Source: Paraburkholderia sp. FT54
GTDB lineage: Bacteria > Pseudomonadota > Gammaproteobacteria > Burkholderiales > Burkholderiaceae
Length of the DNA: 64,000 nucleotides
Direction: 5' to 3'
Assembly: GCF_031585635.1 (NCBI RefSeq)
Contig: NZ_CP134195.1
Location: forward strand, 1,612,001 to 1,676,000
The notes below the pieces were generated by a model. The model was given only the letters and a program-made list of their open reading frames with translations, ran no database searches and was not told the origin of the DNA. Shown piece after piece: positions 1 through 64,000 of the stretch; position 1 is the first letter of the stretch, and each line of letters starts with the position of its first letter. A program made the position numbers and the translations under genes.

Positions 1-54
1 CTTTGTCAACGCATCGGAGCACACCCGATGCGTCCATGAGACCTGACGCTGGCC

Positions 55-1665
55 TCAGATTTCCTCGTACAGCGGCAGCGTCAGGAAGTCGGTGAACTGC
101 TCCGACGTCGACATCTGTTCGAAGATCTGCGCGGCGCGCTCATACGGCCTGGTGTCGCCGCCCACGGCCGCCTTCACCTTGTCGAGTTCCTGCGCCGATA
201 ACTCGCGCACCAGCTCGGCTGTCACCTTTCGGCCGTCTTCGAGCTTGCCCTTCGGCGATCGAATCCATTGCCACACCTGCGAGCGCGAAATTTCCGCAGT
301 GGCGGCGTCTTCCATCAGGTTGTGGATCGGCACGCAGCCATTGCCCGCGAGCCACGCGCCCAGGTAGTGAATGCCGACGTTGATGTTGTTGCGCAGACCG
401 CCTTCGGTGATCGGCGCTTCGGGACGAAAGTCCGTCAGGTCGGTGGCCGTGACGAGCACGTCGTCGCGCTGCTTGCCGAGCTGGTTCGGCTTGTCGCCGA
501 GCACCTTGACGAACTCTTCCATCGCGATCGGCACGAGGCCCGGATGCGCGACCCAGCCGCCGTCGTAGCCGTCGCCGGCATCGCGCGCCTTGTCCGAGCG
601 CACGCCGCCCATCGCTTTCTCGTTGGCGGCCGGATCGTTCTTGATCGGAATCAGCGCGCTCATGCCGCCGATCGCCGGCGCGTTGCGGCGATGGCAGGTC
701 TTCAGCAACAGTAGCGCGTAGGCGCGCATGAACGGCGACGTCATCGTGATCTGCGAGCGGTCGGCAAGACAGAAGTCGCGGTCGGCCTTGAACTTCTTGA
801 TTGCCGAGAAGATGTAGTCCCAACGGCCGGCGTTCAGGCCCGAGCTGTGTTCGCGCAACTCGTACAGGATCTCGTCCATTTCGAAGGCGGCGACGATCGT
901 CTCGATCAGCACCGTCGCGCGAATCGTGCCGCGCGGCACGCCGACCGCTTCCTGCGCCGCGACAAAAATGTCGTTCCACAGACGCGCTTCGAGATGGCTC
1001 TCCATCTTCGGCAGATAGAAGTACGGACCCGAGCCGCGCGCGACCAGTTCCTTCGCGTTGTGCACCATGAAGAGCGCGAAGTCGAAGATGCCGCCCGACA
1101 CGCGCTTGCCGTCCACCTTCACGTGCTTCTCGTCCAGGTGCCAGCCGCGCGGACGCACGATCAGCGTGGCGACCTTGTCGTTCAACGTGTACGACTTGCC
1201 GTTCTGTTCCAGCGAAATCGTGCGGCGCACCGCGTCATTCAGATTGATATGGCCGGTGATCTGGTTATCCCAGCTCGGCGCATTCGAATCTTCGAAGTCG
1301 GTCATGTACGAATCCGCGCCCGAATTCAGCGCGTTGATGATCATCTTGCGCTCGACCGGACCGGTGATTTCCACGCGGCGGCATTGCAGATCCCGCGGCA
1401 GCGGCGCGATTGTCCAGTCGCCTTCACGCACGCTCTTCGTTTCGGCGAGGAAATCGGGGCGCTCGCCGGCGTCGAGGCGCCCGGTGCGTTCCGCACGCGC
1501 CTGCAGCAACTGCTGACGACGCGGCTCGAACGTGCGATGCAGCGCCGCGACGAGTTCGAGCGCTTCGCGGGTGAGGATCGCTTCGTAGCCTGGCTTGATC
1601 TCAGCCGTGATTTCCATGCCCTGCGGCAGCGACAACGATGAATGCGATGACTGCGGGTTCGCCAT
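55..1665 (-). CDS. aceB: Malate synthase A (glyoxylate shunt)
   Basis: Condenses glyoxylate with acetyl-CoA to malate, the second step of the glyoxylate bypass, in the cytoplasm. The 536-residue product has the length of the malate synthase A family. It carries the family signature around residues 270-285 ([16 protein letters not shown]), the TDFEDSNAP segment near 122-130, the [11 protein letters not shown] segment near 171-181 and the conserved MEDA segment with the probable catalytic Asp near 452. The start ATG is preceded by a clear AAGGAG. It shares strand and pathway with aceA about 2.8 kb away, but three unrelated genes lie between them, so they are not one operon. A TTGCA-N4-TGCAA palindrome lies just upstream. 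Identity is secure. Confidence 0.97.
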
Positions 1666-1688
1666 GTTTTTCTCCTTGGTCGGTCAGA

Positions 1689-1702
1689 TTGCAACGATGC
1701 AA
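1689..1702. promoter_or_regulatory. Palindrome upstream of aceB, possible operator
   Basis: The sequence reads TTGCA, ACGA, TGCAA: a 5-bp perfect inverted repeat around a 4-bp centre, 24 bp above the aceB start codon and just above its ribosome binding site. Seen directly; the operator role is inference. Confidence 0.35.
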
Positions 1703-1759
1703 ATGTTGAAAGTGCGTTGAATTGCGGTTGATGTGCGTCGTGTTATCCATTGGTAGCCG

Positions 1760-2575
1760 TCATGCGCCAGGGCTGTGGCGCGTGCGGCTGCCGCCGGCGC
1801 CGCTGCTGCGGCCGGACGACGCGGGGTTTTTCAGAAAAGCGAGCAGATCGGACATGCCTGGGCCCGTGCCATGCGGCGTGACGCCCAGTTCTTCGGCTGG
1901 GGCGTTTTGCCGGTTGAGCCAGAAAGTGGTGAAACCGAACCACGTCGCGCCCGCCACGTCCCAGCCGTTCGACGACACGAAGACGATCTCGCGCGGCAGC
2001 GCGTCGAACGCTTGCGTGCCGAGCGCGTAAGCGGCGGGCGAGGGTTTGTAGGCGCGCACGGCGTCGACTGAAAGAACGTGGTCGAACAGGCGCGTCATGC
2101 CGGCGCTTTTCACGGCGATGTCGAGCATTTGCGGATTGCCGTTCGAGAGAATTGCGAGAAGTGGGCGCGAGGCGGATTCGCTGCCCGCAAGCGCTGCCGA
2201 ATTCAGCGATACGTCGCGCAACTGGTGCAGCGCGGGCACGGCATCGGGGAAAGCGGACAAGCACGCGTATTCGTCCATCAGACGCTTTTCGGCCTTGCGG
2301 CCCAGCGTGAGCTGAAGTTTTTTCGCGGCGAAGCGCAAGGCGTCGAGCGTGATGTCCCAGAACGGCCGGTAATGTGCACCGGGTGCGTCCGCCGTGTCGG
2401 CGAGCGTGCGCAACTGCGTGTATTCGATCTGTTTCTGGCGCCACAACTGCGAGAGCGCGTCGCCGTGGCCGGGAAACATCTGCTCCGCGGCAGCGATCAC
2501 CGAATGCACGTCGAAAAGCGTGCCGTATGCGTCGAAAATCACTGCTTTAAGGGAGAGTGTCGTTGTGGCCGACAT
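1760..2575 (-). CDS. Haloacid dehalogenase, type II (HAD superfamily)
   Basis: Predicted HAD hydrolase of the L-2-haloacid dehalogenase branch, which releases halide from short 2-haloacids through an Asp ester intermediate. Motif I is FDAYGTLFDV, with nucleophile Asp15. LSNGN is motif II, KPSPAAYALG supplies the motif III Lys, and FVSSNGWDVAGA is the motif typical of type II dehalogenases. At 271 residues it is longer than the usual roughly 230. The extra length is a basic Ser/Gly-rich C-terminal tail (about the last 25 residues) that looks disordered. It is divergent from a LysR regulator across a 151-bp gap holding a long inverted repeat. The true substrate could be another small phosphate or haloacid. 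Confidence 0.85.
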   Translation of the reverse strand: MSATTTLSLKAVIFDAYGTLFDVHSVIAAAEQMFPGHGDALSQLWRQKQIEYTQLRTLADTADAPGAHYRPFWDITLDALRFAAKKLQLTLGRKAEKRLMDEYACLSAFPDAVPALHQLRDVSLNSAALAGSESASRPLLAILSNGNPQMLDIAVKSAGMTRLFDHVLSVDAVRAYKPSPAAYALGTQAFDALPREIVFVSSNGWDVAGATWFGFTTFWLNRQNAPAEELGVTPHGTGPGMSDLLAFLKNPASSGRSSGAGGSRTRHSPGA

Positions 2576-2614
2576 TGCCGTGCGCTCCTATCAGAGGTCA
2601 GGACGGATTGTATT

Positions 2615-2652
2615 AGTGATGTTATGCGCTAAAAAAGAGGCTAAACATCACT
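2615..2652. promoter_or_regulatory. Inverted repeat in the HAD/LysR divergent region
   Basis: AGTGATGTT (2615-2623) and AACATCACT (2644-2652) are perfect 9-bp inverted arms separated by 20 bp. They sit between two divergent start codons, 40 bp above the HAD start and 75 bp above the LysR start. The position suits an operator for the LysR protein or for another dimeric regulator. Binding is inference. Confidence 0.5.
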
Positions 2653-2726
2653 TGATCTTTTACTTTCATCCACCTAATCTAACGCGCACCGACCACTTTC
2701 CCGCCCTCGCGCGGCTCCCACCGTTC

Positions 2727-3629
2727 ATGGACCGTTTCAAGCAGATCGAGACTTTCGTGACCGTCGCGGCCAAAGGCAGCCTGTCTGCCGCGGCTTCGGC
2801 CGAAGGCGTCGCGCCGGCCATCATCGGCCGCCGCATCGACGCGCTCGAAGAGCGCCTCGGCGTCAAATTGCTGGTGCGCACCACGCGCAGGATCACGCTG
2901 ACCTTCGAAGGCTCGGCCTTTCTCGAAGACTGTCAGCGCGTCATTCACGACATGCAGAACGCCGAAGCCAGCGTGTCGGCGGGCGGCGTCAAGGCGAGCG
3001 GCCACCTGCGGCTCTCCGCGCCGGCGGGCTTCGGACGCCGGCACGTCGCGCCGCTGGTGCCGGCGTTCACGGTCGCGCATCCGGACGTGTCGATCACGCT
3101 CGACCTGTCCGATCGCCTCGTCGATCTGGTCAACGAGGGTTTCGATTGCGCGGTGCGTCTCGGCGAATTGCCGGATTCGTCGCTGGTGTCGCTCAAGCTC
3201 GGCGAGAACCGCCGTGTGTGCGTGGCGTCGCCGTCGTACCTGAGCCGGCGCGGCGCGCCGCACAGCCTCGCCGATCTCGCGCATCACAACTGTCTCGCGC
3301 TCGGCGCGAGCGCCAACCAGCAGCGCGGCTGGATGTTCCAGCAGGGCGACAAGGTCGTCTCGATCAAGGTGTCCGGCACGATGGAATGCTCGGACGGCGC
3401 GGTGCTGCACGAATGGTGTCTCGAGGGCTACGGCCTCGCGTGGCGCTCGTGGTGGGAGGTCGGCACGGACATCGCGGCCGGGCGGCTCGTCAGCGTGCTC
3501 GACGAATTCACCGCGCCACCCATCGGCATTCACGCGGTGTTTCCGCAGCGCCGTCATTTGCCGCTGCGGGTGCGACTGTTTCTGGACTTTCTCAAGCATA
3601 CGTATGGCGATCCCGGCTACTGGGGTTGA
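2727..3629 (+). CDS. LysR-family transcriptional regulator
   Basis: A 300-residue regulator of the usual LysR length. The N-terminal winged helix-turn-helix (about residues 1-60) begins MDRFKQIETFVTVAAKGSLS and is followed by the substrate-binding fold (about 90-295). The frame is open further upstream, but this ATG is where LysR homology begins and is the only sensible start. It is divergent from the HAD gene and may control it, as LysR regulators often control the divergent neighbour. The C-terminal part resembles the CrgA/AaeR-like group found in Burkholderia. The effector is unknown. Confidence 0.93.
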   Translation: MDRFKQIETFVTVAAKGSLSAAASAEGVAPAIIGRRIDALEERLGVKLLVRTTRRITLTFEGSAFLEDCQRVIHDMQNAEASVSAGGVKASGHLRLSAPAGFGRRHVAPLVPAFTVAHPDVSITLDLSDRLVDLVNEGFDCAVRLGELPDSSLVSLKLGENRRVCVASPSYLSRRGAPHSLADLAHHNCLALGASANQQRGWMFQQGDKVVSIKVSGTMECSDGAVLHEWCLEGYGLAWRSWWEVGTDIAAGRLVSVLDEFTAPPIGIHAVFPQRRHLPLRVRLFLDFLKHTYGDPGYWG

Positions 3630-3825
3630 CAGCGGCCGGCGCCGCGCGAGCTTGCCCGGCGATTGCGCCGCCGCCGCTGCTAACAAGGGGTTTCCGATAT
3701 GCGGACAGACCCTCAACAGATTCATACGCTCAATTCCGCGACCTACAATCGATTGAAGCGGCTTGTACGCCGAGCCTCGTTGGACGCTGAGGCCGCGCTG
3801 CGCGCAGCCGGCGACGGAGGGCATC

Positions 3826-4260
3826 ATGTTCAGGCACATCCTGGTTCCGACCGACGGTTCAGATCTGTCTCGCAAGGCAATCGACGGCGCCATCGATCTC
3901 GCGCAAGCCGTTAATGCGCACGTGACCGCCTACGCGTGCTTGCCCCAATACCCGTACTCGCCGTTCTCCGACGTGGTGGTCGAACCGCCCACCGAATTCC
4001 TGCAGCGCAGCGAGCGCGAAGCGCGCGTGCATCTGCGAGAGGTGGAGATGGCGGCGCGCCGTGTCGGCGTCACGGTCGACAGCCGGACCAGCGTGCATCC
4101 GGCGCCGTATCTCGGCATCATCGAGGCGGCGGAGCAGGGCGGCTGCGACGTGATTTTCATGGCCTCGCACGGCCGCCGCGGTTTGGGCAGCCTGCTGATC
4201 GGCAGCGAAACGCAGCGAGTGCTCACGCATACGAAGATTCCGGTGATTGTGTATCGCTGA
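3826..4260 (+). CDS. Universal stress protein (UspA family)
   Basis: A single-domain 144-residue Usp protein. It begins MFRHILVPTDGSDLS, the standard first strand with the nucleotide-contacting Asp. Near the C-terminus it has ASHGRRGLGSLLIGSE, which matches the ATP-binding pattern of G-x2-G-x9-G(S/T) except that the first Gly is Ala. The ATG follows a GGAGG at a good distance; the longer upstream frame lacks homology. Usp proteins bind ATP or act as stress-induced regulators in the cytoplasm. It stands alone, facing aceA. Confidence 0.93.
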   Translation: MFRHILVPTDGSDLSRKAIDGAIDLAQAVNAHVTAYACLPQYPYSPFSDVVVEPPTEFLQRSEREARVHLREVEMAARRVGVTVDSRTSVHPAPYLGIIEAAEQGGCDVIFMASHGRRGLGSLLIGSETQRVLTHTKIPVIVYR

Positions 4261-4270
4261 ATCAAAGCCG

Positions 4271-4301
4271 AAAAAAACGCGCCGGCGGTGAGGTCGGCGC
4301 G
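4271..4301 (-). terminator. Intrinsic terminator, minus strand
   Basis: Stem CGCGCCG (4278-4284) with CGGCGCG (4295-4301). On the minus strand it is followed by seven T (the A run at 4271-4277). It probably ends the aceA transcript, about 200 nt beyond the aceA stop. Confidence 0.7.
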
Positions 4302-4497
4302 CGCTGTGTTCGCCGCACATGCGCTGTGCTGGCTTTCTTGCTGCTGCGATCTCGCCCAGAGTCCGCTTCAAGCTGCCGGCCGTCGGCGCTGCCCGGTTCA
4401 CGCTCCGACGGCCTTGCTCCTCCCTGTGACGGCGGCTCTCTGCCGGAGCCGCTTTTCGTCTGTCTGCCCCGTTTCCGCGATCAGACCGCGGGGTTGC

Positions 4498-5802
4498 TTA
4501 CGCGACCTTCTTGTCGAAGAACTGTTCGTCTTCCGTCGAGCCGTGCAACGCGGTCGTCGATGCATCGCGTTCGACCGTTTGCGTCACCGCGTCGAAGTAG
4601 CCGGTGCCGACTTCGCGTTGGTGCTTGACCGCGGTGAAGCCCTTTTCGGCGGCGGCGAATTCAGCCTGCTGCATTTCGACAAAAGCGGTCATCTGGTTGC
4701 GGGCATAGCCGTGCGCGAGGTTGAACATCGAGTAGTTCAGCGCGTGGAAGCCGGCCAGCGTAATGAACTGGAACTTGTAGCCCATTGCGCCGAGTTCGCG
4801 CTGGAACTTGGCGATCGTCGCGTCGTCGAGGTTCTTCTTCCAGTTGAACGACGGCGAGCAGTTGTACGACAGCAGTTGAACCGGGTACTCCTTGTGGATC
4901 GCGTCGGCGAATTTCTTCGCGAACTCGAGGTCCGGCTTGCCGGTTTCGCACCAGATCATGTCGGCGTACGGCGCGTAGGCGAGGCCGCGCGAGATCGCCT
5001 GCTCGAGACCCGGCTTGGTGCGGTAGAAACCTTCCACCGTGCGCTCGCCGGTCAGGAACGGCTTGTCGTTTTCGTCGATATCCGACGTGATCAGATCGGC
5101 GGCTTCCGCGTCGGTACGCGCCAGCAGCACGGTCGGCGTGCCGGAGACGTCGGCGGCCAGACGCGCGGCCGTCAGTTTGGCGATGTTTTCACGCGTCGGC
5201 ACGAGCACCTTGCCGCCCATGTGGCCGCACTTCTTCACCGAAGCCAGTTGATCTTCGAAGTGCACGCCCGCGGCGCCCGCTTCGATCATCGCCTTCATCA
5301 GTTCGAATGCGTTCAGCACGCCGCCGAAGCCGGCTTCCGCATCCGCCACGATCGGCTGGAAGTAGTCCACGTAGCCTTCGTCGCCCGGATTCTTGCCTTC
5401 CGACCACTGGATCTGGTCGGCGCGCGTCAGCGTGTTGTTGATGCGCTTCACGACGAGCGGCACCGAGTTCGCCGGATACAGCGACTGGTCCGGGTACATT
5501 TCACCGGCCACGTTCGCGTCGCCCGCAACCTGCCAGCCCGACAGATAGATCGCCTTGAGGCCGGCCTTGACCTGTTGCATGGCCTGATTGCCGGTGAGCG
5601 CGCCGAGCGAGTTGACGAACGGCTCGTTGTTCACGCTTTCCCACAGTTTTTCCGCACCGCGCTTGGCGAGCGTGTGCTCGACTTGCACCGAGCCGCGCAG
5701 GCGGATCACGTCTTCCGCCGTGTAGCTGCGCTTCACGCCTTTCCAGCGCGGATCGGTTTCCCATTGCTGTTGGAGTTGCCTGGCTTGTTCTTGACGGGAC
5801 AT
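4498..5802 (-). CDS. aceA: Isocitrate lyase (glyoxylate shunt)
   Basis: Cleaves isocitrate to glyoxylate and succinate, the first step of the glyoxylate bypass. The 434-residue product has the normal length of the short bacterial isoform. The catalytic loop KKCGHMGGK is present with Cys192 (residues 190-198). [17 protein letters not shown] supplies metal-binding acids and [10 protein letters not shown] is the conserved substrate segment. AAGGAG lies 7 nt above the ATG. A minus-strand terminator lies about 200 nt downstream and a palindrome lies 87 nt upstream. With aceB the window encodes the complete shunt, for growth on acetate, fatty acids or C2 compounds. Confidence 0.98.
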
Positions 5803-6114
5803 GGTGTGCTCCTTGGTTGCCTGTATGGATGGGTGACTCTTTTCTTCGTCGAAGCGGCTGGCCGGTTAGGGCGTTTCGTTTCGTGAAGTCTTATATAAGA
5901 GTCTAGGCAAATCGATGGTCGCGCAATAGTCGCCGGTCAGCCTTTTTGGAATATTTATTCATGTTTTAAATCAATGAATTACACTTTACGTTTCACATTG
6001 AGAAAAGACTTTTTCCATGTTGCAATAGGCCGTCTTGTGCCTTGCAGCACGATTTTTTACGACGCAAAAAAATTTTCCACATCGTGAAATTTGGGGAGCG
6101 CCGCAGTATGGACG
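5803..6114. other. AT-rich intergenic region upstream of aceA
   Basis: This stretch between the aceA start and the rhlE terminator is clearly more AT-rich than its surroundings and holds no gene. It contains the TCTTATATAAGA palindrome (5889-5900) and several T and A runs, and it should carry the aceA promoter. I could not assign one -35/-10 pair with confidence. Confidence 0.5.
5889..5900. promoter_or_regulatory. Perfect 12-bp palindrome upstream of aceA
   Basis: TCTTATATAAGA is a perfect palindrome 87 bp upstream of the aceA start codon in AT-rich DNA. It has the form of a dimeric regulator site, for example of a GntR-type protein, and may overlap the promoter. The regulator is not identified. 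Confidence 0.5.
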
Positions 6115-6143
6115 AAAAAAAACCGGCGCCTGAGCACCGGTTT
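6115..6143 (-). terminator. Intrinsic terminator of rhlE
   Basis: On the minus strand a stem AACCGGTGC / GCGCCGGTT (one G-U pair) with loop TCAG is followed by a run of T (A run 6115-6122 on the plus strand). It lies about 115 nt beyond the rhlE stop. Confidence 0.8.
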
Positions 6144-6259
6144 CTTTCGACTGACGAACGGCGCGAGGCCGTCTGGGTCTATTTTCAAGCTAACTGCGCA
6201 GTACCGTCTGGGCGCTGCAACGGGCCGAAGCCCTGAAGCACAATGCGCCCGGTCGGTAC

Positions 6260-7891
6260 TTAGCTGCCGCGACGCGCCGTACGCGGGCCGTCGCTGCGGC
6301 GTGCGCCGTAGCCGCCGTCGCGCGAACCGCCGTAGCCTTCACGCGAACCGCCGCCGAAGCCGCCTTCACGCGAGCCGCCGCCAGCCGACTTGCCGGCCCA
6401 GCCGCCGCCATTGCCGCTACCGCTGCGCGCACCGCCGCCGTTGCCGGCCGGCTTGCCCGAACCGCTGCCGAAGCGACGGCCACCACCGTTGCCACCGCCC
6501 GGACGGCCGCGGCCGCCAAAGCCAGGACGGCCGTTACCCGACGGAGCCGACTTGCGCGGCTCGAAGCCTTCGACGACATTGACCGGCAGCGGAGTGCGCA
6601 CGAAGCGCTCGATGCGCTTCAGCGCGCCTTGTTCGGCGTGATGCACGAGGCTCACCGCGATACCCGAGCGGCCAGCACGGCCGGTACGGCCGATGCGGTG
6701 CACGTAGTCTTCGGCGAACTTCGGCAGGTCGTAGTTGAACACGTGCGTGATGCCCGGAATGTCGATACCGCGAGCGGCGACGTCCGTGGCCACCAGCACG
6801 CGCACACGGCGCTCGCGCAGCGCACGGATCGTGCGGTTACGCGCGCCTTGCGGCAGATCGCCGTGCAGGGCGGCCGATTCGAAGCCGGCGTCGGCCAGAC
6901 GGCCGGCCAGCTGGTCGGCATCCATCTTGGTTGCCGTGAAGACGATAGCCTGGTCGAGGCCTTCGTCGCGCAGCAGATGGTCGAGCAGACGGTCCTTGTG
7001 ATCGCGGTCGTCGACGTAATGGACGGTTTGCGCGATGTTGGTGCGCTGTTCCAGACGCTGAACGATCTCGATACGCTCCGGATCCTTCAGCAGGCGGCCC
7101 GTCAGCGACGTGATCTTGCCGTCGAGCGTGGCCGAGAACAGCATGGTTTGACGCGAAGCCGGCGTAGCGGCAACGATCGTTTCGATGTCTTCGATGAAAC
7201 CCATGTCGAGCATGCGGTCAGCTTCGTCGAGCACGAGGATCTGCAGCTGCGACAGATCGATACGGCCGCGTTCCAGGTGGTCGATCAGACGGCCCGGCGT
7301 GGCAACCAGGATTTCCGGGTTCTTCGCGAGCAGCATCAATTGCTGGCCGTAGGCGACGCCGCCCAGAATGCTGACGGTGCGCAGGCGCTTCAGGTGCTTG
7401 CCGTACGTGGCGGCGGCGGTGGTGACCTGCATCGCGAGTTCGCGGGTCGGCGTCAGAACCAGCATGGTCGGACGGGCAACCGGCTGCGGACGGCGCGTGC
7501 GGGCGCCGTCGGCCGGACGCGGTTCACGCGGCTGGCTGGCTTGCGCCTTTTGCAGTTGCGAGAAACGCTCGATGGCGGGCAGCATGAACGCGGCGGTCTT
7601 GCCCGAGCCGGTCGGGCTCGAGACCATCAGGTCGCGCCCGGCGATACCGGCGGGGATGGCGCGCTGCTGAACCGGCGTGGGATTCTGATAGCCAGCGGCG
7701 GTCAGCGCGGAGACGACATCCGCGGACAGACCGAGCGACGCGAACGACGGGCCGGCCGGTGCTGCGGCCTCAGCGGCGACGGCTTCCGGAGCGGCAGCAA
7801 CGGCTGCGGCTTGGGCGGGTGCGTCGGCGAGACCGAGGGCTTGGTCGGCGATGGCGTTCAACGGGCTGCTGGGGGTATTGCTCGAAGTCAT
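6260..7891 (-). CDS. rhlE: DEAD-box RNA helicase, RhlE type
   Basis: ATP-dependent RNA helicase, probably for rRNA maturation or RNA turnover. In the 543-residue product the Q motif is at about 67-80, Walker A SPTGSGKT at 92-99, PTREL near 148, DEAD at 222-225, SAT at 253-255 and HRIGRTGRAGR at 398-408. A Gly/Arg/Ser-rich tail of about 100 residues (from about 445) contains SREGG/SRDGG-like repeats, and an Ala-rich segment of about 50 residues precedes the core. The start chosen is the ATG after AAGGA; the frame is open 10 codons further. Its own terminator follows. An ancient relative in the same family would be SrmB or DbpA, but the tail and core order favour RhlE. Confidence 0.92.
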   Translation of the reverse strand: MTSSNTPSSPLNAIADQALGLADAPAQAAAVAAAPEAVAAEAAAPAGPSFASLGLSADVVSALTAAGYQNPTPVQQRAIPAGIAGRDLMVSSPTGSGKTAAFMLPAIERFSQLQKAQASQPREPRPADGARTRRPQPVARPTMLVLTPTRELAMQVTTAAATYGKHLKRLRTVSILGGVAYGQQLMLLAKNPEILVATPGRLIDHLERGRIDLSQLQILVLDEADRMLDMGFIEDIETIVAATPASRQTMLFSATLDGKITSLTGRLLKDPERIEIVQRLEQRTNIAQTVHYVDDRDHKDRLLDHLLRDEGLDQAIVFTATKMDADQLAGRLADAGFESAALHGDLPQGARNRTIRALRERRVRVLVATDVAARGIDIPGITHVFNYDLPKFAEDYVHRIGRTGRAGRSGIAVSLVHHAEQGALKRIERFVRTPLPVNVVEGFEPRKSAPSGNGRPGFGGRGRPGGGNGGGRRFGSGSGKPAGNGGGARSGSGNGGGWAGKSAGGGSREGGFGGGSREGYGGSRDGGYGARRSDGPRTARRGS

Positions 7892-8347
7892 GAGAATCCT
7901 TGGAAAATCCTTGGTACACACGGAATTAAAACGTCGGCGCCAATCGGCATACCCAAGTCGTCGGATTCAGCGAGCAAAGAAGCAGCGAGCAAATCGAAAA
8001 ACGGGGGCAGCTCGCGACAATGAAGGCGAGCTTTTCGTTAGAAGCTGTATCGGATGCGACATGCCAACACGGCGTGCCGCCAGCCTGGGACATGATCGCC
8101 CGTAGGGGGCTAGGCAGGAGGGGACAGGTTCTAAACTGGATTGGAGCTAAACGCTACGAAGCGCTGCGCCGCAAAGGCCGCTAAGGGAAAGCCGGGCAAA
8201 GCAGTGAAGCGCAGGCAGCATTGTATAGGCTTTTGCTGCACTGCGCCACTGTTAGGAGTTTTCCTGGTGGAAAAGTTCGTGCCGGGTCTTGTTCCCACGG
8301 GCGGTGCGGTTGCCGGGCGGGCCGGCAATGGTCGCTTCACGGCCGCT
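7892..8347. other. Intergenic region upstream of rhlE
   Basis: 456 bp between the rhlE start and the end of the acyl-CoA-binding protein gene. I see no convincing coding frame, RNA gene or strong hairpin. It may hold a long rhlE leader or simply the rhlE promoter. Confidence 0.4.
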
Positions 8348-8617
8348 TCAGGCCGCCTTGCCGCTCTTGAGCGATTCGACGAGCTCGACGTACTGCTGCT
8401 TGGCGGCGTCCTGCGCCGTGCCCTTGAGCGCGGCCCACGCATCGTACTTGTATTTGCCGACGATGTCGGCGAAGCCCGGCTTGTCGCCGCGAACGTCGCC
8501 TTCGCTAGCCTGCTTGAAGAGGGCATACAAGCGCAGAAGCGTGAGATTACCCGGGCGCTCCGTCAGTTGCTTCACATCTTCCTGGGCCTGGGTGAACTGG
8601 ATGTCGAGGTCGGTCAT
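8348..8617 (-). CDS. Acyl-CoA-binding protein
   Basis: A small cytosolic protein of 89 residues, the standard single-domain ACBP length. ACBPs bind long-chain acyl-CoA esters and buffer or deliver them. The hallmark region is clear: LTLLRLYALFKQASEGD, then KYDAWAALKG with the conserved Lys/Trp pair, then a C-terminal helix. The frame is open upstream, but family homology starts at MTDLDIQFTQAQEDV and this ATG fits. ACBPs are common in eukaryotes and scattered in bacteria, including Burkholderia. The gene is monocistronic and divergent from tsaB. Confidence 0.93.
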   Translation of the reverse strand: MTDLDIQFTQAQEDVKQLTERPGNLTLLRLYALFKQASEGDVRGDKPGFADIVGKYKYDAWAALKGTAQDAAKQQYVELVESLKSGKAA

Positions 8618-8800
8618 TGTCGTTTTGCCCGCCGGGCGGGATCGGGATTGATGTCGGCTGACGATCATAACAAGTGCATGCCGCCGCGGACCCGAGGGCT
8701 TATTCCAAACGCCGGCCTGCGACCCGGATTCAAAGCCGAAGCATGCGGCGCGCAAGCGCAAACCACATTTGCGCGCGCCGTGCCGATTACAATACGGTCC

Positions 8801-9622
8801 ATGACTCAAACTGTGCTCCTCGCCCTCGATACCTCGACCGAATTCTGCTCGGTAGCGCTTCTGTCCGCCGCCGGCAGTGCGGTTGGCGCGACACATGAAG
8901 AGGCACGCGCCGAACCGCGTCTCTGGGTGCGCCACGAGCAAACCGGCGCGGTCTCCAGCACGCGCCTGCTCCCCGCTATCCGCGAACTTTTTAACGAAGC
9001 CGGCCTGACACTGGCGGACTGCGACGCCATTGCCTTCGGCTCCGGTCCGGGTTCGTTCACGGGCCTGCGTACCGCGACCGGCGTCGCCCAGGGCCTCGCG
9101 TTCGGCCTGAATCTGCCGGTCGTGCCGGTCAGCACGCTCCTTGCGTGCGCCGAGAGCGCGCGCCTGCGCGACCCGTCGGTGACGCGCGTGCTCGCCGCGC
9201 TCGACGCGCGCATGGACGAAATTTATTGGGCCGACTACGCCTGGGACCCCGCGCAGGGTGAATGGCGCACGCTCCAGGCGGCTTCGCTCGATGCGCCGGA
9301 CCGGCTCGCATTACCCGACGTCCCCTTCACGCTGGCAGGCAATGCCGCCGCGGCCTTCGGCGCGCGGTTGCCCGCGCTCGCCGCGGCGAGCAGCGTCGAC
9401 GGCGCAGCGCTGCCGCACGCGGTGCCGCTCGCCCACGCCGCGCTGCGCGCGTTGCGCGCCGGCCGCACGCTGCCCGCCGACCAGGCCGCGCCAGAATATG
9501 TGCGCGACAAGGTCGCCCAGACCACGGCCGAGCGGGTCGCCGAAAAAGCTGAGAAAGCCGCCAAGGCCGAGCAGGCCGCCAGACTCCCGCACGACACAGC
9601 CCAAGACGAGGGCCGGCAATGA
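8801..9622 (+). CDS. tsaB: tRNA threonylcarbamoyladenosine biosynthesis protein TsaB
   Basis: Partner of TsaD in making the t6A37 modification of ANN-decoding tRNAs. The 273-residue product begins LLALDTSTEFCSVAL (ASKHA fold) and has FGSGPGSFTGLRTATG, the TsaB signature. The last 35-40 residues form a Lys/Ala/Glu-rich helical extension not needed by the fold. No ribosome binding site is visible; a TACAAT hexamer ends only 7 nt above the ATG. The stop overlaps the rimI start (ATGA), so the two are coupled. The upstream open frame lacks homology. Confidence 0.93.
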   Translation: MTQTVLLALDTSTEFCSVALLSAAGSAVGATHEEARAEPRLWVRHEQTGAVSSTRLLPAIRELFNEAGLTLADCDAIAFGSGPGSFTGLRTATGVAQGLAFGLNLPVVPVSTLLACAESARLRDPSVTRVLAALDARMDEIYWADYAWDPAQGEWRTLQAASLDAPDRLALPDVPFTLAGNAAAAFGARLPALAAASSVDGAALPHAVPLAHAALRALRAGRTLPADQAAPEYVRDKVAQTTAERVAEKAEKAAKAEQAARLPHDTAQDEGRQ

Positions 9623-10113
9623 GTGGCGTGTTGCTCGCGGACCGGTACATGTCGCCGATGACCGAAGGCGATCTGGACGAAATCGCCGCCATCGAAAAGC
9701 TCGCTTATGAATTTCCGTGGAGCCGGGGCAATTTCGGCGATTCGCTGCGCAACGGCTATTTCGGCATCTGTCTGCGTCATGTCACCGGCACGCTGATCGG
9801 TTATTGCGTGCTGATGCCGGTCGTCGACGAAATGCATCTGCTCAATTTGTGCGTGACGCCCGCGGCTCAAGGTGCCGGCGCGGGACTCGCGCTGCTGCGC
9901 GAAGCGGTGCGGATTACGCGTGCTGAAAAACTCGACGGTCTGCTGCTGGAAGTGCGGCCGTCGAATCATCGGGCGATCCGGCTTTATGAGCGCTTCGGCT
10001 TTTCTTCGATCGGCCGGCGCAAAAACTATTATCCGGCGCGTCATCGCAGCCGGGAGGACGCCATCGTGATGCGTTTCTCGTTTGCCACGGAGGGCGCAGA
10101 TGGCGCTGCATGA
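9619..10113 (+). CDS. rimI: Ribosomal protein S18 alanine N-acetyltransferase (RimI-like)
   Basis: A GNAT acetyltransferase of 164 residues, near the usual length. The acetyl-CoA loop region is LCVTPAAQGAGAGLALLREAV, followed by LEVRPSNHRAIRLYERFGF and IGRRKNYYPA, matching RimI with its conserved Tyr segment. It acetylates the N-terminus of S18 and possibly other proteins. The start ATG overlaps the tsaB stop by 4 nt; tsaB-rimI adjacency is common in proteobacteria. Its end overlaps the next gene by 14 nt. Confidence 0.93.
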   Translation: MSGVLLADRYMSPMTEGDLDEIAAIEKLAYEFPWSRGNFGDSLRNGYFGICLRHVTGTLIGYCVLMPVVDEMHLLNLCVTPAAQGAGAGLALLREAVRITRAEKLDGLLLEVRPSNHRAIRLYERFGFSSIGRRKNYYPARHRSREDAIVMRFSFATEGADGAA

Positions 10114-11170
10114 ATCCTTATTGGAAGAGTTCGGACTCGCGCCGATGTGGGTGCGTCGAGGAATGGCGGCGGCGCAGGAGCCGATTGTTGAAGCGCAAGC
10201 CGAAACCGAAGCCGAACCCGTAGCCGTAACCGGGCAGGGCGCCGGTGTAGAGGCCGGGCCGGGCGCCCGTCATGACGATGCGCCCAGCGCGGCGCCCGGC
10301 TTGCCGCCCGTCGCGCGCGCCCAGGAAACCGCACGGCCGGCGCTGCGCGCGGGAGAGGCCCAAAGCGCCGATGCCGCGTCGGCACAGAGCGAACGGCACG
10401 CGCCGATCCGTGCGGATCAGACGCCGTCTTCACCAAAGCGCCAGCCGCAACCATCGCAGCAATCCCGCAGCCCCGAGCCGCCAACATTCGACGCGCCGCC
10501 CGAGGACGATTTCGCGTGGTTCGACGACCTGCCGACCCAGGCTCCCGCGAACGCGCGTCAGGAAGCCCCCGCGGCGCCGGCAATCCACACGCTGGACTGG
10601 GACGCGTTGAGCGAGCGCGTCGCCGCTTGCCAGCTTTGCCGTCTGTGCGAGAAGCGCACCAACACCGTGTTCGGCGTCGGCGATCGCAATGCGGACTGGA
10701 TGCTGATCGGCGAAGCGCCGGGTGAAAACGAGGACCGTGTGGGCGAGCCGTTCGTCGGCCAGGCCGGCAAGCTGCTCGACAACATGCTGCGTTCGCTGAC
10801 GCTCGCGCGCGACACCAACGTCTACATCGCGAACGTGATCAAGTGTCGCCCGCCCGGCAACCGCAACCCGGAAGCGGACGAAGTCGCGCGTTGCGAACCG
10901 TATCTGCAACGTCAGGTCGCGCTGGTCAAGCCGAAACTGATCGTCGCGCTCGGCCGCTTCGCGGCGCAAAGTCTGCTGAAAACCGACGCGAGCATTTCGT
11001 CCTTGCGTGGCCGCGTGCACGAATATGAAGGCGTGCCCGTGATCGTCACCTATCATCCGGCGTATCTGCTGCGCAGCCTGCCCGACAAGGCGAAGGCCTG
11101 GGCCGACCTGTGCCTCGCGCGCGACACATGGCGGGCGGCGGGCGGCGCGCCGTCGAACGCGTCGAAGTGA
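10100..11170 (+). CDS. Uracil-DNA glycosylase, family 4-like, with long N-terminal extension
   Basis: Removes uracil from DNA. The catalytic domain occupies about residues 165-356. Cys177, Cys180 and Cys183, with further Cys in CRPPGNRNP and RCEPYL, suit the iron-sulfur cluster of family 4 enzymes. Motif A is GEAPGENEDRVGEPFVGQAG (GEAPG 204-208) and the late motif is TYHPAYLLRS. The first 160 residues or so are Ala/Pro/Glu/Arg-rich with no recognisable domain and are probably disordered; family members are usually about 200 residues. The ATG at 10100 follows GGAGGG and lies inside rimI. It could be classed as family 5 on phylogeny, but the motifs favour family 4. Confidence 0.9.
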   Translation: MALHESLLEEFGLAPMWVRRGMAAAQEPIVEAQAETEAEPVAVTGQGAGVEAGPGARHDDAPSAAPGLPPVARAQETARPALRAGEAQSADAASAQSERHAPIRADQTPSSPKRQPQPSQQSRSPEPPTFDAPPEDDFAWFDDLPTQAPANARQEAPAAPAIHTLDWDALSERVAACQLCRLCEKRTNTVFGVGDRNADWMLIGEAPGENEDRVGEPFVGQAGKLLDNMLRSLTLARDTNVYIANVIKCRPPGNRNPEADEVARCEPYLQRQVALVKPKLIVALGRFAAQSLLKTDASISSLRGRVHEYEGVPVIVTYHPAYLLRSLPDKAKAWADLCLARDTWRAAGGAPSNASK

Positions 11171-12165
11171 CGGCCGTCGAGGGGCCGGCCGAATCCGCGG
11201 CGGCGTCCGGCAGCGATGCCGCGAGCCGCGATACGCTGCTCGACACCTTGCACGACCCCGCTGTGCGAGATCTCGCGTGGTTGTTGCTGAGCGCCGATCT
11301 GTTGCGCCCGCAACCACCGGTTGGCGTGCTGGCGAATCCTTTCGAGACGCCGCAGGAAGCCCAGGCGACCATCGACTGGCTTCGCGCGCTCGACGCCGCG
11401 CCCGAGCCCTTGCATCACGACCTCGCGGCGACGCGCATCACGCGTCTGGGCCGGTACGCCGAACGGCTGCTCGGCTGGTTCCTCCAGCATGGGCCGGCAG
11501 CGCGGCTGGTGGCGGCTGGCGTGCCGCTGCGGCGCGCGGGTATCACGCTCGGCGAATGCGATTTTCTGATCAGGACGCGGCAGGGCGCGCGGCTGCATTG
11601 GGAGCTGGCCGTGAAGTGCTATCTGCATGCCGGCGACGGGCGTGGGCAGTTGTCAGATTACGTCGGCCCGAATCTGCAAGACCGCTTCGACCTGAAGCTC
11701 GCGCATCTGCTGAATCACCAGTTGCCGTTGAGCGCGCGCGAGGAGTTCGCCTCGGTCGGCTATGCGGGTCCGTGGACGCCGCAGATGTTCATCAAAGGCT
11801 GGCTGTTTTACCGGCAAGGCGAGAGGCCACTTGATCCCGTCGAGCTCGATCCGGCGCATGGCCGTGGCTGGTGGGTGACGCGCGGCGATTGGCCGGCATT
11901 CGCAGCGGCCCATGCACAGAAGTGGCGGACCTTGCCGCGGCTGGAATGGCTCGCGCCGCGTCGCCATACGCTTCGCGAGGCGCAGGCCGCGGGCCTGGTT
12001 TTCGTCGATACGCAGGCACTCGCCGGGCAAACTTCACATCTGCACGGACCGGCGATGGTCGCCGCGTTCACCGAGGACAGCGTGGGCAACCTGATCGAAC
12101 GCTCGCGCGGTTTTATCGTGCCGGACGAGTGGCCGGAGCTGGCGCAAAACTACGCGCGGCAGTAG
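11128..12165 (+). CDS. DUF1853 family protein
   Basis: Function unknown. The 345-residue product has the DUF1853 pattern: a central block FLIRTRQGARLHWELAVKCY, then GPNLQDRFDLKLAHLLNHQL and GYAGPWTPQMFIKGWLFY. The acid/Glu-x-Lys spacing (WELAVK) is reminiscent of PD-(D/E)XK nuclease folds, but that is only an impression. Start choice is uncertain: this ATG overlaps the glycosylase gene by 43 nt, a GTG at 11167 would give a 4-nt GTGA overlap, and a GTG at 11110 is also open. Any choice implies translational coupling to the uracil-DNA glycosylase gene. Confidence 0.8.
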   Translation: MAGGGRRAVERVEVTAVEGPAESAAASGSDAASRDTLLDTLHDPAVRDLAWLLLSADLLRPQPPVGVLANPFETPQEAQATIDWLRALDAAPEPLHHDLAATRITRLGRYAERLLGWFLQHGPAARLVAAGVPLRRAGITLGECDFLIRTRQGARLHWELAVKCYLHAGDGRGQLSDYVGPNLQDRFDLKLAHLLNHQLPLSAREEFASVGYAGPWTPQMFIKGWLFYRQGERPLDPVELDPAHGRGWWVTRGDWPAFAAAHAQKWRTLPRLEWLAPRRHTLREAQAAGLVFVDTQALAGQTSHLHGPAMVAAFTEDSVGNLIERSRGFIVPDEWPELAQNYARQ

Positions 12166-12272
12166 CGGCGGGCTGCCTGGAAAGAAGCAGGCACGATCAT
12201 GAAGCGCTGCCGGCAAGATCAGGGCGCAGGAGCCGGTCGACGCAACCGGTCAGTTCCCGCGCGAGCCACCCC

Positions 12273-13079
12273 TCACCACCACCGATAAAAATGATGCACC
12301 GGCCCGACGCCGCTGCCGACGTCGAGTCGATCGCTCGCTTGCAGTGCGCCGGTCAGATATTGCTTGGCATCGGCGACGGCGCTCGCCAGATCGTCACGTT
12401 GCGCAATCAGCGCCGCAATCGCCGACGACAGCGTGCAGCCCGTCCCGTGCGTGTTCTTCACCGGCACACGCGGGCCGCCGAGACGCAGCGCGCCGCTCTC
12501 CTGCACCAGCCAGTCCGGGCTATCGGGGGCGCTCAGATGACCGCCCTTCATCAGCACCGCGCGTGCGCCGAGCGCGCGCAGCGCTTCGCCTTGCTCGACC
12601 ATGCCGGCTTCATCGGTCGCGGCCTGCACGCCGAGCAACGCGGCGGCTTCCGGCAGATTGGGCGTCAGCAGATCGGCGATCGGCAGCAATTCGTCGCGCA
12701 CCGCGGCGACCGCGTCCGGCAGCAGCAACGCGTGGTTGCTCTTCGAAATCATCACCGTGTCGAGCACGACGTATTTCGGTTTGTGCCGACGCAGCGCATC
12801 GGCGACGGCGCGCGCGATCGGCGCGTTCGCCAGCATGCCGATCTTCACGGCGTCGATGCGGATGTCGTCGAACACCGCGTCGAGTTGCGCGGTAATGAAG
12901 CCGGGGTCCGGCGCGTGAATCGCGGTGACGCCGCGCGTGTTCTGCGCGGTGAGCGCGGTGATCACGCTCGCGCCATACGCGCCGAGCGCAGAGAAAGCCT
13001 TCAGATCGGCCTGAATGCCGGCGCCGCCGCCGGAATCGGAACCGGCGATCGTCAGCACATTGGGAATTGGTTGAGTCAT
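12273..13079 (-). CDS. thiD: Hydroxymethylpyrimidine/phosphomethylpyrimidine kinase
   Basis: Phosphorylates HMP and HMP-P in thiamine synthesis. The 268-residue ribokinase-fold product starts PNVLTIAGSDSGGGAGIQAD, has the ALTAQNTRGV segment and ends with the anion-hole motif NTHGTGCTLSSAIAAL. The upstream open frame is a shadow; homology starts at this ATG. It lies 59 bp downstream of lplT on the same strand and may be cotranscribed, although the functions are unrelated. Confidence 0.95.
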   Translation of the reverse strand: MTQPIPNVLTIAGSDSGGGAGIQADLKAFSALGAYGASVITALTAQNTRGVTAIHAPDPGFITAQLDAVFDDIRIDAVKIGMLANAPIARAVADALRRHKPKYVVLDTVMISKSNHALLLPDAVAAVRDELLPIADLLTPNLPEAAALLGVQAATDEAGMVEQGEALRALGARAVLMKGGHLSAPDSPDWLVQESGALRLGGPRVPVKNTHGTGCTLSSAIAALIAQRDDLASAVADAKQYLTGALQASDRLDVGSGVGPVHHFYRWW

Positions 13080-13138
13080 GGCAAAGCGAGGAAGGAGGAA
13101 GGCGCGGGCCGCGGCGTGAGCGGACAGCCCGCCGTGGA

Positions 13139-14446
13139 TCAGTGCTTGACTTCGCCGATCAGCGCGACCGAGTCGAACGCGCGCTGATTGGCCTGGTGGC
13201 GCCGCATCACGAACCACATCATCAGGCACACGAAGGTGCCGAACAGCACGATCACCGCCGTGACCGGCACGTCGAGCCACACCAGCACGGCGTAGAGGCA
13301 CAGCATCACGAGCACGGACAGGTTTTCGTTGAAGTTCTGCACGGCGATCGAGTGACCCGCCGACAGCAGCACGTGTCCGCGATGCTGGAGCAGCGCGTTC
13401 ATCGGCACGACAAAGAAGCCCGACAGGCCGCCGACGATCATCAGGAAAATATACGCGACGATCAGATAGCCCGGCACATGCATGCGGCCAAAATAAAGAC
13501 CCCAATGAGCAGGGAACAGATCCCGCGTGTAGAACGCCATCAGCATCACGGCGATGCCCATCATGATGCCGACCGGCAACACCGACAGCGACTTCTTCAA
13601 TGGCACCCGCGAGGCCGCGAAGATCGCGCCGGCCGCCACGCCTACGGCCACCACCGCTTGCAGGATGGCCGCTTCGGAAAGCGACATGCTGAGCGATACC
13701 TCGGCCCACTTCAACACGATGAATTGCAGCGTCGCGCCCGCGCCCCAGAACAGCGTGGTGACCGCGAGCGAAATCTGGCCGAGCTTGTCGCGCCACAGCA
13801 CGAGGAAACAGTCGGCGAAATCGGTGATGAGTTTGATCGGGCCGCGTTCCTGTTTCGGATAGCGCGCGCCGGTGTCGGGAATGCGCAGATTGAACAGCGC
13901 GGCGATGATGTAGATCGCCATGATGACCAGCATCGCCGCCTCGGCGGGTGTGTTGACCGAGGGAATGTGGTGCCGCAGGATCGGCGCGGCGATGTGCGGG
14001 CTGATGAGTGCGCCGCCGAGCACGGTGCCGAGAATGATCGAGCCGACGGTGGTACCTTCAATCCAGCCGTTCGCGGCGACCAGACGGTCAGGCGGCAGCA
14101 GTTCGGTGAGAATGCCGTACTTGGCCGGCGAGTAAGCCGCCGCGCCGAAGCCGACGATCCCATACGCGAGCAGCGGATGCGCGCCCACCAGCATCGTGAT
14201 GCAACCGACGACCTTGATGGTATTGGTGATGAACATCACGCGTCCTTTCGGACGGGAGTCGGCGAAGGCGCCCACGAAGGCGGCGAGAACGACGTATGAC
14301 AGCACAAAGAACAACTTGAGCAGCGGCGTCATCCAGTTCGGGGCGTGAAGATCTTTCAGCAGTGCGATAGCAGCGATCAGAAGCGCATTGTCGGCCAGCG
14401 ACGAAAAAAACTGCGCGGCCATGATGGTGTAAAAACCTTTTTTCAT
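13139..14446 (-). CDS. lplT: Lysophospholipid transporter LplT (MFS)
   Basis: An inner-membrane major facilitator of 435 residues with about 12 predicted membrane helices. It starts MKKGFYTIMAAQFFSSLADN, the LplT N-terminus, and has the cytoplasmic loop ADSRPKGRVMFITN. LplT flips lysophosphatidylethanolamine inward for re-acylation. In Escherichia coli its partner Aas is encoded next door; here no aas is adjacent. A longer frame is open 31 codons upstream but is not membrane-like. It is divergent from alr, upstream of thiD. Confidence 0.9.
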   Translation of the reverse strand: MKKGFYTIMAAQFFSSLADNALLIAAIALLKDLHAPNWMTPLLKLFFVLSYVVLAAFVGAFADSRPKGRVMFITNTIKVVGCITMLVGAHPLLAYGIVGFGAAAYSPAKYGILTELLPPDRLVAANGWIEGTTVGSIILGTVLGGALISPHIAAPILRHHIPSVNTPAEAAMLVIMAIYIIAALFNLRIPDTGARYPKQERGPIKLITDFADCFLVLWRDKLGQISLAVTTLFWGAGATLQFIVLKWAEVSLSMSLSEAAILQAVVAVGVAAGAIFAASRVPLKKSLSVLPVGIMMGIAVMLMAFYTRDLFPAHWGLYFGRMHVPGYLIVAYIFLMIVGGLSGFFVVPMNALLQHRGHVLLSAGHSIAVQNFNENLSVLVMLCLYAVLVWLDVPVTAVIVLFGTFVCLMMWFVMRRHQANQRAFDSVALIGEVKH

Positions 14447-14667
14447 CTGATGCGATGCTGTCCTCGCTGCGGTCTGTCCGCCCCGGCCGCTGGTTGACCG
14501 TCCGGGCTTATGCCGTTCGTCGAAATGGGTTGTGCGCACGGCTTTATATCATGAAAATAGCTGCATTCGGACTAGCAGAATCCTTGATCGCACCGCCCAG
14601 CGGGCTGCCGAGCGCTGAAAACGCCCTGTAAGCCGCTGATTCGCAAGCGTCTTTACGAAAATATCCC

Positions 14668-15738
14668 ATGCCGCGCCCGCTCTCAGCCACAATTCATACC
14701 TCCGCTCTCGCCAATAATCTCGCCGTCGCCAGGCGCTACGCGCCGAAATCCAAAATCTGGGCCGTCGTCAAAGCCAACGCCTACGGACACGGCCTTGCGC
14801 GCGTTTTTCCGGGCCTGCGCGCGACCGACGGCTTCGGATTGCTGGACCTCGAAGAGGCCGTGAAGTTGCGTGAATTGGGCTGGGCCGGCCCGATTCTTCT
14901 GCTCGAAGGTTTCTTTCGTCCGACCGATATCGACGTGATTGACCGCTACAGCCTGACCACCGCCCTGCATTCGGACGAGCAGTTGCGCATGCTCGAAATG
15001 GCGCGCCTGTCCAAACCGGTCAACATCCAGTTGAAGATGAATACCGGCATGAACCGCCTCGGTTACACGCCGGAAAAGTTCCGCGCCGCATGGGAGCGCG
15101 CGCGCGCTGCCCAAGGCGTCGGCCAGATCACGTTGATGACTCATTTCTCCGACGCCGATGGCAATCGCGGCGTCGACTATCAGGTAGAGGCGTTCGAGCG
15201 GGGCGCGCAGGGCATCGCCGGCGCGCGCAGCCTCGCCAATTCGGCGGCCACGCTGTGGCATCCGGCCACGCATTTCGACTGGGTGCGCCCGGGCATTATC
15301 TTGTACGGCGCGTCGCCGTCCGGCGTGACGGCCGCGATCGAAGGCACGGGCCTGCAACCGGCCATGACGCTCGCCTCGGAACTGATCGCCGTGCAAATGC
15401 TCACCGAAGGCAACACGGTCGGCTACGGTTCGTCGTTCAAGGCGCGCGGGTCGATGCGTATCGGCGTGGTGGCGTGCGGGTACGCCGACGGCTATCCGCG
15501 CGTCGCGCCGGAAGGCACCCCGGTGATCGTCGACGGCGTGCGCACGCGGGTCGTCGGGCGCGTCTCGATGGACATGCTCACCGTCGACCTGACGCCGGTG
15601 CCGACCGCCAACGTCGGCTCGCGCGTCGAGCTGTGGGGCAACTCGCTGCCGATCGACGACGTCGCGCAGGCGTGCGGCACGATCGGCTATGAGCTGATGT
15701 GCGCCGTGGCGCCGCGTGTGCCAGTGCGGGCGGAGTAA
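14668..15738 (+). CDS. alr: Alanine racemase
   Basis: PLP enzyme interconverting L- and D-alanine for peptidoglycan. In the 356-residue product the PLP lysine lies in [12 protein letters not shown] (Lys35). Family blocks [12 protein letters not shown] and [14 protein letters not shown] follow, and the catalytic Tyr of the second domain is in [11 protein letters not shown]. The ATG at 14668 is the first in frame with homology and has no strong ribosome binding site. It is followed by radA on the same strand. Confidence 0.97.
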
Positions 15739-15829
15739 AGACCCGCAAAGCCGGGCGCGCAACCCGGGTGCACACCTGGCCTCGCAGCAAGCGTTTCAAT
15801 CCAAAGAACAGCAACACAGGCAATAACGC

Positions 15830-17206
15830 GTGGCAAAACCCAAAACGTTGTACATCTGCAGTGAATGCGGCGGGCAATCGCCGAAATGGGCCGGCCAGTG
15901 CCCCTCATGCAATGCGTGGAACACGCTGGTCGAGTCGGTGGCGGAAGCGCCGTCCACGCACCGCTTCCAGTCGCTCGCCAAGAGCGCGCCGGTGCGCCGT
16001 CTCGCCGATATCGACGCGTCGGACGTGCCGCGCTTTACCACCGGCGTGAGCGAGTTCGACCGCGTGCTCGGCGGCGGTCTGGTGCCGGGCGGCGTGGTGC
16101 TGATCGGCGGCGATCCGGGCATCGGCAAATCGACGCTGTTGCTGCAATCGCTCGCGGAAATCGCCGCCGACAAGCGCGCGCTCTATATCAGCGGTGAAGA
16201 ATCGGCCGCGCAGATTGCGTTGCGCGCGCAACGGCTTTCGTTGCTGGAGCCGGGCTCGAAGGCGAGCGAGCTGCAATTGCTCGCCGAAATCCAGCTCGAG
16301 AAAATCCAGGCGACGATCGCCGACCAGCGGCCCGACGTCGCGGTGATCGACTCGATCCAGACGGTCTATTCCGACGCGCTGACTTCGGCGCCGGGCTCGG
16401 TCGCCCAGGTGCGCGAGTGCGCGGCGCAACTGACGCGCATCGCCAAGCAGTCGGGCACCACCATCATCATGGTCGGCCACGTGACCAAGGAAGGCGCGCT
16501 GGCTGGTCCGCGCGTGCTCGAGCACATCGTCGACACGGTGTTGTATTTCGAGGGCGACACGCATTCCTCGTATCGTCTGGTGCGCGCGATCAAGAACCGC
16601 TTCGGCGCGGTCAACGAACTCGGCGTGTTCGCCATGACCGAGCGTGGCCTGCGCGGCGTGGCCAATCCGTCGGCGCTGTTTCTGTCGCAGCACGAGCAGT
16701 CCGTGCCGGGTTCCTGCGTGCTGGTGACGCAGGAGGGCACGCGGCCGCTGCTGGTCGAAGTGCAAGCCCTCGTGGACTCGGCCAACGCGCCGAACCCGCG
16801 GCGCCTCGCCGTTGGCCTGGAGCAGAACCGGCTCGCGATGCTGCTGGCGGTGCTGCACCGGCATGCCGGCATCGCGTGTTTCGATCAGGACGTGTTCCTG
16901 AACGCCGTGGGCGGCGTGAAGATCACCGAGCCCGCCGCCGACCTGGCCGTGTTGCTCGCGATTCATTCGTCCATGCGCAACAAGCCGCTGCCCAAGGGGC
17001 TGGTGGTGTTCGGCGAAGTGGGTCTCGCCGGCGAGATCCGGCCGTCGCCACGCGGTCAGGAGCGTCTGAAGGAAGCCGCCAAACTGGGCTTTTCGGTCGC
17101 GGTGATTCCCAAGGCCAATGCGCCGAAGCAGCCGATCGAAGGCTTACAGGTCGTTGCGGTCGAGCGGATCGAACAGGCCATCGACCGGGTCCGCACGCTC
17201 GAATAG
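15830..17206 (+). CDS. radA: DNA repair protein RadA (RecA-like branch migration factor)
   Basis: Processes recombination intermediates. The 458-residue product has the N-terminal zinc finger (Cys10, 13, 24, 27 in ICSECGGQSPKWAGQCPSC), a RecA-like core with Walker A GGDPGIGKSTLL, the RadA-specific KNRFGAVNELG motif, and a C-terminal Lon-protease-like domain (GLVVFGEVGLAGEIRP). Length and order are typical. A GC-rich hairpin just after the stop may end transcription. Confidence 0.98.
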   Translation: MAKPKTLYICSECGGQSPKWAGQCPSCNAWNTLVESVAEAPSTHRFQSLAKSAPVRRLADIDASDVPRFTTGVSEFDRVLGGGLVPGGVVLIGGDPGIGKSTLLLQSLAEIAADKRALYISGEESAAQIALRAQRLSLLEPGSKASELQLLAEIQLEKIQATIADQRPDVAVIDSIQTVYSDALTSAPGSVAQVRECAAQLTRIAKQSGTTIIMVGHVTKEGALAGPRVLEHIVDTVLYFEGDTHSSYRLVRAIKNRFGAVNELGVFAMTERGLRGVANPSALFLSQHEQSVPGSCVLVTQEGTRPLLVEVQALVDSANAPNPRRLAVGLEQNRLAMLLAVLHRHAGIACFDQDVFLNAVGGVKITEPAADLAVLLAIHSSMRNKPLPKGLVVFGEVGLAGEIRPSPRGQERLKEAAKLGFSVAVIPKANAPKQPIEGLQVVAVERIEQAIDRVRTLE

Positions 17207-17217
17207 ACGGGGGTTCG

Positions 17218-17235
17218 GGCGCCTAGGGGCGCCCT
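17218..17235 (+). terminator. Hairpin downstream of radA
   Basis: GGGCGCC, loop TAGG, GGCGCCC: a perfect 7-bp stem 11 nt after the radA stop. It lacks a clear T run, so termination is only likely. Confidence 0.45.
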
Positions 17236-17349
17236 TCACTCCGTAATGCGCGGTAAATATCTCCATATTGGCTGTAACCTACCCGACATTCCTTTTTCCT
17301 AAGCTGCAGGGGTATGCATCCCTTCTGATGCCCGAAAAAGGATCGCACC

Positions 17350-17628
17350 TTGAAACAGTCATCTGAAACCGTAGCCGAGCGGCCGATACAGGTGCGCGGC
17401 TGCCGCGTCTCCGCGCCCATTCGCCAGCCATGGGGCGGCGCTTGCCGGATCGTCGAGTGGATCGACACGGCGGGGCAGATCTCGCGGCGGGTGGTGGCCG
17501 AAGACGCCACGGCCGCCGAAGTCCGCGCGACCATCAATCGCCATGTGGAAGGCCGCAAGCACGTGCTGTACGACGACGAAAAGACGCCGCGTCAGACTTT
17601 GCCGCGGCAGACGGTGGCGCGGCGCTGA
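17350..17628 (+). CDS. DUF2866-type small protein
   Basis: A 92-residue protein of unknown function resembling the DUF2866 family found in Burkholderia. The start is TTG (17350), as no in-frame ATG precedes the conserved region. The middle part (VRGCRVSAPIRQPWGGACR, then IVEWIDTAGQISRRVV) looks like a small beta-rich fold, followed by a helix (DATAAEVRATINRHVEGR). It lacks a signal peptide or membrane segment and has a basic tail. It stands alone 143 bp after radA. Confidence 0.75.
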   Translation: MKQSSETVAERPIQVRGCRVSAPIRQPWGGACRIVEWIDTAGQISRRVVAEDATAAEVRATINRHVEGRKHVLYDDEKTPRQTLPRQTVARR

Positions 17629-17753
17629 GGTTTGTGCGGGCGGCAGGGGCTTGGGTGGCTCGCCCCTGTGTTCGCGGTCCGTGTGAAGCTAATGGACGGG
17701 GGCTTGAGTCGCGGTCACTTTAGGGTCGACGCGACCATTGATTCACCGAGGCG

Positions 17754-18899
17754 CTACCCGACCAGGCTTTTTTCATCGTCTTCACCGCTCGTGCTTGCCG
17801 CATCGTAAGCCTGCGGATTGAACAGCGGATGGCGCGCGGCTTCGGCCGGCGTCAGCACCGGCGAGACACAGCAGTCGAGCGGCTCCAGCAGCACAACCCA
17901 TTCTTCCAGCGGACGCTTGCCGATCAGGTCGGCGAGTTCCTGCGTGAGCGCGGCGGCGTCCGGGCCGCCGATCGCCTGGCCGAGACTCCAGTGGCGCGTG
18001 GCCCATTCGGGCCGGTCGAGCGCCATGCAGAGCGTTTCCCAAAACTTCAGTTCGAGCGCGCCGACCGCGAGCCAGCGGTGATCGAGCGTGCGGTACAGGT
18101 TGTAGCAAGGCACGCCGCCATTCAGCAGGCCGGCGCCGACGGCAGGCGCCGCGCCCTCGTTAGCGAGCGCGACCTGCGCCACGACGTTGTGCGCGTAGGT
18201 GGCATGCGTCATGGAAACATCGACGAAGCGGCCTTCGCCACCGCGCGACACATACCATAGCGCCGCGAGAATCTGCGTGACCGCGCTCAAGGCCCCGCCG
18301 AGCAGGTCGGCGATCTGGAAATTCGGCAGGATCGGCGCGCCGTCACGGCCCGCCAGTTGATCGAGCACGCCCGCGTAGCCGATGTAGTTCAGATCGTGTC
18401 CGGCATGGTCGACGAACGGGCCGCTCGCGCCGTATCCGCTGATCGCGCAGTAGACCAGCCGCGGATTGAGGGCGTGCAGCGTTTGGTAGCCGAGACCGAG
18501 CCGCTCCATCACGCCGGGCCGGAAGCTCTCGATCAGCACGTCAGCTTCCGCCGCGAGCGCGCACAGCACGTTGCGTCCCGCTTCGGACTTGAGGTCGAGG
18601 CGCGTTTCGCGCTTGCCGCGGTTCACCAGCCGGTAAAACGCGCCGGGCCGCCCGGCCACGCGATCGCTCGACGACTGCATCATCGTGCGGGTAGGGTCGC
18701 CGGCGCCAGGCGCTTCGATCTTCAGCACGTCGGCGCCCAGTTCGGCGAGCCGCAGGGCGGCGACCGGGCCCGGCAGCAGGCGCGTCAGGTCGAGCACGCG
18801 CAGCCCCTGTAGCGCGGGCGGCGCTGAGGCGGCCGGTGAAGCGGCCGACGAAGCGGCCGATGAATCAGGCGTTGAGACGGATGATGTCGCGGATGACAA
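17754..18899 (-). CDS. CaiB/BaiF-family CoA transferase
   Basis: Family III CoA transferase, resembling alpha-methylacyl-CoA racemase-like members. Homology begins LQGLRVLDLTRLLPGPVAAL, continues with LGADVLKIEAPGAGDPTR and FYRLVNRGKRETRLDLKS, and includes the conserved FRPGVMERLGLGY and ISGYGASGPFVDHAGHDLNY (probable catalytic Asp). The product is 381 residues. The start is TTG: GGGAGG lies 6 nt above the TTG at 18899, so I prefer it to the TTG two codons earlier. The first 30 residues are Ser/Ala-rich, encoded partly by a 12-bp tandem repeat. It lies 46 nt downstream of the ABC-F gene. The substrate is unknown; a racemase role is equally possible. Confidence 0.85.
   Translation of the reverse strand: MSSATSSVSTPDSSAASSAASPAASAPPALQGLRVLDLTRLLPGPVAALRLAELGADVLKIEAPGAGDPTRTMMQSSSDRVAGRPGAFYRLVNRGKRETRLDLKSEAGRNVLCALAAEADVLIESFRPGVMERLGLGYQTLHALNPRLVYCAISGYGASGPFVDHAGHDLNYIGYAGVLDQLAGRDGAPILPNFQIADLLGGALSAVTQILAALWYVSRGGEGRFVDVSMTHATYAHNVVAQVALANEGAAPAVGAGLLNGGVPCYNLYRTLDHRWLAVGALELKFWETLCMALDRPEWATRHWSLGQAIGGPDAAALTQELADLIGKRPLEEWVVLLEPLDCCVSPVLTPAEAARHPLFNPQAYDAASTSGEDDEKSLVG
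18829..18864. repeat. 12-bp tandem repeat, three copies, inside the CaiB-type gene
   Basis: Units GCGGCCGGTGAA, GCGGCCGACGAA and GCGGCCGATGAA follow each other directly, in frame, and encode Ser/Ala repeats in the N-terminal extension. Differences are single bases. Confidence 0.8.
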
Positions 18900-18945
18900 A
18901 GCCAACCTCCCGTCGATGCCGGCGCGGACCTGAAACAGCGTGCCG

Positions 18946-20901
18946 CTAGCCGATTTGTTCGAGTTCCTCGTGAGTCTCGAGCCATTCGGCTTCGAGCGCT
19001 TCGAGGCGCGCGTTCACATCTGCCTGACGGCGGATCGCTTCCGTCAGTTTACTTTTCTGTTCGGGCTCGTAACTCGCCGGGTCGACGACGAAGGCGTCGA
19101 GCGTCGCCTTCTCGGCGTTGAGCGCGTCCATTTCCTTTTCGATCTTCGTGATCCGGCTTTGCAGCGGTTTTTTCAGGTGCGCGAGCTTCTGACGCGTTTC
19201 GGCTTCCAGGCGTCGCTGTTCCTTGCGGTTCACACCGTTGTCCGCGCCGCCGTCGCCACCATTGCTAGTGCTCGACGCCGCGTTTGCCTTGAGCGCCGCG
19301 CGCTGCTCGGCAGCATGTTGAAGCAGCCAGTCACGGTAGTCGTCGAGGTCGCCGTCGAATTCCCGCAGCCGATGTTTCGCGACCAGCATGAACTGATCCG
19401 TGGTGGCGCGCAGCAGATGCCGGTCGTGCGACACCAGAATCAGCGTGCCTTCGAACTGCGCGAGCGCCATGGTCAGCGCGTGACGTGTTTCGAGGTCGAG
19501 GTGGTTGGTCGGTTCGTCGAGCAGCAGCAGGTTCGGCTTTTGCCAGATGATCAGCGCGAGCGCAAGGCGGGCTTTTTCGCCGCCGGAGAAGGGCGCGATC
19601 TTCGAGGTCGCCATCTCGCCGGAAAAGTTGAAGCTGCCGAGGAAGTCGCGCAACTCCTGCTCGCGCGTGTCCGGTGCGAGACGCGCGAGGTGCTGCAACG
19701 GGGTGTCGTCGGCACGCAGCGTTTCGAGCTGATGCTGCGCGAAGTAGCCGATGCGCAGCCCTTTGCCTTCGCGCACATGGCCGCCGAGCGCCTCGAGCGT
19801 GCCGGCGAGTGTCTTGATCAGCGTGGACTTGCCCTGGCCGTTCGCGCCGAGCAGGCCAATGCGCTGACCGTTCTGGATCGACAGCATGACGTGCTCGACG
19901 ATCGGAATCTCGACGGTGGGTTCGGCTTCACTGCGGTAGCCGCAGCGCACGTCTTCCATCACCATCATGGGATTCGGCGCGGAATCGGGCGTGCGGAATT
20001 CAAACGTAAATGGCGAGGACGCATGCGCCGGCGCGATCAGCTCCATCTTTTCCAACGCCTTGACGCGGCTCTGCGCCTGGCGCGCCTTGGTGGCCTGCGC
20101 CTTGAAGCGGTTGATGTAGCTCTGCAAATGCTCGACCGTGCGCTGCTGCTTTTCGTACGCGCTTTGCTGCAACGCGATCTGCTGCGCGCGCAGCACTTCG
20201 AATTGCGAGTAGTTGCCGCCGTAGCGCTTGATCTGCTGCTGCTCCAGGTGCAGCGTGACGTTGCAGACCGAATCGAGGAATTCGCGGTCGTGCGAGATCA
20301 CGATCAGCGTGCCCGGATAACGGGCCAGCCAGTCTTCCAGCCAGACGATCGCGTCCAGATCCAGGTGGTTGGTCGGTTCGTCGAGCAGCAGCAGGTCGGA
20401 GCGGCACATCAGCGCCTGCGCGAGATTCAGCCGCATGCGCCAGCCGCCCGAGAAACTGCTGACCGGCTCGCGGGTCTGTTCGAGCGTGAAGCCGAGGCCG
20501 AGCAGCAAGGCTTCGGCGCGCGCGGGCGCGGTGTAGCCGTCGGCGTCGGCGAACGCGGCGTGCGCTTCGCCTTCGGCCGCGCCGTCATGCGCGGCGGAGG
20601 CGGCGGCAATCGCCGCTTCGATCGCGCGCAAGGCGGCGTCGCCGTCCAGCGTGTAGGCGAGGGCGGTCTTGTCCGCGGCCGGCGTTTCCTGTGCGACGTG
20701 GGCGATCTGCCAGTTCGGCGGGATCGAGAAATCGCCGCCGTCCGCATGCAGTTCGCCGAGCAGCACGGCGAACAGCGTCGATTTGCCCGCGCCGTTCGCC
20801 CCCACCAGGCCGGCCTTTTCGCCGGGGTTGAGGGTGAACGTGGTGTTGTCGAAGAGCGGCTTGGTGCCGCGCGCGAGGCTGAACTGGTTAAAGCGGATCA
20901 C
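18946..20901 (-). CDS. ABC-F family ATPase (YheS/Uup-like)
   Basis: A soluble two-cassette ATPase with no membrane segment, typical of ABC-F proteins acting on the ribosome. The 651 residues run: first cassette with Walker A GANGAGKST (about 33-41), signature FSGGWRMRL and LLLDEPTNHLDLD; linker helices (about 240-300) of the P-site tRNA interaction motif type; second cassette with GANGQGKST, FSGGEKARLA and LLLDEPTNHLDLE; then a charged coiled-coil C-terminal region. The second Walker motif and C-terminal coil fit YheS better than EttA. It is followed 46 nt later by the CoA transferase gene. Confidence 0.93.
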   Translation of the reverse strand: MIRFNQFSLARGTKPLFDNTTFTLNPGEKAGLVGANGAGKSTLFAVLLGELHADGGDFSIPPNWQIAHVAQETPAADKTALAYTLDGDAALRAIEAAIAAASAAHDGAAEGEAHAAFADADGYTAPARAEALLLGLGFTLEQTREPVSSFSGGWRMRLNLAQALMCRSDLLLLDEPTNHLDLDAIVWLEDWLARYPGTLIVISHDREFLDSVCNVTLHLEQQQIKRYGGNYSQFEVLRAQQIALQQSAYEKQQRTVEHLQSYINRFKAQATKARQAQSRVKALEKMELIAPAHASSPFTFEFRTPDSAPNPMMVMEDVRCGYRSEAEPTVEIPIVEHVMLSIQNGQRIGLLGANGQGKSTLIKTLAGTLEALGGHVREGKGLRIGYFAQHQLETLRADDTPLQHLARLAPDTREQELRDFLGSFNFSGEMATSKIAPFSGGEKARLALALIIWQKPNLLLLDEPTNHLDLETRHALTMALAQFEGTLILVSHDRHLLRATTDQFMLVAKHRLREFDGDLDDYRDWLLQHAAEQRAALKANAASSTSNGGDGGADNGVNRKEQRRLEAETRQKLAHLKKPLQSRITKIEKEMDALNAEKATLDAFVVDPASYEPEQKSKLTEAIRRQADVNARLEALEAEWLETHEELEQIG

Positions 20902-21037
20902 GAAGAGGCCGGCTGAAGAAAACCGCTATTTTAGACTGCCCGACCGGACACCGGGCGCTCAACCGGGATCGGCCATTCGGCCGACTGTACCGGCGAAGCT
21001 TTTGGCATAGACTGACGGCTTTCACGGGGGAGAGCAC

Positions 21038-21517
21038 ATGACATCGATTTATTCGTTTTCGGCACGCACGTTGGGCGGCGAGGAAGTGAGCCTCGGGCAA
21101 TACGACGGCAAGGTTTTGCTGATCGTCAACACCGCGAGCGAATGCGGGTTCACGCCGCAGTACGCGGGCTTGCAAAAGCTGTACGACACTTACGCGGCAC
21201 GCGGGCTCGCGGTGCTCGGTTTTCCCTGCAACCAGTTCGGCAAGCAGGAGCCGGGCGACGCCGCGCAGATCGGCAGCTTCTGCGAGAAGAACTACGGCGT
21301 GACGTTCCCGATGTTCGACAAGGTCGACGTGAACGGCGCGAACGCGCATCCGCTGTTCCGCTATCTGACGGGCGAGGCGCCGGGCCTGCTGGGGCTGGAA
21401 GCGATCAAGTGGAACTTCACCAAGTTCCTGATCGGGCGCGACGGCAACGTGGAGAAGCGTTACGCGCCGCTGACGAAGCCCGAGGCGATTACCGAGGATA
21501 TCGAAAAGCTGCTGTAA
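21038..21517 (+). CDS. Glutathione peroxidase family protein
   Basis: Thiol peroxidase of 159 residues, the usual bacterial length. The catalytic Cys36 is in NTASECGFTPQY (Cys, not Sec). The Gln is in FPCNQFGKQEPG and the Trp in KWNFTKFL, completing the tetrad. A second Cys in PCNQF and the non-Sec type suggest thioredoxin-dependent turnover, as for many bacterial members. It starts 19 nt after a weak GGGGGAG. It converges with the cardiolipin synthase gene, 12 nt apart. Confidence 0.95.
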   Translation: MTSIYSFSARTLGGEEVSLGQYDGKVLLIVNTASECGFTPQYAGLQKLYDTYAARGLAVLGFPCNQFGKQEPGDAAQIGSFCEKNYGVTFPMFDKVDVNGANAHPLFRYLTGEAPGLLGLEAIKWNFTKFLIGRDGNVEKRYAPLTKPEAITEDIEKLL

Positions 21518-21529
21518 AGCCGGCTGTCG

Positions 21530-22981
21530 CTACAGGATGGGCGAAAACAGACGCGCCACGTGCATCAGCACGCGCTTCAAGGCGCTTGCCTTGCGATACT
21601 CATTGCGGTCGATTTCGCGCGATTCGGCGAAGTCGGCCAGCAGCATCGTTTCGACCTCTTTGGCGAAGCCGCGGTCCACGGTCAGCACCATGATCTCGAA
21701 GTTTAGCCGGAACGAGCGGTTGTCGAGATTGGCACTGCCGATTGCCGCGGCCGCACTGTCGATCAGCACGACCTTCTGATGCAGAAAGCCCGGCTGGTAG
21801 CGGAAGATCCGGATCCCCGCGCGTAGCGAGTCGTACGCATACAGTTTCGAGGCGGCGAACACCACGAGGTGATCGCGCCGGCTCGGAATCAGAATGCGCA
21901 CGTCCACGCCGCGCAGCGCGGCGAGCCGCAAAGCCGAGAACACCGCCTCGTCGGGGATCAGATAGGGCGAGGTAATCCAGACTCGCTCGCGCGCCGCGTT
22001 GATCGCTTCGACGAAAAAGAGCGAGCAGGTCTCCTGCTTGTCCGCCGGACCGCTCGGCACGACGAGGCAGTGCATGCCTTGGCCCGTGGATGGGTCGGCG
22101 ACCGGAGCGGGCGGCATGTCGAACTCGGGCAACCGCTGCGTGGCCCAGTGCCAGTCTTCCGTGAACACGAACTGGATGCTGGCGACTGCCGGGCCGCGCA
22201 CCTCGATATGGGTATCGCGCCACGGCGAGAGCGGCGGCCTGCCGCCGAGATATTCCACGCCCACGTTGTGTCCGCCGACAAACGCGCGTTCACCATCCAC
22301 CGAAACGATCTTGCGGTGATTGCGGAAGTTCAGTTGCAGACGGTTGACGAAGCGGCGATTGGTGGCGAACGGATGCGTCTCCACGCCGCCCGCGCGCAGC
22401 GCCGCCACGTAGCGGTGCGGCAGATCGAAGCTGCCGATGCTGTCGTACAGGAAGTAGACGCGCACGCCTTGTTGCGCCTTCGCGATCAGGGCGTCTTTGA
22501 GCATCTCGCCGAGAGCGTCGTCGCGCACGATGAAGAACTGCACGATGACATAGCGGCGCGCGCTTTCGATCGCATCGAAAATGGCCTCGAAGGTCGCCGC
22601 GCCGTTCACCAGCGTGCGCACCGAGTTGCCCGGCAGAAACGGCATGCCGCCGAGCCGCGTGAGCGAATGCACGAGCCGGCCGCCGAGTTCCAGCGTGGGC
22701 AGTCCCGCTGACGAAGCACTGGTGTCCCATTCCGGCGGATGCGCGCGCGTGCGCAACAGTTCGTTTTCGACGCGGCGCGCGTCCGCGTAGCCGGCAAACT
22801 TGCTGCGGCCGAGGAACAGATACGGCACCAGCGTCAGATAAGGCATCGCGACCAGCGACACGGCCCACGCGATCGCACCTTGCGAAGTGCGCGTATTGAG
22901 AATCGCGTGGCATGCCGCGGCTACGCCGAGAATGTGGCAGAGGGCGACCAGCGTGCCGATGTGAAGCAGGTCGAATTCCAT
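21530..22981 (-). CDS. cls: Cardiolipin synthase (phospholipase D superfamily)
   Basis: Membrane enzyme making cardiolipin from phosphatidylglycerol. Two N-terminal membrane helices (about residues 1-60) precede two HKD motifs: HRKIVSVDGERAFVGGHN (middle) and HQKVVLIDSAAAAIGSANLD (C-terminal). The 483-residue length and MEFDLLHIGTLVALCHI start fit ClsA-like enzymes. It is monocistronic. Confidence 0.93.
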   Translation of the reverse strand: MEFDLLHIGTLVALCHILGVAAACHAILNTRTSQGAIAWAVSLVAMPYLTLVPYLFLGRSKFAGYADARRVENELLRTRAHPPEWDTSASSAGLPTLELGGRLVHSLTRLGGMPFLPGNSVRTLVNGAATFEAIFDAIESARRYVIVQFFIVRDDALGEMLKDALIAKAQQGVRVYFLYDSIGSFDLPHRYVAALRAGGVETHPFATNRRFVNRLQLNFRNHRKIVSVDGERAFVGGHNVGVEYLGGRPPLSPWRDTHIEVRGPAVASIQFVFTEDWHWATQRLPEFDMPPAPVADPSTGQGMHCLVVPSGPADKQETCSLFFVEAINAARERVWITSPYLIPDEAVFSALRLAALRGVDVRILIPSRRDHLVVFAASKLYAYDSLRAGIRIFRYQPGFLHQKVVLIDSAAAAIGSANLDNRSFRLNFEIMVLTVDRGFAKEVETMLLADFAESREIDRNEYRKASALKRVLMHVARLFSPIL

Positions 22982-23371
22982 AGGCAGGCGTTGGGTTGGC
23001 GAAGCGCTGCCCGGGCCGGTTCGACGGGCGCCGGGTAGCTGACCGCGCTCATCTTACCGAACGTGCGTGCGTTGAGGGCGGGGAAAGGTCAAGCCACGGT
23101 CAGCTTCAGCGGCGCGTGCCTGAATGCGGTGTGGTCGACGTGGGCAAAAGATTGTTGCGTTTGCCTGGTCGGGCGCGCGCAAGTTGGCGCTTGGGGAGCC
23201 TGGTCGAGACATGCGCTTGCAGCGAGCGCTCGTTAAAGCCGCTTCGCCTTGACGTGGTACGCCAACGATCGGGCTCGGAGCGCTCGCCCGGCAAAACGGC
23301 CGTACTCAGACGCGACACGCACAGCAGCACAACTCGCGCCGCGCGCATCGCAACACGAAGCAATAACAACC
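22982..23371. other. Intergenic region between cls and prmB
   Basis: 390 bp between the start of cls and the end of prmB. No credible gene, RNA or strong terminator is visible; frames here show no homology-like pattern. It should contain the cls promoter. Confidence 0.4.
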
Positions 23372-24256
23372 TCAAACCGGCAAATCAGCCGCCTGGATCA
23401 GAAACACGTTGTCGTCGCCGGCGCTGGTCGACAGCCAGACGAGATCGAGCCCGCCGAACGCCGCTTCCACGTGTTGCCGCTCGTTGCCGATTTCGACGAC
23501 CAGCACGCCTTCGTCGGTCAGCCAGTTGCGCGCTTCGGCGATGATCCGGCGCACGATGTCCATGCCGTCCGCGCCGCCCGCCAGCGCCATCTCCGGCTCA
23601 TGCTTGTACTCGGCCGGCAGTTCCTGCATCGACGCCGCATTCACGTACGGCGGGTTGCTGATGATCACGTCGTAGCGGCGCTCGGCGAGCGGCGCGTACA
23701 GATCGCCTTCGAACAGGGCGACGCGGTCGTCGAGCTTGTAGTCCGCGACGTTGCGCGCGGCGACTTCCAGTGCGGGCGCCGACAGATCCACCGCGTCGAT
23801 ATCGGCATTCGGGAACGCATGCGCGGCGAGAACCGCGAGGCAGCCTGAGCCGGTGCACAACTCGAGCACGGCGCTCACCTGCTCGGGATCTTCCACGTAG
23901 GGCTGCAATCCGTCCTGCAGCAATTCGCCGATGAACGAACGCGGCACGATCACGCGCTCGTCCACGTGAAAGCGGAAGCCGTGCATCCAGGCTTCCTGCG
24001 TGATGTAGGCGGCCGGCACGCGCTCGGTGGCGCGGCGCTCGATCACGTTCAGCACGGCGTCGATTTCAGCCGCGGTCAGACGCGCGTCGAGAAACGGGTC
24101 GAGCAGATCGAGCGGCAGATGCAGCGTGTGCAGGACCAGATAGACGGCTTCGTCGTAGGCATTGGCCGAGCCGTGGCCGAACGACAGATCGGCCTGGTTG
24201 AAGCGCGAAACCGCGAAACGCAGCAGGTCGCGAACGGTGGAAAACGGGAGCGTCAT
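23372..24256 (-). CDS. prmB: 50S ribosomal protein L3 N5-glutamine methyltransferase
   Basis: SAM-dependent methyltransferase of the HemK/PrmB family. The 294 residues show an N-terminal helical domain, VPAAYITQEAWMHGFRFHVD, VPRSFIGELL, the SAM loop LELCTGSGCLAVLAA, and the catalytic NPPY in VIISNPPYVNAAS. The first-domain pattern and VPRSFIGELL suit PrmB (L3) rather than PrmC (release factor). The ATG lies 17 nt after the dapE stop, so it is cotranscribed with dapE. The upstream open frame is a dapE shadow. Confidence 0.92.
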   Translation of the reverse strand: MTLPFSTVRDLLRFAVSRFNQADLSFGHGSANAYDEAVYLVLHTLHLPLDLLDPFLDARLTAAEIDAVLNVIERRATERVPAAYITQEAWMHGFRFHVDERVIVPRSFIGELLQDGLQPYVEDPEQVSAVLELCTGSGCLAVLAAHAFPNADIDAVDLSAPALEVAARNVADYKLDDRVALFEGDLYAPLAERRYDVIISNPPYVNAASMQELPAEYKHEPEMALAGGADGMDIVRRIIAEARNWLTDEGVLVVEIGNERQHVEAAFGGLDLVWLSTSAGDDNVFLIQAADLPV

Positions 24257-24273
24257 CGCAGATAGTCCTTGGG

Positions 24274-25509
<1,236 letters not shown>

Positions 25510-25656
25510 TTACTACATGGCGCGTCGCGTTCGGCGCAAGCACCGAGACTCGCGCCGAACTGGCCGCCAGCCCCGGTATCCAGCACCGCACGCCGAACCA
25601 GGCGAGTCGCGCCTTACCTGAACAAACAGCTTCGCGCTCAGGCAACAATACTTCTC

Positions 25657-26022
25657 TCAGGCAAAGAGCGCCGTGTACTCGTCGGCGGAAAAGCCGAGCG
25701 ACTTGACGCGCCCGTTGACCACCAGCACCGGCCGCTTGATCACCGACGGCTTGTGGATCATCAACGCGATCGCGCCCGACTGCGTGTCCGCGGCCGCTTT
25801 CATGTCGTCGGACAGCGCGCGCCACGTGGTGCCGCGCCGGTTCAGCAAGGCGTCGAGTTTCACGTCTTTCAGCCAGTCCTGCACGAGCGGTTCGGTCACG
25901 CCGTGTTTCTTGAAGTCGTGGAACTCGAACTCGACGCCATGTTCTTCCAGCCACACGCGGGCTTTCTTCACGGTGTCGCAGTTCGGGATGCCGTAGACGA
26001 CGGTTTTGGTGCCGCGCGCCAT
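25657..26022 (-). CDS. ArsC/Spx-family protein (YffB-like)
   Basis: A 121-residue thioredoxin-fold protein of the arsenate reductase/Spx family. It begins TVVYGIPNCDTVKKARVWL with a single Cys; there is no CxxC pair. It has the family's LLNRRGTTWR segment and a late IKRPVLVVNGR block. This subgroup (YffB) is encoded beside dapE in other proteobacteria too, but its role is not established. The start ATG overlaps the dapD stop by 1 nt (TGATG), so it is coupled to dapD. True arsenate reduction is unlikely, given its context. Confidence 0.9.
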   Translation of the reverse strand: MARGTKTVVYGIPNCDTVKKARVWLEEHGVEFEFHDFKKHGVTEPLVQDWLKDVKLDALLNRRGTTWRALSDDMKAAADTQSGAIALMIHKPSVIKRPVLVVNGRVKSLGFSADEYTALFA

Positions 26023-26849
26023 CAGTCGCCTCGCAGCAGCTCGTTCAGACCAACCTTCGCGCGCGTCTTGGCGTCGACCTTCTTGACGATCACGGCGCAG
26101 TAGAGGCTGTGCGAACCGTCTTTCGACGGCAGGTTGCCCGCCACCACCACCGAACCCGCCGGAATGCGGCCATACGTGACTTCGCCGGTTTCGCGGTCGT
26201 AAATCTTGGTGCTCTGGCCGAGGTACACGCCCATCGAGATCACCGAGTTTTCTTCGACGATCACGCCTTCCACCACTTCCGAGCGCGCGCCGATGAAGCA
26301 GTTGTCCTCGATGATGACCGGGTTCGCCTGCAGCGGCTCCAGCACGCCGCCGATGCCCACGCCACCCGACAGGTGCACGTTCTTGCCGATCTGGGCGCAC
26401 GAACCGACGGTGGCCCACGTGTCGACCATCGTGCCTTCGTCGACATACGCGCCGATGTTGGTGTACGACGGCATCAGCACGACGTTCTTCGCGATGAACG
26501 AGCCGCGGCGCGCGATGGCGGGCGGCACCACGCGGAAGCCGCCGGCGGCGAAGTCTTCAGCGGTGTAGTTGGCGAACTTCGACGGCACCTTGTCGTAGAA
26601 CTGCGAGTAGCCGCCCGCCGGCATCGGCGCGTTGTCTTCCAGGCGGAACGACAGCAGCACGGCTTTCTTCAGCCACTGATTGACGACCCAGTCGCCGTCC
26701 TTCTTTTCGGCGACGCGCAGCGCCCCCTTGTCCAGTTGCTCGATGGCGTGGGCGACGGCTTCACGCACGTCGGCCGGAGCGGCCTTCGGCGACAGTTCGG
26801 CGCGGTTTTCCCAAGCGGTGTCAATGATCTGCTGAAGTTGTTGCGACAT
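26022..26849 (-). CDS. dapD: Tetrahydrodipicolinate N-succinyltransferase
   Basis: First step of the succinylase branch of lysine synthesis: adds succinyl to tetrahydrodipicolinate. The 275 residues have a helical N-terminus and a left-handed beta-helix of hexapeptide repeats (for example [20 protein letters not shown]). [20 protein letters not shown] and [20 protein letters not shown] are family landmarks. It sits between dapC and the ArsC-like gene, all on one strand. Confidence 0.97.
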
Positions 26850-26920
26850 ATGCGTGCTTTATCGAAGAGTTGAAGTCTGAAGAAGGGGATGCGGTGCGCG
26901 GGGCTGCCGTGAACGGCAGA

Positions 26921-28138
26921 TCAACCCGCCAGCGCGCGGCAAAAATCGACGATCCGCTGCGCGCCCTGCGTGCATTCGTCGACGTCGGCGACGAGCGCCA
27001 TGCGCACGAAATTGCGGCCGGGGTTCACGCCGTGCGCAGTGCGCGCGAGGAACGAGCCCGGCAGAACCGTCACATTATAGTCGGCGTAGAGGCGCTGGGC
27101 GAACTCGGTGTCCGTCAGGCCCGTGCGCGAGACGTCCGCCCACAGGTAGAACGCGGCGTCCGGCAAGCGCACGTCGAGTACCTCGGCGAGCATCGGCGTC
27201 ACGGTGGAAAACTTGCGCACGTACTTCGCGCGGTTCTCGCGCACGTGCGTCTCGTCGTTCCAGGCCACGATGCTGGCACTCTGGAACACCGTCGACAAGG
27301 CCGCGCCGTGGTATGTCCGGTATAGCAGGAAGTCCTTGAGAATCGCCGCGTCGCCCGCGACGAAGCCCGAGCGCATGCCCGGCACGTTCGAGCGCTTGGA
27401 CAGGCTCGACAGCATCACGAGCCGCTCGAAACCGCGGCCGAGCTGGTGGGCGGCTTCGAGGCCGCCGAGCGGCGGGTTGGCTTCGTCGAAATAGATTTCG
27501 GAGTAGCACTCGTCCGAGGCGATCACGAAGCCGTAGCGGTCCGACAGCGCGAACAGTTCGCGCCAGTCGTCGAGCGTGAGCACCGCGCCGGTCGGATTGC
27601 CGGGCGAGCAGACGTAGAGCAGCTGCGTGCGCGCCCAGATGTCGGCCGGCACCGCCGAATAGTCGCAGGCGAAGTTGCGCGCCGGATCGCTATTCACGAA
27701 GTACGGCTGCGCGCCGGCCAGAATCGCAGCGCCTTCGTAGATTTGGTAGAACGGGTTCGGACAGAGTACGATCGCAGGCTCGCCGTCAGCATTCTTTTTC
27801 GGGTCGAGCACGGTTTGGGCAAGTGCGAACAACGCCTCGCGCGAACCCGACACCGGCAACACCTGGGTGGCTGGATCGACCGGCGGCAGGTTGTAGCGCC
27901 GCGTGACCCACTTCGCGATCGACTCGCGCAGCGCCGGCGATCCGATCGTGGCCGGATACGACGACAAGCCGCCGAGCGAGGCCACCACGGCTTCGCGGAT
28001 CAGCTCGGGCGTAGGATGTTTCGGCTCGCCGATGCCGAAGCTGATGTGCGCGAGACCGGCGCTCGGCGTGACGTCCGCGAAAAGCGCGCGCAGCTTTTCG
28101 AACGGGTAGGGCTGAAGGGAGTCGAGTAGCGGATTCAC
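26921..28138 (-). CDS. dapC: Succinyldiaminopimelate transaminase
   Basis: PLP-dependent class I/II aminotransferase giving N-succinyl-LL-diaminopimelate. The 405-residue product begins MNPLLDSLQPYPFEKLRALF from a GTG start. The long frame above it has no aminotransferase features. It has SFGIGEPKHPTPE, CSPGNPTGAVL (substrate loop) and the PLP lysine in SLSKRSNVPGMRSGF. The context directly upstream of dapD supports DapC rather than a generic aspartate aminotransferase. Lysine branch genes dapA, dapB and lysA are outside the window. Confidence 0.93.
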   Translation of the reverse strand: MNPLLDSLQPYPFEKLRALFADVTPSAGLAHISFGIGEPKHPTPELIREAVVASLGGLSSYPATIGSPALRESIAKWVTRRYNLPPVDPATQVLPVSGSREALFALAQTVLDPKKNADGEPAIVLCPNPFYQIYEGAAILAGAQPYFVNSDPARNFACDYSAVPADIWARTQLLYVCSPGNPTGAVLTLDDWRELFALSDRYGFVIASDECYSEIYFDEANPPLGGLEAAHQLGRGFERLVMLSSLSKRSNVPGMRSGFVAGDAAILKDFLLYRTYHGAALSTVFQSASIVAWNDETHVRENRAKYVRKFSTVTPMLAEVLDVRLPDAAFYLWADVSRTGLTDTEFAQRLYADYNVTVLPGSFLARTAHGVNPGRNFVRMALVADVDECTQGAQRIVDFCRALAG

Positions 28139-28621
28139 TGGGCGGATCGAGCCTGATCGAAGATGGGCGAGAAACGGATGTGGAAAAAGCGTGCAGAAAA
28201 AAGCGGGGCACGCGCCGGCAGCGGTATAACGCACAAAACACGCTGAACCGCCGTCAGCAGCGGCGAGCGAATGATTATAGCGTGGCGAGCCTGGCAAGGC
28301 GGGCATACGGCGGCGCGGCGGTTTGCGGACCGCGCATCGCACGGCGGCGGCGCGCAGGCGTTCCACGGCCGCGCAGTGAAGGCAAGGCGAAGAGTTGAGC
28401 AGGCGAAGGACCTCGCGCCGTTGAGCAACGGCGCAACCCGCCAGGCGGCGCAGGCAATGCGCTGCAGCGGGAACGACGCGAACCGCCGACGGTTCGCGCA
28501 AAAAAGAAGCAGGAGCAGCAATGTACGCAGCAGTCTCGGAGACAGCCGGACACAACACGCGCACGAGCGCCGCGGTCCGCGACACAAACACCCCGAACGC
28601 CTCCGCAAGGCGCCCCGCACC
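28139..28621. other. Divergent intergenic region dapC/EamA
   Basis: 483 bp with no credible gene. A TATAAT hexamer on the minus strand (28274-28279) is a possible -10 for dapC, about 135 nt above its start, but no good -35 is in place. Both divergent promoters should lie here. Confidence 0.4.
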
Positions 28622-29617
28622 ATGACCAACTGGCTTCGCAACGGTTGGCCGACGCTCGCGATCATGCTGGGCGCGTCGGTGTGGGGCGTGATCTGGTATC
28701 CACTGCGCATGCTGGCGGCGCTCGGCGTGACGGGCACGGCAGCCAGCGCGCTGACGAGCGGCGCCGGCTGCCTGTTCGTGCTGCTGGTGCGCTATCGCGC
28801 GCTCAAGACCGTGCGCTGGCACTGGCTGCTGCCCGCTCTCGCGCTGGCCGCGGGCATCACCAACCTCGGCTTCGTGTGGGGCTCGATTCACGGCCAGGTG
28901 ATGCGCGTGCTGCTGCTGTTTTATCTCACCCCGGCGTGGACCGCGCTCTTCGCGCACTTCATCCTGCACGAACGGCTGACCTGGGCGGGTGCGGGCCTGG
29001 CAGCGTTGTCGCTGGCCGGCGCGATGACCATGCTGTGGTCGCCGCAACTGGGTATTCCCGTGCCCGGCAATCTCGCTGAATGGGCGGGCCTCGCGGGCGG
29101 CATGGGCTTCGCCATGAGCAACGTGCTGATTCTCAAGACGAGCCGCGTGTTGCCGGACATGAAGCCGGAGATGCGCACGGCGACGATCTTCGGCGGCGCG
29201 GCGCTGTTCAGTGCCTGTGCCTCGCTGTTCGAGGCGATGCCCACGCCGCCCTCCGGCGCGCATCTCGGCACGGCCGCCTGGCTGGTGCTCGGCCTCGGGT
29301 TTCTGCTGGCGTCGAACAATATGCTGGTGCAGTACGGACTCGCGCGCGTGCCGGCCAATCGGGCGTCGATCATCATGCTGTTCGAGATCGTGGTCACGGC
29401 GCTGTCGGCGTGGCTGTTCGCCGGCGAGACGCCGGGTCCGCGCGAATGGGCGGGCGGCGTGTGCATCGTGCTGGCTTCGGCGCTGTCCAGCTGGGTGCAT
29501 CGGACCAAGGCCATGCCGCCCGATCCGGCCATTCAGGAGGAGAGTCTCGCCGACGGACGCGATGCCGGGCTCGACGACCGTAAGGACGGCAAAAACCGCC
29601 CACGCGCGATGGTATGA
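28622..29617 (+). CDS. EamA/DMT-family transporter
   Basis: Drug/metabolite-type inner-membrane transporter with two EamA repeats and about 10 predicted helices in 331 residues. It starts MTNWLRNGWPTLAIMLGASV; the first repeat ends around LSLAGAMTMLW and the second contains LVQYGLARVPANRASIIMLFEIV and ends about residue 300. A charged cytoplasmic tail follows. The substrate cannot be told; efflux of amino acids or metabolites is usual. The frame extends upstream, but non-hydrophobic sequence there argues for this ATG. Confidence 0.88.
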   Translation: MTNWLRNGWPTLAIMLGASVWGVIWYPLRMLAALGVTGTAASALTSGAGCLFVLLVRYRALKTVRWHWLLPALALAAGITNLGFVWGSIHGQVMRVLLLFYLTPAWTALFAHFILHERLTWAGAGLAALSLAGAMTMLWSPQLGIPVPGNLAEWAGLAGGMGFAMSNVLILKTSRVLPDMKPEMRTATIFGGAALFSACASLFEAMPTPPSGAHLGTAAWLVLGLGFLLASNNMLVQYGLARVPANRASIIMLFEIVVTALSAWLFAGETPGPREWAGGVCIVLASALSSWVHRTKAMPPDPAIQEESLADGRDAGLDDRKDGKNRPRAMV

Positions 29618-29766
29618 TTGCCCCTCATTAGCCGGCGCATGCCTCACCGCATGAAGCCGGCACCCGAGTCGCGAGGGTTCGCGGACCGTGTCGCTCCATC
29701 GGCGAACGGCTGGCGCGGCCTTCACGAGCCACCTATTTTTTTCCCTTTTCAAACAGCGAAATCGCC

Positions 29767-32700
29767 GTGCGTCTGACCTCGATCAAACTCGCTGGCTTCA
29801 AGTCATTCGTCGATCCCACGCATTTCCAGGTCCCGGGCCAGCTAGTCGGCGTGGTGGGACCGAACGGGTGCGGCAAGTCCAACATCATCGACGCCGTGCG
29901 CTGGGTGCTCGGCGAATCGCGCGCCTCCGAGCTGCGCGGCGAGTCGATGCAGGACGTGATCTTCAATGGCTCGACCGCGCGCAAGCCCGGCAGCCGCGCC
30001 AGCGTCGAACTCGTGTTCGACAACGCCGACGGCCGTGCCGCCGGGCAGTGGGGGCAGTATGCCGAAATCGCCGTGAAGCGCGTGCTCACGCGCGACGGCA
30101 CCTCGAGCTACTACATCAACAATCTGCCGGCACGCCGCCGCGACATTCAGGACATCTTCCTCGGCACCGGCCTCGGGCCGCGCGCGTACGCCATCATCGG
30201 ACAGGGCATGATCGCGCGCCTGATCGAGGCGAAGCCGGAAGAGCTGCGCGTGTTCCTCGAAGAAGCCGCGGGCGTGTCGAAGTACAAGGAACGCCGCCGC
30301 GAAACCGAGAACCGTCTGCACGATACGCGTGAGAATCTGACGCGGGTCGAGGACATCGTCCGCGAACTCAGTTCGAATCTGGAGAAGCTGGAAGCGCAGG
30401 CCGTGATCGCCACGCGCTACAAGGAACTGCAGTCCGACGGCGAAGAGAAGCAGCGTCTCTTGTGGCTGTTGCGCAAGAACGAAGCCGGCAGCGAGCAGGA
30501 ACGCCAGCAACGCGCAATCGAACAGGCGCAAATCGATCTCGAAGCGCACACCGCGAAGCTGCGCGAAGTCGAGGCGCAACTCGAAACGCTGCGTGTCGCA
30601 CATTATTCCGCCAGCGACGCGATGCAGGGCGCGCAAGGCGCGCTCTACGAGGCGAATTCGGAAGTCAGCCGGCTCGAAGCCGAGATCAAGTTCATCGTCG
30701 AATCGCGCAATCGCGTTCAGGCGCAGATCGCCGCGCTGAACGCACAGCGTGAGCAATGGCAGTCGCAGGCGCAAAAAGCGCAAGACGATCTCGCGGACGC
30801 CGAAGAACAACTGGCCGTCGCCGAGGAAAAGGCGGCGCTGGCCGAAGACGAAGCCGCCGCCAAGCACGACGCAATGCCCGCGCTCGAAGCACGCTGGCGC
30901 GACGCGCAAACGGAGTTGAACGCCGAGCGCGGCGGCATCGCGCAGACCGAACAGGCGCTCAAGCTCGAAGCCGCGCATCAGCGCAATGCCGATCAGCAAT
31001 TGCAGCAATTGCAGGCGCGTCACGAGCGCCTGAAGTCGGAAGCGGGCGGTCTCGACGCCCCCGACGAAGCGCAGCTCGAAGACCTGCGCATGCAGCTCGC
31101 CGAGCACGAGGAAATCCTGAACGACGCGCAAGCGCGTTTGACCGACGCGCAGGAAACGCTGCCACGCCTCGACGGCGAACGCCGTACCGCGCAGGAGCGC
31201 GTGCAGGCGGAAAGCGCCCAGATTCATCAGCTCGACGCGCGCCTTGCCGCGCTCAAGCAGTTGCAGGAAAACGTCCAGACCGAAGGCAAGATCCAGCCGT
31301 GGCTCGAAAAGCACGAGTTGGGCAGCCTGCCGCGTCTGTGGAAGAAGCTGCATGTCGAAGCCGGTTGGGAAGCCGCGCTCGAGGCCGTGCTGCGCGAGCG
31401 GCTCGCCGCGCTCGAAGTGTCGAACCTCGACTGGGTCAAGGCTTTCGCCACCGACGCGCCGCCCGCCAAGCTCGCCTTCTATGCACCGCCCGTGGCCGGT
31501 CAGCCGGCCGCCACGCCGCCTGCGCTGCGTCCGCTGCTGTCGCTGGTGCGGATCGACGACGCGGGCATTCGCGCGGTTCTGAACGACTGGCTCGGCCTCT
31601 CGTTCGTCGCCGACGATCTGCAGCAGGCGCTCGCCATGCGCTCGCAATTGCCGGAAGGCGGCTCGTTCGTCGTCAAGGCGGGGCATGTGGTGACGCGCGT
31701 CGGCGTGCAACTGTATGCCGCCGATTCCGAGCAGGCCGGCATGCTGGCCCGTCAGCAGGAAATCGAAAATCTGGCGCGCCAGGTTCGCGCGCAAGCCTTG
31801 CTCGCCGACGAAGTGAAGGCCGCCGCGATCCGCGCCGAAGCCGCGCACACGCAAGCCGCGCAGGTGTTGACCGATGTGCGTCAACAGGCCGAACGCGCCA
31901 CGCAGCGCGTGCATGCCTTGCAAATGGACGTGCTCAAGCTCACCCAGGCGCACGAGCGTTACACCCAACGCAGCACGCAGATTCGCGAGGAACTCGCGGA
32001 GATCACCGCGCAGATCGAAGAGCAGCGCGCCATGCGGGCGGAGTCGGAAGCGAACTTCGAGCGTCACGACGGCGAGCTCGCCGAATTGCAGGCGCGTTTT
32101 GAAGATCATCAACTCGCCTTTGAGGCACTCGACGAAGCCCTCACCGCCGCTCGCGGCCAGGCGCGCGATCTCGACCGTGCCGCCACCGACGCGCGCTTTG
32201 CCGCGCGCAACATGGCGAACCGCATCGACGAACTGAAGCGCAGCATTCAGGTCGCGCACGAGCAGAGCGAGCGGGTCGCGGCGTCGCTGGAAGATGCGCG
32301 CGCCGAGCTGGAAACCATCAATGAACAGACCGCGCACACCGGTCTGCAGGACGCGCTCGACATCCGCGCCGTCAAGGAAGAAGCGCTGCACGCGGCGCGT
32401 CTCGAACTGGACGATCTCACCGCCAAGCTGCGTGCCGCGGACGAGACGCGCCTCACCGCCGAGCGCGCGTTGCAGCCGCTGCGCGACCGCATCAACGAAT
32501 TGCAGTTGAAGGAACAGGCGGCGCGCCTGAACGGCGAGCAGTTCATCGAACAGCTGGCCGCGGCCGGTGTCGACGAGGCGCAGTTGCAGGCCAAGCTCAC
32601 GCCGGACATGAAGCCGTCGTACCTGCAGGGCGAAGTCACGCGCATCAACAACGCCATCACCGCGCTCGGTCCGGTCAACATGGCCGCGCTCGACGAACTG

Positions 32701-33285
32701 AAGGCGGCGACCGAGCGCAAGTCGTTCCTCGACTCGCAATCGACCGACCTGAACAGCGCGATCGAAACGCTCGAAGACGCCATCCGCAAGATCGACGCCG
32801 AAACGCGCACGCTCCTGCAAGGCACCTTCGACCAGGTGAACCTGCATTTCGGCGAACTGTTCCCGCGTCTGTTTGGCGGCGGCCAGGCGAGGCTGATCAT
32901 GACCGGCGACGAAATTCTCGACGCCGGCGTGCAGGTCATGGCGCAGCCGCCGGGCAAGAAGAATTCGACGATTCACCTGCTGTCGGGCGGCGAAAAAGCG
33001 CTGACCGCCACCGCGCTGGTGTTCGCGATGTTCCAGTTGAATCCCGCGCCGTTCTGTCTGCTGGACGAAGTGGACGCCCCGCTCGACGACGCCAACACGG
33101 AACGTTTCGCGAACCTCGTGCGGGCGATGTCGGACAAAACCCAGTTCCTGTTTATCTCGCACAACAAGATTGCAATGGAAATGGCGCAGCAGTTGATCGG
33201 CGTGACCATGCAGGAGCAGGGCGTGTCGCGGATCGTTGCCGTCGACATGGAAACGGCTGCCGGTTTCGCCCAGAATATCGTTTGA
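29767..33285 (+). CDS. smc: Chromosome segregation protein SMC
   Basis: ATP-dependent chromosome organiser. In the 1172 residues the N-terminal Walker A is GPNGCGKSNIIDAVRWVLGE (about 33-52). Two long coiled coils (about 170-500 and 660-1000) flank a hinge near 510-640, and the C-terminal head has LLSGGEKALTATALVFAMF and the Walker B CLLDEVDAPLDDAN. The start is GTG (29767) with no strong ribosome binding site. The zipA and ligA genes follow, a common proteobacterial order. Most of the overlapping frames here are antisense shadows. Confidence 0.97.
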   Translation: MRLTSIKLAGFKSFVDPTHFQVPGQLVGVVGPNGCGKSNIIDAVRWVLGESRASELRGESMQDVIFNGSTARKPGSRASVELVFDNADGRAAGQWGQYAEIAVKRVLTRDGTSSYYINNLPARRRDIQDIFLGTGLGPRAYAIIGQGMIARLIEAKPEELRVFLEEAAGVSKYKERRRETENRLHDTRENLTRVEDIVRELSSNLEKLEAQAVIATRYKELQSDGEEKQRLLWLLRKNEAGSEQERQQRAIEQAQIDLEAHTAKLREVEAQLETLRVAHYSASDAMQGAQGALYEANSEVSRLEAEIKFIVESRNRVQAQIAALNAQREQWQSQAQKAQDDLADAEEQLAVAEEKAALAEDEAAAKHDAMPALEARWRDAQTELNAERGGIAQTEQALKLEAAHQRNADQQLQQLQARHERLKSEAGGLDAPDEAQLEDLRMQLAEHEEILNDAQARLTDAQETLPRLDGERRTAQERVQAESAQIHQLDARLAALKQLQENVQTEGKIQPWLEKHELGSLPRLWKKLHVEAGWEAALEAVLRERLAALEVSNLDWVKAFATDAPPAKLAFYAPPVAGQPAATPPALRPLLSLVRIDDAGIRAVLNDWLGLSFVADDLQQALAMRSQLPEGGSFVVKAGHVVTRVGVQLYAADSEQAGMLARQQEIENLARQVRAQALLADEVKAAAIRAEAAHTQAAQVLTDVRQQAERATQRVHALQMDVLKLTQAHERYTQRSTQIREELAEITAQIEEQRAMRAESEANFERHDGELAELQARFEDHQLAFEALDEALTAARGQARDLDRAATDARFAARNMANRIDELKRSIQVAHEQSERVAASLEDARAELETINEQTAHTGLQDALDIRAVKEEALHAARLELDDLTAKLRAADETRLTAERALQPLRDRINELQLKEQAARLNGEQFIEQLAAAGVDEAQLQAKLTPDMKPSYLQGEVTRINNAITALGPVNMAALDELKAATERKSFLDSQSTDLNSAIETLEDAIRKIDAETRTLLQGTFDQVNLHFGELFPRLFGGGQARLIMTGDEILDAGVQVMAQPPGKKNSTIHLLSGGEKALTATALVFAMFQLNPAPFCLLDEVDAPLDDANTERFANLVRAMSDKTQFLFISHNKIAMEMAQQLIGVTMQEQGVSRIVAVDMETAAGFAQNIV

Positions 33286-33411
33286 GTTTCATTTGAGTTT
33301 CATTGAGTCGACAATCGCGGGTGTCCGCGTTCAGCGCAGCGGCCGGTGGCCGCGCGACACGTGGAGCGGGCGCCAGGTCGCGCAGATAAAAGAATTGCTG
33401 ATGGAGCATGC

Positions 33412-34692
33412 ATGGACGAGTTGACACTCGGTTTGATCGGCGCGGGTGCCGTGGTGGTCGGGGGCGTGGTCGTGTACAACGCGTGGCAGAGCGCGAAGGT
33501 GCGCCGCAAGATGCCGCGACCGATGCCGGCCGACACCGCCGACAACCTCGCGCGGGACGATCAGGAGGAACAGAGCCCGTTCATCGAACCGGCCCGGCCG
33601 ACCACGCGGCGCGAGCCGGTGGCGGGCGCCGAAGGAGCGGAGCAAACCACGGCGGCACGCGTCGAACCCACTTTTGGCGGCCAGGCGGCTGGAACGGCGC
33701 CGCTCGACACGGCGGCCGATATTCAGGCCGAGACGACCACGCCGAACGGCTATCCGGAAGCCGAGGGCGTGGCTGAAGCCGAAGGCGAGACCGCCGGGGC
33801 CGCGCAAGCCGCCCGGCGGGCGAGCGAGCCGGTCGAACCGATTCTGCCGGCCGCTACGACGATCTCGTCGGCGCCGCCGGCTATCGTCGACCGGCGCATC
33901 GACTGTATCGTGCCGATCCGTCTGAACGGCCCGGTCGCAGGCGACAAGGTCATTCCGCTCGCGCAGCGTCTGCGCCGCGCGGGCAGCAAGCCGGTGCATA
34001 TCGAAGGCAAGCTCGAGGGCGGCGCGTGGGAACTGCTGCAAAACGGCGCGCGCTACGAAGAGTTGCGCGCGGCCGCGCAGCTGGCCAATCGCAGCGGCGC
34101 GCTCAACGAACTGGAATTTTCCGAGTTCGTGACCGGCGTGCAGCAGTTTGCCGATGCGCTGGATGCCTCGCCGGAATTTCCCGACATGCTCGAAACAGTG
34201 GCGATGGCGCGCGAGCTCGACGGCTTTGCCGCGCAGTGCGACGCGCAGCTGTCGATCAACGTGCTCTCCGACGGCGCGCCGTGGTCCGCCAACTACGTGC
34301 AGGCGGTCGCGTCGCAAGACGGCTTGCTGCTCTCGCGCGACGGCACGCGTTTCGTCAAGCTCGACGCGAAGCAGAGCCCGGTGTTCATGCTGCAATTCGG
34401 CGACACCAACTTCCTGCGCGACGACCTCACCTACAAGGGCGGCCAGATGATCACGCTGGTGCTCGACGTGCCGGTGGCCGACGAAGACATCCTGCCGTTC
34501 CGCCTGATGTGCGACTACGCGAAATCGTTGGCCGAGCGCATCGGCGGGCGGGTGGTCGACGACGGTCGCCGTCCGCTGCCGGAGACCGCCTTGCTCGCCA
34601 TCGAAAAACAGTTGATGACGCTGTATGCGAAGCTCGAACAGGCGGGCATTCCGGCCGGCTCGCCGGCCACGCGGCGCTTGTTCAGCCAGTAA
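33412..34692 (+). CDS. zipA: Cell division protein ZipA
   Basis: Membrane anchor for FtsZ at the divisome. The 426-residue product begins MDELTLGLIGAGAVVVGGVV, an N-terminal membrane helix with the N-terminus outside, followed by a basic stretch. A long Ala/Glu/Pro-rich linker (about 45-160) comes next, then the C-terminal FtsZ-binding domain (about 165-415) including QMITLVLDVPVADED. GGAG lies 7 nt above this ATG. The linker makes it longer than the E. coli protein. Its position between smc and ligA is standard. Confidence 0.9.
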   Translation: MDELTLGLIGAGAVVVGGVVVYNAWQSAKVRRKMPRPMPADTADNLARDDQEEQSPFIEPARPTTRREPVAGAEGAEQTTAARVEPTFGGQAAGTAPLDTAADIQAETTTPNGYPEAEGVAEAEGETAGAAQAARRASEPVEPILPAATTISSAPPAIVDRRIDCIVPIRLNGPVAGDKVIPLAQRLRRAGSKPVHIEGKLEGGAWELLQNGARYEELRAAAQLANRSGALNELEFSEFVTGVQQFADALDASPEFPDMLETVAMARELDGFAAQCDAQLSINVLSDGAPWSANYVQAVASQDGLLLSRDGTRFVKLDAKQSPVFMLQFGDTNFLRDDLTYKGGQMITLVLDVPVADEDILPFRLMCDYAKSLAERIGGRVVDDGRRPLPETALLAIEKQLMTLYAKLEQAGIPAGSPATRRLFSQ

Positions 34693-34716
34693 CTTTTATG
34701 TTTTACCGGTGTCTTC

Positions 34717-34741
34717 AACGGCCGCACGATGTGCGGCCGTT
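34717..34741 (+). terminator. Hairpin terminator after zipA
   Basis: AACGGCCGCAC, loop GAT, GTGCGGCCGTT: an 11-bp perfect stem 24 nt after the zipA stop, followed by a T-containing but not pure T stretch. Confidence 0.65.
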
Positions 34742-34820
34742 GTCGTTTCACGAGGCGCCTTCACGCGTTATTGTGGACCGCATGCGCAACGCGCCGAAAC
34801 TGGCCATCCGGCCGATGTAA

Positions 34821-37477
<2,657 letters not shown>

Positions 37478-37533
37478 CGTGGCTTGTGCTGCTTCTGGTG
37501 ACTGCACTGGCGTCCTCGGCTCGGCGCAAGGAT

Positions 37534-37575
37534 AAAAAAACGCCACGGAATTAGCTTCCGTGGCGTTTTTTTTTG
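37534..37575. terminator. Bidirectional intrinsic terminator between def and rluB
   Basis: A perfect 10-bp stem CGCCACGGAA / TTCCGTGGCG with loop TTAGC, A run before (37534-37540) and T run after (37566 on). It serves both convergent genes. Confidence 0.92.
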
Positions 37576-37598
37576 AAGCGTCAGTCAGGCGTCCGGCT

Positions 37599-39782
37599 TC
37601 AGAACGACTCATCCGGCGACAGATAACGCCATTGGCCCGGTGGCAGCGCGCCCAGCATCACTTGGCCCATGCGCACGCGTTTCAGTCCGATCACTTCCAG
37701 GCCGACCAGTTCGCACATGCGGCGAATTTGCCGCTTCTTGCCTTCGCGCAGCACGAAACGCAATTGCTCGCCGTTCTGCCAGTTCACCTGCGCGGGTTTG
37801 AGCGGCACGTCGTCGAGCGACAAGCCGTGGCACAGCAGCGCCAGACTTTCCGGCGGGAAGTGGCTTTCGACGTCGGTGGTGTGCTCGCCGAATGCCACGC
37901 GCACCAGATATTCCTTGTCGATCTCGGAATGACCGCCGATCAGTTGCTTCGCAATCCGGCCGTCTTGCGTCAGCACCAGCAGGCCCGTCGAATCGATGTC
38001 CAGGCGGCCAGCCGGCGCCAGCTGGCGCAAATGCGCGACGGAGAAGCGGATGTCGGAGTGATCGCCTTCCCAGCGATTCTCCGGCGTGATCAGCGTGATG
38101 GCCGGCTGATAACCGTCTTCCGCCTGACCTGAAACCAGGCCCACCGGCTTATGGATCAACACCGTCACCTGGCTCGCTTGCGCGGCCTCGGCGGCGGGGT
38201 CGATTTCGATGCGCTGGTCCGGACGGACCTTGGTTCCGAGCGTGTCGATGCGCTCACCGTCCACCAGCACCCAGCCCTTTTCGATCCACTCGTCGGCTTC
38301 GCGGCGCGAGCACAGGCCGAGTTCGGACATCAGCTTGGACAGGCGCAGCGTGCCCGGCGCGTCCTCGTAATCGCGACGCGGGGTGCGCGGAGCGGCATCG
38401 GTTTCGTTGGGGCGTTCGGCTCGGGATGCACCGCGCGGCTTGTCGGCGCGCGCGGGACGGTCGTCGCCGAAGCGGCGGCCGGCGGCCGGCAGCGTCTTGT
38501 CGAAGCTGCGGGCAGGGCGCTCGCCACGGTCGGTGCGCTCGGTGCTGCGCGCAGGGCGGTCGCCGAATTCGCGTTTGGCGGGGGCGTGTTCGCCGCGCTC
38601 GTCGCGCGGAGCGCGTGCCGGACGGTCCGCGCGCTCGCCGTAGCCGCTTTTGACGGGCTTGGCGAAGCTGCGCTCGCCACGTTCGGATGCGCCGCGCTCG
38701 CCTTCGAAACGGCGCGGCGCGCTGTCGCTGCGCGGACCACGCTCGTTGCCGCGGCGGTCTTGCGGAGCGCGACGATCGCTGCCGAAGCGCGGGCGGTCGG
38801 ATGCGTCGCGTTCAGGGCGTGCCGGACGCTCGCCGCGTGGACCACCTTCCGGCGACGGACGGCCTGCGCCGGGACGCGCTGCGCTGAACGGACGGCGTTC
38901 GCCGTCGTCGCGGCGCGGGGCGCGCTCGCCGAAGCTGCGCGGCGCGCGTTCGCTGCGATCCGTACTGCCTTCGAAGCGGCGGGGCGCGCGTTCGGCTCGG
39001 TCACCGGTTTCACGGCGGGGCGCGCGGTCACCGCGGTCGGAAGTGCCTTCAAAGCGACGCGGAGCGCGATCGGTACGATCAGCACCGCCCTCAAACCGAC
39101 GCGGTGCCCGTTCACCGCGATCGCCTGCACCTTCAAGCCGACGCGGTGCGCTGCCGGTACGGTCACCACCCCCTTCAAACCGGCGCGGAGCGCCTTGGCC
39201 GCGCTCGCCATCCGCCCTGCGCGGAGCACGTTCGCCGCGATCGGCGCCAGCTTCAAATCGGCGCGGCGCGCGTTCCGCGGCGTCCCGACGCGGGGCACGG
39301 TCGCCGCTACCTTCAAACTTGCGCGGAGCCCGTTCACCCTCAGCCCTGCGCGGCGCGCGTTCGCTACGCTCGCCGCCACTTTCAAACCGGCGCGGCGCAC
39401 GCTCGCCGTCATCCCGACGCGGAGCGCGCTCGCCGCCGCCTTCAAACCGACGCGGCGCACCGCCCGCGCCCTCGCGGCGCGGCGGTCGATCAGACGCCGC
39501 TCGCGGCGCGCCACCGGCGTCCCGCTCGCGCGAAAACGACCCTTCAGCCTTGGCAGGCCGCGCAGGACGTGCGCCGGCACCGGCCGGCTTACCAGCGCCC
39601 GCCGGCCGCTTGCCGCCGCCGGCCGCGCCGGCGCGTTCACCTCGCGCCCCGCCAGGTGCCGGCGTCGCCGGTCTGGGCCCCACGGGGCGCGTCGGCTTAC
39701 GCGCCGACGTGCTGCCGGTACGGACAGGGGCGCGTTCGGACGAAGCCGGCCGCGGGTGCTTGGCTGTTAATTTGACTCGCAT
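37599..39782 (-). CDS. rluB: 23S rRNA pseudouridine(2605) synthase, with giant repeat-rich N-terminal extension
   Basis: Isomerises a uridine in domain V of 23S rRNA. Of 727 residues, only the last 250 form the enzyme: an S4 RNA-binding domain (RLSKLMSELGLCSRREADEW, about 479-540) and the catalytic domain with GRLDIDSTGLLVLTQDG (catalytic Asp) and KKRQIRRMCELVGL. The first 475 are Arg/Gly/Pro/Ala/Asp-rich and disordered-looking, with 16 APRR-type repeats at about 109-292. RluB proteins in enterics are about 290 residues with a shorter basic tail at the other end. The gene starts 6 nt after glnD stops. RluB and RluE/RluF are close relatives; RluB is preferred from the motif order. Confidence 0.9.
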   Translation of the reverse strand: MRVKLTAKHPRPASSERAPVRTGSTSARKPTRPVGPRPATPAPGGARGERAGAAGGGKRPAGAGKPAGAGARPARPAKAEGSFSRERDAGGAPRAASDRPPRREGAGGAPRRFEGGGERAPRRDDGERAPRRFESGGERSERAPRRAEGERAPRKFEGSGDRAPRRDAAERAPRRFEAGADRGERAPRRADGERGQGAPRRFEGGGDRTGSAPRRLEGAGDRGERAPRRFEGGADRTDRAPRRFEGTSDRGDRAPRRETGDRAERAPRRFEGSTDRSERAPRSFGERAPRRDDGERRPFSAARPGAGRPSPEGGPRGERPARPERDASDRPRFGSDRRAPQDRRGNERGPRSDSAPRRFEGERGASERGERSFAKPVKSGYGERADRPARAPRDERGEHAPAKREFGDRPARSTERTDRGERPARSFDKTLPAAGRRFGDDRPARADKPRGASRAERPNETDAAPRTPRRDYEDAPGTLRLSKLMSELGLCSRREADEWIEKGWVLVDGERIDTLGTKVRPDQRIEIDPAAEAAQASQVTVLIHKPVGLVSGQAEDGYQPAITLITPENRWEGDHSDIRFSVAHLRQLAPAGRLDIDSTGLLVLTQDGRIAKQLIGGHSEIDKEYLVRVAFGEHTTDVESHFPPESLALLCHGLSLDDVPLKPAQVNWQNGEQLRFVLREGKKRQIRRMCELVGLEVIGLKRVRMGQVMLGALPPGQWRYLSPDESF
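38907..39458 (-). repeat. Coding tandem repeats (16 APRR-type units) in rluB
   Basis: About 550 bp encode 16 units of 8-14 residues starting APR[RK], commonly APRRFEGxxDRxER, with length variation between units. Codon differences between copies show the repeats are not recent perfect duplications, but the array is suitable for slippage and recombination. Confidence 0.9.
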
Positions 39783-39788
39783 GAAATC

Positions 39789-42368
39789 TCACACTGCGAT
39801 CGCGCGCAGCAGTTCGGTCTCGACCTGAATTTGCAGGCGGCTGTCCGACAGACCGTGTCCATCCAGCAGGAACACGTCTTCGACGCGTTCGCCGAGCGTA
39901 TTGATCCGCGCCGAAGCGACGCCGACCCGATGCTCGGCCAGCACACGCGCGATCGAATAAAGAAGGCCTGGCCGGTCGTTCGCCGACACGGACAGGATGT
40001 AATATTGGCCGCGCTCGTCGGCCCGAAGGTCGACGCGCGGGGTAACAGGGAAGGTCCGCGACAGCCGCGACAAACGGCCTTTCGACGGTCCCGGAAGCAG
40101 GGTGCCGTCACCGGTGAGGCGGGCGGTCAGTTCCTGTTCGACCAGATTGGCAATATCGCGATAATGCACGTCTTCTTCGGTATGCGCGACGAGGAAATTA
40201 TCGAGCGCGTAACCGTGACGGGTCGTGCTGACCCGCGCGTCGAGCACCGACAGGCCATTGCGGTCGAAATACGCGCAAATGCCGGCGAACAGGTCCGGTT
40301 GATCCTTCACGTACACCAGCACCTGAAGCGCCTCGCCAATCGGCGACGGACGGGCCCGCACGATCGGTGTCGGCGTCTCGACGTGGCGGTACAGAACACG
40401 TGTTTGCCACGCGATATCCGCCGCGTCGTGACGCAGGAAATAGCCGATGTCGAGCTTCTCCCACAGCGCCTTCTGCGCACCTTCCGGCACGGTTTCGAGG
40501 CGCAGCAGCGCGAGCGCTTCTTCCTGACGCGACTTCAACTCCGAATGCGCGTCCGGCCGCGCGCCGCCGAGCACGGCGAGCGTGGTGCGATACAGGTCTT
40601 CGAGCAGCTTGCCTTTCCACGTGTTCCAGACCTTCGGGCTGGTGCCGCGAATGTCGGCCACGGTCAGCAGGTAGAGCGCTGTGAGGCGCCGCTCGGTGCC
40701 GACCAGTTCGGCGAAGCGCTTGATGACTTCCGGGTCGCTCGTGTCCTGCTTTTGCGCGACCTGGCTCATGGTCAGATGTTGCTGGACCAGCCACACGACC
40801 AGTTCGCCGTCCTCGCCCTCAATGCCGTGATTGCGGCAGAAGCGCCGCGCGTCGGCCATGCCGAGCGTGGAATGGTCGCCGCCGCGGCCTTTGGCGATGT
40901 CGTGAAACAGCGCCGCCACGTACAGCACCCACGGCCGGTCGAAGTTGGCGATCAACTGGCTGCAGAACGGATATTCGTGCGCGTGTTCGGCCACCGCGAA
41001 GCGGCGCAGATTGCGCAGCACCATCAGAATGTGCTGGTCGACGGTGTAGACGTGATACAGGTCGTGCTGCATCTGTCCGACGATGCGCCGGAAGTTCAGC
41101 AGATAGCGCCCCAGCACGCTGGTCTGGTTCATGAGACGCAGCGCGTGGGTGATGCCGGCCGGCTCCTTCAGGATGTCCATGAAGAGGCGCCGGTTTTCCG
41201 GGTCGCGCCGCCAGTGCTGATCCATCACGTCGCGGGCGTTGTAGATCGCGCGCAGCGTGCGCGCCGACAGGCCTTTCACGCCGGGCGTCTGTTCGTACAG
41301 CAGGAAGGCCTCGAGGATCGCGTTCGGCTCGCGCAGGAACACGTCGTCGCTGGCGATTTCCAGCATGCCCTGCTTCTCGACGAAGCGCTCCGACAACACC
41401 CGCGTGATGCCGCTCGTGCTGGGGAAGAGCTGCGCTTCGATGTTCTGGATCAGGATCGTGGCGAGCTGCGTGACGGCCTTGGCGGCCCAGTAGTAGCGGC
41501 GCATGAGCTGTTCGCTCGCGCGCTTGGTGGCGGTCGGCTTGTAGCCAAAGCTCTCGGCTACCGCCGTTTGCAGATCGAACACCATGATGTCCTGCCGACG
41601 GCCGGCGATCACATGCAGCCGCGCGCGCAGCGTTTTCAGGAAGCCTTCGTTACGGCGCAGCTCGCGCGCCTCGCGCTCGGTGATCAGGCCGCGCGCTTCG
41701 AGTTCGCGCCAGCTGCTGCCGAAACCCGCTGCCTGGGTGATCCAGAGAATCAGTTGCAGATCGCGCAGGCCGCCCGGGCTTTCCTTGATGTTGGGTTCGA
41801 GCGAGTAGGGCGTGTCCTGGAACTTGGCATGGCGCTGGCGCATTTCCAGCACTTTGGCCTGGAAAAAGGCCTTCGGGTCGAGCGCTTCGCGGTAACGCCT
41901 CGCGAAGTCGTCGAACAGCGCGGCGCTGCCGGTAATACGCCTCGCCTCGAGCAGCGACGTGCGCACGGTGACGTCGTTGGCGGCTTCTTCGAGGCATTGC
42001 GACACGCTGCGCACGCTGCTGCCGAGCTCCAGCCCCAAATCCCATGCAAGGCTGATAAAGCGCTCGATGCGCGCTTCGAGATGCTCGATGGGCGCATCGG
42101 GCAGCAGAACCAGAATGTCGATGTCGGAATGCGGCGCCAGTTCGCCGCGCCCGTAGCCGCCCACGGCCACAAGGGCCAGGTCGGGCGGCAGTTCGCAGGT
42201 GCTCCAGGCGGCGCGCAGGGAGTCGTCGGTGGCGCGCGCCAGGGAGGCCATCAACGCGTCGACGTTGGTGGCCGTCCTGAAGCGTTCCAGCAGTTGGGCT
42301 TTGGCCACTTTGTACTCCGCCTTGAGCGACGTGGCAGGGGATTGGGCGACGGCTGGAACACTACTCAT
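39789..42368 (-). CDS. glnD: [Protein-PII] uridylyltransferase / uridylyl-removing enzyme
   Basis: Primary nitrogen sensor that uridylylates PII proteins when glutamine is low. The 859 residues hold a nucleotidyltransferase domain ([20 protein letters not shown], about 70-95), a GlnE-like helical region, an HD hydrolase domain ([17 protein letters not shown], about 475-500) and two C-terminal ACT domains (glutamine sensing). Length and order are normal. It lies 30 nt after map and 6 nt before rluB, so these three are probably one operon. Confidence 0.97.
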
Positions 42369-42398
42369 TGGCAGGGAGGCGCAGAGGTGGGAAGTCGG

Positions 42399-43208
42399 TC
42401 AGGCCGTGGCGGCGACGACCGGCGGGCGCGCGGGCGTGCCGGCGGAGACGGTCAGTACGTCGTGCCCGGTTTCGGTGACGAGGATGGTATGTTCCCACTG
42501 CGCCGACAGGCTGCGGTCTTTGGTCTTGACGGTCCACTGGTCCGGCATGGTGCGAATGTCGCGGCGGCCGGCGTTGATCATCGGCTCGATCGTGAAGATC
42601 ATGCCGGTTTCCAGCTCGAGCCCGGTGCCGGGACGGCCGTAGTGCAGGATTTGCGGGTCTTCGTGGAACACCGTGCCGATGCCATGGCCGCAATATTCGC
42701 GCACCACGCTGTAGCCTTGGCCTTCCGCGTGTTTCTGGATCGCGTGGCCGATGTCGCCGAGATGCGCGCCCGGGCGCACCTGGTCGATACCGAGCCACAT
42801 GCATTCGAAGGTGGTCTGGACAAGGCGTTTGGCCAGGATCGAGCCTTCCCCGACGATGAACATGCGGCTGGTGTCGCCGAAATAGCCTTCCTTGATGACA
42901 GTGACGTCGATGTTCAGCGCGTCGCCGTTCTTCAGCGTCTTCTCGCCGGGAATGCCGTGGCAGATCACGTCGTTGACGGAAATGCAGGTGGCTTTCGGAT
43001 AGGGTGGGTAGCCGGGCGGCTGATAGTTCAGCGGTGCTGGAACCGTGCCCTGTTCCTTCAGCATATATTCGTGACACAGACGGTCGAGTTCACCGGTGGT
43101 GATGCCGGCCGTGACGAACGGGGTGATGTAGTCGAGCACTTCGCTTGCCAGTTTGCAGGCGACGCGCATCTGCGCGATATCGTGTTCGTTTTTGAGCGTA
43201 ATAGCCAT
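42399..43208 (-). CDS. map: Methionine aminopeptidase type I
   Basis: Removes the initiator methionine. The 269 residues have the metal ligands in SVNDVICHGIPGEKTLKNGD, NIDVTVIKEGYFGDTSR, YCGHGIGTVFHEDPQI and FTIEPMINAG, then QWEHTILVTETG. It is divergent from rpsB, the arrangement common in bacteria, and heads a map-glnD-rluB set on the minus strand. Confidence 0.98.
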   Translation of the reverse strand: MAITLKNEHDIAQMRVACKLASEVLDYITPFVTAGITTGELDRLCHEYMLKEQGTVPAPLNYQPPGYPPYPKATCISVNDVICHGIPGEKTLKNGDALNIDVTVIKEGYFGDTSRMFIVGEGSILAKRLVQTTFECMWLGIDQVRPGAHLGDIGHAIQKHAEGQGYSVVREYCGHGIGTVFHEDPQILHYGRPGTGLELETGMIFTIEPMINAGRRDIRTMPDQWTVKTKDRSLSAQWEHTILVTETGHDVLTVSAGTPARPPVVAATA

Positions 43209-43390
43209 GAGTCGGGCCTGAAATGCGATTTATTGCAGGATTATCGCACCATATTCCGGCTGCCGCAGGCTTTTGCGACCGGGCCGGCGCCTTTCACGGG
43301 CTGCCGGACGGGCTTCGGGCGGCCTCGTTCGAGACGGGCGGCGCTCACGTGGGTGCAACCCGCCGGCCATGAGCAGGACTACCGCGCAGG

Positions 43391-43420
43391 TTGAGTCGTG
43401 CAAGAGTCGCGTGCTATAAT
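43391..43420 (+). promoter_or_regulatory. Sigma-70 promoter for rpsB-tsf
   Basis: TTGAGT and TATAAT separated by 18 bp, the clearest promoter in the window, 233 nt above the rpsB start. The perfect -10 suits a highly expressed ribosomal operon. Confidence 0.75.
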
Positions 43421-43553
43421 CTTTGGCTAAGTCGATCTCTGTCTTACTTTATTCGTCCATGTGGGCAAAAAAGTGGCAAGAATGGCTTCTCATAACGCCG
43501 GTTGCCTGCGCTATGAGGTTAAGCAAGCGGAAGCAACAAGGCAGCAGACTCGC

Positions 43554-43626
43554 AAGCCGGCGCACCCAGGGTGTCCGCCGCGTTCAGCCAGAGAGATGGC
43601 GGCGCGGCCGATACGGCAGCCGGCTT
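43554..43626 (+). promoter_or_regulatory. Structured rpsB leader
   Basis: AAGCCGGC (43554-43561) is a perfect match to GCCGGCTT (43619-43626). The stem encloses a GC-rich inner helix, CCGCC (43576-43580) with GGCGG (43599-43603). The GGAG ribosome site lies 16 nt after the outer stem. S2 represses its own mRNA in E. coli; a leader role here is inference. Confidence 0.5.
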
Positions 43627-43652
43627 AAGACCCAACCCTCGCGGAGATTTTC

Positions 43653-44405
43653 ATGGCAGTTACCATGCGTCAAATGCTGGAAGCCGGTGTCCACTTCGGT
43701 CACCAAACGCGCTTCTGGAACCCGAAGATGGCCCCCTTCATTTTCGGTCATCGCAACAAGATTCACATCATCAACCTCGAAAAGACGCTGCCGATGTACA
43801 ACGACGCGCTGAAGTACGCGCGTCAACTGGCAGCCAATCGCGGCACGATTCTGTTCGTCGGCACGAAGCGTCAATCGCGCGACACGATCGCTGAAGAAGC
43901 GCAACGCGCTGGCATGCCGTTCGTCAACGCACGCTGGCTCGGCGGCATGCTGACCAACTTCAAGACGCTGAAGGTCTCGATCAAGCGCCTGAAGGACATG
44001 GAAGCAGCGCTGGAAGCAGGCGAAACCGAACGCATGAGCAAGAAGGAAGCGCTGCTGTTCGAACGTGAAATGGCCAAGCTGCAGAAGTCGATCGGCGGCG
44101 TGAAGGACATGGGCGGCATTCCGGACGCGATCTTCGTGGTCGACGTCGGCTACCACAAGATTGCCGTGACCGAAGCGAACAAGCTCGGCATTCCGGTCAT
44201 CGCCGTGGTCGACACGAACCACTCGCCGGAAGGCATCGACTACGTGATCCCGGGTAACGACGACGCCTCGAAGGCTGTCGCTCTGTACACGGCTGGCGTG
44301 GCCGACGCGATCGTCGAAGGCCGTGCGAACGCGGTCAACGAAGTGGTGCAAGCTGCACGTGGTGGCGACGGCGACGAGTTCGTCGAGGTCAACTCGGAAG
44401 CGTAA
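43653..44405 (+). CDS. rpsB: 30S ribosomal protein S2
   Basis: Small-subunit ribosomal protein of 250 residues. It starts [26 protein letters not shown], the universal S2 N-terminus; the later blocks [14 protein letters not shown] and [20 protein letters not shown] confirm it. The codon use is strongly biased, as in highly expressed genes. It is transcribed from a strong promoter and separated from tsf by an attenuator-like terminator. Confidence 0.99.
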
Positions 44406-44429
44406 AGCTGCCCCGTGTCCGGCAAAAAA

Positions 44430-44457
44430 GGGGGCTTTCTACAGGCCCCCTTTTTTT
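44430..44457 (+). terminator. Intrinsic terminator between rpsB and tsf
   Basis: GGGGGC (44430-44435) pairs with GCCCCC (44445-44450), followed by seven T. It lies 24 nt after the rpsB stop and 150 nt before tsf. It may set the S2 to EF-Ts ratio by partial read-through. Confidence 0.85.
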
Positions 44458-44610
44458 AAGTCGCGACATTGTAGTGGGGTGCTGCCGGCAGTGTCCGAAG
44501 CAGTGCTCGACGCGTTCTCCGTAAAAAATACGCGGAATGCTGAAACGAATTCTTGCCGCCGGCATCGAAGTCCGGTCGGCGTGTGACAGACGGAACTCAA
44601 GGAGCAAATG

Positions 44611-45492
44611 ATGGCGGCAATTACCGCAAGCATGGTTGCAGAACTGCGCGCAAAAACCGACGCGCCGATGATGGAATGCAAGAAGGCGCTGACGGAAGCC
44701 GACGGCGATATGGCGCGCGCTGAAGAGCTGCTGCGCGTGAAGCTGGGCAACAAGGCCAGCAAGGCAGCGTCGCGTGTGACGGCTGAAGGCGTGGTCGCAT
44801 CGTTCATCGGCGGCAACGCGGGTTCGCTGGTCGAGCTGAACTGCGAAACCGACTTCGTTTCGAAGAACGACGACTTCCTGGCGTTCTCGAAGAAGGTCGC
44901 TGAGCTGGTCGCTACGCAAAACCCGGCTGACGTCGCGGCGCTGGCGGCCCTGCCGCTGGACGGCTCGACGGTCGACGCAGTGCGTCTGGCGCTGGTCGGC
45001 AAGATCGGCGAAAACCTGTCGATCCGCCGTTTCGTGCGTTTCGATACGGCCAACAAACTGGCAGCGTACCTGCACGGCACGCGTATCGGCGTGCTGGTCG
45101 AGTACACCGGCGCGGACGAGCAGGTCGGCAAGGACGTCGCGATGCACATCGCCGCGATGAAGCCGGTTTCGCTGTCGTCGGACGACGTGCCGGCGGATCT
45201 GATCGCCAAGGAACGCAGCATTGCTGAACAGAAGGCTGCCGAATCGGGCAAGCCGGCTGAAATCGTCGCCAAGATGGTCGACGGCAGCGTGCAGAAGTAT
45301 CTGAAGGAAGTGTCGCTGCTGAACCAGACGTTCGTTAAGAACGACAAGCAGACGATCGAACAGATGCTGAAGGCCGGCAACGCGAGCGTGCAGAAGTTTG
45401 CGCTGTTCGTGGTCGGCGAAGGCATCGAGAAAAAGCAGGACGACTTCGCAGCTGAAGTGGCCGCTCAAGTCGCTGCTGCAAAGCAACAATAA
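44611..45492 (+). CDS. tsf: Elongation factor Ts
   Basis: Guanine nucleotide exchange factor for EF-Tu. The 293 residues begin [20 protein letters not shown]; the second of two adjacent ATGs is chosen because AAGGAG lies 6 nt away. Conserved segments are the EF-Tu binding [14 protein letters not shown] and the core [13 protein letters not shown]. Confidence 0.99.
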
Positions 45493-45713
45493 GTCTCACG
45501 TAAGCATCACGGCTGTACCGTTGGACCCGCGGCGGAGCAAGACTTTGCCGCGGTCGGCAGCGCCGCAAGGCTGCGCGCGGGTTGACCCTCGCGGCGCAGC
45601 CGCCGCTAACGAACCCCAGGGTTCGTCAATTTGGCGGCGCTTGCCCGAATCAGTATTTCACCCCTACATTAGTCCCTTGTTGTTGCCCTGTTCTGCGCGA
45701 TCTGGATACCCCT

Positions 45714-46427
45714 ATGCCCACTGCCTATAAACGCGTCCTGCTCAAACTCTCCGGTGAAGCTCTGATGGGCGACGATGCCTTTGGCATCAATCGCGCGACC
45801 ATCGAACGAATGGTGGCGGACGTGGCCGAAGTGGTCCGTCTCGGAACGCAGTTGGCCGTGGTGATTGGCGGTGGCAATATTTTCCGCGGCGTCGCGGGCG
45901 GCGCGGCGGGTATGGATCGCGCCACGGCGGACTACATGGGCATGCTGGCCACCATGATGAACGCGCTGGCGCTGCAGGATGCCATGCGCCACGCCGGCAT
46001 CGAGGCGCGCGTGCAATCGGCGCTGCGCATGGACCAGGTGGTCGAGCCGTACATCCGGCCCCGCGCGATTCGCCAGCTCGAAGAAGGCAAAGTCGTGATT
46101 TTCGCGGCCGGCACCGGCAACCCGTTTTTCACGACCGACACGGCCGCTGCGCTGCGCGGCTCGGAAATCGGCGCGGAAGTCGTGCTCAAAGCCACCAAGG
46201 TAGACGGCGTGTATTCCGCCGACCCAAAGAAAGACCCGAGCGCGACGCGTTACACCACGATCAGCTTCGACGAGGCGATCGGCCGCAATCTGCAGGTGAT
46301 GGACGCCACGGCATTCGCGCTGTGCCGCGACCAGAAGCTGCCGATCCGGGTGTTTTCGATCGTCAAGCCGGGTGCGCTCAAGCGCATCGTACAAGGCGAG
46401 GACGAGGGTACCCTCGTCCACGTGTAA
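45714..46427 (+). CDS. pyrH: Uridylate kinase
   Basis: UMP kinase of the amino acid kinase fold, making UDP for RNA, UDP-sugars and lipid A precursors. The 237 residues begin [24 protein letters not shown], with the GGGNIFRGV loop and the [10 protein letters not shown] and [18 protein letters not shown] blocks. A longer frame is open upstream, but homology starts at this ATG. Confidence 0.98.
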
Positions 46428-46527
46428 ACTCTCGTTCACATAACGTGGGCTTTAGCGCGAGCCCGGGCCGCCGCATCTTGCGCGCGCTGGCCGGCTCGCA
46501 CCGTTTTGAAGGTTCGGAGGTTTAAAA

Positions 46528-47088
46528 ATGTCTGTGGCTGATATCAGGAAGGGCGCTGAACAAAAGATGCAGCGCTCCATCGACGCGTTCAAGAACGACC
46601 TGTCGAAGATCCGCACGGGCCGTGCACACACGGGCCTGCTCGATCACATCCAGTGCGACTACTACGGTTCGCCGGTGCCGATTTCGCAAGTCGCGAACCT
46701 GACGCTGATCGACGCACGCACGATCGGCGTGCAGCCGTGGGAAAAGAAAATGGTCCAGGTCGTCGAAAAGGCGATCCGCGAGTCGGACCTCGGTCTGAAC
46801 CCGGCTACGCAAGGCGACGTGATCCGCGTGCCGATGCCCGCGCTGACCGAAGAACGCCGCCGCGAACTGACCAAAGTGGTCAAGAGCGAAGCGGAAACGG
46901 CCAAGGTCGCGGTGCGCAACCTGCGCCGTGACGCCAACGAGCAACTGAAAAAGCTCGTGAAAGACAAGGAAATTTCGGAAGACGACGAGCGTCGTGCAGG
47001 TGACGACGTTCAGAAGCTGACGGACAAGTTCGTCGCCGAAATCGACAAACTCGTCGTGACGAAAGAAGCCGAGATCATGACGGTCTGA
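46528..47088 (+). CDS. frr: Ribosome recycling factor
   Basis: Splits post-termination ribosomes with EF-G. The 186 residues begin [19 protein letters not shown] and carry [13 protein letters not shown], then EERRRELTK and [14 protein letters not shown]. The length is standard. It lies 100 bp after pyrH. GGAGG precedes the ATG. Confidence 0.99.
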
Positions 47089-47154
47089 GGCCGATCGGCT
47101 CAGCACGGTCACGATTTTCCACTTCTTTTATTTGCAGTCACTGTCCCGACGGCC

Positions 47155-47937
47155 ATGACCTATACCAGCTCAACCGTGCGCGTGCCTGATGTCGCCGCGG
47201 TGCCGCGACATATCGCGATCATCATGGACGGCAACGGCCGTTGGGCCACCCAGCGGCGCTTGCCGCGCGTGGCGGGCCATACGCGCGGCGTCGACGCGGT
47301 GCGTGCGGCCGTCGAGGCGTGCGCCCGTCAGGGGGTCGAATATCTGACGCTGTTCGCTTTCAGCTCCGAAAACTGGCGCCGTCCGAACGACGAAGTGTCG
47401 TTCCTGATGCGCCTGTTCGTGACCGCGCTGGAGCGAGAGATCGGCAAGCTGCACGCGAACGGCATCCGTTTGCGCGTGGTGGGCGATCTGTCGCGCTTCG
47501 ACGCGCGCATCCGCGATCTGATCAAGCGCGCGGAGAGCAAGACCGCGCGCAATACCCGCCTCACACTCACCATCGCCGCGAATTACGGCGGCCGCTGGGA
47601 CATCATGCAGGCCACCCGCAAGCTCGCCGAACAGTCGGCGCTGGCGGGCCGGGCGGTCGAGGTGACCGAGGAATCGTTCGCCGAGCACCTCTCCATGGCT
47701 TATGCACCGGAGCCGGATCTCTTCATCCGCACCGGCGGCGAGCGCCGCGTCAGCAACTTCCTGCTGTGGCAGCTCGCGTACACCGAGTTCTACTTCACCG
47801 ACACGTTCTGGCCGGATTTCGACGCCGACGCGCTGGCTCATGCCATCGCTTCGTACGCGGAGCGTGAACGCCGCTTCGGCCGCACCAGTGCTCAACTCGA
47901 GCCGCAATCGCAAAACGTCGATTCGCTTCCATGCTAA
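47155..47937 (+). CDS. uppS: Undecaprenyl diphosphate synthase
   Basis: cis-Prenyltransferase making the C55 carrier lipid for wall and O-antigen. The 260 residues hold [16 protein letters not shown] with catalytic Asp25, [11 protein letters not shown], the [11 protein letters not shown] segment, and the C-terminal [19 protein letters not shown]. It overlaps cdsA by 7 nt. Confidence 0.98.
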
Positions 47938-48752
47938 AAACCCGTGTCATCACGGCGATCATCCTGCTGGCAGTGTTCCTGCCGGTCACGTTGTTCGCGC
48001 CGGTGGGCGCGTTCGGCGCGCTGATCGCCTTCGTCGTCGTGTTTGCCGCGTGGGAGTGGGCGCGCCTGCTCAAGCTGGGCGGCGCGGGCCCGGTCATTTA
48101 CGCGCTGGTGGCCGCCGTGGCGCTGGTGGCCAGTACGCGCCTCGGCACCGGTATCGAGCAGGCCAGGCCGCTCTTCCAGGCAGCCGCCATTTTCTGGGTG
48201 ATCGCCGGTCCGTTCGTGCTACTGCGCAAGCCCACGCTCGCGCAGGGCGCCTGGCGTCCCTTCCTGTTTCTTGCCGGCATTGTGGTATTCGTCGCGTGCT
48301 GGCATGCTCTCGTCGCCGCGCGCATGCAGGGCGTGCCTTTCGTGCTGTCGCTGCTGCTATTGGTATGGCTGGCCGATATCGGCGCATACTTCTCCGGAAA
48401 AGCGTTTGGAAAACACAAGCTGGCGCCTGCCATCAGTCCGGGTAAGACTTGGGAGGGCGCGATCGGCGGCTGGCTGGTGGTGATGATCGTCGCGGCGGCG
48501 GCGGTCTTTTTGCATGCGTTCGAGCCGACCCTGTATTCTGCGCTGCTGGCGCACTGGGGCGCCGTGCGCACGCTGCTCGCGCTGACCCTGCTGGTGGCAT
48601 TCAGCGTGGTGGGCGACCTGTTCGAATCGATGATGAAACGCCAGGCCGGTGTGAAAGATTCAAGCGGCCTGTTGCCGGGGCACGGTGGCGTGCTCGATCG
48701 CATCGACGCCTTGTTGCCGGTGCTGCCGCTTGCCATGCTGCTGCTCGGCTAG
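47931..48752 (+). CDS. cdsA: Phosphatidate cytidylyltransferase
   Basis: Integral membrane enzyme making CDP-diacylglycerol from phosphatidate and CTP. The 273 residues have about 8 helices. The C-terminal family signature runs [14 protein letters not shown] then [14 protein letters not shown]. It starts inside uppS (7-nt overlap), so translation is coupled. Confidence 0.97.
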
Positions 48753-48762
48753 AGAAAGAGAT

Positions 48763-49968
48763 ATGCAAAAACGTCTGACATTGCTCGGTTCCACGGGCTC
48801 GATTGGAGACAGCACGCTCGACGTCGTCGCGCGTCATCCCGAGCGTTTTTCGGTTTATGCGCTCTCCGCGCATCGCAACGGCGACAAGCTCGTCGAGCAA
48901 TGCCTGCGCTTTCAGCCTGAAGTCGCGGTGGTCGGCGACGCCGACACGGCCGCGAGCGTCGCGGCGAAACTGCGCGAGGCGGGTAGCAAGACCGAGGTCA
49001 CGTACGGGCCGCAGGCGCTCGTCGAGGTGTCGAAGAGCGACGGCTGCGATACGGTGGTAGCGGCGATCGTCGGCGCGGCTGGCCTGGCGCCGAGCCTTGC
49101 CGCTGCGCGCGCCGGCAAGCGCATCCTGCTCGCCAACAAGGAAGCGTTGGTCATGTCCGGCGCGATCTTCATGGACGCGGTGCGCGACAACGGCGCCGTG
49201 CTGCTGCCGGTCGACAGCGAACACAACGCGATTTTCCAATGCCTGCCGCGCGAAGCCGCGCTGCACGGCGGCGTCTCCAAGATCATTCTGACCGCGTCGG
49301 GCGGCCCGTTCCGCACCCGCGAGCCGGCCACGCTCGTCGACGTCACGCCGGACGAAGCCTGTAAGCATCCGAACTGGGTGATGGGCCGCAAGATTTCGGT
49401 CGACTCGGCCACCATGATGAACAAGGGCCTCGAAGTGATCGAGGCGCACTGGCTGTTCGGTTTGCCGGGCGAGCGCATCGAGGTGCTGATTCATCCGCAG
49501 AGCGTGATCCACTCGATGGTGTCGTACGCCGACGGCTCGGTGCTCGCCCAACTCGGCAATCCCGACATGCGCACGCCGATTGCGCACGCGCTGGCGTTTC
49601 CGGATCGCGTGGACTCGGGCGTCGCGCAACTCGATCTGTTGCAGGTCGCGTCGCTCTCGTTCGAAAAGCCGGATTACGCGCGCTTTCCGTGTCTTGCGCT
49701 GGCAGTGAAGGCGCTCGCCGAGGGCGGCGTGGCAAGTGCGGCGCTGAACGCCGCTAACGAAATCGCGGTTGAAGCGTTCCTCGCGCGCCAGATCGGCTTC
49801 ATGACGATTGCCCAGGTGGTCGACGCGGTGCTCAACGCGTTGCCGAACCGCAGCGCGCACGCGCTCGAAGACGTGATCGAAGCGGATGCCGCCGCGCGTC
49901 GCGCCGCTGCCGAATTCATCGCGCGTCTGCCCGACGGCGCCCGTCGCACGGAACGCGCCGTCCAGTGA
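48763..49968 (+). CDS. dxr: 1-Deoxy-D-xylulose 5-phosphate reductoisomerase
   Basis: Second enzyme of the MEP isoprenoid pathway; supplies isoprenyl units to UppS and quinones. The 401 residues start [20 protein letters not shown] (NADPH loop), with [32 protein letters not shown] and [20 protein letters not shown] as family blocks. The start lies 11 nt after cdsA, following GAAAGAGA. The longer frame upstream is inside cdsA. Confidence 0.98.
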
Positions 49969-49975
49969 GGCGCTC

Positions 49976-51361
49976 ATGAACCTGCTGATCGAACTGCTCG
50001 CCTTCGCGGTCGCGATTGGTGTACTCGTGGTCGTCCACGAATACGGGCATTACAGCGTGGCGCGCCTGTGCGGCGTCAAGGTGCTGCGCTTTTCGATCGG
50101 TTTCGGCAAGCCGCTGTTCCAGTGGGTGAGTCCGAAGACGGGCACCGAATGGACCATCGCCGCGTTGCCGCTCGGCGGCTACGTGAAGATGCTCGACGAG
50201 CGCGAGACCGGCGCCGAGCCGATCCCCGCCGAAGCATTGCCGCATGCGTTCAACCGGCAGTCCGTGTGGCGCCGTTTTGCAATTGTCGCAGCCGGTCCGG
50301 TCGCGAACTTCCTGCTGGCTATCGTGCTGTTCGCGCTCGTCTTCGCCACCGGCGTGACGGAGCCGGCGGCGGTGATCGCGGCGCCCGCGCCGAATACGCC
50401 CGCGGCTGTCGCCGGTTTCGACGGCGGTGAGACGATCGTCGCCGTGCGTGCCGAAAACGCCGGCGAATCCGCGCCGGTGCGCTCCTGGTCGGACCTGCGC
50501 TGGAAGCTGCTGGGTGCTGCGTTCGATCACAAGCGCGTCGTGCTGAGCGCGAAAGATGCACACGGCACGTCGGATTTTCAGCTCGATCTGCGTGGTCTCA
50601 GCGAGAAGGACGTCGACGACGACTTCATGTCGCGTCTCGGTTTCGAGCCGGGTGGTGGCAAGCTGACCGTGGCGGGCGTGCAGCCGGGCAGCGCGGCGCA
50701 AAAGGCCGGCCTGGTCGCGGGCGATCGTCTGCGTGCCGTCGACGGCATTCCGACCGACAACGCCACGGCCTTCATCGCTTATGTAAAATCGCACGCCGGC
50801 AAAGCGGTAACGCTGCAGGTCGAGCGGGGCGGCAAGGCGGCGGGCAAGCTCGAAGACGTGAGCATCGTGCCGCAGGCACAGCGTGACGAAACCACAGGTC
50901 AGCAGATCGGCCGCATCGGCGCGGAACTGGCCACGCAGGTGCCGTCCATCGACGTGCATTACGGTCCGGTTGAAAGCCTGCAGTTGGGTGCGCGCCGCAC
51001 GTGGGATCTCGCGGTTTACTCGGTGCGTATGTTCGGCAGGATGGTGGTCGGCGAGGCGTCGCTCAAAAATCTTTCCGGCCCGGTCACGATCGCCGATTAC
51101 GCAGGAAAGAGCGCACGTCTAGGTCCTTCTGCATTCCTGTCGTTCCTGGCCCTTGTCAGTATTAGCCTTGGTGTACTGAACCTGTTACCAATTCCGGTAT
51201 TGGACGGGGGTCATCTGTTATATTATTTGGTTGAAGCTGTGACCGGTAAAGTTGTCTCCGATCGCTGGCAACTCGTTTTTCAGAGGGCGGGTCTCGCCTG
51301 CATCGTCGCATTGTCGGCGATCGCGCTGTTCAACGATCTGGCTCGTTTAATCCATTTTTAA
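49976..51361 (+). CDS. rseP: Site-2 membrane protease RseP
   Basis: Cleaves the anti-sigma factor RseA to release sigma-E and degrades signal peptide remnants. The 461 residues contain the zinc motif HEYGH (21-25) in the first helix, two PDZ-like regions (about 115-190 and 205-290) and the C-terminal NLLPIPVLDGGHLLYY. It lies 7 nt after dxr and directly before bamA, which links envelope stress sensing to outer-membrane assembly. Confidence 0.97.
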   Translation: MNLLIELLAFAVAIGVLVVVHEYGHYSVARLCGVKVLRFSIGFGKPLFQWVSPKTGTEWTIAALPLGGYVKMLDERETGAEPIPAEALPHAFNRQSVWRRFAIVAAGPVANFLLAIVLFALVFATGVTEPAAVIAAPAPNTPAAVAGFDGGETIVAVRAENAGESAPVRSWSDLRWKLLGAAFDHKRVVLSAKDAHGTSDFQLDLRGLSEKDVDDDFMSRLGFEPGGGKLTVAGVQPGSAAQKAGLVAGDRLRAVDGIPTDNATAFIAYVKSHAGKAVTLQVERGGKAAGKLEDVSIVPQAQRDETTGQQIGRIGAELATQVPSIDVHYGPVESLQLGARRTWDLAVYSVRMFGRMVVGEASLKNLSGPVTIADYAGKSARLGPSAFLSFLALVSISLGVLNLLPIPVLDGGHLLYYLVEAVTGKVVSDRWQLVFQRAGLACIVALSAIALFNDLARLIHF

Positions 51362-51428
51362 AGTGTTCGGCGGCGTTCACGATGGCGACCGCCCGACCTG
51401 ATGCAGCTATACACACTGGGGAAGCACG

Positions 51429-53732
51429 TTGTTTAAACCTCATCGCTTTGTTCCAAAGACGGTTATAGCCGCGGCATTCGCCGCGCATGGGCTGGTTGCT
51501 CACGCAACGACGCCCTTCGTGGTGCAAGACATCCGGATCGAGGGATTGCAACGCGTCGAACCTGGTACCGTGTTCGCGTATCTGCCCATCAAGCAAGGCG
51601 ACACTTTCAGCGACGACAAGGCATCGGAGGCCATCCGCGCCCTGTATGCCACGGGCTTCTTCAACGACGTCAAGATCGCGACCGAAGGCAACGTCGTCAT
51701 CGTGCAGGTGCTGGAACGTCCGGCCATCGGCACGATCGACTTCGCCGGCATTCATGAGTTCGACAAGGACAACCTGACCAAGGCGCTGCGCGCCGTGGGT
51801 TTGTCGCAAGGCCGTTACTACGACAAGGCGCTGGTCGACAAAGCCGAGCAGGAACTGAAGCGTCAGTATCTGACACGGGGCTACTACGCCGCTGAAGTCA
51901 CCACCACGATCACGCCGATCGACCGCAACCGTGTGGCCGTGCTGTTCGCGGTGGCCGAAGGTCCGAGCGCGAAGATCCGCCAGATCAACTTCATCGGCAA
52001 CAAGGCGTTCAGCACGGGTACGCTGCGCGACGAAATGCAGTTGTCCACGCCGAACTGGTTCTCGTGGTACACGAAGAACGACCTGTACGCGAAAGACAAG
52101 CTCACCGGCGACCTCGAAAACGTCCGCTCGTATTACCTGAATCGCGGCTACCTCGAGTTCAACATCGACTCGACGCAGGTGTCGATCTCGCCGGACAAGA
52201 AGGACATGTATCTGACGGTCACGCTGCACGAAGGCGAGCCGTACACGATTTCGAACATCAAGCTGGCGGGCAATCTGCTCGACCGCGAGCCGGAGCTGGC
52301 CAAGCTCATCAAGATCAAACCGGGTGACCGCTTCTCGGCTGAAAAGCTGCAAGCCACCACCAAGGCTATCGTCGACAAGCTCGGCGAATACGGCTATGCG
52401 TTCGCCACTGTCAATGCGCAGCCGCAGATCGATCAGGCCAACCACAAGGTCGACCTGACGCTGCAGGTGGACCCGAGCCGCCGCGTCTACGTGCGCCGCA
52501 TCAACGTGGTCGGCAACACGCGTACCCGTGACGAAGTGGTGCGCCGCGAAATGCGCCAGCTCGAAAGCTCGTGGTTCGATTCGAACCGCCTCGCGCTGTC
52601 GAAAGACCGGATCAACCGTCTCGGCTACTTCACGGATGTCGACGTGACCACGGTGCCGGTGGAAGGCACGCCGGACCAGGTGGATGTGGACGTCAAGGTG
52701 GCCGAAAAGCCGACTGGCGCGATCACGCTGGGTGCGGGCTTCTCGTCGACCGACAAGGTGGTGCTCTCGGCCGGCGTGTCGCAGGACAACGTGTTCGGCT
52801 CGGGCACGAGTCTCTCGGTGAACGTGAATACCGCGAAGACGTACCGTACGCTGACGGTCACGCAGGTCGACCCGTACTTCACGGTCGACGGCATCAAGCG
52901 CATTACGGACGTTTATTACCGTACGTACCAGCCGCTGTACTACTCGACGGATTCGAGCTTCAAGATCGTCACGATCGGCGGCGACCTGAAGTTCGGTATT
53001 CCGTTCTCGGAAGTCGACACCGTGTACTTCGGTGCCGGCCTCGAGCAGAACCAGCTGGACGTCGACGCGAACACGCCGCAAAGCTACATCGACTACGTGA
53101 ACAATTTCGGCCGCGTGTCGAACAACGTGCCGATCACGGTGGGCTGGTCGCGCGACGCGCGTGACAGCGCACTGGTGCCGAGCCGCGGCTACTTCACGCA
53201 GGCGAACGCCGAGTACGGCACGCCGATCGGCGGCACGCAGTACTACAAGGCCGACATCAACGCGCAGTACTATTATTCGTTTGCGCGCGGCTTCGTGCTG
53301 GGCTTCAACTTCCAGGGCGGTTACGGTAACGGCCTCGGCGGCAAGCCTTATCCGATTTTCAAGAACTACTACGCGGGCGGTATCGGTTCGGTGCGGGGCT
53401 ACGAGCCGAGCTCGCTGGGTCCGCGCGACGCCAAGACGAACGACCCGATCGGCGGCTCCAAGCTGCTGGTGGGTAACATCGAATTGACGTTCCCGCTGCC
53501 GGGCACGGGCTACGACCGCACGCTGCGGGTCTTCACGTTCCTCGACGGCGGTAACGTCTGGGGTACGGAAGGTAACAGCATCGGCGCCAACGGCCTGCGT
53601 TACGGCTATGGTGTCGGTCTGGCGTGGATCTCGCCGATCGGCCCGCTCAAGCTCAGCCTGGGCTTCCCGCTCACGAAGCACACCGGCGACCAGTATCAGA
53701 AATTCCAGTTCCAGATCGGGACGGCATTCTGA
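51429..53732 (+). CDS. bamA: Outer membrane protein assembly factor BamA
   Basis: Core of the BAM complex that inserts beta-barrel proteins. The 767 residues have a signal peptide (about 1-26, ending LVAHA), five POTRA domains (about 27-345) and a 16-strand barrel domain (about 370-767) with the conserved GGIGSVRGYEPSSLGPRD lid segment and a C-terminal aromatic Phe before the end (IGTAF). The start is TTG, with GGGGAAG upstream. The long opposite-strand frame is a shadow. Confidence 0.98.
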   Translation: MFKPHRFVPKTVIAAAFAAHGLVAHATTPFVVQDIRIEGLQRVEPGTVFAYLPIKQGDTFSDDKASEAIRALYATGFFNDVKIATEGNVVIVQVLERPAIGTIDFAGIHEFDKDNLTKALRAVGLSQGRYYDKALVDKAEQELKRQYLTRGYYAAEVTTTITPIDRNRVAVLFAVAEGPSAKIRQINFIGNKAFSTGTLRDEMQLSTPNWFSWYTKNDLYAKDKLTGDLENVRSYYLNRGYLEFNIDSTQVSISPDKKDMYLTVTLHEGEPYTISNIKLAGNLLDREPELAKLIKIKPGDRFSAEKLQATTKAIVDKLGEYGYAFATVNAQPQIDQANHKVDLTLQVDPSRRVYVRRINVVGNTRTRDEVVRREMRQLESSWFDSNRLALSKDRINRLGYFTDVDVTTVPVEGTPDQVDVDVKVAEKPTGAITLGAGFSSTDKVVLSAGVSQDNVFGSGTSLSVNVNTAKTYRTLTVTQVDPYFTVDGIKRITDVYYRTYQPLYYSTDSSFKIVTIGGDLKFGIPFSEVDTVYFGAGLEQNQLDVDANTPQSYIDYVNNFGRVSNNVPITVGWSRDARDSALVPSRGYFTQANAEYGTPIGGTQYYKADINAQYYYSFARGFVLGFNFQGGYGNGLGGKPYPIFKNYYAGGIGSVRGYEPSSLGPRDAKTNDPIGGSKLLVGNIELTFPLPGTGYDRTLRVFTFLDGGNVWGTEGNSIGANGLRYGYGVGLAWISPIGPLKLSLGFPLTKHTGDQYQKFQFQIGTAF

Positions 53733-53773
53733 TCTGGCTGCAGACGGCCCGGCCAAACTACAGTATCGAGAGG

Positions 53774-54301
53774 ATGACTTTGCTAACCGGTATGTTTTCG
53801 AAACGTGTGGCGTGCGCGCTGGCGCTGGCGATGACCTTGGGTGTCGGGGTCGCCCATGGGCAGGAGGCCAGGATCGCGGCGGTGAATTCCGACCGTATCC
53901 TGCGCGAATCCGCTGCCGCGAAGGCCGCGCAGGTCAAGCTCGAGGCCGAGTTCGCCAAGCGTGACAAGGACCTTGCCGACATGGCGCAGAAGCTGAAGTC
54001 GATGTCCGATTCCCTCGACAAGAACGGCGCGTCCATGTCGCCCGCAGATCGCGCGCAAAAGCAGCGCGATCTGTCGCAACTGGACACGGACTTCCAGCGC
54101 AAGCAACGCGAGTTTCGTGAAGACCTGAACCAGCGCCGCAATGAAGAGCTGGCGGCGGTGCTCGACCGGGCCAACAAGGTGATCAAGCAGATCGCCGAGG
54201 CGCAGCATTACGATCTGATCGTTCAGGAAGCAGTGTATGTGAGCCCGCGCATCGATATCACCGATCAGGTGCTGAAGGCACTGGCGGCTTCGGGTAATTG
54301 A
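53774..54301 (+). CDS. skp: Periplasmic chaperone Skp (OmpH)
   Basis: Holds outer-membrane proteins in the periplasm on their way to BamA. The 175-residue product has a signal peptide (about to VAHG), IAAVNSDRILRESAAAK, and long charged helices forming the coiled tentacles, ending LIVQEAVYVSPRIDITDQVL. The start is uncertain: this ATG touches GAGAGG with no spacer. A TTG at 53780 is spaced better, and an ATG at 53792 is also possible. It lies 41 nt after bamA. Confidence 0.92.
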   Translation: MTLLTGMFSKRVACALALAMTLGVGVAHGQEARIAAVNSDRILRESAAAKAAQVKLEAEFAKRDKDLADMAQKLKSMSDSLDKNGASMSPADRAQKQRDLSQLDTDFQRKQREFREDLNQRRNEELAAVLDRANKVIKQIAEAQHYDLIVQEAVYVSPRIDITDQVLKALAASGN

Positions 54302-54367
54302 ACGTGGTTGCCGAGCGGGATGGCCCGGCAGTAGAACTGACAAGTTGGACTAACAGCAGCGACCATC

Positions 54368-54561
54368 TTGCATGGGATCGGAGTAAGGCGGTGATGCGCC
54401 AACTCGGGTCGACAGCTTTGCATGGGATAGGAGTAAGCGCTAAAGCGCTAACTCGGGTCGACAGCTTTGCATGGGACCAGAGTAAGCGCTAAAGCGCCAA
54501 CTCTGGTCGACAGCTTTGCATGGGATCCGAGTAAGCGCTAAAGCGCTAACTCGGATCGACA
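54368..54561 (+). repeat. Array of four 49-50 bp structured repeats between skp and lpxD
   Basis: Units start TTGCATGGGA at 54368, 54418, 54467 and 54516 (lengths 50, 49, 49, about 46). Each holds an outer stem near GAxxxGAGT / ACTCxxxTC and an inner hairpin, AGCGC-TAAA-GCGCT in copies 2 and 4 (one base changed in copy 3, and GGCG/CGCC in copy 1). Units end CGACAGCT. Copy 3 pairs GACCAGAGT with ACTCTGGTC and copy 4 GATCCGAGT with ACTCGGATC: different but each perfect. The array ends 17 nt before the lpxD start. It lies in a non-coding gap of 277 nt, and the unit length is not a multiple of three. It may belong to the repeated small-RNA type reported in betaproteobacteria (Rfam has a toxic small RNA family), which I cannot confirm. 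Confidence 0.85.
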
Positions 54562-54578
54562 CAGGAGACAGGATAGGC

Positions 54579-55691
54579 ATGGCATTTACGCTCGAGGACA
54601 TCGTCCAACGGTTCGGCGGTGAAGTAGTCGGAGACGGTTCGCAGCGCGTCGGCGGCCTCGCGCCGCTCGACCAGGCAGGCCCGGACCAGCTGGCGTTCCT
54701 CGCCAATCCGAAGTACCTTTCGCAGGTCGAAACGACCCGTGCGGGCGCGGTGTTGATCAACGCCGACGACCTCGCCAAGCTCGCTTCCCGCGAGAATCGT
54801 AACTTCATCGTCACGCCGAATCCGTATGCTTACTTCGCGCGCGTCGCGCAAACTTTCATCGACCTGGCCGCACCCAAGGCAGTCCCCGGCGTGCATCCGA
54901 GCGCGAGCATCGACCCGTCGGCGCAGATTGCCGCGAGCGCGGTGATCGGTCCGCACGTCACGGTGGAAGCAGGCGCGGTGATCGGCGAAAACGTTCGGCT
55001 CGACGCCAATGTCGTGATCGGCCGCGGCACGCGCATCGGCGCGGGCTCGCACCTTTATCCGAATGTCGCCGTGTACCACGGTTGCAAGCTCGGCGAGCGC
55101 GTGATCGTGCACGCCGGCGCGGTGATCGGCTCGGACGGTTTCGGCTTCGCACCGGATTTCATCGGCGAGGGTGAGGCACGTACCGGTAGCTGGGTGAAGA
55201 TTCCGCAGGTCGGCGGCGTGTCGATCGCGGCGGACGTGGAAATCGGCGCGAACACCACCATCGACCGTGGCGCCATGGCCGACACGATCATCGAAGAGTG
55301 CGTGAAGATCGATAACCTCGTGCAGATCGGCCACAATTGCAAGGTCGGCGCCTACACGGTGATCGCCGGCTGCGCGGGCATCGCGGGCAGCACGACGATC
55401 GGACGTCATTGCATGATCGGCGGCGCCGTCGGGATTGCGGGGCACGTCACGCTGGCCGACTATGTGATCGTCACGGCGCAGTCCGGCGTCTCGAAATCGT
55501 TGTTGAAGCCTGGTATGTACACCAGTGCCTTCCCAGCTGTGAACAATGCAGACTGGAACAAGAGCGCGGCTCTGCTGCGCAACATCGGCAAACTCCGCGA
55601 TCGTATCAAGGCGCTTGAAAACGCCGCGGCTGAGCAGCAGGACAGCCCGGCCGCCAACGCGGCAGGCAAGGCCGCAGGCGATAAAGTCTGA
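54579..55691 (+). CDS. lpxD: UDP-3-O-(3-hydroxyacyl)glucosamine N-acyltransferase
   Basis: Third step of lipid A synthesis. The 370 residues have an N-terminal uridine-binding domain (about 1-105), a left-handed beta-helix of hexapeptide repeats (about 108-330) including the catalytic-His region IGHNCKVG, and a C-terminal helix ([12 protein letters not shown]). An extra 25-residue Ala-rich tail ends the protein. The start ATG follows AGGAGA; the open frame above it runs through the repeat array and is not coding. Confidence 0.96.
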
Positions 55692-55899
55692 AACAGCAAG
55701 GCAACTGGCTAAGCAAATCGCAGGGCAACCTGCCGGCACCGCGTAAAATGGCGGGCAAGCATCAGGAAGCAAAGTCGGTTGCCGTGGCCGGGTGGCGCGG
55801 CCGCCGGGTCACGGCGAGCGCCGGCAGCACGCGTTACCAACCCACCTGCACCAGCATCCGCAGTCATCACCGCGCAGTCAATGCGTGAGCAGAAACACC

Positions 55900-56364
55900 A
55901 TGAGCACCGAAAAAATCAATCTCGACATTCATAAGATTCTCACGCTGCTGCCCCATCGTTACCCGATCCTGCTGGTCGACCGGGTGCTCGAACTCGAGCC
56001 GCACAAGAGCATCAAAGCGTTGAAGAACGTGTCGATCAACGAACCGTATTTCCAGGGTCATTTCCCGACGCGTCCGGTGATGCCGGGCGTGCTGATTCTC
56101 GAAGCGCTCGCGCAAACGGCGGCTCTGCTGACGTTTTCGGAAGAGCCGAGCGACCCGTCGAACACGCTGTATCTGTTCGTCGGCATCGACGACGCGCGCT
56201 TCAAGCGCGTGGTCGAACCGGGCGATCAGCTGATCCTTAACTGCACGTTCGAGCGTCACATGCGCGGCATCTGGAAGTTCAAGGCGCGCGCCGAAGTGGA
56301 TGGCGTGGTCGCGGCGGAAGCCGACCTGATGTGCGCGGTACGGCACACGGACAAGGACGCTTAA
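55900..56364 (+). CDS. fabZ: 3-hydroxyacyl-ACP dehydratase FabZ
   Basis: Dehydrates 3-hydroxyacyl-ACP in fatty acid synthesis and competes with LpxA for 3-hydroxymyristoyl-ACP. The 154-residue hot-dog protein contains [16 protein letters not shown] and [20 protein letters not shown] (catalytic His) and [13 protein letters not shown] (catalytic Glu). It lies between lpxD and lpxA, the standard order. 208 nt separate it from lpxD; a longer frame is open upstream without homology. Confidence 0.98.
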
Positions 56365-56474
56365 CGCGCCTGGCGCTTTAAGCCAGCGTCCGGGCGGTCG
56401 GCGGCGTCGCATGCGCGCTGACCTCCCGCCAGATGCCCATCCAGACAACGCAACAGAATCACAAGCGAGGACGC

Positions 56475-57263
56475 ATGAGCAGGATTCATCCCACTGCGAT
56501 CGTCGAACCGGGCGCACAACTCGACGAATCCGTCGAGGTCGGACCGTATGCCGTGATCGGCGCACATGTGACGATCGGCGCGCGGACCACGGTCGGTTCG
56601 CACAGCGTGATCGAAGGTCACACCACGCTCGGCGAAGACAACCGGATCGGCCACTACGCATCGGTTGGCGGCCGTCCGCAGGACATGAAGTACAAGGACG
56701 AGCCGACCCGGCTCGTGGTCGGCAACCGCAACACCATCCGCGAGTTCACCACGATCCACACCGGCACGATGCAGGACGCGGGCGTCACCACGCTCGGCGA
56801 CGACAACTGGATCATGGCGTACGTGCACATCGGGCACGATTGCCACGTCGGCAACAACGTCATTCTGTCGAGCAATGCGCAGATGGCCGGCCACGTGACG
56901 ATCGGCGACCATGCGATCATCGGCGGCATGTCGGGCGTGCATCAGTTCGTGCGCATCGGTGCGCATTCCATGCTGGGCGGCGCTTCGGCGCTGGTGCAGG
57001 ACATTCCGCCGTTCGTGATCGCCGCGGGCAACAAGGCCGAGCCGCACGGCATCAATGTGGAAGGTCTGCGCCGCCGCGGTTTCTCGCCGGACGCGATCTC
57101 GGCGCTGCGCGCGGCGTACCGCGTGCTGTACAAGAACGGCCTGTCGCTGGAAGAGGCGAAGGTGCAGCTGCGCGAACTCGCGTCCGCGGGTGGCGATGGC
57201 GATGCGCCGGTGCAGACGCTGCTCGCGTTCGTCGAAGCGTCGCAACGCGGCATCATCCGCTAA
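56475..57263 (+). CDS. lpxA: UDP-N-acetylglucosamine O-acyltransferase LpxA
   Basis: First step of lipid A synthesis. The 262 residues start [19 protein letters not shown], with hexapeptide repeats forming a beta-helix. The catalytic His is in [17 protein letters not shown] and the family-specific [17 protein letters not shown] follows. A C-terminal helical part closes the protein. GCGAGG lies 4 nt above the ATG. The lpxB start follows 3 nt after the stop. Confidence 0.98.
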
Positions 57264-57266
57264 CCG

Positions 57267-58436
57267 ATGGCATTGCAACCCAATCCATTGCGCGTCGCGA
57301 TGGTGGCCGGCGAGCCGTCCGGCGACCTGCTGGCGGCCTCGCTGCTCGACGGCCTCGCGAGCCGTCTGCCTGCCGGCACCCAGTACTATGGGATCGGCGG
57401 CCCGCGCATGATCGCCACGGGCTTCGACGCCCACTTCCCCATGGAAAAGCTGTCGGTGCGCGGTTATGTCGAGGCACTGAAGCACATTCCCGGCATCCTC
57501 GGCATTCGCAACGAGCTGAAGCGGCAGTTGCTGGCCGAGCCGCCGTCAGTGTTCGTCGGCGTGGATGCGCCCGATTTCAACTTCGGGCTCGAGCATCCGT
57601 TGCGCGACGCGGGCATTCCGACTGTTCACTTCGTGTGCCCGTCCATCTGGGCGTGGCGCGGCGGCCGCATCAAGAAGATCGCCAAGGCGGTCGACCACAT
57701 GCTGTGCGTGTTCCCGTTCGAAACGGCGCTGCTGGAGAAGGCGGGCGTCGCGGCATCGTACGTGGGCCATCCGCTCGCCGACGAAATTCCGCTCGTGCCG
57801 GACACGCTCGGCGCACGCCGAACGCTGGGTCTCGCCGAAGACGGGCCGATCATCGCGGTACTGCCGGGCAGCCGGCGCTCGGAGATCGACCTGATCGGGC
57901 CGACGTTTTTTGCCGCGATGGAAATGATGCAGCACCAGGAGCCGAGTCTGCGCTTCGTGATGCCGGCGGCCACGCCGGCATTGCGCGAGATGCTGCGGCC
58001 GCTGGTCGATTCGCACCCCGGCCTCGCGCTGACCATTACCGACGGCCAGGCGCAACTCGCCATGACCGCCGCCGACGCGATCCTCGTGAAGAGCGGCACC
58101 GTGACGCTCGAAGCGGCGCTGCTGAAAAAGCCGATGGTGATCTCATACAAGGTGCCCTGGCTGACCGGCCAGATCATGCGCCGCCAAGGCTATCTGCCGT
58201 ATGTCGGCCTGCCGAACATCCTGGCGGGGCGCTTCGTGGTGCCGGAGATCCTGCAGCACTTCGCCACGCCGCAGGCGCTGGCCGAAGCCACGCTGAAACA
58301 GTTGCGCGACGAGGCCAACCGGCGCACGCTGACGGAAATCTTCACGGAGATGCATCACGTGCTGAAGCAGAATACCGCGCAGCGCGCGGCGGAAGTCGTG
58401 GCGAGCGTCATCGAAAACCGGAAGGCGCGGCCGTGA
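57267..58436 (+). CDS. lpxB: Lipid A disaccharide synthase LpxB
   Basis: Glycosyltransferase joining UDP-diacylglucosamine and lipid X. The 389 residues begin [20 protein letters not shown], with [35 protein letters not shown], and the C-terminal [20 protein letters not shown]. Its stop overlaps the rnhB start (GTGA). Confidence 0.98.
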
Positions 58437-59176
58437 CCGCTGCACGCGCACCTCGCCGCAAAACCGTTGCCGGAGCGGCGGCGCAACAGGTCGGCCTGAA
58501 CTTCGAGACGCCGGACGACGTCGTCTGCGGCGTCGACGAAGCAGGGCGCGGCCCGCTGGCCGGCCCGGTCGTGGCTGCGGCGGTGATTTTCGATCCGTCC
58601 AAACCGATGATTCGCGGCCTCGACGATTCCAAAGTGCTGACCGCGAAAAAGCGCGACGAACTGTACGACAAGATCGTCGACCGGGCGCTGGCTTACTGCA
58701 TCGCTTCGGCAACCGTCGAAGAAATCGATTCGCTGAATATCCTGCACGCCACCATGCTGGCCATGAAGCGCGCCGTGGAAGGCTTATCCGTCGTGCCGAC
58801 GCTCGTGAAAATCGACGGCAATCGCTGTCCGACGCTGAGCGTGCGCAGCGAGGCGGTGATTGGCGGCGACGCGCTCGTCAAGAGCATTTCAGCGGCGTCG
58901 ATTCTTGCCAAGGTCACGCGTGACCGGATGCTGCTCGAATTGCATCAGACGTATCCTGTGTACGGCTTCAACGCGCATGCCGGGTACGGCACGCCGCAGC
59001 ATCTCGCGGCGCTGCGCGAGCATGGGCCTTGCGAGCATCATCGGCGCTCGTTCGCGCCGGTGCGTGAAGCGCATCTGCGCTTCGGCACGGGCGTGCCGCT
59101 GCCGGCCGGTGACGTGATCGTCGTGTCCGAAGTGATGCTCGACGACGACGCTTTTGGCGAACGCAACGCCTTCTGA
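58433..59176 (+). CDS. rnhB: Ribonuclease HII
   Basis: Degrades RNA in RNA-DNA hybrids and removes misincorporated ribonucleotides. The 247 residues start from a GTG overlapping lpxB by 4 nt. The catalytic segment [19 protein letters not shown] has Asp35/Glu36. [14 protein letters not shown] and [18 protein letters not shown] follow. A 25-residue basic N-terminus precedes the fold, and a 15-residue acidic tail follows. The much longer frame upstream is a shadow. Confidence 0.97.
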
Positions 59177-59247
59177 ACGATACACAGGCGCTTAATGAGC
59201 GCCGCGTGTGACTCACCCTTTCCTCATTCTCACTGCCTTCGCTGCCT

Positions 59248-60033
59248 GTGAAAGCCATCACCTCGCGGGACAATCCGCTCTACAAGCGCCTGAAGGCACT
59301 GGCCGGCTCGACGCATCAACAACGCAAGAGCGGCCACGCGCTGCTCGAAGGGTTCCATCTCGCGAGCGCGTATCTCGACGTCGCCGGGCAACCGGAAATG
59401 TGCATCGTCACTGATGGCGCGCTGCGCCACGACGAAGCGCAGGCGATCGTTTCGCGCATCGAAGATCACCGTCTCGTGACGCTGCCGGACGCGTTGTTCG
59501 GGCAGTTGTCGAATGTCGTGCATGGCGTCGGCATTCTGCTGCTGGTCGAAAAGCTCGAGGCGCCGCTACCCGACACGGTCACGCAAACCTGCCTCGTCCT
59601 CGATGGCGTGCAGGACGCGGGCAACGTCGGCTCGATTCTGCGCAGCGCGGCGGCCGCGGGCATCCAGCAGGTGTTCTGCGCGCCGGGCACGGCCTACGCG
59701 TGGTCGTCGAAAGTCTTGCGCTCGGGCATGGGCGCGCACTTCCTGCTACAGATTCATGAAGATGTGGAAGCGCAGGCGTTGATCGAGCGTCTCGCGCTGC
59801 CGATCGTGATCACGGACTCGCACGGCGCCGAGGCGATCTACGATTGCGATCTGAGCGGGCCGCTCGCGTGGGTATTCGGCAACGAAGGGGCGGGCGTTTC
59901 GCCGATCTGGCGCGACGCGGTCTCGTTGCGAGTGACGATTCCCCAGCCGGGCGGCATGGAGTCGCTGAATGTGGCGGCCGCGGCGGCCGTGTGCGTGTTC
60001 GAGCAGTGCCGCCAGCAGCGCGGGCGTAGTTGA
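59248..60033 (+). CDS. TrmH-family (SpoU) RNA 2'-O-methyltransferase
   Basis: SAM-dependent knot-fold methyltransferase of rRNA or tRNA, 261 residues, from a GTG start. The N-terminal substrate domain begins ITSRDNPLYKRLKALAGS and has KSGHALLEGFHLASAYLD. Three motifs are DGVQDAGNVGSILRSAAAAG (motif 1), FGNEGAGVSP (motif 2) and TIPQPGGMESLNVAAAAAVC (motif 3). The target base is unknown; RlmB- or TsnR-like members share this shape. It lies 71 nt after rnhB and ends the envelope cluster, converging with ppsR. Confidence 0.93.
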   Translation: MKAITSRDNPLYKRLKALAGSTHQQRKSGHALLEGFHLASAYLDVAGQPEMCIVTDGALRHDEAQAIVSRIEDHRLVTLPDALFGQLSNVVHGVGILLLVEKLEAPLPDTVTQTCLVLDGVQDAGNVGSILRSAAAAGIQQVFCAPGTAYAWSSKVLRSGMGAHFLLQIHEDVEAQALIERLALPIVITDSHGAEAIYDCDLSGPLAWVFGNEGAGVSPIWRDAVSLRVTIPQPGGMESLNVAAAAAVCVFEQCRQQRGRS

Positions 60034-60189
60034 CGCAGGAGACGTGCGCACTCCGGCGTTCGTCTGCGCTCGAGTCTGTTTCAGGCCGCGGAGCTCAGAT
60101 CGCGCTCACGCCGTGGCTCGACAACACGCATGTTCTCGCGCGTGCCCGTGCTCAAGACCACCGGGCTCGCGCGACCCACGGGCAAAGGC

Positions 60190-61005
60190 TCAATAAGAAG
60201 GCCGGTCCAGCTTGATTTCCTGCAGGATCGTCGTGGCGATCTCTTCGATCGATTTGTGCGTCGACGACAACCACTTGATCCCTTCACGCCGCATCATCGC
60301 TTCGGCTTCGTTGATCTCGTAGCGGCAGTTCTCCGGCGCGGCGTACTTGCTGCCGGGCCGGCGCTCGTTGCGAATCTCCGAAAGCCGCTGCGGATCGATC
60401 GACAAGCCAAACATTTTCTGCCGATGCGCGAGCAGCGGCGTAGGCAATTTCCCGCGCTCGAAATCTTCCGGAATCAGCGGATAGTTGGCCGCCTTCACGC
60501 CATATTGCATGGCCAGATAGAGGCTGGTCGGCGTCTTGCCGCTGCGCGACACGCCGACCAGGATCACGTCGGCGTCGGCGAGATTGCGGTTCGATTGACC
60601 GTCGTCGTGGGCGAGCGAGAAGTTGATCGCCTCGATCCGGTTCTTGTACTCCTCGGTGTCGGCGTTCTGGTGGCCGCGGCCCATCGCGTGGCTCGACTTC
60701 AGTTCCAGTTCCTGTTCGAGCGGCTCGACGAAGGTCTGAAACATGTCCAGCACGAGCGCATTCGAGCCTTTGACGATCTGATTCGACGCGCTGTCCACCA
60801 GCGTCGTGAAGACGATCGGACGGCGGCCGTCCTGCACGATCGCTTCGTTGATCTTTTCGAGCGTGGCGTAAGCCTTTTCCGTCGAGTCGACGAAGGGTAC
60901 GCGAACCAGGCGGAATTTCTGGTCGAACTGGGAGAGGATCGAATGCGCGAAGGTTTCGGCAGTGATCCCGGTACCGTCGGAGACGATGAATACGGTGGGC
61001 GGCAT
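60190..61005 (-). CDS. ppsR: PEP synthase regulatory protein (kinase/pyrophosphorylase)
   Basis: Bifunctional regulator that inactivates PEP synthase by ADP-dependent phosphorylation and reactivates it by Pi-dependent dephosphorylation. The 271 residues begin [17 protein letters not shown] and have the P-loop [39 protein letters not shown] lies near the end. The start at 61005 matches the family; the frame is open 16 codons upstream. It is divergent from ppsA, its target gene. Confidence 0.96.
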
Positions 61006-61525
61006 CAGTGGGGCTGGGGAACGTGAGCGAAAAAACGCGCTCGAATGAAACATCGCTATGGCGACGACGCTGCCCGGTGGCTAACCGGAGGCTGCAGCGG
61101 CGTTCAACCAGTGCGCCGTGGGCACCGCAACCGCGCCCGGATGGCGTCTGGGCCTCGCAAAAGCCCGCTGGCCGGTCCGGGGCGCGATTCGAGGCGCAAT
61201 TCTCGTCCGACTGTCACATTTTCAAAGTCGGCACGGTAGAATAGCGGCAACCTGTTGGATAAGCAATTGCAGGCGATTGGCGTCTAACTCGCCGCGAACG
61301 GTCGCTCAACGCCGCGCTTTTGGACGGTAACTTGTGGCGAACGTTGCGGATCGATCGGCAAATTCGCCCTTTCGCCTTCTTCGTCGCGCATTCGGCGCTT
61401 CGGGCAATGTGCAGCGATTGCTTCTCCAACAGGTTGTGCAAGACGCGAGGTCACGCTTCCAATGGGCGTCTCGCGTTCGAGCCCACTTGCACAGCCGTGA
61501 ATTTCTTTCACACTTAGGGGCTTGT
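61006..61525. other. Divergent region ppsR/ppsA
   Basis: 520 bp with no gene between the two starts. A TAGAAT hexamer at 61237-61242 is a possible plus-strand -10 for ppsA, but its -35 is poor. I see no strong hairpin or clear operator; the short open frames here look random. Confidence 0.4.
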
Positions 61526-63931
61526 ATGACTAACGCAGTTACCGTCGCAAAGGATAAGGCGTATGTAGTTCCGTTCGAGCAGTTGCGGATGACCGACGTG
61601 GAAATCGTCGGTGGCAAGAACGCGTCGCTTGGTGAGATGATCAGTCAGCTCGCCGAAGCGGGCGTGCGTGTGCCGACCGGTTTCGCCACTACGGCACTGG
61701 CTTTCCGCGACTTCCTGCATCACAACAACCTGACCGAACGCATCGCCAAACGTCTCGAGACGCTCGACGTCGACGACGTGAAGTCGCTTGCCGAAGCGGG
61801 CAAGGAAATCCGTCAATGGATCGTCGACGCGCCGTTCCAGCCGCAGCTCGAGGCCGACATCCGCGCGGGTTTCGACACCCTGCAAAACAGCTCGCCTGAA
61901 GAACTGTCGTTCGCCGTGCGTTCGTCGGCAACGGCGGAAGACTTGCCGGACGCATCGTTCGCGGGTCAGCAGGAAAGCTACCTCAACGTGGTCGGCATCG
62001 AAGAGGTGCTTGATCGCATGAAGCACGTGTTCGCGTCGCTGTACAACGACCGTGCCATCTCCTATCGCGTGCACAAGGGCTTCACTCACGCTGAAGTCGC
62101 GTTGTCGGCGGGCGTGCAGCGCATGGTGCGCTCGGACGTCGGCGCGGCCGGCGTGATGTTCACGCTGGACACCGAATCGGGCTTCAAGGACGCGGTCTTC
62201 ATCACGTCGAGCTATGGTCTCGGTGAAACCGTGGTGCAAGGCGCGGTGAATCCGGACGAGTTCTACGTTTACAAGACCACGCTCGCGCAAGGCAAGTACC
62301 CGATCATCCGCCGCTCGATCGGCTCGAAGCTGATCAAGATGGAATTCACCAAAGCCGGCGAAGAAGGCCGCGTGAAGACCGTCGACGTGCCGCACGAGCA
62401 GCGCAACCGCTTCTCGATCACGGACGAAGACGTGATCGAGCTGGCCAAATACGCCGTCATCATCGAAAAGCACTACGAGCGTCCGATGGACATCGAGTGG
62501 GGTAAGGACGGCCGCGACGGCAAGATATTCATCCTGCAGGCGCGTCCGGAAACGGTGAAGAGCCAGGCGGCGGGCAAGGCCGAGCAGCGCTTCAAGCTGA
62601 AGGGTCAATCGAACGTGCTGGCCACTGGCCGCGCGATCGGTCAGAAGATCGGCGCGGGTCCGGTGCGCGTGATTCACGATCCGTCGGAAATGGACCGTGT
62701 GCAGCCGGGCGACGTGCTGGTCGCCGACATGACGGACCCGAACTGGGAGCCGGTCATGAAGCGCGCTTCTGCCATCGTCACGAATCGTGGTGGCCGCACC
62801 TGCCACGCGGCGATCATCGCGCGTGAACTGGGTGTGCCGGCAGTGGTCGGCTGCGGCGACGCGACCGACGTGCTGAAGGAAGGCGCGCTGGTTACGGTGT
62901 CGTGCGCGGAAGGCGACGAAGGCAAGATCTACGACGGCCTGCTCGAAACCGAAATCACCGAAGTGCAGCGCGGCGAACTGCCGCCGATTCCGGTGAAGAT
63001 CATGATGAACGTGGGCAACCCGCAACTGGCCTTCGACTTCTCGCAACTGCCGAACGCAGGCGTGGGTCTCGCGCGGCTCGAGTTCATCATCAACAACAAC
63101 ATCGGCGTTCACCCGAAGGCGATTCTCGAGTATCCGAACATCGATCAGGACTTGAAAAAGGCCGTGGAAAGCGTCGCTCGCGGTCACGCATCGCCGCGCG
63201 CGTTCTACGTCGACAAACTGACCGAAGGCATCGCCACGATCGCGGCCGCGTTCTATCCGAAGCCCGTGATCGTGCGTCTGTCGGACTTCAAGTCGAACGA
63301 GTACAAGAAGCTGATCGGCGGTTCGCGCTACGAGCCGGACGAAGAAAACCCGATGCTGGGTTTCCGTGGCGCGTCGCGCTACATCGCCGACGACTTCGCT
63401 GAAGCGTTCCAGATGGAATGCATCGCGCTAAAGAAGGTGCGTGAAGAGATGGGCCTCGACAACGTCGAGATCATGGTGCCGTTCGTGCGTACGCTGAAGC
63501 AGGCGGAGCGCGTGGTCGGGCTGCTGGCGAAGTACGGCCTGAAGCGCGGCGAAAATGGCCTGCGCCTGATCATGATGTGCGAAGTGCCGTCGAACGCGAT
63601 TCTCGCTGAAGAATTCCTGCAATTCTTCGACGGCTTCTCGATCGGCTCGAACGACCTGACGCAGCTCACGCTCGGCCTCGACCGCGACTCCGGCATGGAA
63701 CTGCTGGCGGTGGATTTCGACGAACGCGATCCGGCGGTCAAGTTCCTGTTGAAGCGCGCGATCGACACGTGTCTGCGACTGGACAAGTACGTCGGTATTT
63801 GCGGCCAGGGCCCGTCGGATCATCCGGACTTCGCGCAATGGCTGACCGATGAAGGCATCAAGTCGATCTCGCTGAACCCGGATACGATCATCGAGACGTG
63901 GCAGCAACTGGCAGACTCGGCGAAGCAGTAA
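61526..63931 (+). CDS. ppsA: Phosphoenolpyruvate synthase
   Basis: Converts pyruvate, ATP and water to PEP, AMP and phosphate for gluconeogenesis. The 801 residues have an N-terminal ATP-grasp domain ([33 protein letters not shown]), the swivelling phospho-His domain with [17 protein letters not shown] (His427), and the C-terminal TIM barrel ending [11 protein letters not shown] synthase, rather than pyruvate phosphate dikinase, fits the length. It complements the glyoxylate shunt genes for growth on C2 and C3 compounds. The start follows AGGGG. The frame is open 64 codons upstream but without homology. Confidence 0.98.
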
Positions 63932-63939
63932 GTCGAGCG

Positions 63940-63964
63940 GCGTGCCGCTTCCTGAGCGGCACGC
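63940..63964 (+). terminator. Hairpin downstream of ppsA
   Basis: GCGTGCCGCT and AGCGGCACGC form a perfect 10-bp stem with a 5-nt loop 8 nt after the ppsA stop. No T run follows, so it may be an mRNA 3'-end or a Rho-assisted terminator. Confidence 0.55.
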
Positions 63965-64000
63965 ATAACGCACGATGCGGTAGGTCAAGCGCACGTCGAA

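Follow-up and report, generated by a model that had tools for sequence, protein, structure and literature searches.

In Paraburkholderia sp. FT54, four tandem copies of a short sequence that can fold into a hairpin lie between the gene skp and the gene lpxD. Arrays of this kind could represent a regulatory RNA, a group of small RNAs, the product of local slippage or a sequence that inserts, and the question raised by the locus is which of these accounts for it. We consider it likely that the four units of the array are copies of a palindromic element, non-coding and mobile, that belongs to the Burkholderia sensu lato clade. The window referred to below is the whole stretch of 64,000 nucleotides that was analysed (contig NZ_CP134195.1, positions 1,612,001 to 1,676,000 of the forward strand), and the genome to which it belongs is called the host genome.

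The array and the fold of its units

The array is located immediately in front of the ribosome binding site of lpxD, and its parts are as follows (positions in the window).

53624..54301, + strand: skp ORF (periplasmic chaperone), taken from the list of open reading frames; the name is that of the preliminary description and is consistent with gene order
54357..54367, + strand: 5′ extension of unit 1, CAGCGACCATC, recognised from the first copies at other loci and from empty sites
54368..54414, + strand: unit 1, a degenerate hairpin
54418..54463, + strand: unit 2, an imperfect hairpin
54467..54512, + strand: unit 3, a strong hairpin near the consensus
54516..54561, + strand: unit 4, a strong hairpin adjoining the Shine-Dalgarno (SD) sequence
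54562..54567, + strand: CAGGAG, the SD of lpxD and the inferred insertion target
54579..55691, + strand: lpxD, encoding UDP-3-O-(3-hydroxymyristoyl)glucosamine N-acyltransferase (NCBIfam TIGR01853 and PRK00892, both over cut-off)

The units are arranged head-to-tail with a spacing of 50, 49 and 49 nucleotides, which agrees with the four tandem 49-50 bp hairpin units between skp and lpxD that were reported in the preliminary description. The long form of the 5′ extension has a consensus of approximately CAGCAACCATS, and at lpxD its CCAT can pair with the ATGG of unit 1. There are no further sites of the repeat within the window beyond this array.

Each unit is a hairpin of 14 base pairs that is flanked by the conserved sequences UUGCAUGG (5′) and CGACA (3′). 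When folded singly, copies 3 and 4 at lpxD fold well (z -3.9 and -5.5; 0 of 200 shuffles as good), and copies 1 and 2, which had been described as looser, are indeed unremarkable (z -0.9 and -1.5). The complete array of 204 nucleotides has a predicted folding energy of -98.7 kcal/mol (z -8.8). Copies 3 and 4 also carry the compensating change that had been pointed out for them, in which two positions differ (GACCAGAGT/ACTCTGGTC versus GATCCGAGT/ACTCGGATC).

There are 68 units of varying quality that could be delimited from loci of the host genome, and 60 of the 61 units that score at least 32 bits define the consensus TTGCATGGGACCnGAGTAAGCGCTAAAGCGCTAACTCnGGTCGACA; the unit left out (L027:2083-2133) has an internal insertion. 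Covariation was evaluated for 58 distinct host-genome units against a structure written by hand from this consensus. Pairing is found in 91.9% of 811 cells, double changes affect 9 of the 14 stem pairs (48 cells), and none of 500 shuffles reaches any of five covariation measures. Controls in which the structure is slid along the alignment give 36.8% paired cells at most, a comparison that is generous to the structure because the latter was derived from the consensus, and the double changes are therefore the stronger evidence. Covariation over the 58 units is far above both the shuffled and the slid controls. A short upstream open reading frame in the unit (ATG GGA CCN GAG TAA), which was seen by eye, was dropped because there is no SD before the ATG and the stop codon is missing in some copies.

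Structured units in tandem might encode small RNAs, for instance of the betaproteobacterial toxic small RNA family (RF02278), with which the preliminary description had compared the unit. RF02278 RNAs are likewise structured, occur in the same clade and are present in several copies per genome. However, RF02278 has no match at the lpxD locus, whereas it exceeds the gathering threshold at four other places in the host genome (C1:4184161, C1:214727, C1:629347 and C5:29734). The suggested comparison with Rfam gave zero families at gathering level in the whole window, and a permissive scan of the array region gave a sub-threshold match to naRNA4 along with four weaker matches that were taken for chance. 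There are also no promoter-like or terminator-like sites at positions 54150-54700 according to a consensus scan. In addition, the double-hairpin RF02278 RNAs are reported not to occur in tandem (PMC5688073). We therefore regard an array of small RNAs as very improbable.

Dispersal and filled and empty sites

The copies are clearly not confined to a single locus, which would have been one of the outcomes that speak against the reading in the preliminary description. A search of the host genome (8.6 Mb) with the lpxD array, in which 40 of the 54 candidates from a first look were scored, lists 46 matches distributed over about 40 sites, and the repeat is present in all 35 genus genomes examined, the host included. 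The number of matches per genus genome ranges from 1 (G034) to 107 (G029), where the counts include some cases in which one palindrome is matched again on the opposite strand. Among genomes from other families of the order the repeat was found in 0 of 24, and the stricter filter used at more than 40 genomes may miss weak matches. There are at least 120 contig stretches that match the core pattern, including those from MAGs and from Candidatus Burkholderia crenata, and all of those listed belong to Paraburkholderia, Caballeronia, Trinickia or Burkholderia. This named set contributes 132 listed arrays, two of which are at stretch edges.

Candidatus Burkholderia crenata is a plant leaf symbiont, and there is one copy on its contig (L200). 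Matches are also found in 23 plasmid or second-replicon records, all from Paraburkholderia, Caballeronia or Burkholderia, and of four plasmid stretches inspected, L339, L340 and L341 are free of annotation, and on L342 the gene starts 27 nucleotides after the match. The phage records searched contain no match to the repeat. Within the host genome, there are two places (L033 at C1:1040017 and L035 at C1:1702249) at which the element accompanies the beginning of one and the same etfA-like gene, as if a duplication of the gene had carried the element along. No description of this element was found in the literature searched, which was short of most subscription journals and so cannot prove absence.

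The skp-lpxD intergenic region could be compared in 57 of 58 genomes, with G022 left out as its skp-lpxD match was missing among those listed. Although the GGAG in front of lpxD is kept in all 57 regions, units are found in only four of them (the host, L089, as well as L090, L091 and L108, the last with a nested unit). In two others (L096 and L097) a remnant is joined to the SD, and neither unit nor remnant is found in 51. Where the site is filled, the copy number is 4, 4, 2 and 1 nested unit. On the sequences compared, the insertion at lpxD is lineage-restricted.

Pairs of filled and empty orthologous sites reveal the size and position of the insert. A filled lpxD site (L091) differs from two empty ones (L092 and L093) by an extra segment between TTTTG(CAG) and CAGGAG. 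Before atpG, an empty site reads CTTCGATCAAGGAG (L322) and a filled site (L309) has 48 nucleotides between CTTCGAT and CAAGGAG. Before atpC, the filled L322 and the empty L323 differ by 49 nucleotides in front of GGAG. The inserts of 48-49 nucleotides at atpG and atpC each represent one unit, located directly 5′ of CA(A/G)GGAG. Among the pairs listed, there are also filled and empty sites before the etfA-like gene (L066 and L178 versus L219), before flgC (L171 and L039 versus L141, with about 55 nucleotides including the 5′ extension) and at one further locus (L061 versus L184). These pairs show that insertion adds one unit, either the short form of 48-49 nucleotides or a form of about 55 nucleotides with the CAACCATS-type extension. 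As judged from the filled and empty orthologues, the unit enters in one orientation and immediately 5′ of an SD of the CA(A/G)GGAG type, and it leaves the SD intact.

Of 23 genus genomes, 14 have a unit above threshold in front of atpG and 11 have one in front of atpC, compared with 0 of 7 other genomes at either gene. The atpG site is an old one with flanks common to the 14 genomes, which indicates that many copies are now inherited and not moving. The 2-3 nucleotides common to the junctions match the GACAGCT junction of the element itself. Apparent duplications of 2-3 nucleotides, in which CAG or CGG is doubled at lpxD and the etfA-like gene, make the junction ambiguous at some sites. First copies at SD sites often have an extra CAACCATS that is absent from tandem copies, a feature that one simple insertion step does not explain.

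Some units are nested at the loop of other units (L028 and L108). Further nested units are found at L026, L050 and L055, and at L028 the compensating sequence of the inner stem is distinct from that of the outer stem.

Arrays with at least two units are polar. Among the matches listed for the named set, 44 of 69 such arrays have a 3′-most unit that exceeds the first in stability, with 13 ties (p=2e-6), and so do 11 of 15 in the host genome (p=0.04). The 3′-most unit, which is usually proximal to the SD, also scores closer to the profile. We infer from this observed polarity that further units would be gained at the SD-proximal end, which would yield head-to-tail arrays whose 3′-most copies are the freshest. 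Repeated insertion at one target on the SD side predicts such polarity, and it predicts direct rather than inverted arrays. The same polarity would also be expected from selection on the SD-proximal hairpin.

Local tandem duplication of a lineage-specific spacer by slippage, with no mobility, is in keeping with the periodicity of 49-50 bp and with the variable copy number at lpxD. It does not accommodate about 40 dispersed sites with mostly unrelated flanks, the single-unit insertions at atpG and atpC, or units that are nested inside units. As the sole account slippage is refuted and we give it next to no credence, although it may contribute to the growth of arrays. The preliminary description had seen in the compensating changes a sign of RNA structure as opposed to slippage. 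Pairing is indeed preserved by such changes, but the contrast omits the explanation favoured here, namely an element that inserts at SD sites.

Placement in front of Shine-Dalgarno sites

An array was scored as being at an SD if an SD core is found 0-5 nucleotides past the array and is followed by a start codon and an open frame. The frame had to span at least 60 codons for the 40 host-genome arrays; for the named set of at least 120 stretches and for the SD-free sets, it had to span at least 50 codons or run off the stretch, and slightly wider spacing was allowed. In the host genome, 31 of the 40 arrays are at an SD and none of the 40 has one on the opposite side, and random positions in the same loci pass the rule in 360 of 40,000 cases. 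The nine misses are three nested copies (L026, L028 and L055), two arrays where a partial unit is continuous with the SD (L044 and L047), one whose start codon is more distant from the SD (L049) and three located elsewhere (L037, L038 and L040).

The value of 31 of 40 is mildly biased because the host query extended into the SD, and this bias is avoided by a set of loci picked with a 46-nucleotide covariance model that excludes the SD (best locus per relative). There are 30 arrays from 29 relatives in this set, of which 26 are followed by an SD and a start codon and none is reversed. The weaker extra host sites comprise 12 loci, 4 of them without a unit above threshold, and 3 of the 8 arrays are at an SD with none reversed. 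Among the matches listed for the named set, 70 of the 130 non-edge arrays are at an SD, with a spacing of 0-3 nucleotides in 67 of the 70, and 0 of 132 are reversed. The 60 arrays that are off an SD consist of 26 in a terminator-like repeat, 5 that are nested by pattern and 29 others. The 29 include several nested or near-SD cases missed by the rule, and some of them (e.g. L202 and L206) are found just before a hairpin followed by T. All four sets pooled contain 0 reversed arrays among 210, and they overlap in part, with some pieces of DNA represented both as a relative's locus and as a named contig.

The 26 arrays in the terminator-like repeat, again among the matches listed, occupy one fixed site inside a GC-rich sequence (CCCCCTCGGGGGG ... 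GCGAACGATAGTGAGCGTGGGGG). They are found in Trinickia mobilis (19; e.g. L130, L133, L150, L154 and L157), T. terrae (3), Burkholderia catarinensis (3; L151, L165 and L166) and B. aenigmatica (1). The T. mobilis units are identical among the matches listed. Since these loci were chosen by a near-consensus pattern, a recent spread of the composite of unit and terminator-like repeat in T. mobilis is a guess.

A fixed orientation and a short distance to the SD are also what one would expect of a cis-acting RNA regulatory or mRNA-stability element, for example an RNase barrier or a protein-binding site, in which case the sites would make up a regulon. The covariation across host-genome copies, the better preservation of 3′-most units and the atpG copy common to 14 of 23 genus genomes all fit this explanation. 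Orthologous units provide further evidence of the same kind. Those before atpC remain paired and include 7 double-change cells, with neither their covariation score nor their number of paired cells matched by any of 500 shuffles, and those before atpG are weaker (8 of 500 for covariation score and 29 of 500 for paired cells). Related sequences inflate these counts, so that selection maintaining the pairing in place at atpC and atpG is only suggested.

However, the genes downstream are functionally mixed, as seen from the 30 of 40 host downstream proteins that were scanned. They include hisC, atpG, atpC, mraZ, araG, flgC and lpxD, genes for an acetyl-CoA acyltransferase (thiolase), galactonate dehydratase, ribokinase and formyl-CoA transferase, etfA-like and fadD-like genes, and others. 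A regulon is also difficult to reconcile with an lpxD site that lacks a unit in 53 of the 57 genomes, including the two that have a remnant, or with copy numbers that range from 1 to 107 per genome.

Moreover, the element has no effect on predicted SD accessibility across 31 arrays. When the array was removed in silico from the first to the last 46-nucleotide core, so that 5′ extensions stayed, the mean predicted unpaired probability of the SD was 0.42 with the element and 0.43 without it, and it was higher with the element in 15 of 31 cases (p=0.88). For the lpxD array alone the values are 0.41 and 0.87, which represents a single case. An effect on translation via SD occlusion was rejected, as there is no systematic predicted change over the 31 arrays. 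The attenuator that had been proposed earlier finds no support in the unchanged accessibility over the 31 arrays or in the scan around the lpxD array, which shows no promoter-like or terminator-like site. Because predicted SD accessibility is unchanged over the family, the insertion at lpxD is most likely near-neutral for translation. A side effect on the stability or processing of intercistronic mRNA would be possible. Taken together, we consider a cis-acting RNA element to be unlikely.

Known repeat families and candidate partners

The mobile element favoured here is REP-like but non-canonical, and it is located at SD sites. REP and BIME sequences, which are associated with TnpAREP in E. coli, Pseudomonas and Stenotrophomonas, are short imperfect palindromes of 20-50 nucleotides that are intergenic and multicopy, occur in clusters and can fold as a single strand. 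The element shares these characteristics, being a multicopy intergenic imperfect palindrome that forms a hairpin with an internal mismatch. It also has a minus-strand match to naRNA4, which we take to be REP325 RNA, although this is below the cut-off (38.6 versus 59.5 bits gathering). Mobilisation of a canonical REP element by an active TnpAREP (RAYT) that the host supplies is therefore another explanation to be considered. Its further appeal is that a RAYT-like Y1 match is found in all 35 genus genomes, once in each and always over positions 8-108 or 8-109 of the profile.

REP sequences carry GTAG or GTGG 0-2 nucleotides 5′ of the hairpin foot, according to two reports (PMC6006769 and PMC8266576). 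In contrast, there is no GT[AG]G at the foot of the consensus hairpin on either strand, where the feet by eye are CATG/ATGG (+) and TGTC (-). Furthermore, the arrays are direct head-to-tail repeats in a fixed orientation against the SD, unlike the inverted pairs of REP/BIME, and no active TnpAREP was found to accompany the element. A REPtron, in which the repeat flanks a tnpAREP gene, was not seen in the loci of 20 relatives or in the host.

There is one intact RAYT-like gene in the host (L057:7386-8090) and one other Y1 gene, which is broken. The intact gene is found upstream of a 1567-aa ORF that we take to be a putative glutamate synthase, and its product matches NF047646 below the cut-off. 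Among 20 relatives compared (L278-L297), the identity of this protein is 87.6-98.7%. The HuH position reads GAVQLL in 19 of the 20 loci and GAVHLL in one, such that the HuH pattern is absent in all 20, and the Tyr position reads RVVE in all 19 of the 20 loci where it is readable. In eight usable RAYTs from other families, these positions are occupied by N-H-x-H and the Tyr (3 of 11 fetched loci gave none). Judged by these residues, the RAYT-like protein is strongly conserved yet catalytically dead, which already contradicts the involvement of that protein as an active TnpAREP.

The gene is also not linked to the element. There are no units within approximately 1.5 kb of it in the loci of the 20 relatives, and none in L057 or L058 of the host genome. 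These two host genes were rejected as the mover, with the intact RAYT-like copy degenerate and unlinked and the other Y1 gene broken, although another enzyme may act on the element. Y1 matches below 1e-20 are found in G005, G015, G019, G023 and G032, and the high-copy genomes G029, G018 and G009 (107, 86 and 85 matches) have no Y1 match besides the RAYT-like one, which indicates that canonical Y1 transposases do not track copy number. Among the Y1 matches of the 35 genus genomes, the host included, no transposase or other mover of the element was identified. A canonical REP element is thus quite improbable.

Two other classes of mobile sequences are comparable in part. Like non-autonomous derivatives of IS200/IS605, the element has a hairpin, appears to be inserted in one orientation next to a short motif and shows at most an ambiguous target duplication of 2-3 nucleotides. 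Insertion beside a fixed short target, in one orientation and with no duplication, fits the atpG and atpC sites, and CAG or CGG is doubled at lpxD and the etfA-like gene. Unlike these derivatives, the element is essentially all hairpin, and Y1 genes do not follow its copy number.

Classical MITEs, ERIC, BOX, RUP and Correia sequences are non-coding repeats of small size that are dispersed and extend into untranslated regions. The element is also short, dispersed, non-coding and found in untranslated regions, but it differs from them in its size of 48-57 nucleotides, in its lack of terminal inverted repeat ends and in its placement against the SD. By eye, its ends (CAGCT or CAACC versus TCGA(CA)) are not inverted repeats, and the only sign of a duplication is the junction ambiguity of 2-3 nucleotides.

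The mobile palindrome would probably be recognised through its hairpin by a DNA-processing enzyme, and such recognition would explain the compensating changes across copies. A broader reading that joins these observations is tentative, and we hold it to be possible rather than probable. The element could represent a new non-coding mobile class that targets the SD itself, in one orientation, and forms hairpin arrays with no loss of the SD, and the hairpin might perhaps be bound by a dead RAYT that has turned regulator. The conserved RAYT-like protein, catalytically dead as its residues suggest, is a candidate partner whose only link to the element is their common clade.

Dispersed bacterial palindromes are usually seen as extragenic sequences whose position with respect to genes is not fixed. 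A family that is placed in one orientation against the SDs of core genes such as lpxD, atpG and atpC would make the remodelling of leaders by a mobile hairpin testable.
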